This document shows positions 1 to 64,000 of a stretch of 64,000 nt of DNA, piece after piece. The notes beneath the pieces are model-generated. The model was given only the letters and a program-made list of their open reading frames with translations, ran no database searches and had not been told where the DNA came from. The translations under genes and the position numbers were made by a program. Source of the stretch: Candidatus Hydrogenedentota bacterium (GTDB lineage: Bacteria; Hydrogenedentota; Hydrogenedentia; Hydrogenedentales; JAGMZX01); contig JAKQEQ010000181.1 of the NCBI GenBank assembly GCA_029556545.1, positions 62,001-126,000 of the forward strand, in the 5' to 3' direction. Every line of letters starts with the position of its first letter. Within the stretch, counting starts at the first letter, position 1.

Positions 1-504
1 CGAGACTTCCAGCGGGTGATGCGCGAGACCGGCGACCCCTTCCAGCTTCGCCGCATCTCCTACATTCGCGCGCTCAACGAGTCGATGCAACTCAACGACC
101 TGCGCGAGCCGGCCATCATCATTTCCGCCTCCGGCATGTGCGAGTACGGGCGTATCCTCCACCACCTCAAGAACCATTGCGGCAACCCGAAAAACACCAT
201 CCTCATCATCGGTTTCCAGGCCAAGAACACCTTGGGCCGCCGCATCGTCGAACGCCAACCGCGCATCCCCATCTTCGGCGTCCAGCGCGACCTGCGCGCC
301 CAGGTCAAGATCATGAACGAGTTCAGCGCTCACGCCGGGCGCACCGAACTCATCGCGTTCGGAAAGCGCTTCAAGGATTGCGCCGAGCGCCTGTTGCTCG
401 TACACGGCGAACCCGCGTCGCTCGAAGCGCTGAAGGCCGCCCTCGAAAACGAGGGCGTTAAGAACCTTGAGATAGCGAAGGAAGCGGTAACGATCGAGTT
501 CTGA
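1..504 (+). CDS. MBL-fold RNA-processing exonuclease-like protein, C-terminal part
   Basis: The reading frame is open from the first base, so the gene begins outside the window; 167 C-terminal residues are visible. They match the end of beta-CASP metallo-beta-lactamases (RNase J/CPSF-73-like 'exonuclease of the beta-lactamase fold'). Seen: an ISASGMCEYGRILHHL segment, typical of beta-CASP motif A/B surroundings, then FSAHAGRTEL, which carries the late metal-binding histidine, and LVHGEPASLEALK, the usual end of the RMMBL domain. The family cleaves or trims RNA in the cytoplasm. The HxHxDH metal site lies upstream and cannot be checked, so activity is inferred from family only. Confidence in the family is high, in the exact substrate low. 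Confidence 0.85.
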   Translation, partial: RDFQRVMRETGDPFQLRRISYIRALNESMQLNDLREPAIIISASGMCEYGRILHHLKNHCGNPKNTILIIGFQAKNTLGRRIVERQPRIPIFGVQRDLRAQVKIMNEFSAHAGRTELIAFGKRFKDCAERLLLVHGEPASLEALKAALENEGVKNLEIAKEAVTIEF

Positions 505-541
505 GCCGGAAGAGCAACCCCCATCTTGGCGCGAGCGGTCC

Positions 542-570
542 TTGACCCCGTCGCGCCGACGCCCTATCAT
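542..570 (+). promoter_or_regulatory. Sigma70-type promoter for the RhaT-like gene
   Basis: TTGACC at 542-547 and TATCAT at 565-570 are separated by 17 bases. Transcription would begin near 577. A GAGAGGG ribosome-binding site at 585-591 sits 8 bases before the ATG at 600. Confidence 0.5.
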
Positions 571-599
571 CCGGTTTTTCGTCAGAGAGGGACCGATTC

Positions 600-1820
600 A
601 TGAATCCATTTCTTGGGGTGACGCTACATGCCGTGGGCGGGTTGGCCGCGGCGAGTTTCTACATTCCATATAAGGGCGTGCGGCGGTGGTCCTGGGAGAG
701 TTACTGGATTGTGGGCGGGGTGTTCAGTTGGCTGATTGCGCCGTGGGTGGTCGCGCTGCTGACCGTGCCGGGGGTACTGGGGATTCTCCGCGCCGCGGAG
801 TGGAGCACCCTCTTCTGGTGCTATTTCTTCGGCGTGTTGTGGGGCGTCGGCGGGCTGACTTTCGGGTTGTCGGTGCGGTATCTCGGCATGTCGCTCGGCT
901 ATGCGATTACGCTCGGTTTCTGCGCGGCCTTCGGAACGCTTATCCCGCCGATCTTCGCGGGCGGCTTGCCCGAACTGCTGGGGCATTTCAGCGGCTGGGT
1001 GGTCTTGAGCGGCGTCGCGGTGTGTCTGGGCGGCATCGCGACGTGTGGCCACGCGGGGATACGCAAGGAGCGCGAACTCTCGGACGAGGCGAAGACGGCG
1101 AGCATTCAGGAATTCAATTTCGTGAAGGGGGTGTGGGTAGCCATTCTTTCGGGCATCATGAGCGCGTGCATGAATTACGGGATCACGGCGGGTCAGCCGC
1201 TGGCCAAACTGGCGGCGGACATGGGCGCGCCCGCGCTGTTCGTCAACGGGCCGGTCTTCATCATCGTGCTCGCGGGCGGCTTCACGACGAACGTGATCTG
1301 GTGCCTGTACCTGAACGTGAAGAACCGCAGCGGCGGCGACTACGTGAACACGAACTCGCCGCTCCCGCTGAACTATGTGCTCTCCGCGCTTGCGGGCACG
1401 ACGTGGTATTTCCAGTTTATGTTCTACGGGATGGGCAAGACGCAGATGGGCCGTTTCGACTTTTCGAGTTGGACGCTCCACATGGCGTTCATCATCATTT
1501 TCAGCAACATCTGGGGATTGCTCTTCCGCGAATGGCGCGGTTCGAGCCGCCGCACGCTGCGCTGGGTCGCTGCGGGCATTCTGGTGCTGATCGCGTCGAC
1601 CATTGTCGTGGGCGCGGGCAACACGCTGGAAGAGCGCCGCATCGGCGCCGGGTCCGTGGAGGAAAGAACAGACTCCGGGAACGCCGTGGAGCGACCCGTC
1701 TCACTTCTCCTCGGGGAAGACGCGAACCAGTACGACGCCGTGCCGGGGCACACGACCGGTGAAGTCGCGATCGAAACTTCCCAGGTCCCGCTGCCGCCAG
1801 AGGTCGCGGACCCGTCGTGA
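600..1820 (+). CDS. rhaT: RhaT-type L-rhamnose/proton symporter
   Basis: An inner-membrane sugar importer of the drug/metabolite transporter superfamily with about ten hydrophobic helices. Residues 1-340 align by eye with E. coli RhaT along the whole length: FYIPYKGVRRWSWESYWIVGG near the start, VRYLGMSLGYAI around 95-110, EFNFVKG near 170, SSWTLHMAF near 290. Family members carry L-rhamnose with H+ or Na+. At 406 residues it is about 60 longer than RhaT; the extra tail (from about residue 345) is hydrophilic and its last 40 codons lie antisense to the conserved end of the convergent GH27 gene. The tail is therefore probably a run-on after loss of an earlier stop. No rhamnose catabolic genes are in the window, so the true substrate could be another deoxysugar. 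Confidence 0.85.
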   Translation: MNPFLGVTLHAVGGLAAASFYIPYKGVRRWSWESYWIVGGVFSWLIAPWVVALLTVPGVLGILRAAEWSTLFWCYFFGVLWGVGGLTFGLSVRYLGMSLGYAITLGFCAAFGTLIPPIFAGGLPELLGHFSGWVVLSGVAVCLGGIATCGHAGIRKERELSDEAKTASIQEFNFVKGVWVAILSGIMSACMNYGITAGQPLAKLAADMGAPALFVNGPVFIIVLAGGFTTNVIWCLYLNVKNRSGGDYVNTNSPLPLNYVLSALAGTTWYFQFMFYGMGKTQMGRFDFSSWTLHMAFIIIFSNIWGLLFREWRGSSRRTLRWVAAGILVLIASTIVVGAGNTLEERRIGAGSVEERTDSGNAVERPVSLLLGEDANQYDAVPGHTTGEVAIETSQVPLPPEVADPS

Positions 1821-3662
1821 CCCGGTCACGCCCAGGTCCGCCCACGTGACGCGCACTTCGCGCTCGATTTCGTCGAGATTAAAGAGTCCGACCGCTTTCG
1901 ATCCATCTTCCATGTCCTTCGCCCACGCCTCCACGAGGTCTCCGCGCATGGCGGGCGCGGCGGCGCGGCAAAGCGGGTCCTGATCGACTTCGAGGACTTC
2001 GTCGTTGGTCAACAAGCTCAACGTGAAGTCGTCGAGTCTTGAGATGTCGCCGCTGAAAATGAACGGCGCCGCGAGCAGCGCCCACAACGAGATGTAGAAG
2101 TACTGCTCGTTCGGCGTGAGCGGCGTGGGCCGCAGTTCGCCCCGCCAGCCGATATGCCCGATAAGCAGATAGTCGGGATCGTTGTAATGGCCGGGCCGGT
2201 TCCACCACGCCTTGTCGTGGTGGAAGAAGCCGTAGTTTACGATGTTGCTGAACAGGTCCGTCGCTATGCCGAGGTCGCCCGTGGTGCGCCAGCAGTTGCC
2301 GCCCACGTCCGCGCCCCATTCCCATACGTTGCCCATGCCGTATTGGCACAGGTTGTACACGATGTCGCGGGGCTGCGCGTCGAGGGCGCGCCGCATGGTG
2401 AGATAGGGCGCCTTGAGTTCCTCGGGCGTCGGATCGGGCGCGATTGCTCCGTAGGAGCACCAGTCGTACTTGAGAAAATCAAAGCCCCATTCCGCGAAGC
2501 GCGCTGCGTCCCGTTCCTCGTGCTGATACGCTCCCGCATAGCCCGCGCAGGTTGTCGGCCCCGGCGACGTATAGATGCCCGCTTTCAGGCCAAGGCTGTG
2601 GATGTAGTCCGTGAGAGCGCGCATGTCCGGAAACTTGTTATTCGCGTTGATCTTGCCCGCGGCGTCGCGCTCCTCGCCCGAAACCGATTTGCGGCGCGCG
2701 CCGGGCCGCACGGACCAGCCGTCGTCAATGTTCACGTAGGCGTAGCCATGGTTGATCATGCCGGACGCAACCATGGCATCCGCCGCGGCCCGCATCATCT
2801 CGTCCGTAACGGAATCGAAGTAACAATACCAGCTATTCCAGCCCATGGGCGGCGTCAGCGCAATGGTATCGCCCGCGACGATCCGGAAATCGCGCGTCGC
2901 CTCGCCGAGCGCATTCTTCGCATGGAGTGTCACCCGGTGCTCGCTGGGCGCGGGCAACGTGCCGGTGATCCGCCCGGTCGCGGCCTCCAGCGTCAGTCCG
3001 TCCGGCAGTCCTTCGGCCGCAAAGGTCATGGGCCGGTCGCCCGTTGCGGGAATCGTGAACAGGAACGGCGAACCGGGGCGTACGCCAAAGACGCGCGGGC
3101 CGTTAATCCGCGGTTCGCGCGGCGCAGGCGGCGTCAGAATATACGGCGCTTCACGGGGCGGATCGGTCGCCTCGGGCCGGGCCCCTTCATAGGCAATTCG
3201 CACGTCGGCCCAATCCGCGTGGTCGAAGCTGACGCCGTCGCCCGCCGGGTCCGCGATCAGCACGAGCGTCCGCACGCCGCGCAAGTCGATCTCGAACGGG
3301 ACTGCGGGATCGTTCGCCTTGCGCACGCCACTGTCCCACAGGACCTTGCCGTCGCCGAGGACGCGGAACCGCACGCTGGCAAGCGCGCCGTCGACTTCGT
3401 CGTCGATGCCCGCCGCGCCCGTGATCGCCGTGGCCGCGCCGTCCAGCGCCACATACAGCACGCTGTGCGCGTGCGTGCCCGCGCCTCGGTCGTAGCCCTG
3501 CCCGGCGATGCGGATCAGTTGATCCTGCACGGACCGATTCGCCCGGGGCTGTCCCCAACCGGCGGTCATCCTGGCCAAGTCGAGTTCGTCAAGGCCGATC
3601 GTTTCCGCGAACGCCGCGGAACTCACCAGAACCGTCAACAGCACGCGTAACATAGGTCGCAC
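1701..3662 (-). CDS. Secreted GH27 alpha-galactosidase-like protein with NPCBM domain
   Basis: 653 residues. Signal peptide (about 1-19), an NPCBM-type carbohydrate-binding domain (about 20-160), a putative-Ig bridge (about 185-265, ending LTLHAKNALGEATRDF-like) and a GH27 barrel (about 268-560) with a beta-sandwich tail. The barrel shows the GH27 marks: PPMGWNSWY, NIDDGW, the nucleophile in FLKYDWC (about Asp400) and the acid/base in WRTTGDLG (about Asp463). It would release terminal alpha-galactose outside the cytoplasm. It is last in an operon with AraF- and AraH-like transport genes (22 bp spacing), so beta-L-arabinopyranosidase activity, also known in GH27, is possible; the intact DD of NIDDGW favours alpha-galactosidase. 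The 3' end overlaps rhaT by 120 bp. Confidence 0.9.
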   Translation of the reverse strand: MRPMLRVLLTVLVSSAAFAETIGLDELDLARMTAGWGQPRANRSVQDQLIRIAGQGYDRGAGTHAHSVLYVALDGAATAITGAAGIDDEVDGALASVRFRVLGDGKVLWDSGVRKANDPAVPFEIDLRGVRTLVLIADPAGDGVSFDHADWADVRIAYEGARPEATDPPREAPYILTPPAPREPRINGPRVFGVRPGSPFLFTIPATGDRPMTFAAEGLPDGLTLEAATGRITGTLPAPSEHRVTLHAKNALGEATRDFRIVAGDTIALTPPMGWNSWYCYFDSVTDEMMRAAADAMVASGMINHGYAYVNIDDGWSVRPGARRKSVSGEERDAAGKINANNKFPDMRALTDYIHSLGLKAGIYTSPGPTTCAGYAGAYQHEERDAARFAEWGFDFLKYDWCSYGAIAPDPTPEELKAPYLTMRRALDAQPRDIVYNLCQYGMGNVWEWGADVGGNCWRTTGDLGIATDLFSNIVNYGFFHHDKAWWNRPGHYNDPDYLLIGHIGWRGELRPTPLTPNEQYFYISLWALLAAPFIFSGDISRLDDFTLSLLTNDEVLEVDQDPLCRAAAPAMRGDLVEAWAKDMEDGSKAVGLFNLDEIEREVRVTWADLGVTGSRRVRDLWRQRDLGSFDRDFTGRVPRHGVVLVRVFPEEK

Positions 3663-3684
3663 CCTCCCATGCCGGGCCGTCGCA

Positions 3685-4647
3685 TCAGCGCCGGAACCGG
3701 TTCTTCAGTTGGTCGAAGATCACCGCGGCAAGCAGGATCACGCCGCGGGCCACATACTGACTGAACGTCGGCACGTTAAGCAGGTTCATCACATCCTGGA
3801 CTGTGCCCATGATGAGTACGCCAACCACAACCCCGGTAACCGTCCCGATGCCTCCCGAAAGCGACACGCCCCCGAGCACGCAGGCGGAGATGACGTCGAG
3901 CGAGAACCCGACACTGCTGTTCGGCTGGCCGCTGGTAAATCGCGAGGCCAGAATCACCCCGGCAAAGCCCGCCATGAGCCCCTGCAACGCGAAGATCACG
4001 ACCTTGACGCGCTCAACCGGAATTCCCGAGAAACGCGTCGCTTCGCGGTTCCCGCCGATCGCGAGCGTGTGCCGCCCGAACGCCGTATGGTTGAGCAGGA
4101 TCGCGAAGAGGACGAAACAGACCAGCGTCATCCAGACCGGATAGGGCACGCTGAACAGGCTGCCCATGCCCAGCACGAAAAACTCCTCGCGCACGATGGG
4201 CACCGCGGCGCCGCCCGCCACGATAAAGCCCAACCCCCGCACGATCTGCATGGTGGACAGCGTGGTTATCAGCGCGTTAACGCGGAAATGCGCGATGACG
4301 ACGCCGTTGATCAGGCCGACCACGCCGCCCGCGAACACGCCCGCCGCAACGCCCAGCGTCACGCTGTTTGTCGCGCCGATGACGACAGCGGCGAGCACGC
4401 CCGCTGAGGCGACCACCGCTTCGACGGACAGATCGAAGTCGCCCGAAGCCAGGCACAGCAGCATCGTGCACGCGACCATGCCCACCATCGACACCGACAG
4501 GGCGAGTTCGATCATGTTCGCCCACGTGAAGAAGTTCGGGACGGCGAACGACAGGACCGCGAACATCAGGAGAAAAAGCGCCAGCATCCCGGCGCGGTCC
4601 CACAGGACGCCCGGCAGTGATCGTAATTTCATGGGTGATGCCGGCAT
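3685..4647 (-). CDS. araH: AraH-like L-arabinose ABC transporter permease
   Basis: 320 residues, about nine membrane helices, BPD_transp_2 family. It follows E. coli AraH closely: SMVGMVACTMLLCLASGDFDLSV near 55-75, VNALITTLSTMQIVRGLGF near 123-142, NHTAFGRHTLAIGGNREATR near 186-205, ILASRFTSGQPNSSVGFSL near 228-248, and VISACVLGGVSLSGGIGTV near 249-267. The permease would form the inner-membrane channel for L-arabinose or a close sugar, fed by the AraF-like lipoprotein encoded 29 bp upstream. The ATPase gene araG, normally between araF and araH, is absent here and anywhere in the window, so the channel must borrow an ATPase encoded elsewhere or be powered in an unknown way. Confidence 0.9.
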   Translation of the reverse strand: MPASPMKLRSLPGVLWDRAGMLALFLLMFAVLSFAVPNFFTWANMIELALSVSMVGMVACTMLLCLASGDFDLSVEAVVASAGVLAAVVIGATNSVTLGVAAGVFAGGVVGLINGVVIAHFRVNALITTLSTMQIVRGLGFIVAGGAAVPIVREEFFVLGMGSLFSVPYPVWMTLVCFVLFAILLNHTAFGRHTLAIGGNREATRFSGIPVERVKVVIFALQGLMAGFAGVILASRFTSGQPNSSVGFSLDVISACVLGGVSLSGGIGTVTGVVVGVLIMGTVQDVMNLLNVPTFSQYVARGVILLAAVIFDQLKNRFRR

Positions 4648-4676
4648 CTGACGCGACGACTTCTTACTTCGGGCCG

Positions 4677-5672
4677 CTACAGCAGCCCTTGTTCCCGCAT
4701 GACCTGATCATAGTCATCCCGGGTAACGATAATACCCTCGGTACGCGTGTCTTTCGGCGGCTCGACGCCCTCCGTGATCCATTTGTACATCCATTCCGCT
4801 GTGTCGTAGCCATGGCGCTTCGGGCTGATCAGGCACGTGGCGTAGAACCCGGTCGGCGACGACTTCTGGAACTCGACGACGCAACTGCTGCCGCCGATCC
4901 CGATGCCGATGACGGTATCGGCGTTGAAGCCGCGGCCTTCCATTGCGCGCACGGCGCCTATGACGCCTTCGTCGTTCATCGAGCACACGAGCCAGCGCTT
5001 CACATCCGGGAAGCGCGTGAGCATCGCGCTTCCCACGTGGAAACTGCCCTCGATATCGGTCGTGCGCTCGCCGGCTTTGTGGATGCGGTCGGCGGGGAAC
5101 CCCACTTCGACCAGGGCCGCGATCGCGCCGTCGGTGCGCTCCTTGGAAGTGTGTAGTTCCTCGAACGTCACCACGCAGACAGCGGTCTCTTCGAGCGGCC
5201 AGCCGCGGCGCGCGAATTCGTCGTACAACGCCATGCCGACCTTCCTGCCGATGTCCGAGGCCGATATGCCCACGTAGGGAACGTCCATGAAATGGCCGTC
5301 GGGGCCGACGAACTGGTCGTCCACGGAGATAACCTTCATTCCATAGGAACGCGCCCGGGCCATGATGGCCGGGCCCAATCGGACGTCGGGCGTGCAAATG
5401 ATGAACCCCTGTGCGCCCTGGGCGCCGAGGTTGCCGATGGCGGTCAGCACTTTTTCGGCGTCGGTCGCGCCAATCTTGATTAGGTCGAAACCGAGGCGAT
5501 CCGCCGCCTGTTGCGCGAACTCCCACTCCTTCTGGAACCAGATTTCCTCCGGTTGCTTCACGAGGAATCCGATCTTCACCCGGTCCGGCGCGTTGTCGCC
5601 GCCGCACCCCCCGAGTGCGACGGCAAGAAGCGCCACCCCCAGCGTCGGCGCAAGAAAGCTTCGCAGGAACAT
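4677..5672 (-). CDS. araF: AraF-like arabinose-binding lipoprotein
   Basis: 331 residues. The N-terminus is a lipoprotein signal ending in LGGC (Cys about 22-23), so the protein is probably anchored to the membrane rather than free in the periplasm as in E. coli. The mature part matches AraF along its length: KIGFLVKQPEEIWFQKEW, GFIICTPDVRLGPAI, MKVISVDDQFVGPDG, then SMNDEGVIGAVRAMEGRGF and TGFYATCLISPKRHGY. It binds a pentose or similar sugar for the AraH-type permease downstream. The gene follows the XRE-cupin regulator by 37 bp and is probably cotranscribed with it. Assignment to the AraF family is firm; the sugar is inferred from similarity. Confidence 0.9.
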   Translation of the reverse strand: MFLRSFLAPTLGVALLAVALGGCGGDNAPDRVKIGFLVKQPEEIWFQKEWEFAQQAADRLGFDLIKIGATDAEKVLTAIGNLGAQGAQGFIICTPDVRLGPAIMARARSYGMKVISVDDQFVGPDGHFMDVPYVGISASDIGRKVGMALYDEFARRGWPLEETAVCVVTFEELHTSKERTDGAIAALVEVGFPADRIHKAGERTTDIEGSFHVGSAMLTRFPDVKRWLVCSMNDEGVIGAVRAMEGRGFNADTVIGIGIGGSSCVVEFQKSSPTGFYATCLISPKRHGYDTAEWMYKWITEGVEPPKDTRTEGIIVTRDDYDQVMREQGLL

Positions 5673-5709
5673 GAAATCAGCCTCCAGCTTCCCACACCAA
5701 ACCCGCCCT

Positions 5710-6291
5710 TCACGCGGGGGTGTAGATGACCGCCAGAATGCGGGCGTCCGCGTCGCCGCTGGCCTGGACCTGGTGGGGCGTCGTCGATTCGTAGTAGATA
5801 CTGTCGCCCGCCTCGATCACGTGGGTTTCCGTGCCGTAGACGACCTCGATCGCGCCGTCGAGCACGTAGATGAATTCCTCGCCCTCGTGGGAAGACAGCG
5901 TGATGTCCTCCGGGACCGTCGGGTGCACCGTGATCAGGAATGGCTCCATGTGCCGGTCCTTCTTGTTCGTGGCGAGAGAGGTGAAATCCAGCGTGCCCAC
6001 GCTCGACGGACTGATGCCGGAGAGATGAAACTCGCTGTCCGAATGGCCGCCCCGCACGATGATCGGGCCGTACTCGGGCGCGTCATCGAGAAAGGCGCCC
6101 AGGTGCACCCCGAGTCCGCGAGCAATCTTGGTCAGCGGCGCGAGCGACGGCACGAGTTTTCCGGTTTCGAGATGCTCGATAAACTTCGGGTTGCAGTGGC
6201 TGCGATGGGCCAGTTCCTCGACGCTCAACCCCTGTTGCTCGCGCAATTCACGGATTATCCTCCCCACGTGTTCATCGGACATGCTGTTCAC
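5710..6291 (-). CDS. XRE-family regulator with cupin sensor domain
   Basis: 193 residues. Residues about 8-62 form a helix-turn-helix of the HTH_3/XRE type (ELREQQGLSVEELAHRSHCN, then IEHLETGKLVPSLAPLTKIA). Residues about 115-190 form a cupin barrel (HEGEEFIYVLDGAIEVVYG, then EAGDSIYYESTTPHQVQAS) with the two conserved cupin motifs. Proteins of this build usually repress or activate small-molecule uptake and use genes, with the cupin sensing a ligand. As first gene of the operon with araF, araH and GH27 it probably controls that operon and itself. A TATGCT hexamer on the minus strand at 6356-6361 is a possible -10 box, but no good -35 is visible. Confidence 0.85.
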   Translation of the reverse strand: MNSMSDEHVGRIIRELREQQGLSVEELAHRSHCNPKFIEHLETGKLVPSLAPLTKIARGLGVHLGAFLDDAPEYGPIIVRGGHSDSEFHLSGISPSSVGTLDFTSLATNKKDRHMEPFLITVHPTVPEDITLSSHEGEEFIYVLDGAIEVVYGTETHVIEAGDSIYYESTTPHQVQASGDADARILAVIYTPA

Positions 6292-6607
6292 TCCCGTTGT
6301 GCCGTCGTTCAGTCCCCGCGCCGCCGCGTTCCCACGATCGAACGGCCTCGGTCACAGCATAGCGGAATTGGCGGCGTGTCCGCCAGCAGCGGGAAGGGAA
6401 CCTTCACCGCCGTCGGCGGACTGCCCTCTCCCTCACCCGGCGCAAGCGCCCGCGCTGCGCGCGGCGAGAGGGTTCCTTCCCCCTTCGCCCTTTCCCCTTC
6501 CGCCTTCCCCCTTCATTTGACCTTGTTCGCGTGGGGGTCGTACCCTTCGTGGGCGCGTGATCCGTAAACGTGGACGAGGGACCCAACCGGGCGGAGGGCA
6601 AAGGCGT
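6292..6607. other. Divergent intergenic region with pyrimidine tract and imperfect palindrome
   Basis: Separates the leftward regulator operon from the rightward Tat-protein gene. It holds a degenerate member of the CCCTCTCCC repeat family (about 6421-6473) with a GC-rich hairpin around GCGCAAGCGCCCGCGCTGCGC, followed by a C/T-rich tract at 6476-6515. A weak rightward promoter, TTGACC (6517-6522) and TACCCT (6541-6546) with an 18-base spacer, lies 60 bases before the next start. No gene is visible. Confidence 0.5.
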
Positions 6608-8203
6608 ATGGTGTCACGAAGGAGATTTCTGAAGCGTTGCGCCGCTGCCGGCGCGGGCCTGTGCCTGACACCGCATATCGCCGCGCAGGCCGCGGCCAAG
6701 GGGAACGCCGTGCGCACCTATCATGCCTCGATTTCCATTGACGCGCTCGATAACGACCCTGAACTCGTGGATATTCTCAAGGACGCGGGCGTTGATGCGG
6801 TCTGGCTCGCGTGCTTTTTCCACGGCCACTGGCATCGCCCGGTCGAGGACGCGGTGGTGTGGAAGCGGCGCATCGAAGCCGCCGGGATGGCGGCGCGCCA
6901 GATCACGGTGCCCCTCGGCCACCCCACCTTCACGGACACGCAACCGGATTACATGCCCGGCGTGCCGCTCACGCCGTGGAAAGGCGGCGTGCGGCCGGAC
7001 GGACAACGGTATCATGGAGTGTGCCTGCATGAGGGGGCGACGGAGGCGAACGTCGCTGCGATACGGCAACTGAAGGGCGCGGACCCGAAAGTTGTCTTTC
7101 TGGACGACGATTTCCGTCTCGCGCCGTCGCCGAACGACATTGGCGGCTGCTTCTGCGAGGAACATAAGCAGCAGTTCCTTCAACGCGGCGGCTACGGCGA
7201 CCAGGAATGGGGCGCGTTGATCGAGGCCGTGCGGGAACGGGCGCTCACGCCGCTGCTTCGGGAATGGGTGACGGGCGTGTGCGACGAACTCTCGGCATCG
7301 TTCCGGGCGCAGCAGGAGGCGCTGCGACCCGAGGCGGAGTTGGGGATCATGGTCATGTACCTCGGATCGGAGAAGGCAGGCATCCGCTTGGCGGACTATG
7401 CGGGAGTTCCGATGCGCGTGGGCGAGTTGATGTTCGACGACGCCTCCTTTGCTCCCCTGAAGGGCAAGACGAACGAATTGTCCAGCGCCTTGTTCCACCG
7501 CAGGTTCGTGACGCCGGAGAACGCCTTCAGCGAGACGACCGCGTGGCCGCCGGACCGCTTGTCGGCGCGGAACATGGCCGCGAAACTGGCGGTTTCGACC
7601 TTGAGCGACGTGCGCCAGACCATGTTCATGAGCGGCAATACGCCGTTTCCGCGCACCCACTGGGCGACGCTCAAGCCCGCCATGCGCAAACAGGCGGAGC
7701 AGCATCGGGCACTCGCGGGGCACGCGCCGCGCGGGCCGTTCAAGCATTATTGGGGCGAACAGAGCCGCTGGGTCGGCGACGCGAACCCGTACAGCCTGTG
7801 GCTGGCGGCGGGCGTGCCGTTCGAGGTCGTCGAAACACCGGCGACGGACGGCTGGGTGTTTCTCTCGGGCGCCGACGCGCGGGTCGCCGCCGCCGAATGG
7901 CGCGACAGCGCGGCGACCGTGATCACCCGGTCGAGCGTGAACTTGCTGGACACACGCGGACGGGTTGTCGAGGAGTCGATGGACGCGCTGTACGCCTTCA
8001 AACGCGCGGTCCTGCCGCAACTGGGCGATGCGCCCTACGTCGAGGAGGACACGCCCGTCGTCTGCGGCTGGTATCCGACCGCGCGCGCCGTGCTTCTGTG
8101 GAACCTGTCCGAGGAAAGGCGGGAAATGACGTTGCGTCGCGGGAACATGCGCCGAAGCGTGGCCATCGATGGGCTGGATACGGCGCTGATCGAAGAGGTC
8201 TGA
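6608..8203 (+). CDS. Tat-exported protein of unknown function, barrel-like
   Basis: 531 residues from the ATG at 6608, chosen because GGAGGG lies about 10 bases upstream; an earlier GTG at 6557 would place 17 extra residues before the Tat motif. The N-terminus SRRRFLKRCAAAGAGLCL is a twin-arginine signal, so the protein is folded before export. The mature part begins with a TIM-barrel-like pattern (a strand HASISIDALD, then DAGVDAVWLACFF, and VVFLDDDFRLAP near 155) that recalls glycosidase-like proteins, and contains a cysteine-bearing segment GGCFCEEHKQQF. I do not recognise a named family. It is 27 bp upstream of the DUF4861-type gene and presumably cotranscribed, which suggests a role in polysaccharide use. 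Confidence 0.75.
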   Translation: MVSRRRFLKRCAAAGAGLCLTPHIAAQAAAKGNAVRTYHASISIDALDNDPELVDILKDAGVDAVWLACFFHGHWHRPVEDAVVWKRRIEAAGMAARQITVPLGHPTFTDTQPDYMPGVPLTPWKGGVRPDGQRYHGVCLHEGATEANVAAIRQLKGADPKVVFLDDDFRLAPSPNDIGGCFCEEHKQQFLQRGGYGDQEWGALIEAVRERALTPLLREWVTGVCDELSASFRAQQEALRPEAELGIMVMYLGSEKAGIRLADYAGVPMRVGELMFDDASFAPLKGKTNELSSALFHRRFVTPENAFSETTAWPPDRLSARNMAAKLAVSTLSDVRQTMFMSGNTPFPRTHWATLKPAMRKQAEQHRALAGHAPRGPFKHYWGEQSRWVGDANPYSLWLAAGVPFEVVETPATDGWVFLSGADARVAAAEWRDSAATVITRSSVNLLDTRGRVVEESMDALYAFKRAVLPQLGDAPYVEEDTPVVCGWYPTARAVLLWNLSEERREMTLRRGNMRRSVAIDGLDTALIEEV

Positions 8204-8230
8204 GAGTCTCCGAACAGGAGGGTGTATTCC

Positions 8231-10777
8231 ATGAGAACCATCGCGCTATTCCTTCTCGTTGCGAGCCTGGTCGCGCCCGTCGCGCGCGCCGCAGATGTCA
8301 GCGCGGCCGTTCAGCCGCTCTTCCAGCGCATCTTCGGCGATGCGGTGCGTCTTGACCCGGAGATGCGCGCCAAGGTCCTCGCCGACGAACCCGGCAAGCG
8401 CCACTACGTCGATAAAGACGGCGACGGCCGCCCGGAGGAGGTGTGGTTCATCGATACGGAACCGCGGCACCCCGAGGCGTGGCGGCCCATACTCGTGCGC
8501 GCCATCGACGAGGACGGCGACCTCGCGATGGGCGGCGAACCGGACCTGGACAGCGATTTGTACGTCGCCGACTGGAAGGGCGACGGGATCGTGGACGCCG
8601 TGCTCGATTACACGGACCTGGACGGGGACAACGACGTGGATGAGATGGCGTTCTATTTCCCCGGGAAACCGGGCGGCGCGCGGGAAGACCAGATCATGGT
8701 GTGGTGGGGTCGGGACGAGGGCGACGACAACCTGCTCTGGTTCGACGTGGGCTACACGTACCGGCAGCCTTTGTGCCAGTACCGGACCCATTTCGGCGGC
8801 GATGAAATCTTTTGCGCCTTTACCATCAGTCTCGAAGACCCGGAGTGGGTCTGCCTCTGGGAGAACCCGTTCCTCTTCTACGATCACGACGGCGACGGGG
8901 TGACGGAGGAGGTGGTGCGCATCGAGGGCCGGAACGAGGCGCTCGCGAAGTTGCGCTACAGTTTCGACGCGGACAACGACGCCACCTTCGAGAACCCGCG
9001 CGATTTCGACGTCTCGATCAGCGCGCATGCGCCGGAAGGTCTGACCATCGACGAGCGGCTCATGGAGCACATCGCGTTGCGGGGCATCCCGACGGGGCCT
9101 TTTCTGATGTATCATCCGACCCCGCAATTCGCGCGCGAGACGCCCTGGGCCGTGCTGCTGCTGACGTGGGTCGAGAACGACCTCAACATCGACGGGGACA
9201 ACCTCAAGGACGGACGTTTCACGGACACGCAGGAACGGTGGGAAGGCGTAATCGCGAAAGGAAACGAATGGTTCCCGCAGATCGGCGGGCCGAGCTGCGG
9301 GCTGTACAACCGCCGCTATCAACTCTCCGAGAGCCCGCGCGGCACGATGCGGCTGTATTACGCGCCCACGGACCAGCGCCTGCACCTCTTCGGCGCGAAC
9401 CGCATGTGGCTCGCCGTCGACTTCGACTATGACCAGGTCGCCGACATGCGCTACGAGTACGAGGATGCCGACGGGGACGGCTATATCGATCATTGGGCGT
9501 TGGACCTCGACGGCGACGGCGTTCCGGAGGACACGTGGGGGGAGGGCGACACGCCCCGCTTCGACGTGCGCTATACCTTCGGCGAAGTCAACGCGATCAT
9601 GGAACCGCTGCTGGCCGAGACGCCGCCGCGCCTGTACGCGTTGACGCAGCGCCTGAAGCAGGCGCTGGCGAAGGCGGGCGGGGCGGAGGATGACCCGGTG
9701 CAGCGGCTGCTGGATTCAGCCTTTGACGCGCCGCACCTCGACAAGGACCTGCGGCGGCGGCTTGCGGAGAGCAACGAGGCGCTGCGGTACTATCTGGACC
9801 TGCTGAAGGACCGCCGGATTGTCGCGCTGAAGCGGGCCTATAACGCCCCGGACTTCTGGAAATCCTTTGACGCCTTCCGCGGCAACGGCGACCTCGAGGG
9901 GATGCAGGCGCTGATCAAGAAGGCATTCGGCCTCGGGGACGCGCCGCTGCCGCTCTTCGAGGCGCTGCGGGTCAACATGCGCGCCGCGCTGGCCGAGCCG
10001 CGCACGGCGTGGGCCGAGGACTGGGTCCCGCCGAATATCGGGTGGGAATCGGACCTGTGCGCCTACCGGGCGTACTGGGGCCAGTTCGATTTCTTCGGCA
10101 AGCACGGCAAGGGCCTGGTTCTCAGTACGTTCACGCAGGGATCGAGTTATCACGTCGAGCAGGATTGGGGCATGGACGCGCTGCACGTCGGCGCGTCGCC
10201 GGGAATTGGCGGTGTTACGCTGTACGTGAACGGCGCGGCCTATCCGGTTTACAGCCCGAACGGCGAAGGCGCCATTCGGTGGTCCAAACGCCTGATCGAG
10301 ATCACGAACGACATGGTCTCGATTGAACTAATGGCCGAGAACGTGGGGCCTGTCACAGCGCCGTATTCCGTGCGCTTCGCGTGTTCCGCCCTCGGCGGGC
10401 GGCGCGACTCAGCCATCGAGGTAACCGTGTCCGGCGGCGCGCCGGAGGACGCCATCGAACTGGGCATCGGACTAACGCGGCTCCGAGAGGAAAGTTTCGC
10501 CGTGGATACGAACATCGGCATCATGGCGAATTGGGGCATCCAGGACCCGGCCATTGGCACCATAGGGATGGGTGTGCTGTTTCCGAGGGAGCGCTACCTG
10601 CGTTGCGCGGGCGATGAGGACGAACATCAGGTCGTGCTGCGCATCGAGCGCGCCGTGCCGCTGCGCTACCACATCCAGGGCGACTGGCTGCGGGGCCGGC
10701 GCTTCAACCGCTGTCCGAACATCGACAATTGGATGCGCGACCTCCGGGCAACCGCCGAGACCATACGCGGAGAGTGA
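8231..10777 (+). CDS. Secreted DUF4861-type protein with calcium-type repeats
   Basis: 848 residues from the ATG at 8231, which has AGGAGG about 9 bases upstream. Residues 1-21 are a Sec signal. Residues about 45-440 contain many D-x-D-G-D segments (DKDGDGRPEE, DLDGDNDVDE, DHDGDGVTEE, DADGDGYIDHW, DLDGDGVPED) like EF-hand or thrombospondin type 3 calcium sites. A helical stretch follows (about 455-590). The last 260 residues resemble DUF4861: DFFGKHGKGLVLS, YHVEQDWGMDALHVG, then GIGGVTLY. DUF4861 proteins are commonly found in pectin and uronate-polysaccharide loci; their activity is not settled. A convergent heparinase II/III-type gene lies next to it, which fits that role. The DUF assignment is from memory of the motif and should be checked by profile search. 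Confidence 0.75.
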   Translation: MRTIALFLLVASLVAPVARAADVSAAVQPLFQRIFGDAVRLDPEMRAKVLADEPGKRHYVDKDGDGRPEEVWFIDTEPRHPEAWRPILVRAIDEDGDLAMGGEPDLDSDLYVADWKGDGIVDAVLDYTDLDGDNDVDEMAFYFPGKPGGAREDQIMVWWGRDEGDDNLLWFDVGYTYRQPLCQYRTHFGGDEIFCAFTISLEDPEWVCLWENPFLFYDHDGDGVTEEVVRIEGRNEALAKLRYSFDADNDATFENPRDFDVSISAHAPEGLTIDERLMEHIALRGIPTGPFLMYHPTPQFARETPWAVLLLTWVENDLNIDGDNLKDGRFTDTQERWEGVIAKGNEWFPQIGGPSCGLYNRRYQLSESPRGTMRLYYAPTDQRLHLFGANRMWLAVDFDYDQVADMRYEYEDADGDGYIDHWALDLDGDGVPEDTWGEGDTPRFDVRYTFGEVNAIMEPLLAETPPRLYALTQRLKQALAKAGGAEDDPVQRLLDSAFDAPHLDKDLRRRLAESNEALRYYLDLLKDRRIVALKRAYNAPDFWKSFDAFRGNGDLEGMQALIKKAFGLGDAPLPLFEALRVNMRAALAEPRTAWAEDWVPPNIGWESDLCAYRAYWGQFDFFGKHGKGLVLSTFTQGSSYHVEQDWGMDALHVGASPGIGGVTLYVNGAAYPVYSPNGEGAIRWSKRLIEITNDMVSIELMAENVGPVTAPYSVRFACSALGGRRDSAIEVTVSGGAPEDAIELGIGLTRLREESFAVDTNIGIMANWGIQDPAIGTIGMGVLFPRERYLRCAGDEDEHQVVLRIERAVPLRYHIQGDWLRGRRFNRCPNIDNWMRDLRATAETIRGE

Positions 10778-10791
10778 TCGCGCGTATGCAA

Positions 10792-10809
10792 GGCGAGGCA
10801 TGCCTCGCC
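10792..10809. repeat. Perfect 18-bp palindrome between convergent genes
   Basis: GGCGAGGCATGCCTCGCC reads the same on both strands and fills the 33-bp gap between two convergent genes. It may end transcription from both sides, though there is no T-tract, or belong to the palindromic repeats seen elsewhere in the window. Confidence 0.5.
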
Positions 10810-10810
10810 G

Positions 10811-13633
10811 CTACGGCAATTCGCGGAAGGACTCGCGATCGGGCCATTCGTGGCGGCTCTCGCCTATTTCGAGGACCGATGCGCCACACAGTGCGGCATA
10901 TTCGAGCGTCCCGGCGGCGTCCAGGCGGACCAGCGCCGCTTCCGCGTCCGTGTGGAGGCCGATGGACGGAATGGACGCTATGGACGATATGGACGGGCCG
11001 CGCTGAGCGGCATTGGGGGCATTCCCAGCTTCGGAGGCAGCGGCAGAGGCTGCCGCGTCAGGCACGGGGACTTCGGGGTCCCGGATTACGAGAATGTCTT
11101 TGCGTCCGTCGGAAAGCGTGATGAGCAGGGCGACATCCGCATCGGAAGCAGCGAGACCGGTCGCGTCGTCGAGGGAGATGCGTTCGATTCGGGCGATGGC
11201 CGGCGCGGTATCGTAAGGCTCGGTGACACCGACAAAAGTCGAGTCGAGGGGCTGTCCGTCGGCGCGCGCGCGCTGCACCACGATTCGGGGAATCCACGTT
11301 TCCGCGTTGGTGTCGAAAGAACCGGCGACAACCCACGCCTCAGCCACGCCCGCCGCCGTGTTCGCGGTCAGGTCCGTGTAGCGCAGGCGCACCTCCGCGC
11401 CCTCGGGCAGATAGCCGAGGCGGTCCTCGATGCGCCATTCCGCGCGCCAGCCCGGTGTTGCGCTCGCGTCCATACGGAAGTCGCGCATGAACGTTTCATG
11501 GCCGAAATCCGGGGCAGGCGATAGTTCGAGCCCGGCGGTCTCGACCCCGCCGAAGTGGCTGTGCATGAACTTGGTGTGTTGCGCGCCGCCCGCGACCCGG
11601 AACACCTCCGCCACGTAGAACTGCTCCGGCGACACGTCCACGAGGATCACCGTGCGCTCGTAGCGGTTTCCCTCGTTCAGCGCCGGAGCGGCGGCGCGGA
11701 TGGCGTGGAACAGCCGTCCGTCGGCCCAGAGCGTGGTCTGCCCCGTGCCCTTGGACGTGTTCCGGCCATCGACAACGACGGTGTTGTGCGCGGCGGTCAT
11801 GGTGTACCAGCGGGCGCGGGGCGAGCCCCAGCCGCCGTACTGCACCGGCGGGTAGCCGAACTCGGGCATGAGGTCCAGGCCCTTCGCGAACAACCCGAGA
11901 TTCATGCCGTCGTGATGGCCGTGGCCGCCGCCCGAGTCGTAATCGAGCCAGACCGCGCGAGCGTGCGCGCCTTCCCCTGATCGAAGAATCGCGAGACACC
12001 ACTGTTGCTTATTAACGCTCAGGAGGCGCAGTTCGGGGCCGTGTTCATCCAGGACGGCGCGTATTTTCGCGGTGATCACGTCAGGGGTTCCGGCAAAAAG
12101 GTCCCACGGCATGCCCTCGAAGGTGTTTCCGTTCCCGCGATAGGCGATGCGCACGAAGTCGATGTCGCCGGTGAGTTCGTATAGACGCCAGAGCAGGGAG
12201 AAGCACGATGGCGGCACGAAGGTCCACGCGGAAAAACTCACGCCCGTGAAGCCGGGCTTCAGGAAGTTCATGCCCTTATACTCGGGGCAGGCGATGGCAA
12301 ACGCGCCCGTGTCGCCGGACATCGGATAGTAACGGTCCAGGCACAGCGTGTCGATGTGGAAGCGAAAGGTCTCGCGAATACGGGGATGCCGTTCGTAAAC
12401 CGCGGCCAGGAAGTCCGGGTCCGCCTTGTCCATCTCGGCAAGAAACATGGCCAGCGCCGCGATGGTGAACGAAGAGTAGCCTGCCAGGCCCTTTTCCCCG
12501 GTAACGCCGTCCACGGCGGTGGCCTTGGTCAACATGGCGTCAACAACCTCACCGAAGGCGGCCCGGTTGCCCGTCGGATCGAGAATGCGCAGGATAAGCG
12601 CCACGGCGATTTCGGTGCGCGGATAATTCGTGGTGATCTTGGGCCGCGCCGCGAGGGCATCGCGGAGGATGCGATCCTCGATGTTGCGGAGGACCTCGGC
12701 GGGGGTCGTCTTCGGGTTGGCGAGACCGTATTTTGCCGCCTTCTCGGAGAGGAACGCGGCCAGGGCCGTGTCCTCCCGCAGCGCGTCACAGACCATGTCG
12801 TAGGCCATGGCGAGTTCGCGGGTCTCCTCACAGGCGTCGTGCCAGGTCGAGACGTAGCCCGCCACGCCGGGGACTTCATAGACGAGCGCCTGGGTTTTGA
12901 AATCGAACTCGGGGTAGAGGTCCGCGACACGATCCAGGAGCACGCCGGCCTTGTGCGCATAGCGCGGGTCGCCGGTCAGGAGGTAGGCCGCACCGAGAAT
13001 GCGCACGCCCGCGACAATGGCCTGTTTCCACTGCCCGTAAATCAGGTGCGCGCCGATAAACCGCCACCGCTTGTCGCCCTCGACGTAGCCCTCGCCATCG
13101 TCCACGCCGAACAGGTGTTTCGGGTCGTTCGGGTCTGGGTGGTCGGCGTTGAACAACAGCGCGCGGTCCGCGCGCGCGGGATCGAAGACGCCGCGCGCAT
13201 CGAGGCCGGAATCATAGAACGCCTTGAAATCATTGGTGGGGAAGAACCGGTCGCAGTGCGGGCATTGCGTCTTCCACGGGCGGTGCAGCGCGTCCATCTT
13301 CCAGTTGTACATGGGCACGCTCTCCGCACACGCCGGGCAATGGCCGTTGGACCAGACCATCCACGAGCGCGTGATCGTCGCGCCGAACATGAGCGCCCAT
13401 AACTCGTCGTCGCTTCGTTCGGTCCACCAGCGCGCCGCTTCGACGATGCCGTCGCGCAGCTCGACGACCCACGGATCGCTCGCGGCACGAGCGCGGAGCT
13501 GTTCGACAAGGGGCGATGGATACAACGAACTGCCTTGCTTGACCGACGGCTGCCCGGCCGCCAAGCCGGCGAGGAGGAAACAAGGAATCGTCACCGACGC
13601 CACGCAATAGTTGCTGCGAACATGGCCGCTCAT
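10811..13633 (-). CDS. Secreted heparinase II/III-family polysaccharide lyase
   Basis: 940 residues with a signal peptide (about 1-28, hydrophobic VTIPCFLLAGLAAG). The N-terminal half carries two CxxC pairs (HCPACAES and QCPHCDRFF, about 92-132), a possible zinc knuckle, then an alpha/alpha toroid. The C-terminal half is the heparinase II/III-like beta-sandwich: GGGHGHHDGMNLGLFAKG near 580 and NTVVVDGRNTS near 630. The family cleaves uronate-containing chains by beta-elimination outside the cytoplasm; His and Tyr candidates are present but the substrate (alginate, glycosaminoglycan or other) cannot be read. Near the C-terminus, 10963-10998 is a run of 9-base units giving SISSIASIPSIG, a repeat apparently tolerated in frame. 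Its DUF4861-type neighbour supports a polysaccharide role. Confidence 0.85.
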   Translation of the reverse strand: MSGHVRSNYCVASVTIPCFLLAGLAAGQPSVKQGSSLYPSPLVEQLRARAASDPWVVELRDGIVEAARWWTERSDDELWALMFGATITRSWMVWSNGHCPACAESVPMYNWKMDALHRPWKTQCPHCDRFFPTNDFKAFYDSGLDARGVFDPARADRALLFNADHPDPNDPKHLFGVDDGEGYVEGDKRWRFIGAHLIYGQWKQAIVAGVRILGAAYLLTGDPRYAHKAGVLLDRVADLYPEFDFKTQALVYEVPGVAGYVSTWHDACEETRELAMAYDMVCDALREDTALAAFLSEKAAKYGLANPKTTPAEVLRNIEDRILRDALAARPKITTNYPRTEIAVALILRILDPTGNRAAFGEVVDAMLTKATAVDGVTGEKGLAGYSSFTIAALAMFLAEMDKADPDFLAAVYERHPRIRETFRFHIDTLCLDRYYPMSGDTGAFAIACPEYKGMNFLKPGFTGVSFSAWTFVPPSCFSLLWRLYELTGDIDFVRIAYRGNGNTFEGMPWDLFAGTPDVITAKIRAVLDEHGPELRLLSVNKQQWCLAILRSGEGAHARAVWLDYDSGGGHGHHDGMNLGLFAKGLDLMPEFGYPPVQYGGWGSPRARWYTMTAAHNTVVVDGRNTSKGTGQTTLWADGRLFHAIRAAAPALNEGNRYERTVILVDVSPEQFYVAEVFRVAGGAQHTKFMHSHFGGVETAGLELSPAPDFGHETFMRDFRMDASATPGWRAEWRIEDRLGYLPEGAEVRLRYTDLTANTAAGVAEAWVVAGSFDTNAETWIPRIVVQRARADGQPLDSTFVGVTEPYDTAPAIARIERISLDDATGLAASDADVALLITLSDGRKDILVIRDPEVPVPDAAASAAASEAGNAPNAAQRGPSISSIASIPSIGLHTDAEAALVRLDAAGTLEYAALCGASVLEIGESRHEWPDRESFRELP
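10963..10998. repeat. Nine-base minisatellite inside the lyase gene
   Basis: About four tandem units of the form ATGGACGRW (ATGGACGGA, ATGGACGCT, ATGGACGAT, ATGGACGGG). It is in frame in the lyase gene and encodes SISSIASIPSI. Similar nine-base arrays lie at 20940-20973 and 50160-50214. Confidence 0.7.
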
Positions 13634-13979
13634 GGCTGCATCCTCCTATGATGTCTTCCCTCTCTCCGGGGAAGCGGGACAGGGTGAGGGCTGACCAACT
13701 GTTCTCTCGGGGGCAAGACGCCCACGCTCCTTTACCTTCCCACTTATAGGTCCCGCCGCAAGACGGATTCAAGGCGTGGTCGGACGATGGGGACAGTCCC
13801 GTCTCCCACGCGTAGCGCGTGGTCGCTTGGTACAGGCCCACTTTTTCTGGGAATGCGGCGGGCCGGGGCGTCGTTCTTCTCGGGAGAGGTACTTCGAGGT
13901 TGGACAAATGCGACGGCTGCTGACTAGGATTCCCCTTTTCCGCAGGCATTCCGATGCTGGAAGTATGAAAGGAAACGCC
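13634..13979. other. Divergent intergenic region with two degenerate repeat elements
   Basis: Lies between the lyase (leftward) and the Mrp-type gene (rightward). It holds a degenerate member of the CCCTCTCCC family (about 13660-13696, ending GGGTGAGGG) and a degenerate GGGGAC-family palindrome (13787-13836). A weak candidate promoter, TTGGAC (13900-13905) and TAGGAT (13925-13930) with a 19-base spacer, precedes the Mrp-type gene. An open frame runs through from 13776, but its sequence here is repeat-derived and I do not treat it as coding. Confidence 0.5.
13787..13836 (+). repeat. Degenerate GGGGAC-family palindromic element
   Basis: GGGGACAGTCCCGTCTCCC, then CGCG-TAGCG-CG and GGTCGCTTGGTACAGGCCCA match, with several differences, the right arm of the inverted pair at 62556-62609. 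It lies in non-coding DNA upstream of the Mrp-type gene. Confidence 0.6.
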
Positions 13980-15293
13980 ATGCCCGCCGAAAAGGAAGTG
14001 CTCGACGCGCTGCGGCATATCATCGACCCGGATCTGGGACGCGATATTGTGTCGCTCGGGTTCGTGAAAAACGTCCGGATTCAGGACGGGGATGTGGCCC
14101 TTACGCTCGAACTGACGACGCCGGCGTGTCCGGTGAAGGAGCGCTTCCGGGAAGAGGCGCGCAGCGCCGTGTCGCGACTGCCCGGCGTAAAGTCCGTGGA
14201 CGTCACGCTGACCGCGATGGCGTCGCGGCGGCCTCAGAAGCCCAGCGTGAACCTGCTCGACAATGTGGACACCATTATCGCCGTGTCGTCGTGCAAGGGC
14301 GGCGTCGGCAAGTCCACGATAGCGGGGCATCTTGCCCGGGCGATCCAGCGGGAGGGCTACGCCGTGGGCGTGCTCGATACGGACATCTACGGGCCGTCGT
14401 TTCCGACCTTGTTCAACGTGCACAACCCGGACGTGGTCATGACGAACGAGTCGATCCTGCCTGTCGAGGTGGACGGCCTGAAGACGATGTCGCTCGGGTT
14501 TCTCATGGGCGACCGGCCGGCCGTGCTACGCGGCCCCATCGTGTCAAACTATACGATTCAGATGCTGCGCCAGACGGATTGGGGTAAGCTGGATTACCTG
14601 ATCATTGACTTGCCGCCGGGCACGGGTGACATCCAGCTCACGCTCGTGCAGCAGGCGTCGCTGGACGGCGCGATCATCGTGACCACGCCGCAGGCGTTGT
14701 CGCTGGTGGACGTGGCCCGCGGCATCCTCATGTTCGAGAAGGTCGAGGTGCCCGTGCTGGGCATCGTCGAGAACATGGCGTATTTTACGTGCGACGACTG
14801 CGGCAAGCGCCATTTCCCGTTCGGGAACAGCACCGCGACGCTGAAGACGCGGTTCGGACTGAACACGCTGGCGCAGTTACCGATCCTGCCGGGCGTTTCG
14901 AGTGTTGCGCACAGGCAGGACGGGGCCGATGTCCCGGCCTTCGCCCAGTTGGCCGAGAACCTGCACCGCGAAGTAGGCAAGCGCCGCGCCGCGGCGGGCG
15001 GGCGCCCGGAGGCGACGGTGGAGCCGGGCCACATCCGCGTGCGGTGGCCCGACGGCGTCGAGAGCCGCATCCCCAACGTGACCTTGCGCGCGTCGTGTCA
15101 GTGCGCGTTGTGCGTCAATGAATACACCGGCGGGGCGATTCTTGATCCGAAGACGATCCCGGGCGATCTCGAAGCCGAGAACGTCGAGCCGCTCGGCAAT
15201 TACGCCGTGTCGATCTCGTGGAGCGACGGCCACAGTTCGGGCATCTTCTCGTGGGACCACTTGCGCGCGGTCGCGGGACGCGGCGCGACCTGA
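13980..15293 (+). CDS. Mrp/NBP35-type iron-sulfur carrier ATPase fused to DUF59 and DUF971
   Basis: 437 residues from the ATG at 13980 (AAAGGA 7 bases upstream; an ATG at 13965 is also possible). Residues about 1-80 are a DUF59/MIP18-like domain (LDALRHIIDPDLGRDIVSLG). Residues about 95-340 are a Mrp-type P-loop ATPase with SCKGGVGKS (deviant Walker A, about 103-111), LDTDIYGPS and DLPPGTGDIQL, plus a CDDC pair near 270 that would bridge an Fe-S cluster between two subunits. Residues about 345-437 are a DUF971 domain (HIRVRWPDGVESRIPNVTLR, then CQCALCVNE). The protein probably carries and delivers Fe-S clusters in the cytoplasm. It appears monocistronic. The three-domain build is known from other bacteria. 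Confidence 0.9.
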   Translation: MPAEKEVLDALRHIIDPDLGRDIVSLGFVKNVRIQDGDVALTLELTTPACPVKERFREEARSAVSRLPGVKSVDVTLTAMASRRPQKPSVNLLDNVDTIIAVSSCKGGVGKSTIAGHLARAIQREGYAVGVLDTDIYGPSFPTLFNVHNPDVVMTNESILPVEVDGLKTMSLGFLMGDRPAVLRGPIVSNYTIQMLRQTDWGKLDYLIIDLPPGTGDIQLTLVQQASLDGAIIVTTPQALSLVDVARGILMFEKVEVPVLGIVENMAYFTCDDCGKRHFPFGNSTATLKTRFGLNTLAQLPILPGVSSVAHRQDGADVPAFAQLAENLHREVGKRRAAAGGRPEATVEPGHIRVRWPDGVESRIPNVTLRASCQCALCVNEYTGGAILDPKTIPGDLEAENVEPLGNYAVSISWSDGHSSGIFSWDHLRAVAGRGAT

Positions 15294-15427
15294 CGCGTCT
15301 CGTCCTACGCTGATATTGTTCATCTCGTCCGTCCCGTCCACTGCCCCTTTCGCGTTCGGCGCTTGACTCGGCCGGCCCCGGCCACAAACAATGCGTCGTA
15401 TCGCATCGTTTCCGGAGGGACCCGATC

Positions 15428-18217
15428 ATGGCCGCGCCTTATGAAATGCACGTTATCTCGAATACGCACTGGGACCGGGAATGGCTCTTCGATTTCCAGG
15501 AAACGCGCATGCTCCTGGTCGAAATGTTTGATAAGCTGATCGACATCCTCGACACGCGGCCAGAATACAAGGCGTTCCTACTGGACGGGCAGGTCATCCC
15601 CGTCGAGGACTACCTGGAAATCCGGCCGGAGCGCTGGGATCGGATCGTGGACCACGTGCGCGCGGGCCGGCTCCAGATTGGGCCGTGGTATACCGACCCC
15701 GAGTGCTTCTGCGTCGGGGGCGAGTCGCTCGTGCGCAACCTGTTGTACGGGCATCGCGTCGCGAACGCGCTGGGCGGCGTCATGAAAGTGGGCTATACGC
15801 CTTTTTCCTACGGGCAGAACTCGCAGATGCCCCAAATTTACGCGGGCTTCGGCATCGACACGATGCTGTTTTATCACGGCGTCTCCCACGAGGAGGTCCC
15901 GAACGAGTTCCTCTTCGAGGGTGCGGACGGCACGCGGATACTCGCGTCCCAGATGAGCAGCTTCGCGCGTTACAACTACTATTACCAGGTGTACCGGCGC
16001 GTGAAATACGGCGAGGAGCCCGACGACCGCATGTACGACTGGCGCAAGGGCGGCGCGCCGTTCCACCTGTGCTCGGAGAGCCGCGCGCCGGATCACCACA
16101 TCCTGCTCGATGCGCGGTGCGGCTTTGAGCGGGATCGCGTGGCGGCGTGCATCGCCCGGCTGCGCGAACTCGAACAGGGCGTGGCCACAACGCGGTATTT
16201 GTGCTTCATGATGGGGCACGACAGCAGCGGGCCGGACCTGCTGGAATTGGACATTCTCGAAGAGGCGGGCAAACACACGGGCGGCGAGGTCATCAAGCAC
16301 ACGAGCCTGCCTGAACACATGGCATGCGTGAAGAAGGCAGTGAAGGACCTTGTGGTGTTGAAGGGTGAGCGCCGCGTGCCGAAGCCCATGCCGCTTATTT
16401 ACCACCTCTACAGCGACGTGCTTTCGAGCCGCACGCGCATGAAGCGCCTCAACGCGCAGGCGGAAACGCTGCTCCAGCGGTGGGCCGAGCCGTTCGCGGC
16501 CGTCGCGTGGGCCTTGGGCGCGCCGTATCCCCAGGCGATGCTTGACCTCGCATGGAAGACGCTGCTGTCGTGTCACGCCCACGACAGCATCGCCGGCAGC
16601 GGCATCGACGAAATCGAGCGCGACATGAATTATCGCCTGCGGCAGGTGGTGAACATAGCGAAGGCGATCCAGCGACGCAGCCTCGCCTATCTTCAGTCGC
16701 GCATCGACAACGGCGGCATGGCGCCCGAGGACGTGTTGGTCACTGTCTTCAACGCGTCGCCGCGGGCGCGCGGCGAAGTTGTCACGGCGGTGATTGACGT
16801 GCCCGAGCATCTGGCGATTCACGAATTCGGCCTGGTGGATGCCGCGAGCGGCGCGCCGGTCATGGTGCAGGGCCGCACGCGCAAGCCGCATCACGCCATT
16901 GTCAATCACGAGGGCGACGCGCCCGCCATGATGCGCGTCCAGCGCTTCACGGTCCACTTCGAGGCGCAAGACGTGCCGGGATTGGGCTACCGGACCTATC
17001 ACCTGGACCCAAAGGGCGCGTTCGCGCGGGGCGGCCTCTCCAGCGGCGGCAACGGCATGGAGAACGAACATCTCGTTGCGCGAGTTGCGCCGGACGGCAC
17101 ACTGAGCGTCACGCACAAGGCGACGGGCGTCACGTTCGACGGACTGAACCAGTTCGAGGATGGCGGCGAGGCGGGCATGGCATGGATGCACCTGACGCCC
17201 GGCGAGGACCGCGTCGTCAACAGCCGGGGCTGTCCCGTCACGATTGCGCTGGAGGAAGACGGACCGCTCCTCACACGCTATCGGGTCGATTGTCACATGA
17301 CCATACCCGCGCGGCTCGACGAGAACGGCGGCGATGCGTGGAAGCGGCTGGACGGCGTCGGCAACAGCGCGCACCGCTCCGAAGAGACCCGGCCGCTTGT
17401 GATCCATTCGTTCATCACACTGCGCAAGGGGGCACGGGCGCTCGACGTGCTTACGCGCTTCGACAACGCCGCCGATTCGCACCGCCTCCGCGCGTTGTTT
17501 CCGACCGGTCGGGCCGCGACGGTCTGCCATGCCGAGAGCGCCTTCGACGTGGTGGAACGGGAGATCGTTTTCGGGCCCGAGAGCCCGTGGCGGGGCAGCA
17601 CGGGCGTGACGTTCCCGATGCAACGTTTCGTGGACGTGAGCGATGACAAGGCGGGGCTCGCGGTGATCAACGATGGGCTTCGCGAATATGAAGTAACGCA
17701 GGGTCCCGAGCGCGCCATCGCCGTGACCTTGATGCGCGCCTATGAACTCAGTCTGACGACGGTAAGCAAGCGCTGGGACATCCATCCCGAAATGCGCCTA
17801 TCCCAATGCCCGGGGGTGCACGAGTTCCGATTTCTCGTCTACCCCCATGCGGGCCGTTGGGACAGCGCCGACGTCTACGGCGAGGTCGAGCGCCTTGTGG
17901 CGCCGCTTGAGCCGGCGCAGGCGGGCCCGCACGGCGGCGATTTGCCCCAGTGCTTCGGATTCCTAAGCCTGCAAGGGGACAACGTGGTGATCAGCGCGGT
18001 GAAACGCACTGAGGACGGCAAGGGCCTGCTAGTTCGCCTGTTCAACCCGTCGTCCCAACCCCAGCAAGCAACGCTCACCCTCGCGCGCCCGCTCGCGTCC
18101 GCGAAGGTGGTTACCCTTGAAGAAGCGGCCGGCGCGGAGGTTCAGCACGACCGGTTTACCGTCTCTACGGATATCTCGGCCAAAGGGATTATTTCACCAG
18201 TATGTCGTTTCGAATAA
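15428..18217 (+). CDS. GH38 alpha-mannosidase-like protein with altered active site
   Basis: 929 residues, no signal peptide, so cytoplasmic; GGAGGGA lies just before the ATG. The order of parts fits GH38: NTHWDREW (about 12-19) with zinc ligands His14 and Asp16, WYTDPECFCVGGESLVRNLL (about 88-106), a helical middle domain with CHAHDSIAGSGIDE (zinc His, about 381), and C-terminal beta-sandwiches. The family removes alpha-mannose from glycans or mannosylglycerate. The nucleophile motif, normally PDSFG or DPFG, reads TPFSYG here (about 124-129), with Phe126 (codon TTT) where the catalytic and zinc-binding Asp should be. The enzyme may be inactive, use another residue, or belong to a divergent subfamily. 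The gene stands alone. Confidence 0.85.
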   Translation: MAAPYEMHVISNTHWDREWLFDFQETRMLLVEMFDKLIDILDTRPEYKAFLLDGQVIPVEDYLEIRPERWDRIVDHVRAGRLQIGPWYTDPECFCVGGESLVRNLLYGHRVANALGGVMKVGYTPFSYGQNSQMPQIYAGFGIDTMLFYHGVSHEEVPNEFLFEGADGTRILASQMSSFARYNYYYQVYRRVKYGEEPDDRMYDWRKGGAPFHLCSESRAPDHHILLDARCGFERDRVAACIARLRELEQGVATTRYLCFMMGHDSSGPDLLELDILEEAGKHTGGEVIKHTSLPEHMACVKKAVKDLVVLKGERRVPKPMPLIYHLYSDVLSSRTRMKRLNAQAETLLQRWAEPFAAVAWALGAPYPQAMLDLAWKTLLSCHAHDSIAGSGIDEIERDMNYRLRQVVNIAKAIQRRSLAYLQSRIDNGGMAPEDVLVTVFNASPRARGEVVTAVIDVPEHLAIHEFGLVDAASGAPVMVQGRTRKPHHAIVNHEGDAPAMMRVQRFTVHFEAQDVPGLGYRTYHLDPKGAFARGGLSSGGNGMENEHLVARVAPDGTLSVTHKATGVTFDGLNQFEDGGEAGMAWMHLTPGEDRVVNSRGCPVTIALEEDGPLLTRYRVDCHMTIPARLDENGGDAWKRLDGVGNSAHRSEETRPLVIHSFITLRKGARALDVLTRFDNAADSHRLRALFPTGRAATVCHAESAFDVVEREIVFGPESPWRGSTGVTFPMQRFVDVSDDKAGLAVINDGLREYEVTQGPERAIAVTLMRAYELSLTTVSKRWDIHPEMRLSQCPGVHEFRFLVYPHAGRWDSADVYGEVERLVAPLEPAQAGPHGGDLPQCFGFLSLQGDNVVISAVKRTEDGKGLLVRLFNPSSQPQQATLTLARPLASAKVVTLEEAAGAEVQHDRFTVSTDISAKGIISPVCRFE

Positions 18218-18310
18218 GTAACTATCTACGACACGGCGCACGCGTCCGCCGGGCCCATAACGGGCTGTAAACACCGTTTTTGGGGGGAAATTGGCACAAA
18301 AAAACGGGCC

Positions 18311-18339
18311 TTGACAAATAACTTGGCCTGTGCTCTAAT
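18311..18339 (+). promoter_or_regulatory. Strong sigma70 promoter for the OmpA-like lipoprotein gene
   Basis: TTGACA (18311-18316) and TCTAAT (18334-18339) are separated by exactly 17 bases, in a locally A/T-rich stretch. The start codon is at 18410, giving a leader of about 65 bases. This is the best housekeeping promoter in the window and fits an abundant envelope protein. Confidence 0.75.
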
Positions 18340-18409
18340 GATTTTTGTGGATGGAATTTCGGCGCGGATGGTGTACAAACGCCACGCATAACCAAGGGAG
18401 TGAGGTGCT

Positions 18410-19462
18410 ATGAGACAATTATTGTTCCTGAGTGTGATGACTTCTCTCGTGTTCATGGGCTGTTTGCATGGGCGCGGGGTACATACCGTCCCCATCGAGC
18501 GAGACTACGCGCAATTGGAGAAAGTCGATGTGTGTGAGGCGGCGTGCCAGGTTGACAAGGCGCACCGCATGGGTTTGCATCAGCTTTCGCCCTATGAGAT
18601 GGAATCCGCGGCCAACTACCTGAAGTGGGCAAAGATGGAGCGGGCGGAGTCGGACCGTAAAGCCTCGTGGGATTTCGCCGGTCTGGCTATCCGCTATGCG
18701 ACGTTGGCCATCGAGTCCGGCAAGGGGTTGGCAGACAAGGGCGTAGTGCCCATACCGGATACCCGTGAGGCGTGCAAGGCGGAGTTTGATCGCGTTAAGG
18801 CCCGCTACCTGGAATTGGATCCCTGCAAGGCCAAACTGGTCGCGCCCGTTGTGTACGCGCATATCGAGGCGAACCTTGCCCACGCCGAGGAAGAAATGAA
18901 TGAGCGGTGCTACCGCCACTATACGGAGGGCTTCCGCGCCCTGCGCAAGGTGGAGCCGGACATTGACGCGATCTGGGCAAGCGATGTGGATGGGGACGGG
19001 ATCGTCGACATGCTGGACGGCGAGCCCTGGATCGCGGAAGACAAGGACGGGTTCCAGGACGGGGACGGGATACCGGAGCCCAAGCCGTACCCCGTACTCG
19101 AAGACGTGCTCTTCTGCGACAACTGCGATACGCTCTCGAAGGAGGCCCAAGCCTACCTGCGCGGCGTGGCGGACATGCTCTATGACGGCTACAAGGAAGT
19201 GACGGTCGTGCTGAGCGGGCACACCTCCAGCACGGCCTCCAATGAGTACAACTTGGGGCTTTCGCAACGTCGCGTCGAGGCCGTGAAGAGTTACCTGCTG
19301 GCGAACGGCGTGAAGCAGGATGTCACCTGCATCGTGACCAGTCACCACGGGGAAGAAGCGCTGAAGGTCGCGCCGGACAAATCGGCGAAGGACCAGGCTT
19401 TGAACCGCCGGGTCGAGATTATGTTGGATTCCCCTGACCCGGTGAGTCCTTATTGCAGATAG
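18410..19462 (+). CDS. OmpA-family lipoprotein
   Basis: 350 residues. Lipoprotein signal MRQLLFLSVMTSLVFMGC with the lipid-carrying Cys at about 18. Residues about 30-180 are helical (ESAANYLKWAKMERAESDRK, like DUF4398 proteins), followed by a calcium-type linker DVDGDGIVDMLDGE and DKDGFQDGDGIPEP. Residues about 235-345 are an OmpA C-terminal peptidoglycan-binding domain: VVLSGHTSSTASNEYNLGLS, then RRVEAVKSYLLANGV and ALNRRVEIML. The protein would link the outer membrane to peptidoglycan, which implies a Gram-negative envelope. AAGGGAG and GAGGTG precede the start, and a perfect consensus -35 drives the gene. Confidence 0.85.
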   Translation: MRQLLFLSVMTSLVFMGCLHGRGVHTVPIERDYAQLEKVDVCEAACQVDKAHRMGLHQLSPYEMESAANYLKWAKMERAESDRKASWDFAGLAIRYATLAIESGKGLADKGVVPIPDTREACKAEFDRVKARYLELDPCKAKLVAPVVYAHIEANLAHAEEEMNERCYRHYTEGFRALRKVEPDIDAIWASDVDGDGIVDMLDGEPWIAEDKDGFQDGDGIPEPKPYPVLEDVLFCDNCDTLSKEAQAYLRGVADMLYDGYKEVTVVLSGHTSSTASNEYNLGLSQRRVEAVKSYLLANGVKQDVTCIVTSHHGEEALKVAPDKSAKDQALNRRVEIMLDSPDPVSPYCR

Positions 19463-19490
19463 CCGACACTGTCGGCGGCATCAGTTCTCG

Positions 19491-19521
19491 CGCGGGGCTA
19501 CGCCAGGCGGGTAGCCCCGCG
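19491..19521. terminator. Hairpin between convergent genes
   Basis: CGCGGGGCTAC and GTAGCCCCGCG form an 11-bp perfect stem with a 9-base loop, between the ends of the OmpA-like gene (rightward) and the SRPBCC gene (leftward). It could end both transcripts; the T-tract is short (GTGTTTC) on the rightward side. Confidence 0.65.
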
Positions 19522-19543
19522 GGGGGTGTTTCAGGCGTTCCTG

Positions 19544-20047
19544 CTACGTCGCGGAGCGGCCCCGTTTTTTTCTTGCGGCCTCTTTCTCGAAAGTGACCAC
19601 GAGATTCTTGAGGTATTGATCGACGAGGCGAGTGAATTCCGCGCGGACTATAGGCGCGAGTACGAGTTTCACAAGCGATGGAAGCGGCACCGTCATTGCG
19701 CCTTTGGTTTGCAGCGTAATCCGTGTGTTCTTTTCATCCAGGGCCTTGAGGGTCCACTTACCGCTTACCTCCGCGTTGCCTTCGCCTTTGACGGGCGTCC
19801 ATTTCACGGTCCCCTTCTCGCGGTCGCTGACGTACTTGCAAGCGTAGATCGTCTGGATGTGGTAGCGGTCGAGGCCGATCTTCTCCATCTCCCAGCGGTA
19901 CTTTCCTTCGCCAATCTCGACGAGTTGATCCACCTTCGGAAAGTGACTTACCGAGCGGGGCACGTCCGCCAGAACATCGAATACCCGGTCCCGGGGGCAC
20001 GCGGCCTCGAATGTGCGTTCTATTTCGAAATCCACCAGGAAGGCCAT
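19544..20047 (-). CDS. SRPBCC-fold ligand-binding protein
   Basis: 167 residues. The pattern FEIERTFEAACPRDRVFDVLADV, VDQLVEIGEGKYRWEMEKIG, then VKWTPVKGEGNAEVSGKWTL and TRITLQTKGAMTVPLPS is that of START/SRPBCC (polyketide cyclase or coenzyme-Q-binding Coq10-like) proteins, which hold a hydrophobic ligand in a helix-grip cavity. No catalytic site is defined by sequence. The C-terminus is very basic (KKRGRSAT). It starts 11 bp after the stop of an unknown helical protein and follows a lipase-like gene, so these three probably form one transcript. A role in lipid or quinone handling is possible but not shown. Confidence 0.75.
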   Translation of the reverse strand: MAFLVDFEIERTFEAACPRDRVFDVLADVPRSVSHFPKVDQLVEIGEGKYRWEMEKIGLDRYHIQTIYACKYVSDREKGTVKWTPVKGEGNAEVSGKWTLKALDEKNTRITLQTKGAMTVPLPSLVKLVLAPIVRAEFTRLVDQYLKNLVVTFEKEAARKKRGRSAT

Positions 20048-20058
20048 TGGAAAACTCC

Positions 20059-20820
20059 CTATTTTCGCGCGGCGGCGACCTCGGCGCGCACGGCGTCATA
20101 CCAGTCGAACTCGACCAGTTCTATCCCCTGGATGATGTGGGGAAAGACCTCGGGCTCCATGCTCTCGTAAAGGGCCAAGCCGCCGCGCAGCACCTCGAGG
20201 CCGAGGGCAAGCCCGGCGCATTCGCTTTCCGTGTAGAGGTCGGTGCGCCGGCGCATGAGTTCGTGGACTCGTTGCATAATTTCCGCCGACGTCCGCAGCA
20301 GCGACACCTTCGCCAACGCGTGGAAGAGACTGAGCAGATCGCGGATTAGGCGATGCACGTGCTTTTCCGGGATGTCCGTAATCAACGAGAGCATCGTAAT
20401 CCGGTCCCGGGCAGCCGCGGCGGTCAGCCCGATCTTCTCAGCCTCTTTGAGCATGTACCCTTCCAGCTTGCGCGACTCGATATAGGCGTCGAAGGTGGCG
20501 CGCCCGGCGGACACCGCCGCCGGAAGCTGGCGTCCCAGCCGCCATAACGAGGTAATCGCCATGGTCACCATGGGTCGCAAACGCTTCGGAGACCGCAAGA
20601 GACGCCCAAGATGATCGAAGGCGTCGTCGAGTTGCTCGCGCCGCTCATACGGCGGATAAACGTGGTCCAGAAAGTAATCGCGGAGCGCGTCCACCGTTTC
20701 ATCCGAGATCACGTCGAAAGGGGTGAACCGCCGCACACTCGCCACCTGGTAGCGCCGGCACAATTCCTCACGGTAGAAGGAGATTATGGCCTCTTTCCGA
20801 TCGAAAGCTTTCTGCGGCAT
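20059..20820 (-). CDS. Helical protein of unknown function
   Basis: 253 residues from the ATG at 20820, which has AAGGAG about 12 bases upstream. I do not recognise the family. The sequence is almost wholly helical by composition, soluble, with many charged residues and no signal peptide (FYREELCRRYQVASVRRFTP, LRDYFLDHVYPPYERREQLD, HRLIRDLLSLFHALAKVSLL). It lies between a lipase-like gene and an SRPBCC gene; the 11-bp gap to the latter implies coupled translation. The 158-bp gap to the lipase holds a nine-base minisatellite. The context suggests a lipid-related cytoplasmic or peripheral role, but this is weak. Confidence 0.65.
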   Translation of the reverse strand: MPQKAFDRKEAIISFYREELCRRYQVASVRRFTPFDVISDETVDALRDYFLDHVYPPYERREQLDDAFDHLGRLLRSPKRLRPMVTMAITSLWRLGRQLPAAVSAGRATFDAYIESRKLEGYMLKEAEKIGLTAAAARDRITMLSLITDIPEKHVHRLIRDLLSLFHALAKVSLLRTSAEIMQRVHELMRRRTDLYTESECAGLALGLEVLRGGLALYESMEPEVFPHIIQGIELVEFDWYDAVRAEVAAARK

Positions 20821-20939
20821 CGCGTTCGCAACTCCTTCTCGAAGCACCCAAAACCACCTCAGCCAGGACGTCGCGGAAACTCTATCACGTCTCGCCCGCA
20901 ACACAAAAACCGCACACGAAACTTCGGTGAAGAGGATGG

Positions 20940-20973
20940 AAGGGACCACAGGGACTAGAGGGACAAGGGAGGC
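20940..20973. repeat. Nine-base minisatellite in an intergenic gap
   Basis: Units of about nine bases (GGGACCACA, GGGACTAGA, GGGACAAGG) lie in the 158-bp gap between two leftward genes. It resembles, in period and G-rich character, the arrays at 10963 and 50160. Confidence 0.6.
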
Positions 20974-20978
20974 GCGTT

Positions 20979-21800
20979 TCACGCCGTGGCGGAGGCTGCC
21001 TGGCGACGCTTGCGCGACTTGCCGGTCCTGGCGCCGCGCCATTGCTGTTCAGCGGCATCGAGCCGTTGCGCGATGACACGGTAGACTTGGGGATTCCAGA
21101 CGAGCCCGATGTGCGTGCCGGCGACCTCGACGTCCGTGGCGGGGTCGTTGTTGATGCAGACGGGCCAATCCACGACGCCGTCGGTCTTGGTAAAGACGGC
21201 GGTCTGCGGGATGTTATGGGGAAAGGTATAACGCATGGTGCACGAGAATCCGCAGGCGCAGGTGGCGGTGAAACACTGCTTGCCGTAACAGGCCCGGCCG
21301 TGCACGCGGTTGCGCACGTGCTCGATAGTGCGATAGATCCACGGATTGACGCGGATACCGCGGAACGGCGAGGCCAGCATAATGACGGACGCGACGCGGT
21401 CGGGACGCCGCGCGGCGACGCCCCGGGCCAGGACGCCGCCAAGGCTGTGGCCGACGAGATGCACGCGCTTGCCGGTATCGCTGTAAGCGCGGTTCAGGGT
21501 GCGGAGCAGGCGGTGGATGAGCAGATCGGGACATTCGGCGTTCTGACCGATACGGGACCTGTAGGCGGTGTAGCCGATGCGGCGAAGCCAGAGATGCAGT
21601 TCGATAAGGTAGAGGTCGCAACCCATGAATCCGGGCACGACAATCACGGGCTCGCCGCGGCCGTGGGGGACGCCGAAGCCATAGTATACTGGCGCGACCT
21701 TGAGAGCGACGTAATCGACGGCGCTGAGACATTCACGCCAGAAGGAAATATCGACGCGATGGGGTTCTTCGACGGTGGCCACCGTGCCGGGATACGCCAT
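20979..21800 (-). CDS. Alpha/beta-hydrolase, lipase-like
   Basis: 273 residues from the ATG at 21800 (AGGAGG about 9 bases upstream). The fold is shown by PVIVVPGFMGCDLYLIELHL (oxyanion region, about 73-92), HLVGHSLGGVLARGVAARRP with the nucleophile Ser in GHSLGG (about 140), LASPFRG, and a late D and H (DGVVDWPVCIN, AGTHIGLVWNP) that could complete the triad. Several Cys lie close together (ACYGKQCFTATCACGFSC), perhaps a metal or disulfide site. No signal peptide is evident. It resembles triacylglycerol lipases or esterases; the substrate is unknown. First gene of a leftward group with an unknown helical protein and an SRPBCC protein. The C-terminus is rich in Arg and Lys. Confidence 0.8.
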   Translation of the reverse strand: MAYPGTVATVEEPHRVDISFWRECLSAVDYVALKVAPVYYGFGVPHGRGEPVIVVPGFMGCDLYLIELHLWLRRIGYTAYRSRIGQNAECPDLLIHRLLRTLNRAYSDTGKRVHLVGHSLGGVLARGVAARRPDRVASVIMLASPFRGIRVNPWIYRTIEHVRNRVHGRACYGKQCFTATCACGFSCTMRYTFPHNIPQTAVFTKTDGVVDWPVCINNDPATDVEVAGTHIGLVWNPQVYRVIAQRLDAAEQQWRGARTGKSRKRRQAASATA

Positions 21801-21921
21801 GCGGTCTGATCCTCCTGGGCCGTTCAGGACAACGCTCGCAGGGATTGTAACATAACCCGACCGCCGCAAGCGGTTTCCTTAACGGCCGTGTCGACTCGCT
21901 TGAAAGCACGGGGTAGGCCGG

Positions 21922-21951
21922 TTGACTGGATTGCCTCACATTCGCTAAGAT
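21922..21951 (+). promoter_or_regulatory. Promoter for tRNA-Leu
   Basis: TTGACT (21922-21927) and TAAGAT (21946-21951) with an 18-base spacer lie 15 bases before the mature tRNA end. Confidence 0.6.
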
Positions 21952-21966
21952 TAACGACACATTCGT

Positions 21967-22053
21967 GCCCGAGTGGTGGAATTGGCAGACACGCACGGTT
22001 CAGGTCCGTGTGCCCTTGCGGGCGTGGAGGTTCAACTCCTCTCTCGGGCACCA
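21967..22053 (+). tRNA. tRNA-Leu, anticodon CAG
   Basis: 87 bases including an encoded CCA. The acceptor stem pairs GCCCGAG (21967-21973) with CTCGGGC (22043-22049); discriminator A and CCA follow. The anticodon arm is CACGG-TTCAGGT-CCGTG with CAG at 22001-22003. The long variable arm (TGCCCTTGCGGGCG) is class II, as expected for tRNA-Leu. It reads CUG, a main leucine codon in GC-rich genomes. A promoter precedes it and a strong terminator follows, so it is a single-gene unit. Confidence 0.97.
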
Positions 22054-22064
22054 GTGCAGAATAC

Positions 22065-22104
22065 AACCCCGGCGGCTGAAAACGGTCCGCCGGGGTTCTT
22101 ATTG
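22065..22104 (+). terminator. Rho-independent terminator after tRNA-Leu
   Basis: AACCCCGGCGG (22065-22075) pairs with CCGCCGGGGTT (22087-22097) around an 11-base loop and is followed by CTTATTG. It ends the tRNA transcript. Confidence 0.85.
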
Positions 22105-22277
22105 TCAAGGGAGCGCGAGTGCGAGTACGAACGTAGAGAGGACGGGGTTGCCAATGGCGTCGCGACGAACGTTGGCCGACAGTTGGCGCGGGCGCGCTCC
22201 AAAGGTATACTACGGCTGTTGTACGGAAATCGGGCGCGACTGTGCTCAGCTGCGCGAAACCGGGAGAGCAGGCATCC

Positions 22278-23177
22278 ATGAATACACACCATCTCAATCG
22301 CCGCGAGTTCTTGAAGGGAGTAGCCACGGCCTCCGCGGCCGTCGCGCTGGCCGCCGGGAGCGGCGCGGTCCAAGCCGCCGCGTACAAGCCATTGCTGAAA
22401 GGCGTGCAACTCGGGCGGCTGCCCGAGAACGTGCCGGACCTCGAACGGTTCCGCTACGCGAAGGAACTGGGCTTCGACGGCGTGGAAGCGCCGCCCATGG
22501 CGGACCTCGATCGCGCGAAGGCGCTGGGAGACGCCGCCCGCGAGGCCGGGACGCCCATCCACTCGATTATCTACGGCGGTTGGGGCGCGCCCATGTCCGA
22601 CCCGGACCCGGACAAGGTGGCGCGGGGCAAGGAGGAAATCCGGAACGCGTTGCGCTGCGCGCGGGCGATGGGCGCGGACACGGTGCTGCTTGTACCGGCG
22701 GTCGTGAACGAGCGCGTGCGCTATGGGGAAGCGTGGGAACGTTCGCAAGAGAATATCCGCGAACTGTTGCCCGTAGCCGAGGAATTGGGCGTGGTCATCG
22801 CCGTCGAGAACGTGTGGAACAAGTTCCTGCTCAGCCCGCTCGAATTCGCGCGTTACGTCGACGAATTCGAGAGTCCGTGGCTGCAAGCCTATTTCGACGT
22901 GGGCAACGTCGTCATATTCGGTTATCCGCAGGACTGGATTCGGACCCTGGGCCCGCGCATCCGCCGTCTCCACATCAAGGACTTCAAGCGGGACGGCTAC
23001 CAGTGGAGCAAGCTGCCCTACGAGGGCGACGTGGATTGGCCGGAGGTACGCAAGGCCATCGACGAAATCGGTTACGACGGGTGGGGCACCGAGGAGTTCC
23101 CCGGCGGCGACGAGGCGCACTTGCGGGAGCTTTCGCGGCGCATGACGCTGCTCGGCGAGGGCGCGCGCAAGGCGTGA
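22278..23177 (+). CDS. Tat-exported sugar phosphate isomerase/epimerase-like protein
   Basis: 299 residues from the ATG at 22278 (GGGAG upstream). A Tat signal comes first: LNRREFLKGVATASAAVALA. The mature part is an AP-endonuclease-2/xylose-isomerase-like TIM barrel (LKGVQLGRLPENVPDLERFR, LGFDGVEAPP, LGVVIAVENVWNKFLLSPLE, QAYFDVGNVVIFGY, IRRLHIKDFKRDGY, DGWGTEEFPGGDEAHL). The Glu, Asp, His and Glu of VENV, FDVGN, HIKD and EEF are the usual metal ligands of the family. These proteins isomerise or epimerise keto-sugars; many Planctomycete-type bacteria export such proteins. The substrate is not readable. No operon partner follows. Confidence 0.85.
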   Translation: MNTHHLNRREFLKGVATASAAVALAAGSGAVQAAAYKPLLKGVQLGRLPENVPDLERFRYAKELGFDGVEAPPMADLDRAKALGDAAREAGTPIHSIIYGGWGAPMSDPDPDKVARGKEEIRNALRCARAMGADTVLLVPAVVNERVRYGEAWERSQENIRELLPVAEELGVVIAVENVWNKFLLSPLEFARYVDEFESPWLQAYFDVGNVVIFGYPQDWIRTLGPRIRRLHIKDFKRDGYQWSKLPYEGDVDWPEVRKAIDEIGYDGWGTEEFPGGDEAHLRELSRRMTLLGEGARKA

Positions 23178-23331
23178 CAGGATTCGTGTTCATGAGACTG
23201 TTGCGCCGCCACGTAACGAATCGACTCGCGGATGGTATTCTCTGACGCATTGTCAGGCGTCCAAGAGCCCGTCGTTGCTGCGGTGGAGGCCGGTCTTTCG
23301 CGGCGGCGGCGGGCGTTTTCCATTCTTCCGC

Positions 23332-24552
23332 TCAAACGGACGGCGCCTGCAGCCACAAGCAGACGGCGGCAATAGCCAGCGTGACCAAAGTGACGGGCAC
23401 TCCGACGCGCGCATGGTCCAGCCACGAAACGCGCACCCCCAAACGCTCCGCCTGATCGACCACGATGATATTGGCGATGCTCCCTACGATGATGAGGTTG
23501 CCCGCCAAGGTGCTTGCCAGCGCGAGAATGGGGCCCGCCAACGGGTGGGTTGCGGCGGGCAGCAAGAGCATTGTGGCGGGCACGTTCGAGACGAGATTGG
23601 ATAGCGCCGCGGCCACGATGAACAACCATGCGGGCTGCTCGATGGGCGCGCCCGCGTCCCGCATCCAGGTCATCGTCACATCGAGCATGCCTGTCTGTTG
23701 GAAGGCGCGATTCACGACGAAGAGCCCCGCGAAGAGCACGAGCAGGTGCCAGTCGACAAGCGCAAGCATGTTGCGGGTGTGCATGCGGCGACTCGTCAGC
23801 AAGGCGCCCGCCGCCGCGAGCGCCAACACTTCTCGGGGCAAAGCGGTAAAGAAAAAGGCAACGACCAGGAGGACAAGCACCGCGAGTCCCTTGCCGCACT
23901 GCCAGCGATTGAACGTGGGCGCGTCGATCTTCGGAATGGCAAACTCGCGATGCCAGCGGCCCCGCGTCAAAGCGCAGATGATCGCCCATACCGCGACGAG
24001 CCCCAGCGCGGTGGGCGCCGCCGCGCGCGCGAAGTATCCCGCGAAGGAAAGGTTCAAGGTCTGCCCGATGAGCATGTTTTGCGGGTTGCCAATCAACGTC
24101 GCGGCGGATCCGACGTTCGCCGCGCACGCCAGCGCGAGCAGGAAGGGAAGCGGATCGAGGTTCCTACGGCGGCAGCCCTCGATGAGAATCGGCGCAACGG
24201 CAAGGCACACGATATCGTTGCACAGGAGCGCCGACAGCAGGCCGACCAGGGCCGCAAGCAGCCCCAGCAGCAGGGCGGGCTGCACGTCAATCGCGGCGAT
24301 CCGGCGCGTGACCGCCGTGTAGAAACCGCCGAGCCGGAACTGCGCGGAAACGACCATGAGCCCGAAGAGCAAGCCCATCGTCGGCACGTCCAGCGCGTCC
24401 CTGGCTTCGTCGGGCGACAACGCCCCCGCCCCGAGCAGGATAATCGCGCCGAGGAGGGCGACGCCGGTGCGGTCAATCGCCAGTCCCGGTATGCGCCCGA
24501 GGATCATGCCGAGGTAGACGGCAATAAAGACGCCAAGAACCAATGTATCCAT
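23332..24552 (-). CDS. SLC13/ArsB-type anion permease
   Basis: 406 residues from the ATG at 24552, the first Met before the first membrane helix. About eleven hydrophobic helices. The family signature is seen as CLAVAPILIEGCRRRNLDPLP, then ACAANVGSAATLIGNPQNML near 155-175 and, in the second half, ALSNLVSNVPATMLLLP and STLAGNLIIVGSIANIIVVD. These two inverted repeats, each with NPQN/SIANI-type hairpins, are typical of the ion transporter superfamily (citrate, dicarboxylate, arsenite or Na+/H+ carriers). Substrate unknown. A distant paralogue is encoded at 40692-41960. The next gene downstream converges, and the FGE-like gene upstream points the same way, 113 bp away. Confidence 0.85.
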   Translation of the reverse strand: MDTLVLGVFIAVYLGMILGRIPGLAIDRTGVALLGAIILLGAGALSPDEARDALDVPTMGLLFGLMVVSAQFRLGGFYTAVTRRIAAIDVQPALLLGLLAALVGLLSALLCNDIVCLAVAPILIEGCRRRNLDPLPFLLALACAANVGSAATLIGNPQNMLIGQTLNLSFAGYFARAAAPTALGLVAVWAIICALTRGRWHREFAIPKIDAPTFNRWQCGKGLAVLVLLVVAFFFTALPREVLALAAAGALLTSRRMHTRNMLALVDWHLLVLFAGLFVVNRAFQQTGMLDVTMTWMRDAGAPIEQPAWLFIVAAALSNLVSNVPATMLLLPAATHPLAGPILALASTLAGNLIIVGSIANIIVVDQAERLGVRVSWLDHARVGVPVTLVTLAIAAVCLWLQAPSV

Positions 24553-24665
24553 CGTGAGTGTGCGCTTCCGCTTCCCGAGTTTCCCCGCCACTTTGCGAGA
24601 CGGGGCCGACGTGGAGCGGGCGGAGTATACCCGCACTTCCCCAGTGCCCTGCAACGCGGCGCGGC

Positions 24666-25598
24666 CTATCGCACCGCCGGACCGAATACGACGCGGAAGC
24701 CGATGAAATCGCTGCGGTGTCCGGGGGCGATCCTGCTTCGGAACGCGGATCGACAATGCTTGGATGGGAAACCCCAGGCGCCGCCCCGCAGCACGCGCAA
24801 TGCGTGCGCGCCGGCGTCCTGAACGTCCACAGTCGAACCTTCAGCATAGGCTGCGTACACGTCTTCGCACCATTCCCATACGTTGCCGTGCATGTCGTGC
24901 AGACCCCACGTATTCGCGGGGAAACTGCCCACCGGCAGGGTTTTCCGCAGATCGGCGTCCGGCAGATCGTCCCCGCGGGTTGCCGGACCGCGGAAATTTG
25001 CCTGGTCAGTCGAGATGTTCTCGCCGAAGTGATACGGCGTGGTCGTGCCTGCGCGACACGCGTACTCCCACTCCACCTCGGTCGGCAGACGAAACTCCCC
25101 CTCGCGCAGCACATCGCGTGCGAGGCCGAGCTCCGACGCGCGGCCGTTCAGCGCGTCAAGGAATTCCCTGCAATTCAGCCACGAGACATTCTCGACGGGG
25201 AGTCGGGGGTCGCCTTTGAAGTAGCTCGGGTTGTTGCCCGTCACGTTTTCCCACTGGGCTTGGGTGACCTCATACTTTCCCATCCAGAATCCTTTGGCGA
25301 GAGCCACGGCGTGTTGCGTCTCGTCGTCATCCCGCCCCGCTTCGTTCGCCGGGCTGCCCATCAAGAATTCACCCGGCGGTATCCAAACCATTTCCAGCAC
25401 CACATCATCGCCGAGGTCCACGGCGAAGCCGCGTATAGATTCTGGTTCGCCCTCCGGCGCCGCGACGGCCCCCCGCTGCCGTGTCAGGGCCAGCGTGGCG
25501 GCGGCAAAGGCCAGACCGAGGGCGCCCAACAGGGCGACTATGGCTACGGTGCGCCCGGCCACTCGCCACTTCTTATTGTCACAGGCGCGTTGGTTCAC
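24666..25598 (-). CDS. Membrane-anchored formylglycine-generating-enzyme-like protein
   Basis: 310 residues from a GTG at 25598 (AAGGAG 12 bases upstream); an earlier TTG is possible. One membrane helix (VAIVALLGALGLAFAAATLA) comes first and the domain then lies outside. The FGE-sulfatase (SUMF1) fold is clear: MVWIPPGEFLMGSPANE, GFWMGKYEVTQAQWENVTG, PVENVSWLNCREFLDALN, RLPTEVEWEYACRAGT, WGLHDMHGNVWEWCEDVY, RVLRGGAWGF and FIGFRVV. In true FGE two Cys near the end bind copper; here the first position is Phe (GGAWGF) and only the second Cys (KHC) remains, so formylglycine formation is unlikely. Such homologues act in many other roles, for example ergothioneine synthesis or signalling. No sulfatase gene is near. 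Confidence 0.8.
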   Translation of the reverse strand: MNQRACDNKKWRVAGRTVAIVALLGALGLAFAAATLALTRQRGAVAAPEGEPESIRGFAVDLGDDVVLEMVWIPPGEFLMGSPANEAGRDDDETQHAVALAKGFWMGKYEVTQAQWENVTGNNPSYFKGDPRLPVENVSWLNCREFLDALNGRASELGLARDVLREGEFRLPTEVEWEYACRAGTTTPYHFGENISTDQANFRGPATRGDDLPDADLRKTLPVGSFPANTWGLHDMHGNVWEWCEDVYAAYAEGSTVDVQDAGAHALRVLRGGAWGFPSKHCRSAFRSRIAPGHRSDFIGFRVVFGPAVR

Positions 25599-25756
25599 GT
25601 GCTCCGAGGCTCCTTCGTTGGGCGGTGCAACACCGAGAGGAAACAGTCTGCTTTCCGCACCACATTGGAGAAATGCAACCTCCGGGATCGAGAGCAAGTC
25701 ATCCTCTTGTCCATTCCGTCCCTGCCGTGCATCCCTGCAAGTACGAGCACGAAATG

Positions 25757-27181
25757 TTATGGCGACAAGCGATGAAATATCTGCACGCCGTAGCCGGGGA
25801 TGGTGTGGCGAAACGCGCTGTCTTGGAGATCCACCACGGCGCCGGTGTAGCGCTCGCGGAACGATCCGGACTGGCCGAGCAAGTCAAACCTTGCCATGTA
25901 TGTCAGGGGATCGCTGCGTTCATTGACCACGATAAGCCACCACTCGTTCTCGACGCGCTTGGGCAGGACGGTCACACCTTCGTCGTGGGAGCCGAAGGTC
26001 TCCTCAATCGTCACCCGCACGGACGCATGGGAAACATCGTGGCCGGTGATCACGGGCTGCAGGTCGTCAAGCTCCTTCACCACGGTGAGCAGGTCGCGCC
26101 AGCAAGTCGAGTCCTTCTCGATATAGGCCGTGCCCCAATACAGGATGCCGCGCGCACCGTGGACGATGGCGTCGAAGGCCATGAACCGCGTTTCCGCAAG
26201 GGTCGGACGCCTCAACTGTTCGCGGATTTCCGGTGGTCGTTCGGGCTGGATGTCGCCCCAACCAAAACCCTGAAGCACCATCCAGACGGGCTTGCCCGGG
26301 GCGGCCTGCTGCATCCGCCGCGTGTACGCGCCGACGGAGGCGAGCGTGCGGTCGAGCAGGTCCGAGTGCCGCACGTGAGGCGACTCAGGTACGGGGTAGA
26401 TATCGCAGCCCACGATGTCGGCGGCTTCATTGAAGCGCGCTAACTGGGCGACTTGATTGCGCGGGGCGTGGTTCATCCAGACCGGGTGAACCGGGTCAAG
26501 TTCTCCGAGGAGCGCGCGGCCTTTTACCATCCCCTGGTAGAGTCTTCCTGCTCGGTGCGGCGCGTTGGCCAGACCCAGCTCGGGGTGCGGGGAGTTCTGC
26601 CCCAAGGCGCGCCAGAGGTCCTCCGCCAGCTTCTCCGACGCCGCGTAACAGCCCTCCCGGTGCAGCGCGCGCGAGCGTTCAAGGTCCGCGGAAAGTTGAT
26701 CGCGTTGCGTGGCGTCCTCAAGGGCGGCTATCTGCTCGGCGAGCGCCTTCGGCTCCGCCCCGCCGCGCCAAAGGAGCGCGTTGTACCACGTGTTCCAGAG
26801 CGCCTCGTCGGGCACCTCCCACACCAGCAACGCCGGATGATCCGCGAAGCGTTCGACCATTTCCTTCAGCCCGGCGCCGCGCGCGTCGGCGTTCTCGCTC
26901 AGGTCGATGTGCGACCCCGTGTTAAGCCATGCATATACGCCGTGGGACCCGAGTCGATCCAGCGATTCCCGGCTTGCCGCCGCGTACACGAGTTTGATGC
27001 CTGCTGCCGCGGCCTCCCGCAGTACCGCGTCGTCCGTCGGGTTCTCGTAGAGTCCAAGGATGAAGAGCCGGCGACCGTCAACGAGCAGCATGCCGTCGTC
27101 GTCAAGCATCGCGGGCACGGCATGGCCGACCAAGATCGGCGTGACAGTCATGACCACGGAGAATAGAATTCTTGCAATCAT
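25757..27181 (-). CDS. Secreted TIM-barrel glycosidase-like protein of unknown function
   Basis: 474 residues from the ATG at 27181 (AGGAG 7 bases upstream), with a signal peptide to about residue 22 (IARILFSVVMTVTPILVGHA). The body looks like a (beta/alpha)8 glycoside hydrolase of the GH2/GH5/GH42 type: RRLFILGLYENPTDD, HPALLVWEVPDEALWNTW with a candidate acid/base Glu, ADIVGCDIYPVPE, PVWMVLQGFGW, and MAFDAIVHGARGILYWG, a pattern common in secreted proteins of these bacteria. A C-terminal beta-sandwich follows. I cannot assign a numbered family or substrate. A minus-strand promoter precedes it. Confidence 0.75.
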   Translation of the reverse strand: MIARILFSVVMTVTPILVGHAVPAMLDDDGMLLVDGRRLFILGLYENPTDDAVLREAAAAGIKLVYAAASRESLDRLGSHGVYAWLNTGSHIDLSENADARGAGLKEMVERFADHPALLVWEVPDEALWNTWYNALLWRGGAEPKALAEQIAALEDATQRDQLSADLERSRALHREGCYAASEKLAEDLWRALGQNSPHPELGLANAPHRAGRLYQGMVKGRALLGELDPVHPVWMNHAPRNQVAQLARFNEAADIVGCDIYPVPESPHVRHSDLLDRTLASVGAYTRRMQQAAPGKPVWMVLQGFGWGDIQPERPPEIREQLRRPTLAETRFMAFDAIVHGARGILYWGTAYIEKDSTCWRDLLTVVKELDDLQPVITGHDVSHASVRVTIEETFGSHDEGVTVLPKRVENEWWLIVVNERSDPLTYMARFDLLGQSGSFRERYTGAVVDLQDSAFRHTIPGYGVQIFHRLSP

Positions 27182-27231
27182 TGATCGACTCCTCTCACTC
27201 TCTGGGTTGTTCATCACGGTTCATGGTCCAG

Positions 27232-27260
27232 AGTATAGCCCGGCGGAACGGCGGTTGCAC
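27232..27260 (-). promoter_or_regulatory. Leftward promoter for the secreted barrel gene
   Basis: On the minus strand TATACT (27237-27232) lies 17 bases after GTGCAA (27260-27255). The -10 is good and the -35 is weak. Confidence 0.45.
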
Positions 27261-27329
27261 CATGCTCGCGAAGTGCGCATAATAAGAAATACGCCACCTC
27301 AAAAAAGACTATCAATTTTTTGTCACTCG

Positions 27330-27338
27330 TGCTAGAAT
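27330..27338 (+). promoter_or_regulatory. Extended -10 promoter for the Gly-Glu surface protein
   Basis: TGCTAGAAT is an extended -10 element in an A/T-rich stretch. No good -35 is seen, which is usual for this type. The leader would be about 180 bases. Confidence 0.45.
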
Positions 27339-27526
27339 AAAGTCAGAAGGGCAGGCCGCCCGGGTCGGAAGGCCACCCTGAGGTGTGGCATTCCGGGGGT
27401 GGCTTGTGTATTCTGGCTGTCGGTAGGCGCCAAGGTTCAGGTATCGTGCACCTGAGTATTCTTGGGAAAGGATTGATTAGCACGGGGATGGGCTCGGATG
27501 GGCCCAAAAAAAGAGGTGTATCTGTC

Positions 27527-30500
27527 GTGAAAACCAAAACTCTTGCGCAAGGGATGCTTGTGGTGGCGTTGTTGCTTGCGGTCATGCCGGGGGCGGCGCG
27601 CGCACAATGTCCCGAAAACCAGATGGACAACGATCTCCTTCTGGGCACCATGGAACTGCTGCTGAGTCAGTTCCTGATCGACCCCGACACAGGAGAGAAC
27701 CTGTGGACGGGGGACATGGGCTCGACGCCCATCTGGACCAAGATACCGGGGCAGTTAGGGCCGGGCTTCCTCGGGGTCGATAACAACGGCAACGGCATCA
27801 ATGACGACGATCAACTGGACATGTTGGCGGCGATCATTGACGGCGATGATTCGGTGGTAGGCAACCTGAACCCCGCGGACGTGGCGGCGATTCGCGCGGC
27901 CTATGCCTCGAACGCCGCATACATCCAGACGGTGGAGGTAACGCTGAACGGCGTGCGTGTGACCGCGCTTGGCGGCCTCGTGGACATTACGGAATCGATC
28001 ACGACCGGTCAGACGAAGTGCGTCGACCTGCCGGTCATCGGCAACACGTGCTTTGATGTGCCGAGCTTGTGGCGGGTCAATGAGGCGGACCCGGACGACG
28101 CGCTGCTCCAGGAAGCCCATCCGTTCCTTGAGGACATGATGGTTCAAGTCGGCGCGGGCACCGTGACCCTCGGCGACCAGTCAGGCATCGACCATCTGCA
28201 GGGCTTCATGGGGCAAGTCATGCTTGCCGTGATCAAGTACATCCTGCCGTCGCTGCTGTCGGACCTGAAGAGCGCGCCGATGGACGCGCCGATGGACGCG
28301 GAGAAAGGCTATACGATTCCGTGCGGCGAAATCCCAAGTTTCGACGAAACCATTCAGGTGGACCCGGTGGGCGACGTCCGTATCCGCATCAGCAACACGA
28401 ACATTTGCGCGGCGTTGCAGGGTTTCATCAACAAGTTTGACTGTCCGCCCATGACGTGTATGAGCGCCCTGCTCTCAGCGGGCGGCAACTTGAACGGCGA
28501 CGGCTCGACCAACCTTGCCTCGTACAATGCGACCGGCACGCGCCAGGAGTGGCTCATGGCGGAGGACATTACGAACCCGCCGTTGCAAGTTGTGCAGCAG
28601 CCTCAGGACCACAGTTCCCTGGTGGGCCTGCCGCTTGAACTGAGCATCGTTTACGCGGAGGGATTGCCGGGCGGCCCGGTGCAGTACAAGTGGGAAATGA
28701 TCGACATCGAGGAATTCGATCCCATCGGCGGACCCGTCTCGACCGGCGCGACGTATTACGTTGAATACCCCTATGCGACCGCAAACGGGTACTATACCGT
28801 GACGATTTGTGACCCGCTCTGGACGCGTCAGTCGATGGCGGCGAACGTCTTTGTTCAGGACGTCGATTTCGCGATTTACGAACAGCCGCAGAGCGCCGTG
28901 GTCTATGAAAACAACGATCATACCTTCACCATCCGCGTTATTGGCGGCGCGCCGCCCGTCCCTACGTATCAGTGGTACGGCGGCACGGATCCCGGATCGC
29001 TTGCGCCGCTCGAGGGCAAGACGAGTCGTGACCTGCTTCTGGAGAACCTCCAGATTGGCCAGGATGGTTACTATCAGGTCTATGTCACCGGCAACGATGG
29101 TCTTGGCAAGGGCACTGTGGTGCTGCAAAGCAACATCGCGCAGTTGCTCGTCGTCGCGGGCGGCGAAGGCGAGGGCGAAGGCGAGGGTGAAATCGAGTTC
29201 TGCACGGTCCCGTTGGACGACCAGCAACCGGTCCCGCCGTCCAGTAGCGGCGCGAGCGGCACCGCGCACCTCCTGATGAACCCCGGACTCGGGGAGTTCC
29301 GTATCGAGGTCGAGCACACGGTCGGCAGTCCGACCGCGGCTGGCATTTACGCCGGCGCGCCGGGCGCGACGGGGCCGATGATCGTCAATTTCGGCAGCGA
29401 ACTGACCAGTCCTATAAGCTACGTGCTTTCGGGTCTTGACCTGTACTACCTGGATCAAACGGAAGATGCGTACATTCAGGTGGAAAGCGTGGGATACCCG
29501 ACGGGCGAGATTCGCGGTCAAGTCATTTGCGGCGGCGAAGGTGAGGGCGAAGGCGAAGGTGAGGGCGAAGGCGAAGGTGAGGGCGAAGGCGAAGGTGAGG
29601 GCGAAGGTGAAGGCGAAGGTGAAGGCGAAGGTGAAGGCGAAGGTGAAGGCGAGGGCGATCCCTGCGACCCGATTGTGTTTGCTGACCCGAACCTCGAGGC
29701 CGTGGTCCGCGCGGACCTCGGGATTCCGTCAGGCAACCTCGGACCGGCGGACGTGGCCGAGTATTATCGTCTCAACGGGCGCGAGGCGGGCATCACCAAC
29801 CTGGAGGGCATCGAATGCCTCACGGCGCTGAACTACGTCAATCTGTCGTTGAACTTTGGTCTTAGCGACATCAGCGGCTTGGCCGCCTTGAGCGCTCTCG
29901 AGGAACTGGACCTGTCCGTTTGTCCCATCAGCGACATCAGTCAGCTCGAAGGATTGACGAATCTGAATATTGTCCGGGTCATTGCGACGCAGGTCACGGA
30001 CTTCAGCGCGTTCGTGAATAATCCGGGCATTGGCGCCGGGGATATCATCTACGCGGAGGGACTCACGTTCACTCCGGAACTGTGCGCGCAGGTCGTCGAA
30101 TTGCGCGCCCGCGGCGTCACGGTAATTGCGGGAGACCCGGACCCCTGTGGCGGCGAAGGCGAGGGTGAGGGCGAGGGTGAGGGTGAGGGTGAAGGCGAGG
30201 GCGAAGGTGAAGGTGAAGGCGAGGGTGAAGGCGAGGGTGAAGGCGAAGGCGAAGGTGAAGGCGAGGGTGAAGGCGAAGGTGAAGGCGAAGGCGAGGGCGA
30301 TCCTTGCTTCAGCGAGTTCCATACCGCTGACCAGACCGAGGACAACATCATCGCGCTCACCGAGCTCTTGCGTGTTATCCAATTCTTCAACAGCGGCGGC
30401 TTCCACTGCGCTGACGATCCGGGTAGCACGGAAGACGGGTACGTGCCCGGCACGGGCGCAAACCAGACCTGCTGTCTGCACGACAGCGACTATGCGCCGC

Positions 30501-30625
30501 AGGATTGGCGCATCCAGTTGACCGAACTGCTTCGTGTGATCCAGTTCTTCAACAGCGGCGGCTATCACTACTGCCCGGATGCCGTGCCGGCGACGGAAGA
30601 CGGCTTCTGCCCGGGCCAGGCGTAA
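27527..30625 (+). CDS. Large secreted surface protein: Ig-like, CHRD, leucine-rich and duplicated C-terminal module
   Basis: 1,032 residues from a GTG at 27527 (AGAGGTG upstream; ATG at 27488 is an alternative). Signal peptide VKTKTLAQGMLVVALLLAVM ending ARAQ. Order of parts: an N-terminal helical domain (about 28-340), Ig-like domains (about 345-545), a short Gly-Glu linker, a CHRD domain (about 560-665, ending GYPTGEIRGQVIC), a Gly-Glu run of about 21 pairs, a leucine-rich domain (NLEGIECLTALNYVNLSLNF, ISDISQLEGLTNLNIVRV), a second run of about 25 pairs, and a C-terminus with two copies of LTELLRVIQFFNSGG about 54 residues apart. The end resembles a dockerin-like or sorting module known from related bacteria. 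It probably works on the cell surface in adhesion or complex assembly. Confidence 0.85.
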   Translation: MKTKTLAQGMLVVALLLAVMPGAARAQCPENQMDNDLLLGTMELLLSQFLIDPDTGENLWTGDMGSTPIWTKIPGQLGPGFLGVDNNGNGINDDDQLDMLAAIIDGDDSVVGNLNPADVAAIRAAYASNAAYIQTVEVTLNGVRVTALGGLVDITESITTGQTKCVDLPVIGNTCFDVPSLWRVNEADPDDALLQEAHPFLEDMMVQVGAGTVTLGDQSGIDHLQGFMGQVMLAVIKYILPSLLSDLKSAPMDAPMDAEKGYTIPCGEIPSFDETIQVDPVGDVRIRISNTNICAALQGFINKFDCPPMTCMSALLSAGGNLNGDGSTNLASYNATGTRQEWLMAEDITNPPLQVVQQPQDHSSLVGLPLELSIVYAEGLPGGPVQYKWEMIDIEEFDPIGGPVSTGATYYVEYPYATANGYYTVTICDPLWTRQSMAANVFVQDVDFAIYEQPQSAVVYENNDHTFTIRVIGGAPPVPTYQWYGGTDPGSLAPLEGKTSRDLLLENLQIGQDGYYQVYVTGNDGLGKGTVVLQSNIAQLLVVAGGEGEGEGEGEIEFCTVPLDDQQPVPPSSSGASGTAHLLMNPGLGEFRIEVEHTVGSPTAAGIYAGAPGATGPMIVNFGSELTSPISYVLSGLDLYYLDQTEDAYIQVESVGYPTGEIRGQVICGGEGEGEGEGEGEGEGEGEGEGEGEGEGEGEGEGEGEGEGEGDPCDPIVFADPNLEAVVRADLGIPSGNLGPADVAEYYRLNGREAGITNLEGIECLTALNYVNLSLNFGLSDISGLAALSALEELDLSVCPISDISQLEGLTNLNIVRVIATQVTDFSAFVNNPGIGAGDIIYAEGLTFTPELCAQVVELRARGVTVIAGDPDPCGGEGEGEGEGEGEGEGEGEGEGEGEGEGEGEGEGEGEGEGEGEGEGEGEGDPCFSEFHTADQTEDNIIALTELLRVIQFFNSGGFHCADDPGSTEDGYVPGTGANQTCCLHDSDYAPQDWRIQLTELLRVIQFFNSGGYHYCPDAVPATEDGFCPGQA
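29531..29659. repeat. Hexanucleotide Gly-Glu repeat array
   Basis: About 21 tandem units GGCGAR/GGTGAR coding Gly-Glu in the surface protein. Synonymous third-base changes alternate between units, so the protein repeat rather than the DNA is conserved. A shorter array is at 29161-29190. Confidence 0.95.
30148..30300. repeat. Second hexanucleotide Gly-Glu repeat array
   Basis: About 25 tandem GGNGAR units separating the leucine-rich domain from the duplicated C-terminal module of the surface protein. Highly charged and flexible, it acts as a spacer; arrays like this vary in length by slippage. Confidence 0.95.
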
Positions 30626-30658
30626 TGCCGTAGCGCCGCATTGTCCGCTTGAAGCGCG

Positions 30659-30692
30659 GGGCGGCCGGTCTCATGGGCCGGCCGCCCTTCTT
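30659..30692 (+). terminator. Rho-independent terminator after the surface protein
   Basis: GGGCGGCCGG (30659-30668) pairs with CCGGCCGCCC (30678-30687) and is followed by TTCTTGT. Confidence 0.8.
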
Positions 30693-30720
30693 GTATGCAC
30701 ACAACGCCAGGATATAGCGT

Positions 30721-30750
30721 TTGATACAGGGGAAAGTCGTATCCGATAAT
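30721..30750 (+). promoter_or_regulatory. Promoter for pruA
   Basis: TTGATA (30721-30726) and GATAAT (30745-30750) with an 18-base spacer; the start codon at 30820 follows a GGGAGGAG ribosome-binding site. Confidence 0.6.
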
Positions 30751-30819
30751 GGGCGGTTCTTCTCGCACGGAAACGTCAGTGCGGGAGTGGTGGTAAGGTG
30801 ATCAACGGGAGGAGCAGTC

Positions 30820-32451
30820 ATGTTCAACGGTTTCTTTCATATTCGGGAGCCTGGGAACGAACCTGTTCTCGGTTATGCGCCTGGTTCACCCGAGCGCGCG
30901 GCGCTGAAGGCGACGCTCGAGGAAATGCTCGCCAACCCCATCGAGGTCCCGATGATTATCGGCGGCGAGGAGGTCCATTCGGGCAATCTGGTGGACATGC
31001 GGTGCCCGCATCGACGAGGCCACCTCCTGGGCCGGTATCACAAAGCGAACGCGGCGCACGCGGAGCAGGCCATAGCCGCAGCGAATGAAGCGAAGCGAGA
31101 GTGGGCCGAAATGCCATGGGACAATCGGGCCACGGTGCTCCTTAAGGCCGCGGACCTTTTGGCCGGAAAGTACCGTCAGACGCTGAACGCCGCCACGATG
31201 CTGTGCATGAGCAAGACGGCCCACCAGGCGGAGATCGATTCGGCCTGCGAGTTAATCGATTTCTGGCGGTTCAATCCGTATTTCATGACCCGTATCTACG
31301 GGGAGCAGCCGGTCTCGACGCACCAGGTACTCAACTACATGGAGCACCGTCCTCTTGAGGGGTTTGTCTTCGCGATCACACCTTTCAATTTCACCTCGAT
31401 CGCGGGCAACCTGCCCACGGCGCCCGCACTCATGGGCAATGCCGTCGTCTGGAAGCCTGCCTCTTCCGCCGTCCTGCCGACCTATTACATCATGCAGATT
31501 CTGAAAGAGGCGGGCATGCCCGACGGCGTCATCAACCTGATTCCGGGGCCGGGTCCCGTGGTCGGGCCGCCGGTGCTCAACCACCTCGACCTTGGCGGCA
31601 TTCATTTCACCGGCAGTACGCAGGTCTTTTCGACCATCTGGCTCGCGGTCGGATCGGACATCCGGAAGTACTACTCCTATCCTCGCATTGTCGGCGAAAC
31701 CGGCGGCAAGGACTTCATCTTCGCGCACGCTTCAGCGGACCTGGACGTCCTTGCCACGGGCATCATTCGCGGCGCCTTCGAATACCAGGGGCAGAAATGT
31801 TCGGCGGCCAGCCGCCTGTACGTGCCGGATACGCTATGGCCCACGCTGCGTGACCGGCTCGTCGATGACGTAGCTTCGCTCAAGACGGGCGACGTGTGCG
31901 ATTTCACGAATTTCATGGGCGCCGTTATCGACGCGCAGGCGTTCAGCGGCATCAGCGGCTACATCGACTACGCGCGGAACAACTCGGGGCTCGAAATCAT
32001 TACGGGCGGCGGCTACGACGACACGGAAGGCTACTTCATCCAGCCGACCATCGTACTGTCGAAGGATCCGAAGTCCAAGCTTATGTGCGAGGAGATTTTC
32101 GGCCCCGTACTTACGGTGCATGTTTATCCGGAGGCACAGTTCGAGGAGACGCTGACGCTGTGCGACGAAACCAGCCCTTACGCGCTGACCGGCGCCATCT
32201 TCGCGCAGGACCGCAAGGCGATCGTGAAGGCGACGCGGGCGCTGCGTAACGCGGCCGGCAATTTCTACATCAACGACAAGCCGACCGGGGCCGTGGTCGG
32301 GCAGCAGCCGTTTGGCGGCAGCCGCGCCTCGGGCACGAACGACAAGGCAGGGTCGTGGATGAATCTCGAACGGTGGGTGTCGCCCCGTACCGTGAAGGAG
32401 AACTTCCTGCCGCCGACGGACTATCGTTACGGGTTCATGCGGGAACCGTGA
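30820..32451 (+). CDS. pruA: L-glutamate gamma-semialdehyde (1-pyrroline-5-carboxylate) dehydrogenase
   Basis: 543 residues, the length of the long, eukaryote-like P5C dehydrogenases. It oxidises glutamate semialdehyde to glutamate with NAD+, the second step of proline breakdown. Seen: AITPFNFTSIAGNLPTAPAL (about 185-204), NAD-site WKPASSAVLPTYYI (about 211), HFTGSTQVF (about 262), VGETGGKDF with the general-base Glu293, and EYQGQKCSAASRLY with the catalytic Cys327. The C-terminal PFGGSRASGTNDKAGS is also typical. No proline dehydrogenase gene (putA/prodh) is in the window. It has its own promoter and follows a terminator, so it is probably transcribed alone or with the DUF1638 gene 119 bp downstream. 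Confidence 0.95.
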   Translation: MFNGFFHIREPGNEPVLGYAPGSPERAALKATLEEMLANPIEVPMIIGGEEVHSGNLVDMRCPHRRGHLLGRYHKANAAHAEQAIAAANEAKREWAEMPWDNRATVLLKAADLLAGKYRQTLNAATMLCMSKTAHQAEIDSACELIDFWRFNPYFMTRIYGEQPVSTHQVLNYMEHRPLEGFVFAITPFNFTSIAGNLPTAPALMGNAVVWKPASSAVLPTYYIMQILKEAGMPDGVINLIPGPGPVVGPPVLNHLDLGGIHFTGSTQVFSTIWLAVGSDIRKYYSYPRIVGETGGKDFIFAHASADLDVLATGIIRGAFEYQGQKCSAASRLYVPDTLWPTLRDRLVDDVASLKTGDVCDFTNFMGAVIDAQAFSGISGYIDYARNNSGLEIITGGGYDDTEGYFIQPTIVLSKDPKSKLMCEEIFGPVLTVHVYPEAQFEETLTLCDETSPYALTGAIFAQDRKAIVKATRALRNAAGNFYINDKPTGAVVGQQPFGGSRASGTNDKAGSWMNLERWVSPRTVKENFLPPTDYRYGFMREP

Positions 32452-32570
32452 TCCGAGCGGTTTCGCGCAGGCGGCGCGTTGATGACGGCAAGTTCTGATA
32501 GTAACGTGGTTTTGCTGTATATATATCGTGATTACGAGCACGAAGGCGAATGGAGACTCGGGAGGGTTAC

Positions 32571-33314
32571 ATGGTTGACGCGGGCGTTGGGTCGGTACGG
32601 CGGTTTTACATCATCAGTTGCCACGTCCTCTGGCGCGAATTGTGCCATTTCGCCGCCGTGTCGAGGAACGTCTTCGAATTGAAGTTTCTCGAACAGGGAC
32701 TCCATAACACGCCGGACGTCCTGCGCACGTCGCTGCAAGCGGCCATCGACGAGACGCCGGACCGCTGCGAGGCGGTGTTGATCGGCTACGGGTTGTGCAG
32801 CAACGGCATTGTGGGCATTGTGGCGCGGGACAAGCCCCTTGTCGTGATGCGGGGCCACGATTGCATCACGTTTCTTCTCGGATCGAAGGATCGGTATCGC
32901 GAATATTTCGATGCCCACCCCGGCACCTACTGGTATAGCCCCGGCTGGATCGACACGCACACGCAGCCGGGACAGGAACGCTACGAGCGCCTGCGCCGCC
33001 AGTACGTCGAGATGTACGGCGAGGACAACGCCGAGTACCTCATGGAGACCGAGCAAGGCTGGTTCCAGAAGTACAACAACGCCGCCTACGTGGACTTGGG
33101 CTTCGGCGATTCGGAGGAGTACCAGCGATACACCCGTGCATGCGCCGAATGGCTGCAATGGAACTGCGACATGCTGCAGGGCGACCCGCTCCTCGTGGTC
33201 GACTTTCTCGAGGGCCGCTGGGATGAGGAGGACTTCCTCGTCGTCCCGCCGGGACACGAGATCATCGCGTCGCACGATGAACGCATCATCGCGGCACGGG
33301 CGTCTCGCCCGTGA
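32571..33314 (+). CDS. DUF1638-family protein with repeat-derived tail
   Basis: 247 residues from the ATG at 32571 (GGGAGGG 6 bases upstream). The family pattern is seen as IISCHVLWRELCHFAA, PDRCEAVLIGYGLCSNGIVG, VMRGHDCITFLLGSKDRY, HPGTYWYSPGWI and GDPLLVVDFLEGRW. DUF1638 proteins occur with methyltransferase and corrinoid genes in many anaerobes, but their activity is not settled. Conserved Cys, His and Asp suggest a metal or cofactor site. The last six residues, ARASRP, and the stop codon come from a copy of the ACGGGCG palindrome; the same six residues end the iron-sulfur protein at 34390-36048. Confidence 0.8.
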   Translation: MVDAGVGSVRRFYIISCHVLWRELCHFAAVSRNVFELKFLEQGLHNTPDVLRTSLQAAIDETPDRCEAVLIGYGLCSNGIVGIVARDKPLVVMRGHDCITFLLGSKDRYREYFDAHPGTYWYSPGWIDTHTQPGQERYERLRRQYVEMYGEDNAEYLMETEQGWFQKYNNAAYVDLGFGDSEEYQRYTRACAEWLQWNCDMLQGDPLLVVDFLEGRWDEEDFLVVPPGHEIIASHDERIIAARASRP

Positions 33315-33357
33315 TTGAATCCGCCTTCGGCGGACATGGGCAGGATGCCCATGCCAC
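33292..33357 (+). repeat. ACGGGCG/ATGGGCA two-hairpin repeat, copy 1
   Basis: First hairpin ACGGGCG-TCT-CGCCCGT with one mismatch; second hairpin CATGGGCAGGATGCCCATG. Between them lies a short extra palindrome (CCGCCTTCGGCGG). The repeat supplies the final codons and stop of the DUF1638 gene. Confidence 0.8.
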
Positions 33358-33390
33358 GTCGAAGGCGGCGCGGGCCGCGCTCGCAACCTG

Positions 33391-33399
33391 TGTTATAAT
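33391..33399 (+). promoter_or_regulatory. Extended -10 promoter for the DUF362/NapH pair
   Basis: TGTTATAAT gives TATAAT at 33394-33399 with the upstream TG of an extended -10. The -35 region is G/C-rich and unlike consensus. The leader to the ATG at 33461 is about 55 bases. Confidence 0.55.
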
Positions 33400-33460
33400 C
33401 CGGTGAATGCCCCGGCGGGCGCATATTTGGAGTCTAGCAACCGCGAGAGGAGTTGGAACG

Positions 33461-34393
33461 ATGTCATCGCTGACACGAAGAGACTTCTTGCATCAAACGG
33501 CGATTACAGCGGGCGCCCTGTCGATGGGCTGGGGCGCGTCGTTCGCTCAGGAAGCAGGGCCGGCGGATATGGCCATCGCCCGATGGGCTGGCGCAACAGG
33601 CGCCGAGGCGCCGCTTGCCGACATGGCCGTGAAACTGACCGAACAGGCCATTGCGGCGATCGGCGGGATAGGACGCTTCGTGCGCCGGGGCGACGTGGTC
33701 TGGGTCAAGCCAAACATTGCTTGGGACCGCACCCCCGAGCAGGCCGCGAACACGAACCCCGACGTGGTGAAGACGCTGGTGCGGTTGTGCCTCGAAGCAG
33801 GGGCGAAGACGGTCAAAGTGGGCGATAACCCTTGCGATCGCGCGGAAAGCACGTATGTGAAGAGCGGGATCGCGGCCGCGGCGCGTGAAGCCGGGGCGGA
33901 AGTCGAGTTTCTCGACCGATCCCGCTTCCGCACCGTCGCCGTCGGCGGCGACCGGCTCAAGGAAATACCCATCTACCCCGGTTTTCTTGATGCCGATCTC
34001 GTGATCAACGTTCCAGTAGCAAAACACCATCGCGCGACCACCGTTACCTTGTGCATGAAGAACTACATGGGCGTGGTCGAGGAACGTCGCAAGTTCCATC
34101 AGGACCTGCCCGCCACCATCCGCGATATCACGGCGTATATGAAGCCGCGGCTTTGCGTGCTCGACGCCTTGCGCGTGCTCACGGGCAACGGCCCGACGGG
34201 CGGCGACCTGGCCGATGTGAAGGCCGCGAACCTGATCGCCGCGGGCGTGGATATTGTCGCGCTCGACGCTTTCGGTTCGGAATTGCTCGGCCATAAGCCG
34301 GAGGATATCGGCACGGTGAAGGCCGGATTCGACGCCGGGCTCGGGCGGATGGACTACCGGAGTCTCGCCCTCAAGGAGTTGGAGGTCGTGTGA
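33461..34393 (+). CDS. Tat-exported DUF362 protein
   Basis: 310 residues from the ATG at 33461 (GGAG upstream). Tat signal LTRRDFLHQTAITAGALSMG. The body follows DUF362: GRFVRRGDVVWVKPNIAWDR, NPDVVKTLVRLCLEAGAKTV, DADLVINVPVAKHHRATTVT, CMKNYMGVVEERRKFHQDLP, and ALDAFGSELLGHKPED. DUF362 proteins often bear Fe-S clusters or sit beside ferredoxins; this one lacks the ferredoxin part and instead overlaps by 4 bp a membrane protein rich in Fe-S motifs. The two are probably one redox unit with the Tat-exported DUF362 subunit outside the membrane. Its electron donor or acceptor is unknown. Confidence 0.85.
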   Translation: MSSLTRRDFLHQTAITAGALSMGWGASFAQEAGPADMAIARWAGATGAEAPLADMAVKLTEQAIAAIGGIGRFVRRGDVVWVKPNIAWDRTPEQAANTNPDVVKTLVRLCLEAGAKTVKVGDNPCDRAESTYVKSGIAAAAREAGAEVEFLDRSRFRTVAVGGDRLKEIPIYPGFLDADLVINVPVAKHHRATTVTLCMKNYMGVVEERRKFHQDLPATIRDITAYMKPRLCVLDALRVLTGNGPTGGDLADVKAANLIAAGVDIVALDAFGSELLGHKPEDIGTVKAGFDAGLGRMDYRSLALKELEVV

Positions 34394-36048
34394 GGCTGAA
34401 GCGGCCGCGTTCGTGGGTGCAGTGGCTGCGGCGGCTGTGCCAGGCGCTGTTCCTGGCGCTTTTCTTGTGGTTCGTGCTGATCGCGCGTTTCCGCGCGAGC
34501 GAGGACGGGCCGGGTCTCATTCGCTTCTTCTTCGAACTGGACCCCCTCGTCGTGGTGGCGACGTTTCTTTCGACCCACACCCTTGTGCGCGGGGCTCTTC
34601 TCGCGCTTGCCGTGATCATCGCCACCATGGTGCTCGGGCGCGTCTTTTGCGGTTGGGTCTGCCCGCTCGGCGCGGTACACGCCCTCGCGAGCGCGTGCCG
34701 TCCGCGGCGCAAAGGCAGGAAAGACTTCGAGTCCCGGTCTCCGTGGCAGCGCGGCAAGTACTTCGCCCTCGTGGCGCTGCTGGTCATGGCGCTTTTCGGC
34801 GTGCAGTGGACGGGCATCTTTGACCCCATCCCGCTGCTCTACCGCAGCGTGGCCACCGCGGTCCTCCCCGCGACCCAATACGCGGTCCAGGAACCGGCCA
34901 CCGCAATCTACAAGGCCGACCCGAAAATCGGCGGCTTTCACCTCACGTCGATCTCAGAACCGGTTTACGAATTCTCGCGGGACGCGATATTCCGCGTCGA
35001 GCGCCAAAGCTTCCTCCAGAGCACGGGCATCGCGTTCCTGTTCATCGGGATTGTGGCGCTGAATTTCGTGCGCCCGCGCTTCTGGTGCCGCTATGTCTGC
35101 CCGCTGGGCGGCCTGCTCGGACTGATCGCGGGGCGGCCCGTGCTGCGCCTGCACAACGATGAGAGCGCGTGTACGAACTGCGGCAAGTGCAACCTGGCGT
35201 GCCCCGCCGCCGCGCAGCCGGATCAGCGCGGCAAATGGCTGCCCTCCGAGTGCTACGGCTGTTGGAACTGCGTCGCGGCCTGCGAGGGCCACGCCATCGC
35301 CTTCAAGTGGGAATCCCCGTTCCGCAAGCCCAACGCGGGCGCGGTGGACTTCTCGCGCCGCGCCACGCTTGCCGCAGGCGTCACCGGCGTCGCCTCGCTG
35401 CTGGCGCTGCGCCTGCCGCCCCCGGCCCGCAACCAGCAGCCGCTTCCCGCGCTGCTGATCCGCCCGCCGGGCGCGCGCGAGGAACGGGCGTTCCTGCAGC
35501 GGTGCATTCAGTGCGGCCTCTGCATGCGCGCGTGCCCGACGAATGGGTTGCAGCCCTGCGGGCTCGAAGCGGGCCTCGAAGCGCTGTGGACGCCGAAACT
35601 CGTGCCCAAGATCGGCTATTGCCAGTTCAATTGCGCGCTATGCGGCCAGGTCTGCCCGACGGAGGCGATCCAGCCGATGCCATTGGTCGAGAAGCAGACA
35701 CTCAAGATCGGCCTCGCCGTCTTCGACACGTCGCGTTGTCTGCCGCACAACTACGGGCGCGAGTGCATCGTTTGCGAGGAACACTGCCCGCTACCGAAGA
35801 AGGCGATCTACCTCATTAATAAAGACGTTTTGTTGCACGACGGCTCGACCAAGCAGATCAAGCAGCCGTTTGTCGATCCGGACCTGTGCATCGGCTGCGG
35901 CATATGCGAGTGGTCGTGCGTATACCGCGACCAGGCGGCCATCCGCGTCGTCGCCGCCAACGAAGCGCGAAATACCTACAACCAGCCCATCCTGCCGGAC
36001 TACGGGGGTATGGATAGGTATGCGGTGGCACGGGCGTCCCGCCCGTGA
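34390..36048 (+). CDS. NapH/RnfB-like polyferredoxin membrane protein with repeat-derived tail
   Basis: 552 residues from a GTG that overlaps the DUF362 stop (GTGTGA). Several membrane helices lie in the first 245 residues, with two NapH-type motifs, FCGWVCPLG (about 86-94) and WCRYVCPLG (about 232-240). Fe-S cysteine groups follow: CTNCGKCNLAC (about 261), CYGCWNCVAAC (288), CIQCGLCMRAC (372), CALCGQVC (415), CIVCEEHC (459) and CIGCGICEWSC (500), enough for about five or six [4Fe-4S] clusters. A further helix may lie at 325-343. The protein would move electrons across or along the inner membrane with DUF362. The last residues ARASRP and the stop derive from a palindromic repeat. Confidence 0.85.
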   Translation: MRLKRPRSWVQWLRRLCQALFLALFLWFVLIARFRASEDGPGLIRFFFELDPLVVVATFLSTHTLVRGALLALAVIIATMVLGRVFCGWVCPLGAVHALASACRPRRKGRKDFESRSPWQRGKYFALVALLVMALFGVQWTGIFDPIPLLYRSVATAVLPATQYAVQEPATAIYKADPKIGGFHLTSISEPVYEFSRDAIFRVERQSFLQSTGIAFLFIGIVALNFVRPRFWCRYVCPLGGLLGLIAGRPVLRLHNDESACTNCGKCNLACPAAAQPDQRGKWLPSECYGCWNCVAACEGHAIAFKWESPFRKPNAGAVDFSRRATLAAGVTGVASLLALRLPPPARNQQPLPALLIRPPGAREERAFLQRCIQCGLCMRACPTNGLQPCGLEAGLEALWTPKLVPKIGYCQFNCALCGQVCPTEAIQPMPLVEKQTLKIGLAVFDTSRCLPHNYGRECIVCEEHCPLPKKAIYLINKDVLLHDGSTKQIKQPFVDPDLCIGCGICEWSCVYRDQAAIRVVAANEARNTYNQPILPDYGGMDRYAVARASRP

Positions 36049-36078
36049 TTGAGGAACATGGGCAAGATGCCCATGCCA
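36027..36078 (+). repeat. ACGGGCG/ATGGGCA two-hairpin repeat, copy 2
   Basis: Hairpins ACGGGCGTCCCGCCCGT and CATGGGCAAGATGCCCATG are joined by GATTGAGGAA. It ends the iron-sulfur gene with the same ARASRP-stop as copy 1. Confidence 0.85.
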
Positions 36079-36081
36079 CTC

Positions 36082-36113
36082 CCTCTCTCGGGGAGCGGGA
36101 GTTGGAGGGAACG
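36082..36113 (+). repeat. Degenerate CCCTCTCCC-family repeat
   Basis: CCCTCTCTCGGGGAGCGGGA followed by GTTGGAGGGA resembles, with several changes, the CCCTCTCCC-loop-GGGAGAGGG repeat at 61277-61313. Confidence 0.45.
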
Positions 36114-36115
36114 CG

Positions 36116-36153
36116 CCTCGGGGGCGGACGGGTCGGAGCGTCCGCCCCCGAGG
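36116..36153. terminator. Strong hairpin between convergent genes
   Basis: CCTCGGGGGCGGAC and GTCCGCCCCCGAGG form a perfect 14-bp stem with a 10-base loop, between the iron-sulfur gene (rightward) and dnaK (leftward). It could stop transcription from both sides; no clear T-tract is present. Confidence 0.6.
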
Positions 36154-36187
36154 ATGATCTATGTTCACCGCCGGTACTTCCGACGGA

Positions 36188-38116
<1,929 letters not shown>

Positions 38117-38177
38117 GATGCATTACCTCCTTCATGCGGCGTTCGCGGATCGCCGCGATGCTTTTCACGCAGAGAGG

Positions 38178-38193
38178 GGCAACTCGCATGCCA
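38178..38193 (-). promoter_or_regulatory. Sigma54-like promoter upstream of dnaK
   Basis: On the minus strand TGGCATGCGAGTTGCC fits the -24/-12 pattern TGGCAYRNNNNTTGCW except for the last base. It is 62 bases before the dnaK ATG. A single degenerate match can arise by chance. Confidence 0.35.
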
Positions 38194-38420
38194 AGAATAG
38201 CGCGCATGCGGTACGCGTGTGGCTGCGGGCGGATTGGATTTGTAACTGGTTGATAGGACAAGTGTTGTGCACTCAGATTCAGGACACGCGACGAGTGACG
38301 ACTTTCTTGCAGCGGCGCAGTCGTTTCACAATGCAACGCTTCAGAATGATTCAATCCGCTGAAGTGTGGGCGGTAAACCCGCGACGGGAGGGGGAGGAAC
38401 TCAGGTGGCACACGGGGGAT

Positions 38421-38477
38421 TCGATTATGATCGGGAGATCGATTACGATTACGAAAACGAGTACGAGTACGAGGAAG
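38421..38477. repeat. Six-base repeat array in the dnaK/ceramidase gap
   Basis: Units GATTAC, GATTAC, GAAAAC, GAGTAC, GAGTAC run in tandem after TCGATTATGATCGGGAGATC. The stretch is purine-rich and A/T-richer than its surroundings; read on the plus strand it would code acidic Asp/Tyr/Glu, but no start or ribosome site supports a gene. Confidence 0.7.
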
Positions 38478-38518
38478 GGTAGGAGGTGGGGCGTACCGCC
38501 CCATGTTTCCTTGATTCT

Positions 38519-38550
38519 CACCGCAGCCCTCGCCCGCCGGGAGAGGGAGC
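38519..38550 (-). repeat. CCCTCTCCC-family repeat, intergenic copy
   Basis: CTCACCGCAGCCCTCGCCC then GCC and GGGAGAGGG: a nine-base stem with one mismatch and the CTCACC flank, in the same orientation as the copy at 55188-55217. Confidence 0.55.
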
Positions 38551-38567
38551 ATACGGGAGGACGGTTC

Positions 38568-39941
38568 ATGCGCAGGATACTGACCTTATCGACAGTGGCG
38601 CTGCTGCTCTCGAGCGCCGGGATCGGGGGCGAGCTTGCGGCGGGGGGGGCGAAGGCGGTCATCACGCCAGCCTTGGACCCGCCGCTGATCGGGGTAATGG
38701 GCGAAGCGCTGGAAGGGGTCGAGACGGACATCTATGCGCGGGTGCTGACGTTGTATGACGGCGCGACACGGCTGGTCATCGTCACCTATGACCTGAACTG
38801 CCTCGACGTGGCGACGCCGATCCTGCGGGCGCGGTGCCGCGACGAGTTGGGCATCGATCCGGCGTGCCTCATTCTCCTGGCCACGCACAACCATGCCGCG
38901 CCGATTCAGATCGTACCGGGCAATTTCGCTTATGGCCGCCGTCTCGCGGAGATCATTTTCGGGCTGATCCAGGAGGCCATTGCGAGTGAATCGGGACCGG
39001 CGTGGCTTCGTTTTGGCTTCGGGCACGGGTATTTCCTTGTGAGCGTGGGCAATGCGCCCACGGACTATGAGGTGCAGGTGCTGGAGGTGCGGCGCAACGA
39101 CGCCCCGTTCGCGGTGCTTTTCAATCACCCGACGCACATCGTGCAAATCTCGAAGACGAAGATCGACGCGGGGCACGCCGGTTTCGCCGTGGACGCGCTC
39201 GAGCGGCGCATGCCGGGCGTCATGGCCATGTACGCCGACGCCTGCGGCGGGAACCAGTTCACGCGCAAGGGCATGTTCCGTCCGCGCGACGAGGTCGAGG
39301 CGCTGGGTAACGAACTGGCGAACGTGGTGTCGGCGGTTCTTGACAAGCCGCTCGAGGACGTTACCGGCCCGCTACGGGCGACCCTCGATGTGATCCCGCT
39401 GCCCCTCGACAAACCGCTGCCTTACGAAGAAGCCAAGAAACTCGCCCTGCACTTCCCGACAGGCATCGGGCTTGTTCCGTATCCACATCCGCATCGCGAG
39501 TCGAATTGGGTGCGCTCGCTTCTTCGCTATTATGAGGAGGGCCTGTCCTTCCCGACGAAGACCACCGACATGGTCTGCACCGACGACGCGTTTCTGGTTC
39601 CGGAATTGGACGAGGCGCGCGCGTTTCCGTGCCGCTATGAGGAGACCATCGTGGCGACCATCGGGCCGCTGGTCTTCGTGGCAATGCAGGGCGAGGTCTG
39701 CGCGCCTATCGGCGCGCGGATCAAGGATACGTTCCGGCACGAGCGGCCCATCATGGTTTTCGGGTACATGGGCGAGCACAATCTCTATATTCCGACCCGT
39801 GAAATCGTGCGGCTCAAGGTCTACCAGGCGAAGGTGCTACAGATTCAATACGCCAGCCCCGTGCCGTGGTCGCCCAACGTCGAGGACGCGATGGTAACCG
39901 CCGTGCGCGGCATGGTCCGCCGCGTGATTGCGTCGCCGTAA
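38568..39941 (+). CDS. Secreted neutral ceramidase-like protein
   Basis: 457 residues from the ATG at 38568 (GGGAGG 7 bases upstream). Signal peptide (about 1-21, LSTVALLLSSAGIGG). The body resembles the N-terminal catalytic domain of neutral/alkaline ceramidases: AGGAKAVITPALDPPLIGVM, LVIVTYDLNCLD, LLATHNHAAP with zinc His residues, AVLFNHPTHIVQ and MYADACGGNQF. In true neutral ceramidases an amide of ceramide is cut. Many bacterial homologues with this shortened form are annotated only by domain and may act on other amides. It stands alone and has a repeat element at its promoter side. Confidence 0.75.
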   Translation: MRRILTLSTVALLLSSAGIGGELAAGGAKAVITPALDPPLIGVMGEALEGVETDIYARVLTLYDGATRLVIVTYDLNCLDVATPILRARCRDELGIDPACLILLATHNHAAPIQIVPGNFAYGRRLAEIIFGLIQEAIASESGPAWLRFGFGHGYFLVSVGNAPTDYEVQVLEVRRNDAPFAVLFNHPTHIVQISKTKIDAGHAGFAVDALERRMPGVMAMYADACGGNQFTRKGMFRPRDEVEALGNELANVVSAVLDKPLEDVTGPLRATLDVIPLPLDKPLPYEEAKKLALHFPTGIGLVPYPHPHRESNWVRSLLRYYEEGLSFPTKTTDMVCTDDAFLVPELDEARAFPCRYEETIVATIGPLVFVAMQGEVCAPIGARIKDTFRHERPIMVFGYMGEHNLYIPTREIVRLKVYQAKVLQIQYASPVPWSPNVEDAMVTAVRGMVRRVIASP

Positions 39942-40050
39942 TGGTGCGGTCAGCGGCGCGCGATTTGATCGGTTTCGCGTCTCCCGCGTTCATCATGCTA
40001 TGCTGTAGCCGATCCCGTAATCGCGTCCATATGCCTTGGTTCTCCCGGCC

Positions 40051-40695
40051 ATGAAATCGGAAAACGCACTTCAAAGCATCCGCAAGCGCTTGGTGTCCGG
40101 ACTGCTCGTCGTCGTGCCAGCGGGCATAACGTTGCTGATTCTGGCCTTTCTGTACGATGTGACCATCGGCATGATCATGCCCGCCGCGCAAGGGCTCTTG
40201 GGGACCATGCCCTATCCGCTAATGGCGCTTTTTTCTCTGCTGGTATTGCTGTTAACGCTATACGGGGTTGGGACATTGGCGTCTCACGTGGTCGGTCGTA
40301 GGCTGATCCATATCGCGGAAAGGATGGTTGACCAGATTCCCTTTGTGAAGACGGTGTACTCGGTCTCGAAGCAGCTTATCGACCTGTTTCTCAAGCAGGA
40401 GTCGAGCAACAGCCAACAAGTCGTGCTTGTTGAATTTCCGGGGCCCGGGTTGCGGGCGCTGGGGTTCGTCACCGGCACAATCATCGGCCCGGATGAACGC
40501 GCGTACTACAAAGTATTCATTCCCACGACACCCAACCCGACGACCGGATTTCTGGAACTCGTGCCGGTGGACACGACACCCGTGTTGCGCATCACGATGG
40601 AGGAGGCGGTTTCGTTGGTCATGTCCGGTGGACTGCTGGGGCCGGAGCGTCTGACGGCCCGCCCGCCCGATACGCGAGGTCCGGCTCTCCCATGA
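40051..40695 (+). CDS. DUF502 membrane protein
   Basis: 214 residues from the ATG at 40051; an upstream GTG at 40036 would add five residues. Two membrane helices lie in the first 75 residues (LLVVVPAGITLLILAFLYDV and PLMALFSLLVLLLTLYGVG). The DUF502 core follows: ERMVDQIPFVKTVYSVSKQL, VVLVEFPGPGLRALGFVTG, YYKVFIPTTPNPTTGFLELV, and ITMEEAVSLVMSGGLL. The family is found in many bacteria and plants (COV-like) and has no settled role; an envelope or membrane-transport role is likely. The stop overlaps the start of the next permease by 4 bp (ATGA), so the two are translated together. Confidence 0.85.
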   Translation: MKSENALQSIRKRLVSGLLVVVPAGITLLILAFLYDVTIGMIMPAAQGLLGTMPYPLMALFSLLVLLLTLYGVGTLASHVVGRRLIHIAERMVDQIPFVKTVYSVSKQLIDLFLKQESSNSQQVVLVEFPGPGLRALGFVTGTIIGPDERAYYKVFIPTTPNPTTGFLELVPVDTTPVLRITMEEAVSLVMSGGLLGPERLTARPPDTRGPALP

Positions 40696-41960
40696 ACCAG
40701 CACGTTCTTGCTCTGGGGGTGTTCATCGTTGCGTACCTGCTTTTCGTTGTTCTGCCGCGCTATCGAAGCCTCGTGGCGGCGGTGGCGGGCTGCGTGCTCG
40801 TGGTGACGGGCGGACTTTCCCCTCGGGAGGCGCTGGTTGCGGTCAACTGGAACGTCATGGGCATCTTTGTGGGCACACTCATGGTGGCGGACGTATTCAT
40901 CGAGAGTCGCTTCCCGGCGTGGTTCGCGGAATTCATCGTGAACCGCGCCCGGAACACGGCGTGGGCGATCCTGTTTATTTGCATGATGACGGGGGTCATT
41001 TCGGCGTTTGTAGAGAATGTGGCTACGGTGCTCGTTGTGGCGCCCGTCGCGCTTTCGCTCTCCCGGAAACTCCGCCTTGATCCCAGAAGCATCCTGATTG
41101 CCGTCGCCATCAGCAGCAACCTGCAAGGCACGGCGACGCTGATTGGCGATCCGCCCAGCATGCTCCTTGGCGGTTACGCAAAGATGACCTTCATCGATTT
41201 CTTTGTCTATGAAGGAAGACCGAGCATATTCTTCGCGGTGGAATTGGGCGCGGCCGCCTCGTTTTTCGTACTCTTTTTCATCTTCCGCCGTTACACTCAG
41301 AAAGTGGCGTTACAGCCCGTCGAAGAGGTACGGTCCTGGCTGCCCCCGGTGCTGCTTCTTGTCCTGATCGCCGCGCTCGCAATGTCCTCCTTTTTCGACA
41401 CGGGGTTCTCGTTTCTCGCCGGCGGTATCTGCATGATCTTTGGCGTCGCCATGCTTCTCTGGCAAACGCGCCTGCGCGGCGCGCACACGCTGGCTTCCCT
41501 GCGCAGGCTGGACTGGGACACAACGTTCTTCCTGATGGGGATTTTCGTCATAGTCGAGGGGTTGACAACGGCAGGTTGGATTGACGTTATCTCCGGAGCC
41601 TTCTCGCGGGCAGCAGGAGAAGACGTGTTGTTGGGTTACACGGGGCTGATCCTCTTCGCTATTTTCGTCAGCGCCTTCGTTGACAATGTTCCGTTTCTGG
41701 CCGCCATGCTACCGGTCGCTCAGAACATGGCGAAATCGCTCGATGTAGCGCCCTCGCTTCTGCTCTTCGGCCTACTAATCGGCGCGAGCCTCGGCGGCAA
41801 CATCACCCCCATCGGGGCGTCAGCAAACATCGTCGCCTGCGGCCTCTCAAAGCAGGCGGGCTACCCGGTCACATTCCGCGAATTTGCCAGGATATCCGTC
41901 CCCTTCACGATTGCCGCGGTGGCCCCGGCCGCGATTCTCTTGTGGATTGTATGGCGGTAA
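40692..41960 (+). CDS. SLC13/ArsB-type anion permease, second copy
   Basis: 422 residues, about eleven helices. Seen: NWNVMGIFVGTLMVADVFIE, FVENVATVLVVAPVALSLSR, ISSNLQGTATLIGDPPSMLL (first hairpin repeat) and SAFVDNVPFLAAMLPVAQ, ASLGGNITPIGASANIVACG (second hairpin repeat). The signature is that of ArsB, NhaD and citrate-type ion transporters. The DPPSML and ASANI elements match the family's substrate loops. Substrate is unknown; arsenite or dicarboxylates are possible. It is translationally coupled to DUF502. It is a distant paralogue of the permease at 23332-24552. Confidence 0.85.
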   Translation: MNQHVLALGVFIVAYLLFVVLPRYRSLVAAVAGCVLVVTGGLSPREALVAVNWNVMGIFVGTLMVADVFIESRFPAWFAEFIVNRARNTAWAILFICMMTGVISAFVENVATVLVVAPVALSLSRKLRLDPRSILIAVAISSNLQGTATLIGDPPSMLLGGYAKMTFIDFFVYEGRPSIFFAVELGAAASFFVLFFIFRRYTQKVALQPVEEVRSWLPPVLLLVLIAALAMSSFFDTGFSFLAGGICMIFGVAMLLWQTRLRGAHTLASLRRLDWDTTFFLMGIFVIVEGLTTAGWIDVISGAFSRAAGEDVLLGYTGLILFAIFVSAFVDNVPFLAAMLPVAQNMAKSLDVAPSLLLFGLLIGASLGGNITPIGASANIVACGLSKQAGYPVTFREFARISVPFTIAAVAPAAILLWIVWR

Positions 41961-41999
41961 CGCATCTCCGGCGCAACGGCGATTGCGTTGAAAAGGCGA

Positions 42000-43349
42000 C
42001 TAGCGTTCATTGGCGCGGCGCAGGCGGTCGCTCAGCGTGACGACGATGTTGATGAGCAAACGCAGGGAGACTTCACGCGGCATGATGCTCCAGATGATTT
42101 CCTCGCTGAGCGCGAGAAGGCTTGTTGTTTCGCGAGTACGGACGGCCGCGCTGCGGGGGGCGTCGCTCAGGAGCGCCATCTCGCCCACCATGTCGCCTCG
42201 GCCAAGTACGGCAATCACGCGGTCGCCGTCGTAGACCTCGACGTTGCCCCCGAGAATGACGTACATCTTGTCGCCGGGGTCGCCCTTCTGAAACAGCACG
42301 TGGCCGGCCTCGTACTCCTCGGTCATGCCGCGCGCGAAAATCCTGGCCACGTCCTCGGAATCAATCCCGCGGAACAGTTCGACGCGACGCGCGATCATGC
42401 TGTACGTATCGCGCATGCTGTCCATCATCACGCCGGCCAGTTCCTGCATGATGCCCGAGGTCTGGGCATCCTGGCCACGGTCGAGGCCGGCCGCCGGGCC
42501 GCCGGTTTCCCCGGCTGCGTCCCGTTCGTGGTCCGAGGTTACCGGCGACGCATCGGTGTCCTCTTCGCCGGGCGCGGCGCCGGGAAATGCATCCGCGATG
42601 ACGGCTTCGTGGTCGAAGGGCTGATCTTCCGACACGATCTCGAGCGCCTCGGGGATGTCTTCCTCGGGAGGCTCTGGCTCAGGCTCGGGCGCGGGAGATT
42701 CCACGGACGGGGCCGGGGCGGGGCGTTCGATGTGCAGTCCCAGGCTCGAAGCCGTCAATTCGGCGGGCCCCGAGGAGGACTCCTCGGCGAAGACCTTTTC
42801 CGAAACCAGGACAAAGTGCTTGTACGCGCAGAGTATGGGCTTGATGCGCAGGTTCGGGCAGAGTTCCCGGACTTTTTCGAGGGCTTCCGCGTTGAGCGGA
42901 TTGACCATGGCGACGGTAAGGTTCTGGCCGAGGCGGTCGATGGGCAGCACGCGGTATTGGAGGCAGACTTCCTTGGGCAGGAGTCTCACCACCTCCTTGT
43001 CGACCAGGTAATCCAGCAGGCTGAGGTGCGGGATTTTGCAGTATTTTGCGAGAAAAGACGTGAGCGAGTGTTCGTCGAGAATGCCGTCCCGCACCAGGAT
43101 TTCGCCCAGAAACTCCCCCGTCTCGGCCTGTCTCCGAAGCGCCTGGTCCACTTGTTCGCGCGTGACTTTCCCCGCCTCGTAGAGGACATCGGCGAGACTG
43201 CGTCGCGGCGGCAATCCCTCCTGGGCCGCCGGGCGGGGCGCAGGCGGGGACTTAACAGCCGGCGCGATACGCGGCGGCGACGCGGCGGGAGCGGGCGAGG
43301 CGGTGTTTTCCTCGCTCTTGGAGCCTTTTGTCCAGCGAAGCATCAGCAT
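42000..43349 (-). CDS. MshEN-domain protein fused to a cyclic-nucleotide-binding domain
   Basis: 449 residues. A Pro/Ala-rich linker (about 10-50), an MshEN/GspE N-terminal-type domain (about 50-190: LADVLYEAGKVTREQVDQAL, EFLGEILVRDGILDEHSLTS, LPKEVCLQYRVLPIDRLGQN, LTVAMVNPLNAEALEKVREL), a low-complexity acidic linker (about 195-300), and a cAMP/cGMP-binding beta-barrel (about 320-445: LFQKGDPGDKMYVILGGNVE, GDMVGEMALLSDAPRSAAVR). MshEN domains bind cyclic di-GMP in pilus and secretion ATPases; here the ATPase is missing. With a second cyclic-nucleotide sensor the protein could integrate two second messengers, for motility or biofilm control. It appears monocistronic. Confidence 0.8.
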   Translation of the reverse strand: MLMLRWTKGSKSEENTASPAPAASPPRIAPAVKSPPAPRPAAQEGLPPRRSLADVLYEAGKVTREQVDQALRRQAETGEFLGEILVRDGILDEHSLTSFLAKYCKIPHLSLLDYLVDKEVVRLLPKEVCLQYRVLPIDRLGQNLTVAMVNPLNAEALEKVRELCPNLRIKPILCAYKHFVLVSEKVFAEESSSGPAELTASSLGLHIERPAPAPSVESPAPEPEPEPPEEDIPEALEIVSEDQPFDHEAVIADAFPGAAPGEEDTDASPVTSDHERDAAGETGGPAAGLDRGQDAQTSGIMQELAGVMMDSMRDTYSMIARRVELFRGIDSEDVARIFARGMTEEYEAGHVLFQKGDPGDKMYVILGGNVEVYDGDRVIAVLGRGDMVGEMALLSDAPRSAAVRTRETTSLLALSEEIIWSIMPREVSLRLLINIVVTLSDRLRRANER

Positions 43350-43519
43350 ATCCCAGGCAGCCGCGTGTTTGCGTGCCGCCTTTCATGGCATAGTAGCACC
43401 CGACTTCGAGGGGCATCAAGGCACACCGGTCATTTTCGGAGCGGTCAGAGGCACAAACGACTGAGACGACAAGAGGGATGGGTCCGAGCCGGCCTTGATC
43501 GCAGCGCCCGTAAGGACAT

Positions 43520-43551
43520 GGCCCACGGGCGGAACGCCCGGGCCACGGCAG
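43520..43551 (-). repeat. ACGGGCG-family repeat, reversed first hairpin
   Basis: On the minus strand GTGGCCCGGGCG, TTCC, GCCCGTGGGCC matches the first hairpin of the ACGGGCG repeat with a few changes. It lies in the intergenic gap upstream of the MshEN gene. Confidence 0.55.
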
Positions 43552-43554
43552 AGG

Positions 43555-43758
43555 CTAGGAGACGGAAGCTCCAGGACGCACCGTGACGGCGCGCGGCGTC
43601 GCACGCCGCACGAGTTTGGCGAGGCGCTTCCAGACCGAGGCGACAGCGCGCGGCGGCCGCGAGCGCGGGCGCGATGGTGCGGGTTCTTCGCAGTAGCTTG
43701 ATTTCATGACCTCGAGCATCACCACCACGGTGAGCGGGTCGAAGCTACCGATATACAT
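43555..43758 (-). CDS. Possible small protein, unknown function
   Basis: 67 residues: MYIGSFDPLTVVVMLEVMKS, then a Cys-Glu-Pro stretch, a Pro/Arg-rich middle, and WKRLAKLVRRA with a basic end. AAGGAATGG lies before the ATG. The first 18 residues could be a membrane helix. The small, basic, Pro-rich form and G/C-rich DNA also fit random open frame, so confidence is low. It lies between the MshEN gene and the giant subtilase, on the same strand as both. Confidence 0.35.
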   Translation of the reverse strand: MYIGSFDPLTVVVMLEVMKSSYCEEPAPSRPRSRPPRAVASVWKRLAKLVRRATPRAVTVRPGASVS

Positions 43759-43957
43759 GTTCCATTCCTTATATGATGCTTGCATGCGACAAACGGGCGC
43801 GGGCCCGTGGGCGTTGCCGCCATGAAGGGTTCGTTTCTCCCAGCACGCCGTTATGCACATCGCCCCTGGCTTGTGCGTCGGAGTTAAATGGCGCTCGGCG
43901 CGGCAGGATTGACGCGAATAACACGAAGGGGCGGCTTGCTTATTCCCGTGGGCCGAT

Positions 43958-46900
43958 TCAGGAGACGGGTTCGTCGTCCAAGGCCGCTTCCGCGGTGGAT
44001 ACGGCCTCCCGCAGGGCTTGCAGCTTATCCGCCAGCGCCGGGGCATGCTTCTTGATTGCGGCGTCCAAGGCGTCAAGAACCTTGGCGTCCCACACGTACC
44101 AGCCGGCCTGCCCGCCCTCAGGGGCGTATCGCCGCAGCACTACCGCACCGTCCACCACGATTTCGGGTACATTCTCGCTGATCAGGCGCACGGCGAGCGT
44201 TGTCTCCTCCTCAACCGTCGATGTGGTTCCCGGTATCCTCCAGGCGAGATCAAGCCCTTCGAAGATCGCATTGTACACTTCCCCCGCCGCATCGAGAACC
44301 GGTTCCAGCGCGTCGGCGTCGTCGCCGGCGCGCGCGCGCAACGCCGCCAGTTCCCTGGCGCGGTCCGAGTCCGGGTGGCGCAGTTTGTCCGCTTCCGCGA
44401 CGTTGCCCTTGCTCAGCAACGCTAGCCAGCCCGCCGCTACAGCCGTCGGCTGGTTGCGGTCCAGCGCGGCGGCGCGTTCGGGTGTTTCGGCCGGGGGACT
44501 GCCAAACGGGCCGACGACGCCGATTTCGTCCATGCGGGCTTCGTAATTGTCCCGAAGGACCGCCAATCGGTCAGCAAGTTCCGGCGTGCTCTCGACCGCG
44601 CGGAGCAGGAGTCGGTGGACCACTTCGCCGTTCCAGACGTGCCAGCCCGCAGTGGCCGGGTCGTCGCTTGCGACCTGCCGAATTTCGAGGATCGTTTCGA
44701 GGGCAAGATCCGGCTGTTTTGCGCTCTTGAAAGCCACCAGGACATTGCCGACGCCGTCCGTTTCGGTGACTTCGCCTACGTCGGGCTGCAATTCCAGAGT
44801 TTCAAACGCGAGTTGCCCGATGCGGGCGAGATATTGGGTGTAATCCTGGAGGTCCTCTTTGTCCCGAGTCTGGAGAAACCGCCATTTCTTGCCCAAGACC
44901 GAATCAGGATGGGCAAGCCGCATAGCCGCGTCGATATCGCTGCCCCGCGTGTGGCGGAGGAATAGCGCGGCACATTCCGCAGGCGAGGCCATGGCCAGCG
45001 CGCGATCCCGTTCTTCGGCCTGCTCCACCATGGCAAGGAGCCGCGCGTTCAGTTCCGCGCGCATCGCAGCGAGTTGATCCGCCAAATCGGGTGAGGCGGC
45101 CTCGGCGGCGGCGACAAAGGTATTCATCCCATCCTCAAAGAGATACCAGGCAACGCCCGGTTTGTCCGGAAGCCCCGCCTGCTTCATGATCATGACCCCT
45201 TCGTGCGCGAAATCGCTTTTCTTCGCACTCTTGAAGGTCACGGGAATCTTAACCGTCTCGCCGTCAACGACTTCCTCGCCGTACGACGCCTCGATGGCGA
45301 GCGCCTCCTGTACTGCTTGCATTGAGCTTCCCAGGTACTCGGCAAACAATTCAAATCGCTCGCGTTGCTGCTCTTCGATTCTACGGAGACTCCGGCCGTT
45401 TTCCGATTCGGGATGGTATAGGGCGAGCAACCCGTTCATATCGCCCGATAACACGTAGTTCACGGCCGCGCGCGCCACAGCAAGCGGGGTTGACTGGTCC
45501 GCCGCCGGTGATATCTCTTGGGCGTTGGAGGCGATCAACACCAGCGCAAAACAGACACAAACCATCACATATCGCCACAAAACGCCATATTGCAACAATG
45601 CGCGTCTTTTCCGCAGCAGCAGAAGGGCAAAGGCGCAGCATGCCAGAATCGCGGCGTTGCCGAAGGCGGCGGCGCGGCGCGAGTCCTGCCGTGGCGGGGC
45701 ATCGCGGGTTTCGAGGGTTGCGAAAGTTCCGGCGGGCACGAGCAGGCCGGTAACGGTGAAGTCGTCCACGCCCGCGAGGATATCGCTGCTCTTTGCCGTG
45801 CCGCGATGGCCGCGGTCTCCGCCGCCGGGATCGCTCTCGCAGGAGTTCAGGCGCGCCCTCACCCAATAATGGTAATACTTGAACGTGATTTGGGTTTGCG
45901 GCTTGCTGAAACAGCCGCCGGGGTCGACGGTGGTGACGTCGGGGGCCGCGGCGGTCGTATCCTGGAAGGTCGTATCGGTAATCCAACCGGAAACATCCGT
46001 GGCGGCGGCGCTGTCCTCCGTTGTGCCCTGGAGCACCTGGTACTGCACGCCGGTTCCCGCGACGGCGTCCCACGTGATGACGACATGCGCGGCCACCGTA
46101 CCGTCGGATGCGTTCACGTTTGAAGGCGCGGCAAGCGGCGCACAGACATAGGTTCCGGTGCGCGTGGCCGTGACGCCGCCGATGACATCGACGCTGATGT
46201 CCGCCGGTGTCGTCCAGGCCTCCACGTCAAGAAACGAAACCGTGTGCGGGCCGAGGCTCAATCCCGCCGCCGTATCGCCGCTGTTTCGCCACGCGCCGCC
46301 GTCGACGCGCCATTTCGCGCCCGCGGCGCGCGCGGCCTGGGGCTCGATGGTGACGCGAATGCCGCCGACGAGGAGTTCGGGTATGGTAAAGGATCGCCAC
46401 TCGGACGCCGCGAAGTACTGCTGGCCAACGGTTTCGCCGATAGACCAATAGTACACTTCGACGATCCCCAATACGGTTTGTATCTGGTTCCAGTCCTCTC
46501 TTGCGATAGCGATGCTGCCGCCGGTTACGGCCGAAACGGCCACACTCTGCGGCGTGGCGCTCGTGGCAAAAGCGATGGCGAGCCCCGTGCATACGCCCGA
46601 GGTCGTCCAGGCGAACGTGGCAGGCAGGCTAATTCCCGCGCCCGCCACCGGTTGGGTCAGCGTAGCGGCGCAGTCCTCCTCCCCTTCTCCTTCTCCTTCT
46701 CCTTCCCCTTCTCCTTCCCCTTCTCCTTCGCCCTCGCCTTCGGCCCCGCTAACGGTGAGGCAGATGTCATCGACGAAGAAGCTTGCACCCGCCGGCGTCC
46801 CCGACGTGGAACTCAAGAGTGCGATGGTGTGGGTCTGGCCGTCGGCGAATGGGCTGACGTCGAGAATGACTTCCTGGTACGTGTCGCCATAGGTCATATC

Positions 46901-48778
46901 GTTCTCGCGGACTTCAAAGACTTGGGTCTGGTCGATGATGATGCGGAGGTAGTCCGCGCCGTTCCCGGAGCGATCGGCAATGGCCAGCCAGAACGAGAGC
47001 GTGGCGGCGGCGGCTTGGGGCATCGCGATCTCCTGCACGAGTTCGCCTTCCTCCTGCATGCCGGGGATGCCTCCGAACCAAGCCCAATACGTGCCGGTCC
47101 GCGGCGCGCCGTCCGCGCCGCACAGGGCGATGCTGCAGATCGGGCTGTCAAAGTTGGTCGAGCTTTCGATCCATTGCGAATTGGGCGTGCCCAGTTCGAA
47201 TCCGCCGTCCTGCAGCACGTTGCCGGGGCAGGGGTCTTCGACCACGGCGATGGCGTCGATGGCGGCCTGCAAATTGATACGCGGCTTGTTCACCGCGGGC
47301 GACGCCTTGGGGTCCGAGACGAGCGCGCCTGTGGTCGTCAGCAGCGTGCGGACCTGGGCGGGCGTGAGGAACGCGCCGGTCTTGGCCTTGGCCGCCTGTT
47401 GGAGGCACGCGCTGGCACCGGCCACGTAAGGGGATGCCGCCGAGGTACCGCCGAACGACTCGTAGAACCCGCTGGTCGTGTAGCCGCCCGTGCCGACGAT
47501 GTCCGGCGCGTGGCAGGCGTGGCTCGGCGCGAATACATCCATGAGGGTCGCGCTGTTCGAGTAGAGCGTGACCTGCCCGGTCAGGGCCGTCTGCGACGCG
47601 GCCCCCTGGTCAGGAGGACACTCGGGGGTTGGTGTCGGATTCAGGCAGGAGTCCATTGAAATACAGGTGGAGACCGTGTTGAGGTCCGCGTCCCACAGCG
47701 CACCCACGGCGATAACGTTGGACAAGCAGGCCGGCAGTGCGACGGCGTTGCAGAAGCCCTCGTTGCCTGTCGCGGCGACCACGGTGATGCCGGCGTTGAT
47801 CAGGTTGGCGACCATGGTGCTCCACGACGCGGACGCGCCGTCGCACGCGCTGAAGAATTGACCCGCGCCCAAGCTCATGTTGGCCACGAGGATAGGATGC
47901 GTCGGACTGTCGTTCTTGTGCGTGATGCACCAGTCCAGCGCGGCCAGGATGTCGTCGTCCCACTGCGCGCCGTCGGCTGTCTGCGCGACTTTGAGCGCGT
48001 ATATTTTGGCGTTGTACGCGACGCCGCCGATATAGTCGTCGATATCCGCCAGCGCGCCGGCGGCAATCCCGGCCACGGGGGTTCCGTGCGAAAGGACGCT
48101 ATTGCTCCCGTTCGGGAAGGGGTCGCTGTCTTCATCGGCAAAATCATAGCCGCCGATGATCTTGGAATTTGGGAATCCACCGCCGCCCAGTTGCGGATGG
48201 GTGTAGTCGAAGGCGGCATCGATGATCGCGATGGCGACGCCCTGGCCGTTGTACGTGCCGCGCACCGCGGAGGCGTTGATCATCGGGATTCCCTGGCGCA
48301 GAAACGGTTCACGCTGTTGCACGGGCTCGATGCTCGCGACGTTGTCGTCGGCGAGAAGGGCGGCCAATGCCTCGGCGCTGAGTTCGACGGAAAAGGCGGG
48401 AATGTTGTCATACAGACGCCGGATACGATGTTCGGCCCGGCCAAGCCGCCCGAGCACGACGGACTGTGCGCGCCACACGGCGTCGCGTCGCGCCGCCGCG
48501 GCCCCGGCGTTGTCCCAATCCACCTTGCCGGCGTTTGCCTCCGGTTCTCGCAGGACGACCATGACCCGCGTCAAGGATTCGCCCGCTTTCAAGGGCGCGT
48601 ATATCAGGTCCGGTTGACGCATGCAGGCGGCGGTGTCGGGCGTTCCCGTGAAAGCCTCGCCTACGGCAAGATGCCGCCATGACTCGCCGTCGGACTGCGC
48701 GACGGCTACGACGGCGCCAGTCGACAAGACCACTGCGAGCGCCCACGCAATCGCGAAACGCCTCGTCCCTCGTTCCAT
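43958..48778 (-). CDS. Giant secreted subtilase fused to three NTF2-like repeats
   Basis: 1,606 residues from the ATG at 48778 (AGGAGG upstream). Signal peptide about 1-27. An inhibitor-like pro-region (about 70-150) precedes a peptidase S8 domain with Asp (about 187, AIAIIDAAFDYTHPQ), His (about 231, LSHGTPVAGIAAG) and Ser (about 446, GGTSAASPYVAGAS). A jelly-roll domain (about 515-675), a Gly-Glu run (about 680-698) and Ig/fibronectin-like domains follow. Two hydrophobic stretches about 10 residues apart come next: AAAFGNAAILACCAFALLLL with basic RKRR, then MVCVCFALVLIASNAQ. The last 510 residues are three related repeats starting like AVNYVLSGDMNGLLALYHPE. It looks like a membrane-anchored protease whose stop has been lost into a second, signal-bearing gene starting near 45565. 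Confidence 0.8.
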   Translation of the reverse strand: MERGTRRFAIAWALAVVLSTGAVVAVAQSDGESWRHLAVGEAFTGTPDTAACMRQPDLIYAPLKAGESLTRVMVVLREPEANAGKVDWDNAGAAAARRDAVWRAQSVVLGRLGRAEHRIRRLYDNIPAFSVELSAEALAALLADDNVASIEPVQQREPFLRQGIPMINASAVRGTYNGQGVAIAIIDAAFDYTHPQLGGGGFPNSKIIGGYDFADEDSDPFPNGSNSVLSHGTPVAGIAAGALADIDDYIGGVAYNAKIYALKVAQTADGAQWDDDILAALDWCITHKNDSPTHPILVANMSLGAGQFFSACDGASASWSTMVANLINAGITVVAATGNEGFCNAVALPACLSNVIAVGALWDADLNTVSTCISMDSCLNPTPTPECPPDQGAASQTALTGQVTLYSNSATLMDVFAPSHACHAPDIVGTGGYTTSGFYESFGGTSAASPYVAGASACLQQAAKAKTGAFLTPAQVRTLLTTTGALVSDPKASPAVNKPRINLQAAIDAIAVVEDPCPGNVLQDGGFELGTPNSQWIESSTNFDSPICSIALCGADGAPRTGTYWAWFGGIPGMQEEGELVQEIAMPQAAAATLSFWLAIADRSGNGADYLRIIIDQTQVFEVRENDMTYGDTYQEVILDVSPFADGQTHTIALLSSTSGTPAGASFFVDDICLTVSGAEGEGEGEGEGEGEGEGEGEGEEDCAATLTQPVAGAGISLPATFAWTTSGVCTGLAIAFATSATPQSVAVSAVTGGSIAIAREDWNQIQTVLGIVEVYYWSIGETVGQQYFAASEWRSFTIPELLVGGIRVTIEPQAARAAGAKWRVDGGAWRNSGDTAAGLSLGPHTVSFLDVEAWTTPADISVDVIGGVTATRTGTYVCAPLAAPSNVNASDGTVAAHVVITWDAVAGTGVQYQVLQGTTEDSAAATDVSGWITDTTFQDTTAAAPDVTTVDPGGCFSKPQTQITFKYYHYWVRARLNSCESDPGGGDRGHRGTAKSSDILAGVDDFTVTGLLVPAGTFATLETRDAPPRQDSRRAAAFGNAAILACCAFALLLLRKRRALLQYGVLWRYVMVCVCFALVLIASNAQEISPAADQSTPLAVARAAVNYVLSGDMNGLLALYHPESENGRSLRRIEEQQRERFELFAEYLGSSMQAVQEALAIEASYGEEVVDGETVKIPVTFKSAKKSDFAHEGVMIMKQAGLPDKPGVAWYLFEDGMNTFVAAAEAASPDLADQLAAMRAELNARLLAMVEQAEERDRALAMASPAECAALFLRHTRGSDIDAAMRLAHPDSVLGKKWRFLQTRDKEDLQDYTQYLARIGQLAFETLELQPDVGEVTETDGVGNVLVAFKSAKQPDLALETILEIRQVASDDPATAGWHVWNGEVVHRLLLRAVESTPELADRLAVLRDNYEARMDEIGVVGPFGSPPAETPERAAALDRNQPTAVAAGWLALLSKGNVAEADKLRHPDSDRARELAALRARAGDDADALEPVLDAAGEVYNAIFEGLDLAWRIPGTTSTVEEETTLAVRLISENVPEIVVDGAVVLRRYAPEGGQAGWYVWDAKVLDALDAAIKKHAPALADKLQALREAVSTAEAALDDEPVS
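46678..46743. repeat. Gly-Glu repeat array in the subtilase
   Basis: Tandem hexanucleotides (CTTCTC/CTTCCC on the plus strand, GAGAAG/GGGAAG on the coding strand) encode a Gly-Glu run. The array joins the jelly-roll domain to the Ig-like domains, like the arrays in the surface protein at 27527-30625. Confidence 0.9.
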
Positions 48779-48967
48779 GAAATCGCCTCCTATGTTTCTT
48801 GGCGGTGCAACCCGACCGAGCTGCCCCTCGCCTTGCGACATGTCACAATCATACCACGCGCGCCCCCGGCGGCGTAACGGCGGAACGCGCCGGAAGAGGC
48901 GCTGTATGCGTGCCGGATGGCGCCGCGGCGGCGAAGCCATGATTGCCTACGCGCACGAGCGGGTCGA

Positions 48968-49339
48968 TCATAGGCTGAACCGCGTTACGTCCATCTTTGG
49001 CCTTCCGAAATTGCGGAGCAGACATGTCCGGAGTCCGGTGGCTTTGAGATAGTTGAGGCACTGGGCGGTATGCAAGTTATCCAGGACCTTGACGGCTTTG
49101 AGTTCGACAAGCAGGGTGTCTTCGACCAGCAAATCCACGATGAAATCGCCAACTATCGCGCCATCGTAGCGCACGGTAACGGGGTACTGCTGCTCGACAC
49201 GGACCCTATTCTTCCGCAGTTCATGAACGGGCGCGTTCTCATAGGCCTTTTCGAGAAACCCGGCGCCGAGGGTGTTGGACACCGTTAATGCGCAGCCGAT
49301 AACGCGTTGCGTCAGTGGATCGTGGTCTTGATGTTCCAT
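48968..49339 (-). CDS. GxxExxY protein
   Basis: 123 residues from the ATG at 49339 (GGAAAG upstream). The name motif is seen as GAGFLEKAYENA, and the core FIVDLLVEDTLLVELKAVKV has the D...ELK residues of the PD-(D/E)XK nuclease fold. GxxExxY proteins are widespread in uncultured and environmental bacteria; their function is not known, and some are linked to DNA repeats. An inverted repeat lies just upstream, as is usual around these genes. The start is set by the conserved beginning MEHQDHDPLTQRVIGCALTV; frame upstream is repeat-derived. Confidence 0.8.
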   Translation of the reverse strand: MEHQDHDPLTQRVIGCALTVSNTLGAGFLEKAYENAPVHELRKNRVRVEQQYPVTVRYDGAIVGDFIVDLLVEDTLLVELKAVKVLDNLHTAQCLNYLKATGLRTCLLRNFGRPKMDVTRFSL

Positions 49340-49423
49340 GGCTTCCTTTCCTTTCGGTTCTATGGACGCATGATGCCATGCCGCAGCCGGGCGGCGCAGG
49401 GCTGTTGAAAGATAGAGCCATCG

Positions 49424-49500
49424 ATGGACAGCGATGAACACCGATGAAATCCGGATGATAAGCAAGAGCATATCGGTGTTCATCCGTGTTCATCGGTGGT
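49424..49500. repeat. Inverted repeat beside the GxxExxY gene
   Basis: ATGAACACCGAT (49434-49445) and ATCGGTGTTCAT (49472-49483) are exact reverse complements, 26 bases apart, with more partial pairing outside (CCGTGTTCATCGGTGG). Short repeats of this 'ATCGGTGTTCATCGGTGG' kind are found near GxxExxY genes in other genomes. Confidence 0.75.
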
Positions 49501-49587
49501 TCCGGTGCGTCGGTCCACGCGGCCTTGTCTTATCAAGCCATTTCGCCGGTTTGGCCGCACGCTTCATCAGCGCTATACTTCTCGCTC

Positions 49588-50199
49588 ATGCGACACCCAA
49601 GAAGTGTGCGGCGCAAGCTGCTGCAAATCCTGTACGGTCATTACATGAGCGACCCGCTCGATGTGCTGGGTCCGGAGGTGTTTCTCGAAGAGGGAGGCAT
49701 GACGCGCCAGGAACTGGGCGTAAACATGCACTACCTCGCGGACCGGGGCTTCGTGGAAATGATGATCGGCTATAACCCGCCGCTTTTCGCGGGGGTCCGC
49801 ATCCGCCCGGAAGGCATCGACCTTGTCGAGAACCACTTCGAATTCAATCTGCGGTTTCCGCCGGGCATCGACGAACTCGAAAAAGGACTGGCCGAGATGC
49901 CGGTGCTCGTCGAGCGCCTCGTCGAGCAAGCGGATCTCTCGCCCCTCGATGGCGAACTGCGGCGTCGGCTGCAACGCGATGTTCAGTACCTGCGCGATGA
50001 GGTCGCGCGGCCCCTCGCGCTGTGGCGTCCCCACGTTATCCGCGCGGTTCTTGACTGGATCGCGGAGCCCTTCGAGGACCCGGCGGCCAACCTTCCCGCC
50101 CTTCCGCGCCTGAAGGAGGTCCTGCTCGAAGAACTTGCGGGCCGTGGCGGCGGGGCGGGGAGATCGGACGGATCGGACGGATCGGTCGGATCAGACTGA
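49588..50199 (+). CDS. Winged-helix-like protein of unknown function with repeat tail
   Basis: 203 residues from the ATG at 49588. The first 75 residues look like a winged helix: RSVRRKLLQILYGHYMSDPL, FLEEGGMTRQELGVNMHYLA, DRGFVEMMIGYNPPLFAGVR. The rest is helical (VLVERLVEQADLSPLDGELR, LQRDVQYLRDEVARPLALWR), perhaps a dimerisation part. I do not recognise a named family; it could be a transcription regulator. The last 13 residues (GRSDGSDGSVGSD) come from a nine-base minisatellite that runs into the stop. No operon partner is clear; the URO-D-like gene follows 165 bp later. Confidence 0.7.
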   Translation: MRHPRSVRRKLLQILYGHYMSDPLDVLGPEVFLEEGGMTRQELGVNMHYLADRGFVEMMIGYNPPLFAGVRIRPEGIDLVENHFEFNLRFPPGIDELEKGLAEMPVLVERLVEQADLSPLDGELRRRLQRDVQYLRDEVARPLALWRPHVIRAVLDWIAEPFEDPAANLPALPRLKEVLLEELAGRGGGAGRSDGSDGSVGSD

Positions 50200-50214
50200 T
50201 CGGACGGATCGGGT
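50160..50214. repeat. Nine-base minisatellite at a gene end
   Basis: Units GATCGGACG with variants GATCGGTCG and GATCAGACT in tandem, in frame with the C-terminus of the winged-helix-like protein and beyond its stop. Confidence 0.75.
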
Positions 50215-50290
50215 TTGGGGTGACTCGCGGAACTTGGTTCGACTAACATGAGGCGAAGGCGTGGCAGGGGCGGATTGCTCATGAGGGAAG

Positions 50291-50346
50291 AACATGGGCA
50301 AGATGCCCATGCCACGAGGAAGAGCATGGGCAGGATGCCCATGCCA
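50291..50346 (+). repeat. ATGGGCA-type second hairpins of the ACGGGCG repeat, two tandem copies
   Basis: CATGGGCAAGATGCCCATG and CATGGGCAGGATGCCCATG, each followed by CCACG, lie in tandem 19 bp before the URO-D-like start. The first half (ACGGGCG hairpin) is absent, so the two hairpins can move or persist separately. Confidence 0.8.
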
Positions 50347-50364
50347 CGCGGATGGAACTGCACC

Positions 50365-51441
50365 ATGGCATTGACGGAACGCGAGAATTATCTGCGAAAC
50401 GCCTCATTCCAGCACCCGGAGTACATGCCGGTAAACCTGGGCATATCGCCGGCGTCGTGGGACCAGTGGCGCGAGTCGATGGAGGAGGTCGTCGTGCGGC
50501 ATCCGCGGATCTGGCCGGATTTCCGGAAAGGCCAGGTGGACTGGGATAACGTGGATTTCGGGCCGGCGTATACGGCGGGACAGCCGTTTCGCGATGCCTG
50601 GGGCTGTGTCTGGGAAACGAGCACGAACGGCATCGAGGGGGTGGTGATCGAGCATCCGCTGGACACGTGGGACAAGTGGGACCAGTGGCGCGCGCCGAAC
50701 CCGCTCGAAACGGCGGACCGCGGTCCCGTGGACTGGGAGGCCGCGCGTCGGAACGTGGCGGATCGCCGCGCGAAGGGGCTGCTGAGCGAGGGTGGCCTGC
50801 CCCACGGGTTCCTCTTCATGCGGCTGACGTATCTGCGCGGGTTCGAGAACATGATGGTCGACATGGCCACCGAGGAACCCATGCTCTGGAGGCTGATCGA
50901 CGCGCTGTACGAACACAACCGCGTGCTCGTCGAGCAAAACCTCGCCATAGACGTGGACGTGATCACCCTCGGCGAAGATCTGGGCGCGCAGACGGCCCCG
51001 ATCATCGGCCCCGAGATGTTTCACAAGTATTGTACGCCGACTTATGAAAAGCTGATCCGGCCCTGCCGCGAGAAGGGCCGGCACGTCATGCTCCACAGCG
51101 ACGGCTATATCATGGATCTCATCGACGAACTGCTCTTCGCGGGCGTCACCATCCTGAATCCGCAGGACCTGTGCAACGGGATCGACAACTTGCGACGTGA
51201 ACTCAAGGGCCGGGTGTGCATCCGCCTCGACGTGGACCGGCAGACCACGGTTCCCTACGGTACGCCGCAGGAAATCCACGAACTCATCGAGGAGGAGGTG
51301 CGCACGCTCGGCGCGCCGGAGGGCGGCCTTGAACTCATCGTGGGCGTCTACCCGCCGACAACGCCGGAGAACGTCCACGCCCTTGCGTGCGCCTTCGAGG
51401 AATTCCAGACCTATTGGTTCGACGGCCGCGGCAAGGCGTAA
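50365..51441 (+). CDS. Uroporphyrinogen-decarboxylase-family protein
   Basis: 358 residues from the ATG at 50365, where the conserved sequence begins (LTERENYLRNASFQHPEYMP). The URO-D fold is seen as GCVWETSTNGIEGVVIEHPL, MVDMATEEPMLWRLIDALYE, VDVITLGEDLGAQTAPIIGP, MFHKYCTPTYEKLIRPCREK, GRHVMLHSDGYIMDLIDELL and VTILNPQDLCNGIDNLRREL. This branch is nearer methylcobamide:coenzyme M methyltransferase-like members than heme-pathway HemE, since no other heme gene is near. It could handle a corrinoid or methyl group; substrate unknown. It is convergent with the oxidoreductase gene, 21 bp apart. Confidence 0.8.
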   Translation: MALTERENYLRNASFQHPEYMPVNLGISPASWDQWRESMEEVVVRHPRIWPDFRKGQVDWDNVDFGPAYTAGQPFRDAWGCVWETSTNGIEGVVIEHPLDTWDKWDQWRAPNPLETADRGPVDWEAARRNVADRRAKGLLSEGGLPHGFLFMRLTYLRGFENMMVDMATEEPMLWRLIDALYEHNRVLVEQNLAIDVDVITLGEDLGAQTAPIIGPEMFHKYCTPTYEKLIRPCREKGRHVMLHSDGYIMDLIDELLFAGVTILNPQDLCNGIDNLRRELKGRVCIRLDVDRQTTVPYGTPQEIHELIEEEVRTLGAPEGGLELIVGVYPPTTPENVHALACAFEEFQTYWFDGRGKA

Positions 51442-51462
51442 GGATGCCGCGCGCGCAGCCGA

Positions 51463-52704
51463 TCAGCAGAGCACTTCCGCGCCGCGTCCCTGGGCGATGA
51501 GCGACGTGTAGGTCTTGAGTTCGGCCTGGGTCTTGGCGTCGGTGAGGTCGATGGTCCGGCGTTGCTCGGCGGCGAGGTAGCCCCCCTGGCACAGTTTGGT
51601 TATTTCGAGCCCGTACTCGAAATTGAGGAGGGCGTCCTTGCCTTGGCGGAACGCGGCCACGGCGTCCTTGATTTCATCGACGTAGCCGTAGAGGTCGGCC
51701 TCGTTGTACTGGACAGCAAGCAGGCCGCGGGAGGCGGTGGATTTCTCGAGGGCGGTTTCGGCGTCGGCGGCGGCTTCCGCGGCCTCGTCGCCGATGAAGA
51801 CTTCGAGCGAAGACCGCAGCGTGTTGATCTCGAAGGCGTAGCCGGGCCCGAGGCCGTCCATGCACAGCCGCAGCCCTTGCTTGTCATACATCCACGAGTT
51901 CGTGAACTGCGCCTTGACCAACTGGCCGGACTCGGGGTTCTTGAAGGTGACGATGCCGGTGCAGAAGTCCTCGGCGGGGACCTTGGCGTAGTCCACGCCC
52001 ATTTTCTGAAGTAGTTTGGCGCGGTTCGCGGGGACGCCCCACTTGAGAAGCGCGGTCTCGGCCTGTACGGCGACCGGTTCAAGGAACGTGACGGGCTTCC
52101 CGACGGGGTTGAGGACGTACCAGCTTACAGCGATGCTGTGGCAGCCCATGTCGGAAAGGACGCCGCCGCCCTGACGGGTCGGGTCCCAGAACCAAGGCTC
52201 GTGGGGTCCGGCGTGTTCTTCGGCGCTGCGCGCGAGGGCGAGCGGTCCCATCGACCGCTGTTGCGGCGCGAGTTGGGTTAATGCGGCGCGAATGGCCTTC
52301 ATGTGAATCTGGTTCTCGAAATAGGCGGTGGGCAGTTTCGTGGACTTCGCGAGGCGGACCAGTTCCTCCGCCTCGGCGACGGTGCGTCCCAGGGGCTTCT
52401 CGACGATGACGCCCTTCAGCGCCGCGCCGGCCTTTACCGCGTCCGCGACGGCCTGCATGATCTCGATGCGGGCGAAGTTGGGCGCGAAGATGCACACGGC
52501 GTCAACGTGGTCGCAGAGGTCCTTGACGCCCGGGTATACCGCGCACTCGCCCACGCCGATGCTCTTCGCGAACGCGGAGAGTTCTTCCGAGCCCTTGAGC
52601 GCGTAGACGCCGGCGAGTTCGACGTCGCGAACGTACTGCATGGCCGTGGCCTGGAATTTCGAGATGAATCCCGCGCCGATGAATCCCAGTTTGAATGTAC
52701 TCAT
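51463..52704 (-). CDS. Gfo/Idh/MocA-family oxidoreductase
   Basis: 413 residues with AGGAGA before the ATG. The N-terminal Rossmann fold is seen as KLGFIGAGFISKFQATAMQY and AVCIFAPNFARIEIMQAVAD, with the family's catalytic EKP motif in KGVIVEKPLGRTVAEAEELV (about 99-118). The C-terminal half is the alpha/beta substrate domain, with a conserved PWFWDPTRQGGGVLSDMGCH (about 170) that holds the usual His. Members oxidise or reduce sugars and inositols with NAD(P). No signal peptide, so cytoplasmic. The substrate is unknown; a sodium:solute symporter is divergently encoded. Confidence 0.9.
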   Translation of the reverse strand: MSTFKLGFIGAGFISKFQATAMQYVRDVELAGVYALKGSEELSAFAKSIGVGECAVYPGVKDLCDHVDAVCIFAPNFARIEIMQAVADAVKAGAALKGVIVEKPLGRTVAEAEELVRLAKSTKLPTAYFENQIHMKAIRAALTQLAPQQRSMGPLALARSAEEHAGPHEPWFWDPTRQGGGVLSDMGCHSIAVSWYVLNPVGKPVTFLEPVAVQAETALLKWGVPANRAKLLQKMGVDYAKVPAEDFCTGIVTFKNPESGQLVKAQFTNSWMYDKQGLRLCMDGLGPGYAFEINTLRSSLEVFIGDEAAEAAADAETALEKSTASRGLLAVQYNEADLYGYVDEIKDAVAAFRQGKDALLNFEYGLEITKLCQGGYLAAEQRRTIDLTDAKTQAELKTYTSLIAQGRGAEVLC

Positions 52705-52809
52705 GGGTCAATTCTCCTCTCGGGCGTGACCGCGCGGGCCGCCCGATGTTCCCCGGACTTCGAGGGCATTATAGGCGAAGGGGGTCGGGGCGGACAATTG
52801 TTGGGGAGG

Positions 52810-52836
52810 GTTTAGGGTTTAGGGTTTAGGGTTTGG
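52810..52836 (+). repeat. TTTAGGG tandem array
   Basis: About four units of TTTAGGG in tandem, the last ending TTTGGGC. It has the unit of plant-type telomere repeats but is far too short; a slippage product is the simplest view. Confidence 0.9.
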
Positions 52837-52853
52837 GCGCGTCGAAACGTGGT

Positions 52854-52946
52854 CAATCGGGCATGCCGAGAGGTGCTGTCCCGAAAACCCTTTCGACTCG
52901 CCTGGATTCTGCAAGGCGTTGCCGCAATCGGGCATGCCGAGAGGTG
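52854..52946 (+). repeat. Pair of 22-bp direct repeats
   Basis: CAATCGGGCATGCCGAGAGG followed by TG occurs at 52854-52875 and again at 52925-52946, 71 bp apart. Each has GGCATGCC, a perfect 8-bp palindrome, in the middle, so they could be operator-like sites for a dimeric regulator of one of the flanking genes. Confidence 0.7.
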
Positions 52947-52960
52947 GAAACGCGAAAACC

Positions 52961-52989
52961 TTGAACCGTCGGCGGCAAGTTGATAGTCT
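52961..52989 (+). promoter_or_regulatory. Possible promoter for the sodium:solute symporter
   Basis: TTGAAC (52961-52966) and TAGTCT (52984-52989) have a 17-base spacer. The ATG at 53036 follows GGGGAG. The direct repeats end just upstream of the -35. Confidence 0.4.
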
Positions 52990-53035
52990 CAGACGCCTTT
53001 GGCCGCAGGGTGCGGAAACCATACGGGGAGTAGTC

Positions 53036-54700
53036 ATGGTTGGATTCACGGTTATTGACTGGGTCATTCTTGTAGTCTATTTTCTCTCGATGGCGGCAAT
53101 TGGGCCGTTGGTGGCGCACCGGGGGCGATCGACGGAGGGGTATTTTCTTGGCAACCGGTCGTACCCGGGGTGGCTTATCGGGCTGTCCATGTTTGCTACA
53201 TCAATTAGTTCTATAACATTTGTAGCCTATCCCGCGGATGCGTACAAGACGGCCTATATTCGCTTCCTGCCGTGCCTGATGCTGCCGCTCGGGGTGTGGC
53301 TCGCGTCCTTGATGTTCCTCCCCTACTATCGCCGTGCGCGGGTCGTATCGGCCTTCGAGTACCTGGAGGCGCGCTTCGGACCGGGCACGCGCCTGTACGC
53401 TTCCTCGATGTTCGTCGTGGGGCAGGTAATCCGCGTGAGTCTGATCCTGTACCTGGTGGCGGTGCTCGTCCATAAGATGACCAATTTCGATCCGTATCTC
53501 TGCATCCTGATCGGCGGCGTGGTGACCTCGTTCTACACGGTGACCGGCGGGATCGAGGCGGTGATCTGGACGGACTTCATCCAGTCGTTTCTGCTGTGGG
53601 CCGGCGGCTTCATCATCCTCTTCGTGATCATTTTCAGCATCGACGGCGGCTTCAGCACAATCATCACGGAAGCCTGGAACGACGGAAAATTCATGCTGGG
53701 GGACCTGAACACGGCGACGGGCACGCTCGAACCCGCGCCGTGGGGTTTCTCGCTTACGGAGAAGACGGTGGTGATGATGCTGCTCATCGGGTTGAACGGC
53801 TGGCTGACGGAGTACAGCAGCAACCAGAACGTGATTCAGAAATACTGCGCATCGAAGAACCCGAAAGAGGCGACCCGCGCCATCTGGATATGTTGCCTGT
53901 GCAGCGTGCCGACGTGGGGCTTCTTCATGCTGTTGGGCACGTGCCTATATGTGTTCTTCAAGTTTCAGGTCCCGCCCGAGCTGCGGGAAGCCTGGCCGCA
54001 CGTGATCGGCGCGGGTGACCCGGACGCCGTGGCGATGCTGACGGGGCCGCAAAAGAGCGAGGGGATTCTCCCCCACTTCGTGGTGCACTACCTTCCGGCG
54101 GGCGTGTCGGGGCTCGTGATTGCGGGCGTGCTGGCCGCGGCGATGTCGTCCCTATCGTCGAGCATCAACGCGGTCTCGGCTGTAAGCATCGTGGATATCT
54201 ATAAGCGTCGTCTCGTGCCGGGCCGATCCGATCGGCACTACGTTATTGTGGCCAAGCTAATTGCGCTGACGTGCTCGGTGCTGATGTTGCTCGGGGCGTT
54301 CCTGCTGATGAAGGCGGACAGCAAGACCCTGCAAGACACGGCGACGAAGATCGGGGCGCTCACCGGCGGCGGGTTGCTCGGTTTATACGTGCTCGGATTC
54401 ATGACGCGGCGCGGCGACGGGCGCGCAATCGCGACGGGCATCATCTGCATGCTCGTGTTCTCGGCGTACATCATGGCTTGCGAGTTAAGCTGGCTGCGTC
54501 CCGGCATGTTCACCTACCTGGGTCTTGGCGAGAGTGTGGCGGAGCGCATCGCCAAGCCGATTGACACGTACTACGCGGGGCTGTTGGGGAATCTGATCAT
54601 GTTCTTTGTGGGTTACGGGTTGGCGCGTCTGATCGGCAGTCCCCAACGGGACTTGACGAACTTGACGGTCTGGACGCAAGATGGCGCGCCGGTGGATTAA
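53036..54700 (+). CDS. Sodium:solute symporter (SSS family)
   Basis: 554 residues from the ATG at 53036 (GGGGAG upstream), with about 13 membrane helices. Family marks: DWVILVVYFLSMAAIGPLVA, STEGYFLGNRSYPGWLIGLS, FATSISSITFVAYPADAYKT, TVTGGIEAVIWTDFIQSFLL, and VLAAAMSSLSSSINAVSAVS near 395, the sodium-site helix. SSS carriers take up sugars, amino acids, vitamins or inositol with Na+. Neighbouring genes (Gfo/Idh oxidoreductase, URO-D-like protein) and common Planctomycete sugar loci point to a sugar or polyol. A MerR-type gene follows 23 bp later and is probably cotranscribed. Confidence 0.9.
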   Translation: MVGFTVIDWVILVVYFLSMAAIGPLVAHRGRSTEGYFLGNRSYPGWLIGLSMFATSISSITFVAYPADAYKTAYIRFLPCLMLPLGVWLASLMFLPYYRRARVVSAFEYLEARFGPGTRLYASSMFVVGQVIRVSLILYLVAVLVHKMTNFDPYLCILIGGVVTSFYTVTGGIEAVIWTDFIQSFLLWAGGFIILFVIIFSIDGGFSTIITEAWNDGKFMLGDLNTATGTLEPAPWGFSLTEKTVVMMLLIGLNGWLTEYSSNQNVIQKYCASKNPKEATRAIWICCLCSVPTWGFFMLLGTCLYVFFKFQVPPELREAWPHVIGAGDPDAVAMLTGPQKSEGILPHFVVHYLPAGVSGLVIAGVLAAAMSSLSSSINAVSAVSIVDIYKRRLVPGRSDRHYVIVAKLIALTCSVLMLLGAFLLMKADSKTLQDTATKIGALTGGGLLGLYVLGFMTRRGDGRAIATGIICMLVFSAYIMACELSWLRPGMFTYLGLGESVAERIAKPIDTYYAGLLGNLIMFFVGYGLARLIGSPQRDLTNLTVWTQDGAPVD

Positions 54701-54723
54701 GCCCGCGCGATCGAGAGGGCGCG

Positions 54724-55110
54724 ATGCGCGTCAGAATCGACCCCGATACGCCGAAGATCGACCCGAAGCGGAACTACCGTATTTCGGAGGTCAGCGCATT
54801 GGTGCGCGTGCCGGTGCATGTGATCCGGTACTGGGAGAAACTGATCCCGGAATTGGCGCCGCCCCGCAACGCAGCGAGAAAGCGCTGCTACAAGGCGAAG
54901 GAGATCGAGCGCATTCTTTTGGTGCGCCAATACATCCGCAGCGAAGGGCTCTCTCCCGAGGCCGCGCGCACGAAATTGGTGCAGGTTATCGAGGGCGGGC
55001 GGCCGCCGCAGTCGCGGCAGGAAGTGATCGAGCTTCTGGATCAACTCGCGGAGGAAGTGCGCGCGGCGATTACCGTGCTCGACCGGGTGCGTCAATCGGA
55101 CGCTACGTGA
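54724..55110 (+). CDS. MerR-family regulator
   Basis: 128 residues. The winged helix-turn-helix is seen as YRISEVSALVRVPVHVIRYW and EKLIPELAPPRNAARKRCYK, with the usual MerR start-site words (IRYWE and a following YKAKEIERILLVRQYI). A helix follows that would pair two subunits, and no effector domain is visible, so it may sense nothing itself or by a partner. It lies 23 bp after the symporter gene and probably controls that operon. Its last 8 bp overlap the end of the convergent beta-helix gene. Confidence 0.85.
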   Translation: MRVRIDPDTPKIDPKRNYRISEVSALVRVPVHVIRYWEKLIPELAPPRNAARKRCYKAKEIERILLVRQYIRSEGLSPEAARTKLVQVIEGGRPPQSRQEVIELLDQLAEEVRAAITVLDRVRQSDAT

Positions 55111-57487
55111 CGAGCCGCCGGCGCGTGGATGCCGCCAACAGCGCCAACAAGACACCGGCAAACACGAACGCGTCCGCGCTCAGAACCCTCACCCTGCCCT
55201 CTCCCACGGGGAGAGGGATCGCGCCGCAGCCCAGGAGGGACATGCCCTTGTCCAGTCTGAAGGGCATGAAGTCGACCGGCCCGAACATCTTCGCGGCGAT
55301 GGCCTCGTACGTGTAAAGGCCCCAGTCGTTATTCTCGGCGGGCACGGTGACATTGGTCAGGTTCACGACGAAATGGCCCACCACGCCGCGGAAACGGTTG
55401 TCGCCCGCGCCCGAGACGCCCCTCCGACCCAGCACGGGCACGCGCGCTGGGGCGGCTTGCTTCCGATTCGGCAGGTTTACGAGGACGGCGTCCCCGCGAA
55501 TCCCCTCGAAGGTCGTGCGCTCAATGCGCAACGCGCTTTCAAGGGTCTGTACGCCCGTGTGCACGCGCCGGATGCGGGAATCGAAGATCGAGCCCGGGGC
55601 GGCGCCGTCGCCACGCACGGACACGCCAATCGAGAAGAGGCTGTCGTTGCCGTCGATTGTGACACGCTCGACGCGGGCGGTAACGGACTGCATGCTGACG
55701 AGAATGCCGAGCGCCACCTGCAAGGGTGGGAAAGAGACGCGGCACTCGCGCAGGGTCGCGCCGTCGTCCATCTCGACGACGACGTGCCGCGGGTCCGAGG
55801 CGTCATAGTGGCGGATTTCGGTCTGGTCCGCGCCGCCGCCGGCAAGCGCTACGCCCGGGGGCAGTACGACGGCTTCCTCGTACAAGCCCGGGCTCACGTG
55901 AATGGCGCGGGTATTACCGAACGCGCGGGCGGTCGCGGTCGCCTTGGCAATCGTGAGGAACGGCGCGTCGGCGTTCCCCGGATTCTCGTCGCTGCCGTCC
56001 TTCGCCACGAAGAACTCGCGCTGCGGGTCTTCCGGGTCGGTCGGATCGGTATCCAAGGCGAATTCTTGCGCGTTGGTCAGGCCGTCCCCGTCGAGGTCTG
56101 TCTCGCCATCCGCCGGGTCGGCGGGATCGAACCCGAAGAATTCCTCCCAGTCATCCTCCATTCCATCGCCATCGACATCGAAAAACTCAGCCGCGCCGAT
56201 GTCGAAGGTGGGTCCGACGGGCCTCGGGAAACCGCGAAAATCCGTGTCCACGCCGTCCACGTCCGTGCCCTGATCGATGAGCGGCGAATCAGGCAACGGA
56301 CGGAAGTCGCCGTTGTCGGGGTCGCGATAACCGGGCCTTACGTCGAGATTGCCCTCGCCGGGATAGCCTGCTTCAACATTTGAGTAAGACACGTTCGCGG
56401 GCTGTACGCCGAGGTTCAGGACGGATGCGGGCGCATTCCCCCAGAAGTCCGAATTCACGGCCAGAATGTTGCCGCCGTTGCTCACCACCGCCGCCGAATC
56501 CGTCTGGGCCGCGTTTTTCCAGACCGTACAGTGGTATAACTCAACTTGGTGCAGCGTGAAGACCGCGCCGCCTGCGCGGGTCGCCCGGTTATCCCGGAAA
56601 ATGGCGTTTTGCAGGCGCACGACGCCGCTCCAGTTCGCCACCGCGCCACCGTCCGTCTGCGCGAGGTTGCCGGTAAAGAACACGCGGTTCATTTCCGCAG
56701 TGCCCTGAAAGTTTACCCAGAAAGCGCCGCCGTCGCGATTGAGGGCGCGGTTATTCTCGAAGCGGCAGTCTTCGAATGTGATTGTTCCTTCGTACAGCGT
56801 CACGGCGCCGCCCCCGAACGCGTTGTTGCCCTCGAAGACACAGCCCAGGTATGTCGTGTCGCCCTCGTCGAAGACCGCGCCGCCGGTGCTGCTCGCCGCA
56901 TTGTTGCGAAAGACGGCGTCGCGCAGGACGAGTTCTCCGCCGTCCAGATGGGCCACCGCACCGCCGAAGACCGCCTCGTTCGCCTCGAAGAGGCAATCGA
57001 CCACGCGCATGGACGCGCTTTGAAGCAGCAAGCCGCCGCCGTAGCTGCCGGGCACGCCGCCCGCCGCCGCGCGCCCGCCGCGAATGGTGAAGCCGTCTAT
57101 CAGGGCGTCATTGGCGCCCACTACGACGTGAACGGCCTGGTTGCCGAGGCGCGCGACCGCGCCGTCGATCACCGTCGGGCGCGCGGCGGGATCCCGCTGA
57201 TCGCGGGCGGTTTCGTCGCCGGCGAATCCGCCGTAGAGCGTCACGCCTTCGCGGAGCGTGAGCGCGCCGTCCAAGGCATTGCGCCACTCGTCGTACAGAC
57301 CCGCGGCAACCCAGACTTCGTCGCCGGGCGCCGCCGCGTCCACGGCGGCCTGAAGCGTCAGGAACGCACTGTCCCAGGCCGTGCCGTCTTCGTTCCCGGA
57401 GGTATTGGCGCGGTCCACGTAGACGACCGCGCCCCATGAGGGGGCGGCGCAGAAAAGGCTGACAAGCAGCACCCTGGATACGACCAT
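55103..57487 (-). CDS. Secreted parallel beta-helix surface protein with C-terminal anchor
   Basis: 794 residues from the ATG at 57487 (AAGGAG upstream). Signal peptide (about 1-20). Residues about 20-400 are a right-handed parallel beta-helix (DUF1565/choice-of-anchor-type: YVDRANTSGNEDGTAWDSAF, VTLYGGFAGDETARDQRDPA, CLFEANEAVFGGAVAHLDGG). A calcium-type linker follows (DVDGDGMEDDWEEFFGFDPA, DLDGDGLTNAQEFALDTDPT), then a second DUF1565-like beta-helix (FVAKDGSDENPGNADAPFLT). The C-terminus has a helix, ADAFVFAGVLLALLAASTRR, ending RRLVT, that would keep it in the membrane or serve as a sorting tail. The peptide IPLPVGEGRVRV just before this helix is coded by a CCCTCTCCC-family repeat. Adhesin or glycan-binding role is likely. 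Confidence 0.8.
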   Translation of the reverse strand: MVVSRVLLVSLFCAAPSWGAVVYVDRANTSGNEDGTAWDSAFLTLQAAVDAAAPGDEVWVAAGLYDEWRNALDGALTLREGVTLYGGFAGDETARDQRDPAARPTVIDGAVARLGNQAVHVVVGANDALIDGFTIRGGRAAAGGVPGSYGGGLLLQSASMRVVDCLFEANEAVFGGAVAHLDGGELVLRDAVFRNNAASSTGGAVFDEGDTTYLGCVFEGNNAFGGGAVTLYEGTITFEDCRFENNRALNRDGGAFWVNFQGTAEMNRVFFTGNLAQTDGGAVANWSGVVRLQNAIFRDNRATRAGGAVFTLHQVELYHCTVWKNAAQTDSAAVVSNGGNILAVNSDFWGNAPASVLNLGVQPANVSYSNVEAGYPGEGNLDVRPGYRDPDNGDFRPLPDSPLIDQGTDVDGVDTDFRGFPRPVGPTFDIGAAEFFDVDGDGMEDDWEEFFGFDPADPADGETDLDGDGLTNAQEFALDTDPTDPEDPQREFFVAKDGSDENPGNADAPFLTIAKATATARAFGNTRAIHVSPGLYEEAVVLPPGVALAGGGADQTEIRHYDASDPRHVVVEMDDGATLRECRVSFPPLQVALGILVSMQSVTARVERVTIDGNDSLFSIGVSVRGDGAAPGSIFDSRIRRVHTGVQTLESALRIERTTFEGIRGDAVLVNLPNRKQAAPARVPVLGRRGVSGAGDNRFRGVVGHFVVNLTNVTVPAENNDWGLYTYEAIAAKMFGPVDFMPFRLDKGMSLLGCGAIPLPVGEGRVRVLSADAFVFAGVLLALLAASTRRRLVT
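55188..55217 (-). repeat. CCCTCTCCC-family repeat inside the beta-helix gene
   Basis: CCCTCTCCC (55197-55205) pairs with GGGAGAGGG (55209-55217) around a three-base loop, with the flank CCCTCACCC on its left. It is in frame and codes IPLPVGEGRV before the C-terminal helix. Confidence 0.85.
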
Positions 57488-57685
57488 GCGGAAATCTCCT
57501 TGTCTTCGCGGCGCGAGGTCCGCCGCGGCGGACACACAAGCGCCTATGACGATAACACAAAGTGCGCCTGCTTTAATCTCGGCGCGGGCGTCCCGGACGG
57601 AATTGCGCTCCCGCGTCTTAATCGGGCACTATGCCGCCAACGTGGCGCGCGAAGCCGCAGTGGCGCGTCATTCGTGGAGGAGTCC

Positions 57686-58645
57686 ATGCCCGTGGCCCGT
57701 CTTGACGTCGTAGTGACCGCGTACAACCGCGCCGATTTCCTTGATCGCTGCCTGTCGTCGGTGCTGGCCTCGGCGAGCGACACGATCGACGTGCGGGTCA
57801 TCGTGATGGACAACGGATCGACCGACGGCACGGCGGAGACGGCGGCGGCCTTCGGGGAGCGGATTCGCGTATTGCGCACGTCGGACAACCGCCCCATCGT
57901 CGAGGTCCTCAACCGCGGCCTGGATGCCGCAATCGAAGACCGGCCCGACTGCATATTGGTGATGAATGACGACACGGAATTCGCGCCGGGCGCCATCGAG
58001 CGGCTCATGAGCGCCGCCGAGGCGCACCCGAACAGCGTCATGACGCCGCTGCAACTGAATTATCGCGAACCGGGCAGGATCGATGACAACGCCTACCGAC
58101 ACGTCGCCGCGGTGCGCGATTTGATCGAGGACGCGGTCGTGGGCCGCCCGCTGCGGCAGACGTATCCGTTGCCGACGATCATCGGGGCGGCCATGTTCGC
58201 GCGGCGAGAGGTATGGGAGGCCGTCGGCGGGTTCGACCCCTTGTTCTGGTTTTACGGCGTGGACGACGATGTGTGCGCGCGGGCGCGGTGGATCGGGTAC
58301 GAGGTGCTGTTGGTCCCTCAGGCGCATCTTTTTCACGCGCACGGCAAGCTCGACGTCCCGCCGGCTTCGCCGGACCCCGCCGCCGTCTTGCGCAAGTGGC
58401 GCAACGAAACGCAGGCGCGGTATCTCTTTGTGCTGAAAGACCCGAATCACCGATTCGCGGTCAATGTGGCACGCGCCCTCGGCGCCATACTGAAGACCAG
58501 CGTGGCCTGCCTCTTCGCAGCGTGGCCCCGGGGCGCGTGGGAGGCTCTGACCATCGGCGGGCATTGCCTCGCGCGACTGCGGCGTATCGCCCGGACGCGT
58601 AAGTTGCATTTCGATCCGGCCCGCCGTCGCAAGCCGGGCGCATGA
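57686..58645 (+). CDS. GT2-family glycosyltransferase
   Basis: 319 residues from the ATG at 57686 (GGAGGAG upstream). The GT-A fold is seen as LDVVVTAYNRADFLDRCLSS, VIVMDNGSTDGTAETAAAFG, CILVMNDDTEFAPGAIERLM (with the Asp-rich metal site) and AVGGFDPLFWFYGVDDDVCA, the acceptor-site words of family 2. It would add a sugar from a nucleotide donor to a glycan, lipid or protein on the cytoplasmic side. The last 30 residues are basic and may bind the membrane. It opens the stretch that holds the cytochrome pair, but a separate promoter is seen before those. Confidence 0.88.
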   Translation: MPVARLDVVVTAYNRADFLDRCLSSVLASASDTIDVRVIVMDNGSTDGTAETAAAFGERIRVLRTSDNRPIVEVLNRGLDAAIEDRPDCILVMNDDTEFAPGAIERLMSAAEAHPNSVMTPLQLNYREPGRIDDNAYRHVAAVRDLIEDAVVGRPLRQTYPLPTIIGAAMFARREVWEAVGGFDPLFWFYGVDDDVCARARWIGYEVLLVPQAHLFHAHGKLDVPPASPDPAAVLRKWRNETQARYLFVLKDPNHRFAVNVARALGAILKTSVACLFAAWPRGAWEALTIGGHCLARLRRIARTRKLHFDPARRRKPGA

Positions 58646-58666
58646 GGGGCGCGCCGGCGCGGCACC

Positions 58667-58696
58667 TTGACGAAGGCTGCGGAAAACCTGTATGAA
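58667..58696 (+). promoter_or_regulatory. Promoter for nrfHA
   Basis: TTGACG (58667-58672) and TATGAA (58691-58696) with an 18-base spacer lie 67 bases before the nrfH ATG. No clear regulator box (FNR or NarL type) is visible. Confidence 0.55.
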
Positions 58697-58762
58697 GTCC
58701 GGCGGGCACGGGGGGAAAGCGCAAGGTATTGCCTTGTCGGATCGCAAGAGGATGCGTGCAGT

Positions 58763-59221
58763 ATGAACAAGACGACGGTGGTAGGCGCGGCGCTGGTCTC
58801 GTGTATTTTGACGGGGGCGCTGGTCGGCGTTGGCGGCTACACGTTCATCTATGCGAAGGGCGCTTCGTACATGACGAACGACCCCGCGGCCTGCGCCAAC
58901 TGCCACATCATGCGCGATCACTACGACGCATGGCTCAAGTCGAGCCATCACGCGGTGGCGGTCTGCAACGACTGTCACACGCCGCACGATTTCTTCGGGA
59001 AGTATTACACCAAGGCGCGCAACGGGTATCATCACTCGTGGGCGTTCACAACGGGCTGGTTCCATGAGCCGATCCAGATAACGCCGGTAAACCGGGAGAT
59101 TACGGAAGCGGCGTGTCGCTACTGTCACCAGGATATCGTTGACGCGATGGATTCGGATTTCGCGCACGCGGGCGCGCTGTCGTGCATCTCGTGCCATCGT
59201 TATGTCGGACATATGAAGTAG
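58763..59221 (+). CDS. nrfH: NrfH-type tetraheme cytochrome c, quinol oxidase subunit
   Basis: 152 residues from the ATG at 58763 (AGAGGA upstream). One membrane helix (VVGAALVSCILTGALVGVGG) anchors it, and four heme sites follow: CANCH (about 43), CNDCH (about 67), CRYCH (about 117) and CISCH (about 140). This is the NapC/NirT-family NrfH, which takes electrons from menaquinol and passes them to NrfA. nrfA starts 20 bp later, so the two are one operon for nitrite reduction to ammonium. Nothing seems missing. Confidence 0.93.
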   Translation: MNKTTVVGAALVSCILTGALVGVGGYTFIYAKGASYMTNDPAACANCHIMRDHYDAWLKSSHHAVAVCNDCHTPHDFFGKYYTKARNGYHHSWAFTTGWFHEPIQITPVNREITEAACRYCHQDIVDAMDSDFAHAGALSCISCHRYVGHMK

Positions 59222-59241
59222 CCGGAAAAAGGAGTGCAGTC

Positions 59242-60681
59242 GTGAGGGAGTCGAAAAACGCAGCGAGAAACGGCGACGGCGGGCAGCGGCGATTGCTGCG
59301 GCTGCTTGCGGTCGCCATTGTGGTAACCGGCCTGATCGCGTTCGCGGTGACGGCGTTGCTCGTGAACATCTTCGAGCGGAAGCAGGAGGCGCGCAACCCG
59401 TTCTTTCGCGTGGTCGCATTGACGGACGACACGGAGGACCCGGTGGTCTGGGGCAAGAATTTTCCGCAGCAGTTCGACATGTACAGCCGCACGGTGGACA
59501 TGGTGCGGACGCGCTACGGCGGCAGCGAGGCGCTGCCGCGCACGCCTACGGACGCCGACCCGCGTTCCGTAGTGGCGCAGTCCAAGATCGAGGAGGACCC
59601 GCGGCTGAAGCGGATGTGGGCGGGGTATGCCTTCGCCATCGACTTCCGGGAGGAACGGGGCCATGCTTACATGTTGGAGGACCAGACCTTCACGCAGCGT
59701 CACCAGAAGCCGCAGCCGGGCACATGCCTGCACTGCCACGCCTCGGTGTACACGGCCTATAAGCGGTTGGGCAACGGCGACATCGTGCGCGGCTTCGAGA
59801 AGATCAATCCGATGCCCTACGCCGAGGCGCGCGCGCTGGTCGAGCACCCGGTGACGTGCATCGACTGCCACGATCCGGACACGATGCAACTGCGCGTGAC
59901 ACGACCCGCCTTCATGGAGGGTATGCGCGCGTGGAAGGCGTCGCAGGGTATTCCCGACTACGACGTCAACAGGATGGCCACGCGCCAGGAGATGCGCGCG
60001 TTTGTCTGCGGCCAGTGCCACGTCGAGTACTATTTCAAGGGCGACGAGAAGCGTCTCACCTATCCGTGGTTCAACGGGTTGCTGGCCGACGCGGCGCTCG
60101 CATATTACGACGAAGTGGGATTCGCGGACTGGACGCACGCCGAGACGGGCGCGCCCATGCTCAAGGCGCAGCATCCCGAGTTCGAGACGTGGAACCAGGG
60201 CATTCATGCGCGTTCGGGCGTTGCGTGCGCGGATTGCCATATGCCCTATATCCGCGTCGGCGCGATGAAGATCAGCGATCATCACGTGCGCAGCCCGCTC
60301 CTCAACATCAGCAACGCGTGTCAGACCTGCCACAAGCTGCCGGAGGAGGAATTGCGCGAGCGCGCGGAGAATATCCAGTCGAAGACCTTCGAGATGCGGA
60401 ATATGGCGATGGACGCCCTGATGGCGTTTATCGACGCCATCAAGGAAGCGCAGGAGGCGGGCGTGCCGGAGGAGAATCTGGTCGAGGCGCGCGACTATCA
60501 GCGGAGGGCTACTTTCCTCATCGACTTCGTCGAGGCCGAGAACTCGACCGGCTTCCATGCGCCGCAGGAGGCCGCCCGGATCCTCTTCAAGGCGATGGAC
60601 CACCTGCGGCACGGGCACATCGCGCTGAGCGCGCCGCCCGCGCCGACGATCGTGAGTTCGGCGGTCCACGAGACGCCGTGA
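59242..60681 (+). CDS. nrfA: Ammonia-forming cytochrome c nitrite reductase
   Basis: 479 residues from a GTG at 59242 (AAAAGGAG 7 bases upstream), with an uncleaved-looking helix (LRLLAVAIVVTGLIAFAVTA). It reduces nitrite to ammonium with six electrons outside the inner membrane. Five heme motifs are seen: CLHCH (about 161), CIDCH (206), CGQCH (256), CADCH (329) and CQTCH (360). In E. coli the catalytic heme is held by CWSCK; here the first motif ends in His, as known for Campylobacter-type NrfA. Catalytic-site words are present (RAFVCGQCHVEYYFKGDEKR with the active Tyr, FETWNQGIHARSGVACADCH with the active His). The methyltransferase gene follows 4 bp later. Confidence 0.93.
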   Translation: MRESKNAARNGDGGQRRLLRLLAVAIVVTGLIAFAVTALLVNIFERKQEARNPFFRVVALTDDTEDPVVWGKNFPQQFDMYSRTVDMVRTRYGGSEALPRTPTDADPRSVVAQSKIEEDPRLKRMWAGYAFAIDFREERGHAYMLEDQTFTQRHQKPQPGTCLHCHASVYTAYKRLGNGDIVRGFEKINPMPYAEARALVEHPVTCIDCHDPDTMQLRVTRPAFMEGMRAWKASQGIPDYDVNRMATRQEMRAFVCGQCHVEYYFKGDEKRLTYPWFNGLLADAALAYYDEVGFADWTHAETGAPMLKAQHPEFETWNQGIHARSGVACADCHMPYIRVGAMKISDHHVRSPLLNISNACQTCHKLPEEELRERAENIQSKTFEMRNMAMDALMAFIDAIKEAQEAGVPEENLVEARDYQRRATFLIDFVEAENSTGFHAPQEAARILFKAMDHLRHGHIALSAPPAPTIVSSAVHETP

Positions 60682-60684
60682 GCC

Positions 60685-61518
60685 ATGGCCGCGTTTTCCT
60701 CGATCGCTCCCTTTTATGACGCGCTCGCCGACAAGGCGGGGCGGCTCGAACGGGAAGGGCCGGTCTTGCGGCGCGTGCTCGACGCGGCGGCCGGGCGGCG
60801 GGTCCTGGACCTTGCCTGCGGCACGGGGCTGCATGCGCTTTTCCTCGCTGAGGCGGGGGCGGCGGTCACGGCGATCGATGTGAGCGCGGCCATGATCGAT
60901 TACGCTTGCCGCGTGCGGCCACACCCGAAGATAACGTATCGCGTGCGCGATATGCGCGATGCCGAGGGCGGCCCTTACGACCTCGCGTTGTGTCTCGGAA
61001 ACTCGCTATCCCTTCTGGCCGACGAAGACCACCTAAAGGCGGTATTCGCTCGATTGCGCCTGGTGCTCGCACCGGGCGGTCTGTTCCTCGCGCACGTGCT
61101 GAACTACGCCGCCGCGGTCGCGCAGGAGGCGCGACATCGCGTAGAGCGCGCTGTCGTCGAGGACATGCCGGTCGTCGCTGTGAAGAACCTGGTTCCTGAC
61201 GGCGCGCACACGTTTCTGAGCCTGAGTTTCTTTTTCGAGACGCGTGAGGAAGCGGAGGAAGACCTTCGGTCGGGCACCCTCTCCCCGAGGGAGAGGGTTG
61301 GGGTGAGGGTTGAAGACGACGGGCGGGACGCCCGTGCCCCGTGGACGGGGATTGCCGAGACGGCCGTGCTGCGTAACTGGAGCGTCGAAGACCTCACGCG
61401 CGCGGCGCGGCGATACGGTCTTGTTGCCCGCGATATTTTCGGCGCGTTTGATGGCCGTTCTTACGAACCGGAGACTTCGCCGGACCTCTTGGTATTGTTC
61501 GCCGCCGAGACGCGGTGA
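60685..61518 (+). CDS. SAM-dependent methyltransferase with in-frame repeat insert
   Basis: 277 residues. The class I Rossmann fold is seen as VLDLACGTGLHALFLAEAGA (motif I, about 34-53), VTAIDVSAAMIDYACRV and YDLALCLGNSLSLLADEDHL. It methylates an unknown acceptor with S-adenosylmethionine in the cytoplasm. It begins 4 bp after nrfA and is probably cotranscribed, although a link to nitrite reduction is not obvious. Residues about 196-217 (SGTLSPRERVGVRVEDDGRD) are coded by two palindromic repeats (61277-61313 and 61319-61335) and do not fit the fold; they probably form a surface loop. Without them it would be close to 250 residues, the usual size. Confidence 0.85.
   Translation: MAAFSSIAPFYDALADKAGRLEREGPVLRRVLDAAAGRRVLDLACGTGLHALFLAEAGAAVTAIDVSAAMIDYACRVRPHPKITYRVRDMRDAEGGPYDLALCLGNSLSLLADEDHLKAVFARLRLVLAPGGLFLAHVLNYAAAVAQEARHRVERAVVEDMPVVAVKNLVPDGAHTFLSLSFFFETREEAEEDLRSGTLSPRERVGVRVEDDGRDARAPWTGIAETAVLRNWSVEDLTRAARRYGLVARDIFGAFDGRSYEPETSPDLLVLFAAETR
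61277..61313 (+). repeat. CCCTCTCCC-family repeat inside the methyltransferase gene
   Basis: CCCTCTCCC (61277-61285) and GGGAGAGGG (61289-61297) form a nine-base stem with loop CGA, followed by TTGGGGTGAGGGT. It is the mirror of the copy in the beta-helix gene, and is in frame. Confidence 0.9.
61319..61335 (-). repeat. ACGGGCG-family hairpin inside the methyltransferase gene
   Basis: ACGGGCG-GGA-CGCCCGT is the exact reverse complement of the ACGGGCG-TCC-CGCCCGT hairpin at 36027-36078. It follows the CCCTCTCCC copy directly and codes DDGRDARAP in frame. Confidence 0.85.
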
Positions 61519-61529
61519 ACCACGTCGCT

Positions 61530-62741
61530 CTACGCGATCGCTCTTTCATAGGCGGCCACCGTTTCTTGGGCCGCTCTTTCCCAGGAGAACAGCGCGGCGC
61601 GGGCGAGTCCTTTCTCGCGAAGCGTGTCGCGCAGCACGGCATCCGCCGCGATTTGGCGCATGGCGTCGGCGAGGGCACCGACGTCGTCCGGCGTGACTGT
61701 GATCGCCGCGTCACCGACTATCTCCGGCAGACTCGACGTGCTCGAAGTGATCACGGGCGCGCCGCACGCCATCGCTTCGAGGGGCGGCCACCCGAACCCT
61801 TCGAAAAGACTCGGCCAGACGAAGGCCGTGGCGGTGCTCAACAGCGCGGGCAGGTGTTCGTCCGCGACGTAGCCGGGAAGACGGACGCGCTCGCGGTGCG
61901 GCGACCGCGCCGCGGCGTCGCTCACCGGTCCCGTTTTCCAGCCTTCGCGCCCGGCGATGACGAGGTCGCAGTCGGTGTCCTTGGCGATGGCGGACCAAGC
62001 CTCGATGATGCGCGGCACGTTCTTGCGCGGTTCGAGGGTGCCGACGTAGAGGAAGAATCGTTCGGGAAGCCCGTAGGTCGTCCGCGCGATGGCGCGGGCC
62101 TCTTCCGATGCGGGTCGGAACACCCGCGACAGCCCGTTATGCACCACGTCGATGCGGTCCGCGGGTAATCCCAGCCACTGCTGTAGTTCATCCGCAGTAT
62201 GCTGGGACACGGCGATCACGCGCCGGGCGCGCCGCGCGGCATACGGCGCCGCCGCCCGGTAGTACCAGGCGCGGCTTACGGAAAACCACTCGGGATGGTG
62301 CAGGAAGCTCAGGTCGTGCATGGTAAGCACGGCGTTGCGCGGCATGGGCAGCGCGCCGACGTTCGCGGTGAAGTGCACCAGGTCCGCGCGGTAACGACGC
62401 GCCAGACGCGGCAGGGTCACGTGCATGGCGTAGACCTTGAGAAACCGGGGACTGGCACAAGCGGGTCTTCGAGACGTGCCTGTCCCCGATCCCCAGGAGG
62501 AGACCTTCGATCGGTCGGGTGGCTCGGTCAGGAGACCGGCCGCAACAAGGGTGTTGGGGACAGGCACGTCTCCCCCGCGAAGCGCGGGGTCGCTTGTGCC
62601 AGTCCCCGGTGCAGTGCCCGGTCCGACGACATGCAGTTCCAAATCCGCATCGAGCGCGGCGAGCGCGGGGATCAGTTCCTCGACGTAGCGGCCCGTGCCG
62701 CTGCGATTGCCCGCCTGGAGTGCATCGATGACTACGCGCAT
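61530..62741 (-). CDS. GT4-family glycosyltransferase with 55-codon repeat insert
   Basis: 403 residues from the ATG at 62741, which overlaps by 10 bp the stop of the upstream GT4 gene. The GT-B fold shows RVVIDALQAGNRSGTGRYVE, LTMHDLSFLHHPEWFSVSRA, FLYVGTLEPRKNVPRIIEAW and WPSLFEGFGWPPLEAMACGA with the EX7E acidic pair that binds the nucleotide sugar. Between HVVGPG (about 37-42) and RFLKVYAMHVTLPRLARRYR is a 55-residue stretch rich in Gly, Thr and Pro with no counterpart in the family. It is coded exactly by 62445-62609, an inverted pair of palindromic repeats. Without it the protein would be about 348 residues, the usual size. Confidence 0.88.
   Translation of the reverse strand: MRVVIDALQAGNRSGTGRYVEELIPALAALDADLELHVVGPGTAPGTGTSDPALRGGDVPVPNTLVAAGLLTEPPDRSKVSSWGSGTGTSRRPACASPRFLKVYAMHVTLPRLARRYRADLVHFTANVGALPMPRNAVLTMHDLSFLHHPEWFSVSRAWYYRAAAPYAARRARRVIAVSQHTADELQQWLGLPADRIDVVHNGLSRVFRPASEEARAIARTTYGLPERFFLYVGTLEPRKNVPRIIEAWSAIAKDTDCDLVIAGREGWKTGPVSDAAARSPHRERVRLPGYVADEHLPALLSTATAFVWPSLFEGFGWPPLEAMACGAPVITSSTSSLPEIVGDAAITVTPDDVGALADAMRQIAADAVLRDTLREKGLARAALFSWERAAQETVAAYERAIA
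62445..62609. repeat. 165-bp inverted pair of GGGGAC palindromic elements within a glycosyltransferase gene
   Basis: Left arm 62445-62487 and right arm 62556-62609 share, in opposite orientation, CCGGGGACTGGCACAAGCG and AGACGTGCCTGTCCCC; their centres differ (GGTCTTCG against a CCCCGCG-CTT-CGCGGGG hairpin). Each arm is itself roughly palindromic (GGGGACWGGCAC at both ends). The unit is exactly 165 bp, 55 codons, in frame. A degenerate third copy lies at 13787-13836. Confidence 0.92.
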
Positions 62742-63859
62742 GAGGCGACTCTCCGATAGACTTCGAGGGTCCTCCGCGCCGTTTCCCGCCATGAGAACCG
62801 TTTCGCCTGTTCGCGGCCGAGCGCCCGCATACGGTCCCGCAACGCCGCGTCGCCGAGTACTTCGCTTATGGTCGCCGCGATAGATTCCGGCGACTCCGGG
62901 TCCGCGTAGCGGGCCGCATCGCCGCCCGCCTCGGGCAAGGCCGCGCGCCGGGTCGTGATCACGGGGCAGCCGCAAGCCATCGCCTCGATCACCGGCAGCC
63001 CGAACCCTTCATGAAACGACGGCAGCACGAAGGCGTCCGCGGCGGCATAGAACGCGGGCAGCGCGGCGTGGGACGGGACGTAGCCCAGCCACGTGACGCG
63101 GTCGGCGATGCCCAGCCGCCCAGCAATTGCGGGAACCGGCTCCGGTTGCCATCCGGCGCGACCGAGGAGCACGAGGCGATGCGGAAGATCGTTGCGCACG
63201 CGGGCAAAGGCTTCGAGGAGTCCTGTAACGTTCTTGCGCGGTTCGATGGCGCCGACGAAAAGGACGAACGGGCCGGACACGCCGAATTCCTCGCGCACTC
63301 GGCGCGCGGCCTCCTCGCGCGGCGGCGCGGCGAACGCCTCGTCCACCGCGCCATAGGTCACGGTGACTTTCGCTTCGGGAACGCCCAGGAGTTCCACGAT
63401 GTCCCGCTTGCTCGCTTCCGAGCAGGTCAGAACGGCGTCGGCTTCGCGGGCGAATCGTGGCACGTGCCGCGCGAAGGGCCCCACAATCTTCGGACTGCAC
63501 CACTGGGGCGCGCGCAGAAACGCCAAGTCGTAGATCGTGAGCACGCGCCGCGCGCGCCGCGTCGGCGGAAGGAAATAGTTCGTGGCGTGGAATACATCGA
63601 CCCCGCCAAGCACGGTGTCCACGCGCGGCAACCCCGCCACGTTCCAGAGTTGATACAACACCCGCGTCGGCACGGGCAACCGCCGCACCGGACACGCCGC
63701 CACGTCGGCGACCGCGCGGAGGGCGCGCAAGCCGGTCGCCAGACCCGCTAAACGGTCTTCTCCGAGCATCGGCAACAGTGCGCGCAGGAGATAGGCCGTG
63801 AAGTGGCCCACGCCCGTTCGATCGCCCGTAAGCGGCGTCAAGTCCATGCCCACGCGCAT
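62732..63859 (-). CDS. GT4-family glycosyltransferase
   Basis: 375 residues, no membrane helix. GT-B fold: MRVGMDLTPLTGDRTGVGHF, VLTIYDLAFLRAPQWCSPKI, FVLFVGAIEPRKNVTGLLEA, and LPSFHEGFGLPVIEAMACGC with the EX7E motif (about 290-297). It would transfer a sugar (often mannose or another hexose) from a nucleotide donor to a growing surface glycan. The stop overlaps the start of the second GT4 gene, so both are made together and may act in sequence. No repeat insert is seen here, so this member serves as a natural comparison for its neighbour. Confidence 0.9.
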   Translation of the reverse strand: MRVGMDLTPLTGDRTGVGHFTAYLLRALLPMLGEDRLAGLATGLRALRAVADVAACPVRRLPVPTRVLYQLWNVAGLPRVDTVLGGVDVFHATNYFLPPTRRARRVLTIYDLAFLRAPQWCSPKIVGPFARHVPRFAREADAVLTCSEASKRDIVELLGVPEAKVTVTYGAVDEAFAAPPREEAARRVREEFGVSGPFVLFVGAIEPRKNVTGLLEAFARVRNDLPHRLVLLGRAGWQPEPVPAIAGRLGIADRVTWLGYVPSHAALPAFYAAADAFVLPSFHEGFGLPVIEAMACGCPVITTRRAALPEAGGDAARYADPESPESIAATISEVLGDAALRDRMRALGREQAKRFSWRETARRTLEVYRRVASCA

Positions 63860-63941
63860 TCTGGTTCCCTAAGGCGGTCCGGCTCAATGAGCTTCAGTGA
63901 TGCTTCCGACACAATCGATTATGACACGCGTCCAGCACGGG

Positions 63942-64000
63942 ATGCGAGTCGGCGCATTCTATCCGCGGACCGGCGGGTGGGGCCTGGCCGGAGTATGTCT
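63942..64000 (+). CDS. Possible start of a rightward gene, cut by the window edge
   Basis: MRVGAFYPRTGGWGLAGVC from the ATG at 63942 stays open to the end of the window (a start at 63921 adds seven residues). The beginning is like that of a glycosyltransferase. It would be divergent from the GT4 pair. Only 19 residues are visible, so this is tentative. Confidence 0.3.
   Translation, partial: MRVGAFYPRTGGWGLAGVC

Follow-up and report, generated by a model that had tools for sequence, protein, structure and literature searches.

A retaining glycosidase that loses its nucleophile is normally disabled, and a gene in a 64,000-nucleotide stretch of DNA from a Candidatus Hydrogenedentota bacterium (the whole stretch is called the window here) raises the question of what a GH38-fold protein without this residue can do. 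For the GH38 protein of S. pyogenes (SpGH38), PMC2815779 identifies D125 as the equivalent of the nucleophile and as one of four zinc ligands, together with H13, D15, and H351, and D232 as the equivalent of the acid/base; R149 is said there to keep D125 ionized. A first-pass annotation of the window had pointed to a TPFSYG sequence with a TTT-encoded Phe126 at the GH38 nucleophile position, had described the Asp of known GH38 enzymes as both nucleophile and zinc ligand, in agreement with SpGH38 D125, and had offered three explanations: an inactive lectin-like form, a shifted nucleophile, or a divergent subfamily with another mechanism. Our analysis supports this interpretation in part.

A GH38 fold with phenylalanine at the nucleophile position

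Translation of positions 15428-18217 (+) gives MKVGYTPFSYGQNSQMPQIY, and a GGAGGG stretch lies close upstream of the gene's ATG. The protein contains four Pfam domains, Glyco_hydro_38N, Alpha-mann_mid, Glyco_hydro_38C, and Glyco_hydro38C2, whose scores (95.6, 58.4, 47.5, and 40.1 bits) each exceed the curated cut-off. An AlphaFold model (pLDDT 91.8, pTM 0.92) predicts the five-domain GH38 fold; its best structural matches in Foldseek are 5kbp and 2wyh, and VIA-align superposes it on 2wyh_B with a Z of 45.7 and an rmsd of 2.0 over 849 residues. SpGH38 (2wyh, 2wyi) shares this whole fold, and its zinc ligands and acid/base are conserved in the window protein, but D125 is replaced by Phe126 and R149 by His150. 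The GH38 protein of Enterococcus faecalis (3lvt, 5kbp), the best Foldseek match (TM 0.87/0.91), shares Glu160, Q133, and Q136 with the window protein and differs in retaining PDTFG with the catalytic Asp. The only curated NCBIfam match is the model of the mannosylglycerate hydrolase MngB (PRK09819), from which the window protein differs in the missing Asp and in a score of 429 bits, far under the 1138-bit equivalog cut-off.

Three alignments agree on the assignment of Phe126. Within the motif GYTPFSYGQ, it stands opposite the Asp of GYFPDTFG or YTPDQFG when the protein is aligned by phmmer to 3lvt, 5kbp, and 2wyh, and opposite the nucleophile Asp both in a mixed profile of 28 sequences aligned to the PDB and in an hhalign comparison of the Asp and non-Asp clades (probability 100). 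None of the three places a nearby Asp at this position, and the codon falls inside the region that had been flagged (15788-15816). F126, H14, and D16 were mapped to SpGH38 by the ungapped phmmer alignment, and H385 and D265 through the PDB profile alignment (Table 1). Where the retaining mechanism of GH38 calls for a nucleophile Asp and fourth zinc ligand, the window protein therefore has Phe. The remaining zinc ligands (H14, D16, and H385) are present, as the first-pass annotation had stated, and both the HxD and the HDS ligands of the zinc site appear to be retained.

A sequencing error or an isolated mutation was rejected as the cause: a copy from the same genus (L143) has TTC, a synonymous Phe codon, at codon 126, so that the difference is silent, and Phe is found in all 30 loci returned by a search of the phylum. 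The dN/dS between the window gene and the same-genus copy is 0.106 over 685 codons, a partial comparison in that the copy is broken by a run of N.

Table 1 Features of the GH38-fold gene in window coordinates
Feature	Position	Strand	Basis
GH38-fold protein of the non-Asp lineage	15428..18217	+	929-aa ORF, Pfam, AlphaFold, superposition on 2wyh_B
H14-W15-D16, two zinc ligands (SpGH38 H13, D15)	15467..15475	+	Conservation; zinc role from PMC2815779
Phe126, codon TTT, replacing the nucleophile/zinc-ligand Asp (SpGH38 D125)	15803..15805	+	Three alignments
Glu160, lineage-invariant candidate substitute acid	15905..15907	+	99/99 non-Asp genes
Arg181, invariant in the lineage's catalytic domain	15968..15970	+	99/99 non-Asp genes
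Insertion at about residues 197-232 with conserved Trp205	16016..16123	+	Alignment against Asp-type rows
Asp265, acid/base (SpGH38 D232)	16220..16222	+	99/99 non-Asp, 17/17 Asp-type
His385 (zinc ligand, SpGH38 H351) and Asp386 (SpGH38 D352)	16580..16585	+	97/97 covered non-Asp, 17/17 Asp-type

The substitution marks a widespread lineage

A scan of public genomes found 323 relatives, and the analysis used the 80 best; this limit, and the inclusion of NTHWDREW among the probes, favored near relatives. The nucleophile Asp is absent from all 80 matched genes of this best set (Phe 74, Asn 3, Thr 3), whose loci bear 17 phylum names, with 16 loci bearing none. One name is doubtful: the gene at a locus in a "Nitrospiraceae" bin (L044) has the same score and motifs as that at L020, in a genome assigned to the same order as the window, and the bin is probably misnamed. 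We therefore take the tally as about 16 phyla, a count that binning errors may lower. Within Hydrogenedentota, represented by 68 genomes from 44 genera, 54 genomes hold a relative at E <= 1e-30 and 49 at E <= 1e-100; residue 126 was read in the 30 returned loci, which include the window gene itself (L013).

Twenty weaker matches, fetched to find Asp-type relatives, yielded 15 genes with Asp and five without. The resulting alignment holds 116 distinct relatives: 99 non-Asp genes (F92, N3, T3, A1), two of which are fragments (the second ORFs of L112 and L071), and 17 Asp-type rows, nearly all from the window's phylum, with one (L100) from Sumerlaeota. Seven rows were excluded by hand (L001-L004, L012, and the second ORFs of L050 and L018): some are of other GH38 classes and read Asp, one is a fragment, and one could not be aligned. 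The window genome (G000, L001-L012) has 12 PF01074 matches, 11 of them above the cut-off, with at least three copies lacking the Asp (L006, the window gene, and L008) and five carrying it (L001-L005). In a quick tree of 78 rows, with the motif columns removed, a single switch between Asp and non-Asp suffices, against 18.0 in shuffles, and the branch that separates the two has modest support (SH-aLRT 76). On this tree, a single origin of the loss would be enough.

Variants were also seen within the lineage. The second ORF of L102 (1204-3957, Sumerlaeota) has Ala there and sits on a long branch, with a Phe-type copy in the same locus. A second non-Asp subgroup (L008, L138-L141), at about 35-37% identity to the window protein, carries the motif GYTSFGWGQ or GYTPFGWGQ and has GK[RK] in place of Y[HR]G at residues 149-151.

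Residues retained and residues gained

Although the nucleophile Asp is gone, the lineage still has three zinc ligands and the acid/base Asp, and its predicted fold is preserved. H14 and D16 are present in 99/99 non-Asp genes and in all 15 Asp-type rows that cover them, and Asp265, His385, and Asp386 are equally constant (Table 1). The lineage also has invariants of its own, and both sets are unchanged at identity cut-offs of 90% and 70%. At the position of Arg181, the 17 Asp-type rows have Ser (12), Ala (2), Gly (2), or Tyr (1). The PDB profile alignment ends at about residue 174, and Arg181 is not aligned to solved structures; its order in the sequence suggests that it lies close to the nucleophile site. 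Residues 197-211 of the insertion are gaps in all 17 Asp-type rows, bar one letter at 201, and the far end of the insertion was judged from five displayed Asp-type rows; position 205 is Trp in 96 of the non-Asp genes and Tyr in three. The place of SpGH38 R149 is Arg in 17/17 Asp-type rows and His (48), Arg (45), or Lys (6) in the lineage, a relaxation to be expected when there is no Asp to serve. Position 160 is never Glu in the Asp-type rows, which have His (8), Gln (4), or five other residues. We first favored Glu160 as a new nucleophile and dropped it as "new" since its equivalent in the Asp-containing 3lvt and 2wyh is also Glu in the PDB profile alignment.

In 87 of the 99 non-Asp genes, a Met sits within 20 residues upstream of HWD, which leaves no space for a signal peptide. 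The lineage's proteins are thus probably cytoplasmic, and the cytoplasm is where phosphorylases usually act.

Gene neighborhoods

Among the best 80 of the 323 relatives, a HAD gene of sugar-phosphate type accompanies the GH38 gene at 16 loci in seven named phyla: eight in Ignavibacteriota, two in Sumerlaeota, and one each in Delongbacteria, Bacteroidota, Lentisphaerota, Fidelibacterota, Bacillota, and an unassigned bin. Each of the 16 shares the strand of its GH38 gene; 15 are immediate neighbors, the other lies two ORFs off, and at nine loci the stop-to-stop frames of the two genes overlap. The HAD profile was derived from 13 of these neighbor genes themselves. Searched with short flanks, 16 Asp-type loci gave no HAD neighbor; among eight further non-Asp loci there was one (L137). 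Neither HAD, GH94, nor NanE (N-acetylmannosamine-6-phosphate epimerase) genes were found beside the window gene or at the 24 loci named Hydrogenedentota within the best 80. HAD is present in 15 of the 68 Hydrogenedentota genomes; of seven such places inspected, one (G053) lies near a GH38 relative, which is on the opposite strand. L137 and G053 are the only places in this phylum where HAD was seen near a non-Asp gene.

The neighbor HAD retains the catalytic HAD motifs, and 17 of its 26 sequence matches in the PDB are named beta-phosphoglucomutase, many of them variants of one protein. Read by eye, it presumably has no clear beta-phosphoglucomutase cap residues. Its identification as a proven beta-phosphoglucomutase was not upheld, because in structural matches its model (pLDDT 79) ties with MtlD, CbbY, and other phosphatases.

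Within the same best 80, a GH94 phosphorylase gene occurs at 10 loci (Ignavibacteriota, Delongbacteria, Bacteroidota, and Bacillota), NanE at six, an FAD oxidoreductase at six, and a GlmM-like mutase at five, NanE and the mutase only in Ignavibacteriota and Delongbacteria. The tally for NAGPA is eight, with at least one match (L117) made via the sorting tail alone, and a GlcNAc 2-epimerase family gene lies at L110. The window genome has one GH94 match (L156, G000:C159), inside an ORF of 3003 aa that is perhaps of the cyclic beta-1,2-glucan synthase type.

At L099, L101, L103, L109, L115, and L116 (Ignavibacteriota/Delongbacteria), a recurring cluster surrounds the non-Asp GH38 gene, drawing in a set that varies by locus on NanE, FAD oxidoreductase, GlmM-like mutase, HAD, GH94, and phosphodiester glycosidase genes. 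The HAD of this cluster has a large internal insertion.

The window gene's own neighbors (DUF4861, heparinase-like, Mrp-like, OmpA, and Polyketide_cyc2-like) were rejected as operon partners, as they did not recur as a set around the relatives; the largest neighbor cluster of close relatives, sulfatase, covers six loci, and the others mostly three to four. Just upstream of the GH38 gene, at 13977-15290 (+), lies a gene for a Mrp/NBP35-type P-loop protein with FeS_assembly_P at its front and a GBBH-like domain at its end; a homolog also stands upstream in the same genus (L143), about 2 kb off. The DUF4861 protein (8222-10777, +) has an N-terminal part full of DxDxDG-like repeats, and a TIM-barrel protein that resembles xylose isomerase and bears a TAT-like signal is encoded at 22242-23177 (+). 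Two inverted repeats in the region appear incidental.

Proposed catalysis without an enzyme nucleophile

With the remainder of their active site intact, the relatives probably cleave sugars by a different mechanism. An intact acid and metal site, a lost nucleophile, and purifying selection together suggest that the nucleophile comes from outside, and we consider it probable that the lineage is active without the Asp. The lost carboxylate, the gained Arg, the probable cytoplasmic site, and the sugar-phosphate partners suggest phosphate. As a tentative overall picture, a deep GH38-fold lineage, probably cytoplasmic, would have given up its covalent Asp nucleophile and yet be catalytic, with phosphate as the most likely nucleophile; inverting phosphorolysis itself, the phosphate-specific part, we hold to be rather doubtful.

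In such a mechanism, Asp265 would still protonate the leaving group, and the zinc site (H14, D16, H385, and perhaps a further ligand) would still hold the -1 sugar, while the anomeric carbon would be attacked by a nucleophile other than a protein side chain. Inorganic phosphate would take this role, bound by Arg181 at a site from which the negative charge of an Asp would repel it. The alpha-glycoside would be converted by inversion to a beta-sugar-1-phosphate, which the adjacent HAD enzyme, in part of the lineage, would isomerize or dephosphorylate. More specifically, although this is unlikely, the protein could be a GH38-derived phosphorylase that acts on alpha-mannosides or alpha-N-acetylmannosaminides to give beta-mannose-1-phosphate or beta-ManNAc-1-phosphate; in the Ignavibacteriota operons, the product would feed the HAD mutase, NanE, and GlcNAc-6-phosphate metabolism beside GH94 and its own alpha-phosphomutase.

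An inverting phosphorylase has one acid and no protein nucleophile, and F126 and D265 fit this pattern unless Glu160 has taken over. It should also be linked to a sugar-1-phosphate mutase, for which the candidate is the HAD neighbor, a mutase or phosphatase that is absent beside the window gene. The HAD, GH94, and NanE neighbors may be phosphate-active for reasons apart from the GH38 gene. GH65 is a different family from GH38, with a different fold, and the likeness proposed here would lie in the single acid without a protein nucleophile and in the handing of a beta-sugar-1-phosphate to a HAD enzyme. PMC4336185 and PMC3899277 describe inverting alpha-glycoside phosphorylases of GH65 that yield beta-Glc-1-P, which is used by beta-phosphoglucomutase. 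Certain GH3 N-acetylglucosaminidases are phosphorylases (a title cited in PMC8950772). There, too, an unusual active-site residue among hydrolases proved to be a sign of phosphorolysis; they differ in that the acid/base, not the nucleophile, is altered, and the family is unrelated.

It is possible, with a low probability, that the protein is instead a pseudoenzyme or lectin whose sugar pocket and zinc serve in binding or regulation, with no cleavage. The loss of the nucleophile and the tolerance of F, N, T, and A at its position are consistent with this, and there are structures of GH38 nucleophile mutants from Drosophila and Bifidobacterium in complex with sugars (3czn and 7ufu, by their titles). 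The acid/base D265 is nevertheless invariant, the lineage has acquired invariants of its own, and 49 of the 68 genomes of the phylum hold a relative at the stricter threshold (with residue 126 read in 30 loci). The invariance of D265, H14, D16, H385, and D386 exceeds the needs of a binding protein, so that the inactive lectin-like form of the first-pass annotation is left with a low probability.

A small chance also belongs to a hydrolase, substrate-assisted or phosphate-recognizing, in which the substrate supplies the nucleophile or the anion. Its substrate could be an alpha-N-acetylmannosaminide, with the 2-acetamido group trans to the leaving group, and the NanE, GlmM-like mutase, and GlcNAc 2-epimerase family genes are in keeping with this, but the first two are confined to Ignavibacteriota and Delongbacteria among the best 80 loci. 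It could also be a 6-phospho-alpha-mannoside bound by Arg181, with HAD as the phosphatase; the nearest curated model is that of MngB, which acts on a phosphorylated substrate, but eight proteins, including two of Asp type, score 351-473 bits against the PRK09819 cut-off of 1138. Least probable is a retaining alpha-mannosidase in which another carboxylate, most likely Glu160, is now the nucleophile or a zinc ligand: its invariance in the lineage and absence from the 17 Asp-type relatives speak for it, but the Glu of 3lvt and 2wyh makes it probably ancestral, and the text of PMC2815779 mentions neither E172 nor Glu172, the number derived for the SpGH38 equivalent.

The earlier idea of a shifted nucleophile accordingly gains no direct support, with no Asp aligning nearby and a Glu160 takeover improbable. 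Catalysis with an outside nucleophile corresponds to the divergent subfamily with another mechanism, the best fit of the three original options: the substitution is the hallmark of a large lineage under constraint, whose chemistry we infer.

Significance

The existence of a conserved lineage of GH38 proteins that lack the catalytic Asp is a confirmed observation for which no description was found in open-access PMC or NCBIfam. Among the open-access PMC papers listed, titles and abstract openings mention no GH38 members lacking the nucleophile, and NCBIfam has no curated family matching the non-Asp lineage. The phrase "alpha-mannoside phosphorylase" is absent from the open-access PMC papers searched, and open-access PMC gave nothing for "N-acetylmannosaminidase" with "glycoside hydrolase" or for "Hydrogenedentes" with "glycoside hydrolase" and "GH38".

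Family models would name such genes GH38 alpha-mannosidase or mannosylglycerate hydrolase. If these proteins do act without an enzyme nucleophile, family labels would mislead for genes across some sixteen phyla, and the lineage would be a natural experiment on how the chemistry of a retaining glycosidase can change. If they are phosphorylases, they would open a new route by which alpha-linked mannose or N-acetylmannosamine is salvaged, and they might serve as tools for synthesis.

Follow-up and report, generated by a model that had tools for sequence, protein, structure and literature searches.

Two proteins encoded in the window, the 64,000-nucleotide stretch of a Candidatus Hydrogenedentota genome analyzed here, share an end of about seven residues. 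The proteins are unrelated and owe this end to copies of a REP/REPIN element into which the two genes run. The REPIN very probably comes from a RAYT-spread GTAG/GTGG REP family, can land at or just before a stop codon, and then supplies the tail together with a TGA stop. A puzzling tail common to the proteins is explained in this way without a shared function.

Two gene ends and the repeat unit

The two genes encode a DUF1638 protein and a membrane polyferredoxin. The features of the window are as follows.

32550–33314, plus strand: DUF1638 protein gene (PF07796, E 3e-42), with a REP at its end
33291–33313, plus strand: C-type REP (GCGG head, 1 mismatch), forming the final codons AARASRP of the DUF1638 protein
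33314–33334, no strand: 21-nt spacer inside the DUF1638-end doublet, holding a further small hairpin (TCCGCCTTCGGCGGA)
33335–33357, minus strand: T-type REP, the inverted partner at the DUF1638 end
34390–36048, plus strand: membrane polyferredoxin gene (Fer4_5 and Fer4 domains, NapH/NapG-like), with a REP at its end
36025–36047, plus strand: perfect C-type REP, forming the final codons VARASRP of the polyferredoxin
36057–36079, minus strand: perfect T-type REP, the inverted partner of the polyferredoxin-end REP after a 9-nt spacer
43524–43546, minus strand: lone degenerate REP between genes, 2 mismatches
50261–50347, mixed strands: REP trimer (plus and decayed, minus, minus), 61 nt past one stop and 17 nt short of the following gene's start
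61318–61340, minus strand: lone REP within a methyltransferase ORF (60685–61518), 2 mismatches

The codons at 33291–33314 are GCG GCA CGG GCG TCT CGC CCG TGA (A-ARASRP*), and the DUF1638 ORF ends ...DERIIA-ARASRP-TGA. Those at 36025–36048 are GTG GCA CGG GCG TCC CGC CCG TGA (V-ARASRP*), and the polyferredoxin ORF ends ...MDRYA-VARASRP-TGA. In both genes, the TGA consists of the last TG of the C-type REP and the next A. The first-pass annotation had reported ARASRP and TGA at both ends in one frame of one repeat, which can be read directly from the codons. The shared end is real, but it is longer than the ARASRP given there: seven residues, (V/A)ARASRP, starting from the GTGG or GCGG head. The repeat had also been said to extend beyond each stop, and a second hairpin is indeed present at 33335–33357 and 36057–36079. 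What had been described as two hairpins, however, is one REP in opposite orientations, C-type and T-type, around a short spacer. The repeat unit is a 23-nt REP, GTGGCAYGGGCRTCYYGCCCRTG, starting at the GTGG/GCGG head; the C-type is CGGGCGTC..GCCCG and the T-type is TGGGCATC..GCCCA.

The second hairpin had 8 matches in the window and none in 100 shuffles (each palindrome counted on both strands), and the first had 6 matches against 0.15 expected. These numbers are far above chance. Three further copies listed by the first-pass annotation exist, with corrections. The copy placed at 43520–43551 is a lone REP at 43524–43546. At 50291–50346 the second hairpin does occur twice, but the whole is a trimer whose first REP (50261–50283, 4 mismatches) is decayed. 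The copy at 61319–61335 is reversed and inside the methyltransferase ORF as stated, but it spans 61318–61340. The window also contains other repeats. Units of 6, 12, and 18 nt such as GGCGAAGGTGAGGGCGAAGGC form long runs at 29150–29720, 30099–30349 and, inverted, 46669–46752, and would encode Gly–Glu repeats in one frame. Another inverted repeat, with arms ATCGGTGTTCATCCGTGTTCATCGGTGG, is at 49415–49502; its core had one further near-match only in the 964 kb examined.

Genome-wide (6.1 Mb in 195 contigs for the window's own genome), with up to 3 mismatches allowed, the second hairpin plus its CCAC end had 139 matches and the first plus its GTGG end had 169, two sets that overlap each other. 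About 100 stretches were fetched around copies and, with the window, gave 964 kb for analysis. REPs were counted with the 23-position pattern GTGGCAYGGGCRTCNNGCCCRTG. This yielded 259 REP units, most of them in inverted doublets; no REP with 3 or fewer mismatches was found in the reversed-sequence control. Most of the 209 good copies had a GTGG head, with C at position 2 in 11 and A at position 3 in 10. Among 108 adjacent pairs (≤120 nt apart), 89 were inverted with both GTGG heads facing out. Spacers were 3–21 nt long, with 9, 6, 8, 21, and 3 nt preferred. The 66 fully typed doublets comprised 62 C + T, 4 C + C, and no T + T pairs. A target-site motif search found C just outside the REP head at 82 of 118 ends and nothing further; this C is probably part of the element. 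No Rfam family matched the repeat above its gathering score, and there were weak sub-threshold matches only. Contigs C10 and C137 of genome G000 are each exactly 83,601 bases long.

As expected of a REP, the unit is short and palindromic, has an unpaired GTAG-like head on one side, and is present in high copy number, chiefly outside genes. The inverted pairs have a short spacer and can form hairpins, as expected of a REPIN or BIME. We identify the repeat as a REP doublet (REPIN/BIME); such doublets fold as long hairpins of −48.5 and −37.9 kcal/mol (z −4.7 to −6.9). The first-pass annotation had suggested that these hairpins might act as transcription terminators, and strong stems after genes are what intrinsic terminators would provide. 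However, an intrinsic terminator is a G+C-rich hairpin followed by a T-run. Neither window element has a T-run, and a terminator scan found no terminator-like site on either. The terminator reading is highly improbable and was rejected.

Placement after genes and the built-in stop

Placement statistics were obtained with our own codon-based gene caller on the REP-bearing stretches (964 kb, 137 elements). Of these elements, 56 overlapped a stop codon or lay no more than 20 nt from one, against 6.2 (sd 2.6) for random placement. Elements were in excess between co-oriented genes (56 vs 5.9 random), in convergent intergenic regions (11 vs 1.0), and in divergent ones (14 vs 3.0), whereas only 33 were inside genes against 117 at random. 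Four were on start codons (3.7 random), and two were at stretch ends. The bias to 3' ends was strong, with 53% of element distances at 20 nt or less against 14% expected; that to 5' ends was much weaker (17% vs 11%). A tendency toward gene ends had been predicted, together with a tabulation of copies against stop codons, and the tabulation on the 964 kb found it. It applies to 3' ends, but the stop codon itself is not preferred: by a narrower definition, 13% of the elements not buried in genes overlapped a stop, against 27% at random there. The favored site is the first 15 nt or so after the stop, and most distances to the upstream stop were 1–15 nt.

If the elements were selected regulators, this position bias would reflect regulatory use and not the sites where insertions are tolerated; REPs no more than about 15 nt from a stop would reduce translation or shield the 3' ends of mRNAs. 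The short distances and the strong folding of the doublets agree with such use. In addition, ribosome stalling has been reported for E. coli REPs that lie within 15 nt of a stop, as cited in PMC12306157. Insertion tolerance, however, would give the same position bias, and we consider selected regulators unlikely. A mobile element tolerated after genes is the best-supported reading. By analogy with E. coli, the elements may affect translation or the stability of mRNA.

The base next to the C-type REP was A in 72 of 115 cases, giving GTGA, and the T-type REP was usually followed by T and therefore seldom offers a TGA stop. This difference is why the gene tails are ARASRP. The GTGG head lets the reading frame run through the REP, so that the stop is the far-end TGA and a 7-residue tail is added. 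Nine genes enter a C-type REP in frame 1 and terminate 24 nt later, eight with ARASR and one with APASR. They are the two window genes, a gene for a radical-SAM-like protein (ARASRS), one gene with the end APASRP, and five others whose products end in ARASRP. The rare GTAG-headed copies provide their TAG as the stop of four further genes. Of the other stop-sharing elements, one has the TAG of a gene ending on its first base and three have genes ending elsewhere within them. Other REP-derived protein ends were GTGVPPVM, WHGHLARD, or a direct TAG via the GTAG head. The first-pass annotation held that the element can supply the stop and last codons; the nine tailed genes bear this out, as do the 17 of 137 elements that have bases in common with a stop codon (5.3 at random).

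Among stop-overlapping copies, the C-type was in 15:1 excess, largely because the A after a C-type REP supplies the stop. For gene-proximal REPs just after a stop, 26 were C-type and 14 were T-type (p 0.08), which is not a convincing orientation preference. At loci L163, L166, and L137, three genes encode products with near-identical ends (FN[AT]GAYxxCDxGEDGFCPxA), and each uses the TAG of a GTAG-headed REP as its stop; they are apparently a gene family that was copied along with its REP.

Annotators should treat with caution any predicted protein that has an ARASRP tail or a stretch resembling WHGRPARD or HGQDAHAT, as these are translated REPs. A literature search for HGQDARAT found no paper.

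Homologues and RAYT genes

C-termini were compared with those of homologues, as the first-pass annotation had proposed for the two window proteins. The names RlmN, NuoF-type, and DegT-type used here were assigned by reading the sequences. The ARASRP tail was absent from homologues of the DUF1638 protein, the polyferredoxin, RlmN, and the DegT-type aminotransferase. DUF1638 orthologues from related genomes keep the core to about SHDERII and then have a tail differing between genomes, and polyferredoxin orthologues from related genomes normally end in PYGG or PY. Both window REP copies were absent from the congener orthologues. The RlmN and DegT-type orthologues in the congener, G001, likewise lacked the tail and the REP copies. 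These absences argue against the elements being selected regulators. ARASRP as a conserved protein motif was rejected, as homologues lack it.

The NuoF-type protein is an exception: its tail is shared, in the same position, by the window's species and G001. The gene end has 31 nt identical in both species, comprising the last pre-REP codons, the C-type REP, and the stop; the 60 coding bases just upstream differ at about 1 in 5. At this site (L142, 12014–12067; L437 in the congener), the partner REP is decayed. The NuoF-type REP copy was probably inherited from the common ancestor. REP-supplied tails would be mostly neutral. There is a small chance that some have been adopted and that the NuoF-type REP is a constrained C-terminus and stop signal.

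ARASRP could also be a functional C-terminal tag, a sorting or degradation signal common to the carrier proteins. It is present, exactly or with one residue changed, in nine proteins, and two species have identical NuoF-type tails and REP DNA despite decay of the second REP. However, nothing links the host proteins to one another, frame 1 of the REP fully accounts for the tail, and REP-derived ends of other kinds exist. Moreover, four of the five congener orthologues examined lack the tail. A functional tag is exceedingly improbable.

Five Y1_Tnp genes were found in the window's own genome, and none of the five has this REP nearby. When four of them were compared with NCBIfam, one passed the REP-associated tyrosine transposase model, and two matched the RAYT model below cut-off and better than IS200. 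With 96% completeness and 195 contigs, the assembly may lack a REP-flanked RAYT. In G001 (locus L365), arrays of the same REP, in perfect or near-perfect copies, flank a RAYT gene, with eight REPs over both sides and the nearest 17 nt away. This gene is similar to the C9 Y1_Tnp gene of the window's own genome (41% identity). A RAYT flanked by the same REPs, the arrangement that defines a REP-RAYT system, is thus present in the lineage (G001), but was not found in the fragmented assembly of the window's own genome. This RAYT type occurred in 12 of 17 REP-rich genomes and 14 of 43 others (Fisher p 0.01, kinship ignored). Related RAYT genes in the order accompany REPs with the same stem and GGAG (G029, G011) or GGGG (G032) heads. 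In G010 and G059 of the same order, a REP sub-variant, GTGGCACGGGCTTCCAGCCCGTG, is dominant, with a 27–28 nt spacer. At L375 of G052, a RAYT is flanked by a CTTCCAG stem similar to the GTGGCACGGGCTTCCAGCCCGTG sub-variant.

The comparisons are consistent with the following model. A GTAG/GTGG-headed REP family would be spread by an IS200/IS605-related (Y1, HUH) RAYT transposase; we infer that a RAYT of the G001 type transposes the element. Copies would persist chiefly outside genes, most often just past a stop codon. Where an element landed on the original stop codon or a few bases upstream, the gene would enter the C-type REP in frame 1, which would be translated V-A-R-A-S-R-P and ended by TGA. 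The host protein would retain its conserved core and gain or exchange a short variable tail.

The same 23-mer was found in contigs labeled Opitutaceae, Phycisphaerales, Acidobacteria, Armatimonadetes, Hydrogenedentes, and others, and REP heads vary with the neighboring RAYT inside one order. These lineages therefore offer material on RAYT–REP matching.

Comparison with known REP families

GT(A/G)G-headed REPs, their RAYTs, and inverted doublets are already published (PMC2817692, PMC3116915), as are the placement bias of GTAG-type REPs and their donation of stop codons to genes (PMC3733652). GTGG heads are described there as accepted variants of GTAG REPs (PMC3733652, PMC2817692). The family found here is therefore of a known kind. 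No description of a GTGG head leading to a far-end TGA and a fixed 7-residue tail was found in the available excerpts of the GTAG-REP literature; that outcome is directly given by the GTGG-headed REP sequence.

According to Di Nocera et al. 2013 (PMC3733652), GTAG-type REPs have the same tagged palindrome of 20–40 nt, high copy number, and doublets. They also share the placement just after genes, stop-donating ends, many in-gene copies, and RAYT association. GTAG-20 of Opitutus terrae, with mostly GTGG heads, is notably close by its description. The cases described there obtain a TAG from the head, whereas the mostly GTGG heads here lead to the far-end TGA and the 7-residue tail. Rickettsia palindromic elements (RPE), as described via PMC3733652, are likewise palindromic repeats translated within unrelated proteins. 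By that description they are in-gene insertions, whereas gene ends and intergenic space dominate here.

REPINs and RAYTs, as described by Bertels and Rainey 2011 (PMC3116915) and Nunvar et al. 2010 (PMC2817692), show the same inverted REP doublet with a short-spacer hairpin, and the same arrangement of a RAYT flanked by the same REPs with a GT(A/G)G head. They are known mainly from gammaproteobacteria, and the doublet here is almost always C-type plus T-type. Both the repeat and its behavior are thus of known kinds, observed in this case in a bacterium that has not been cultured.
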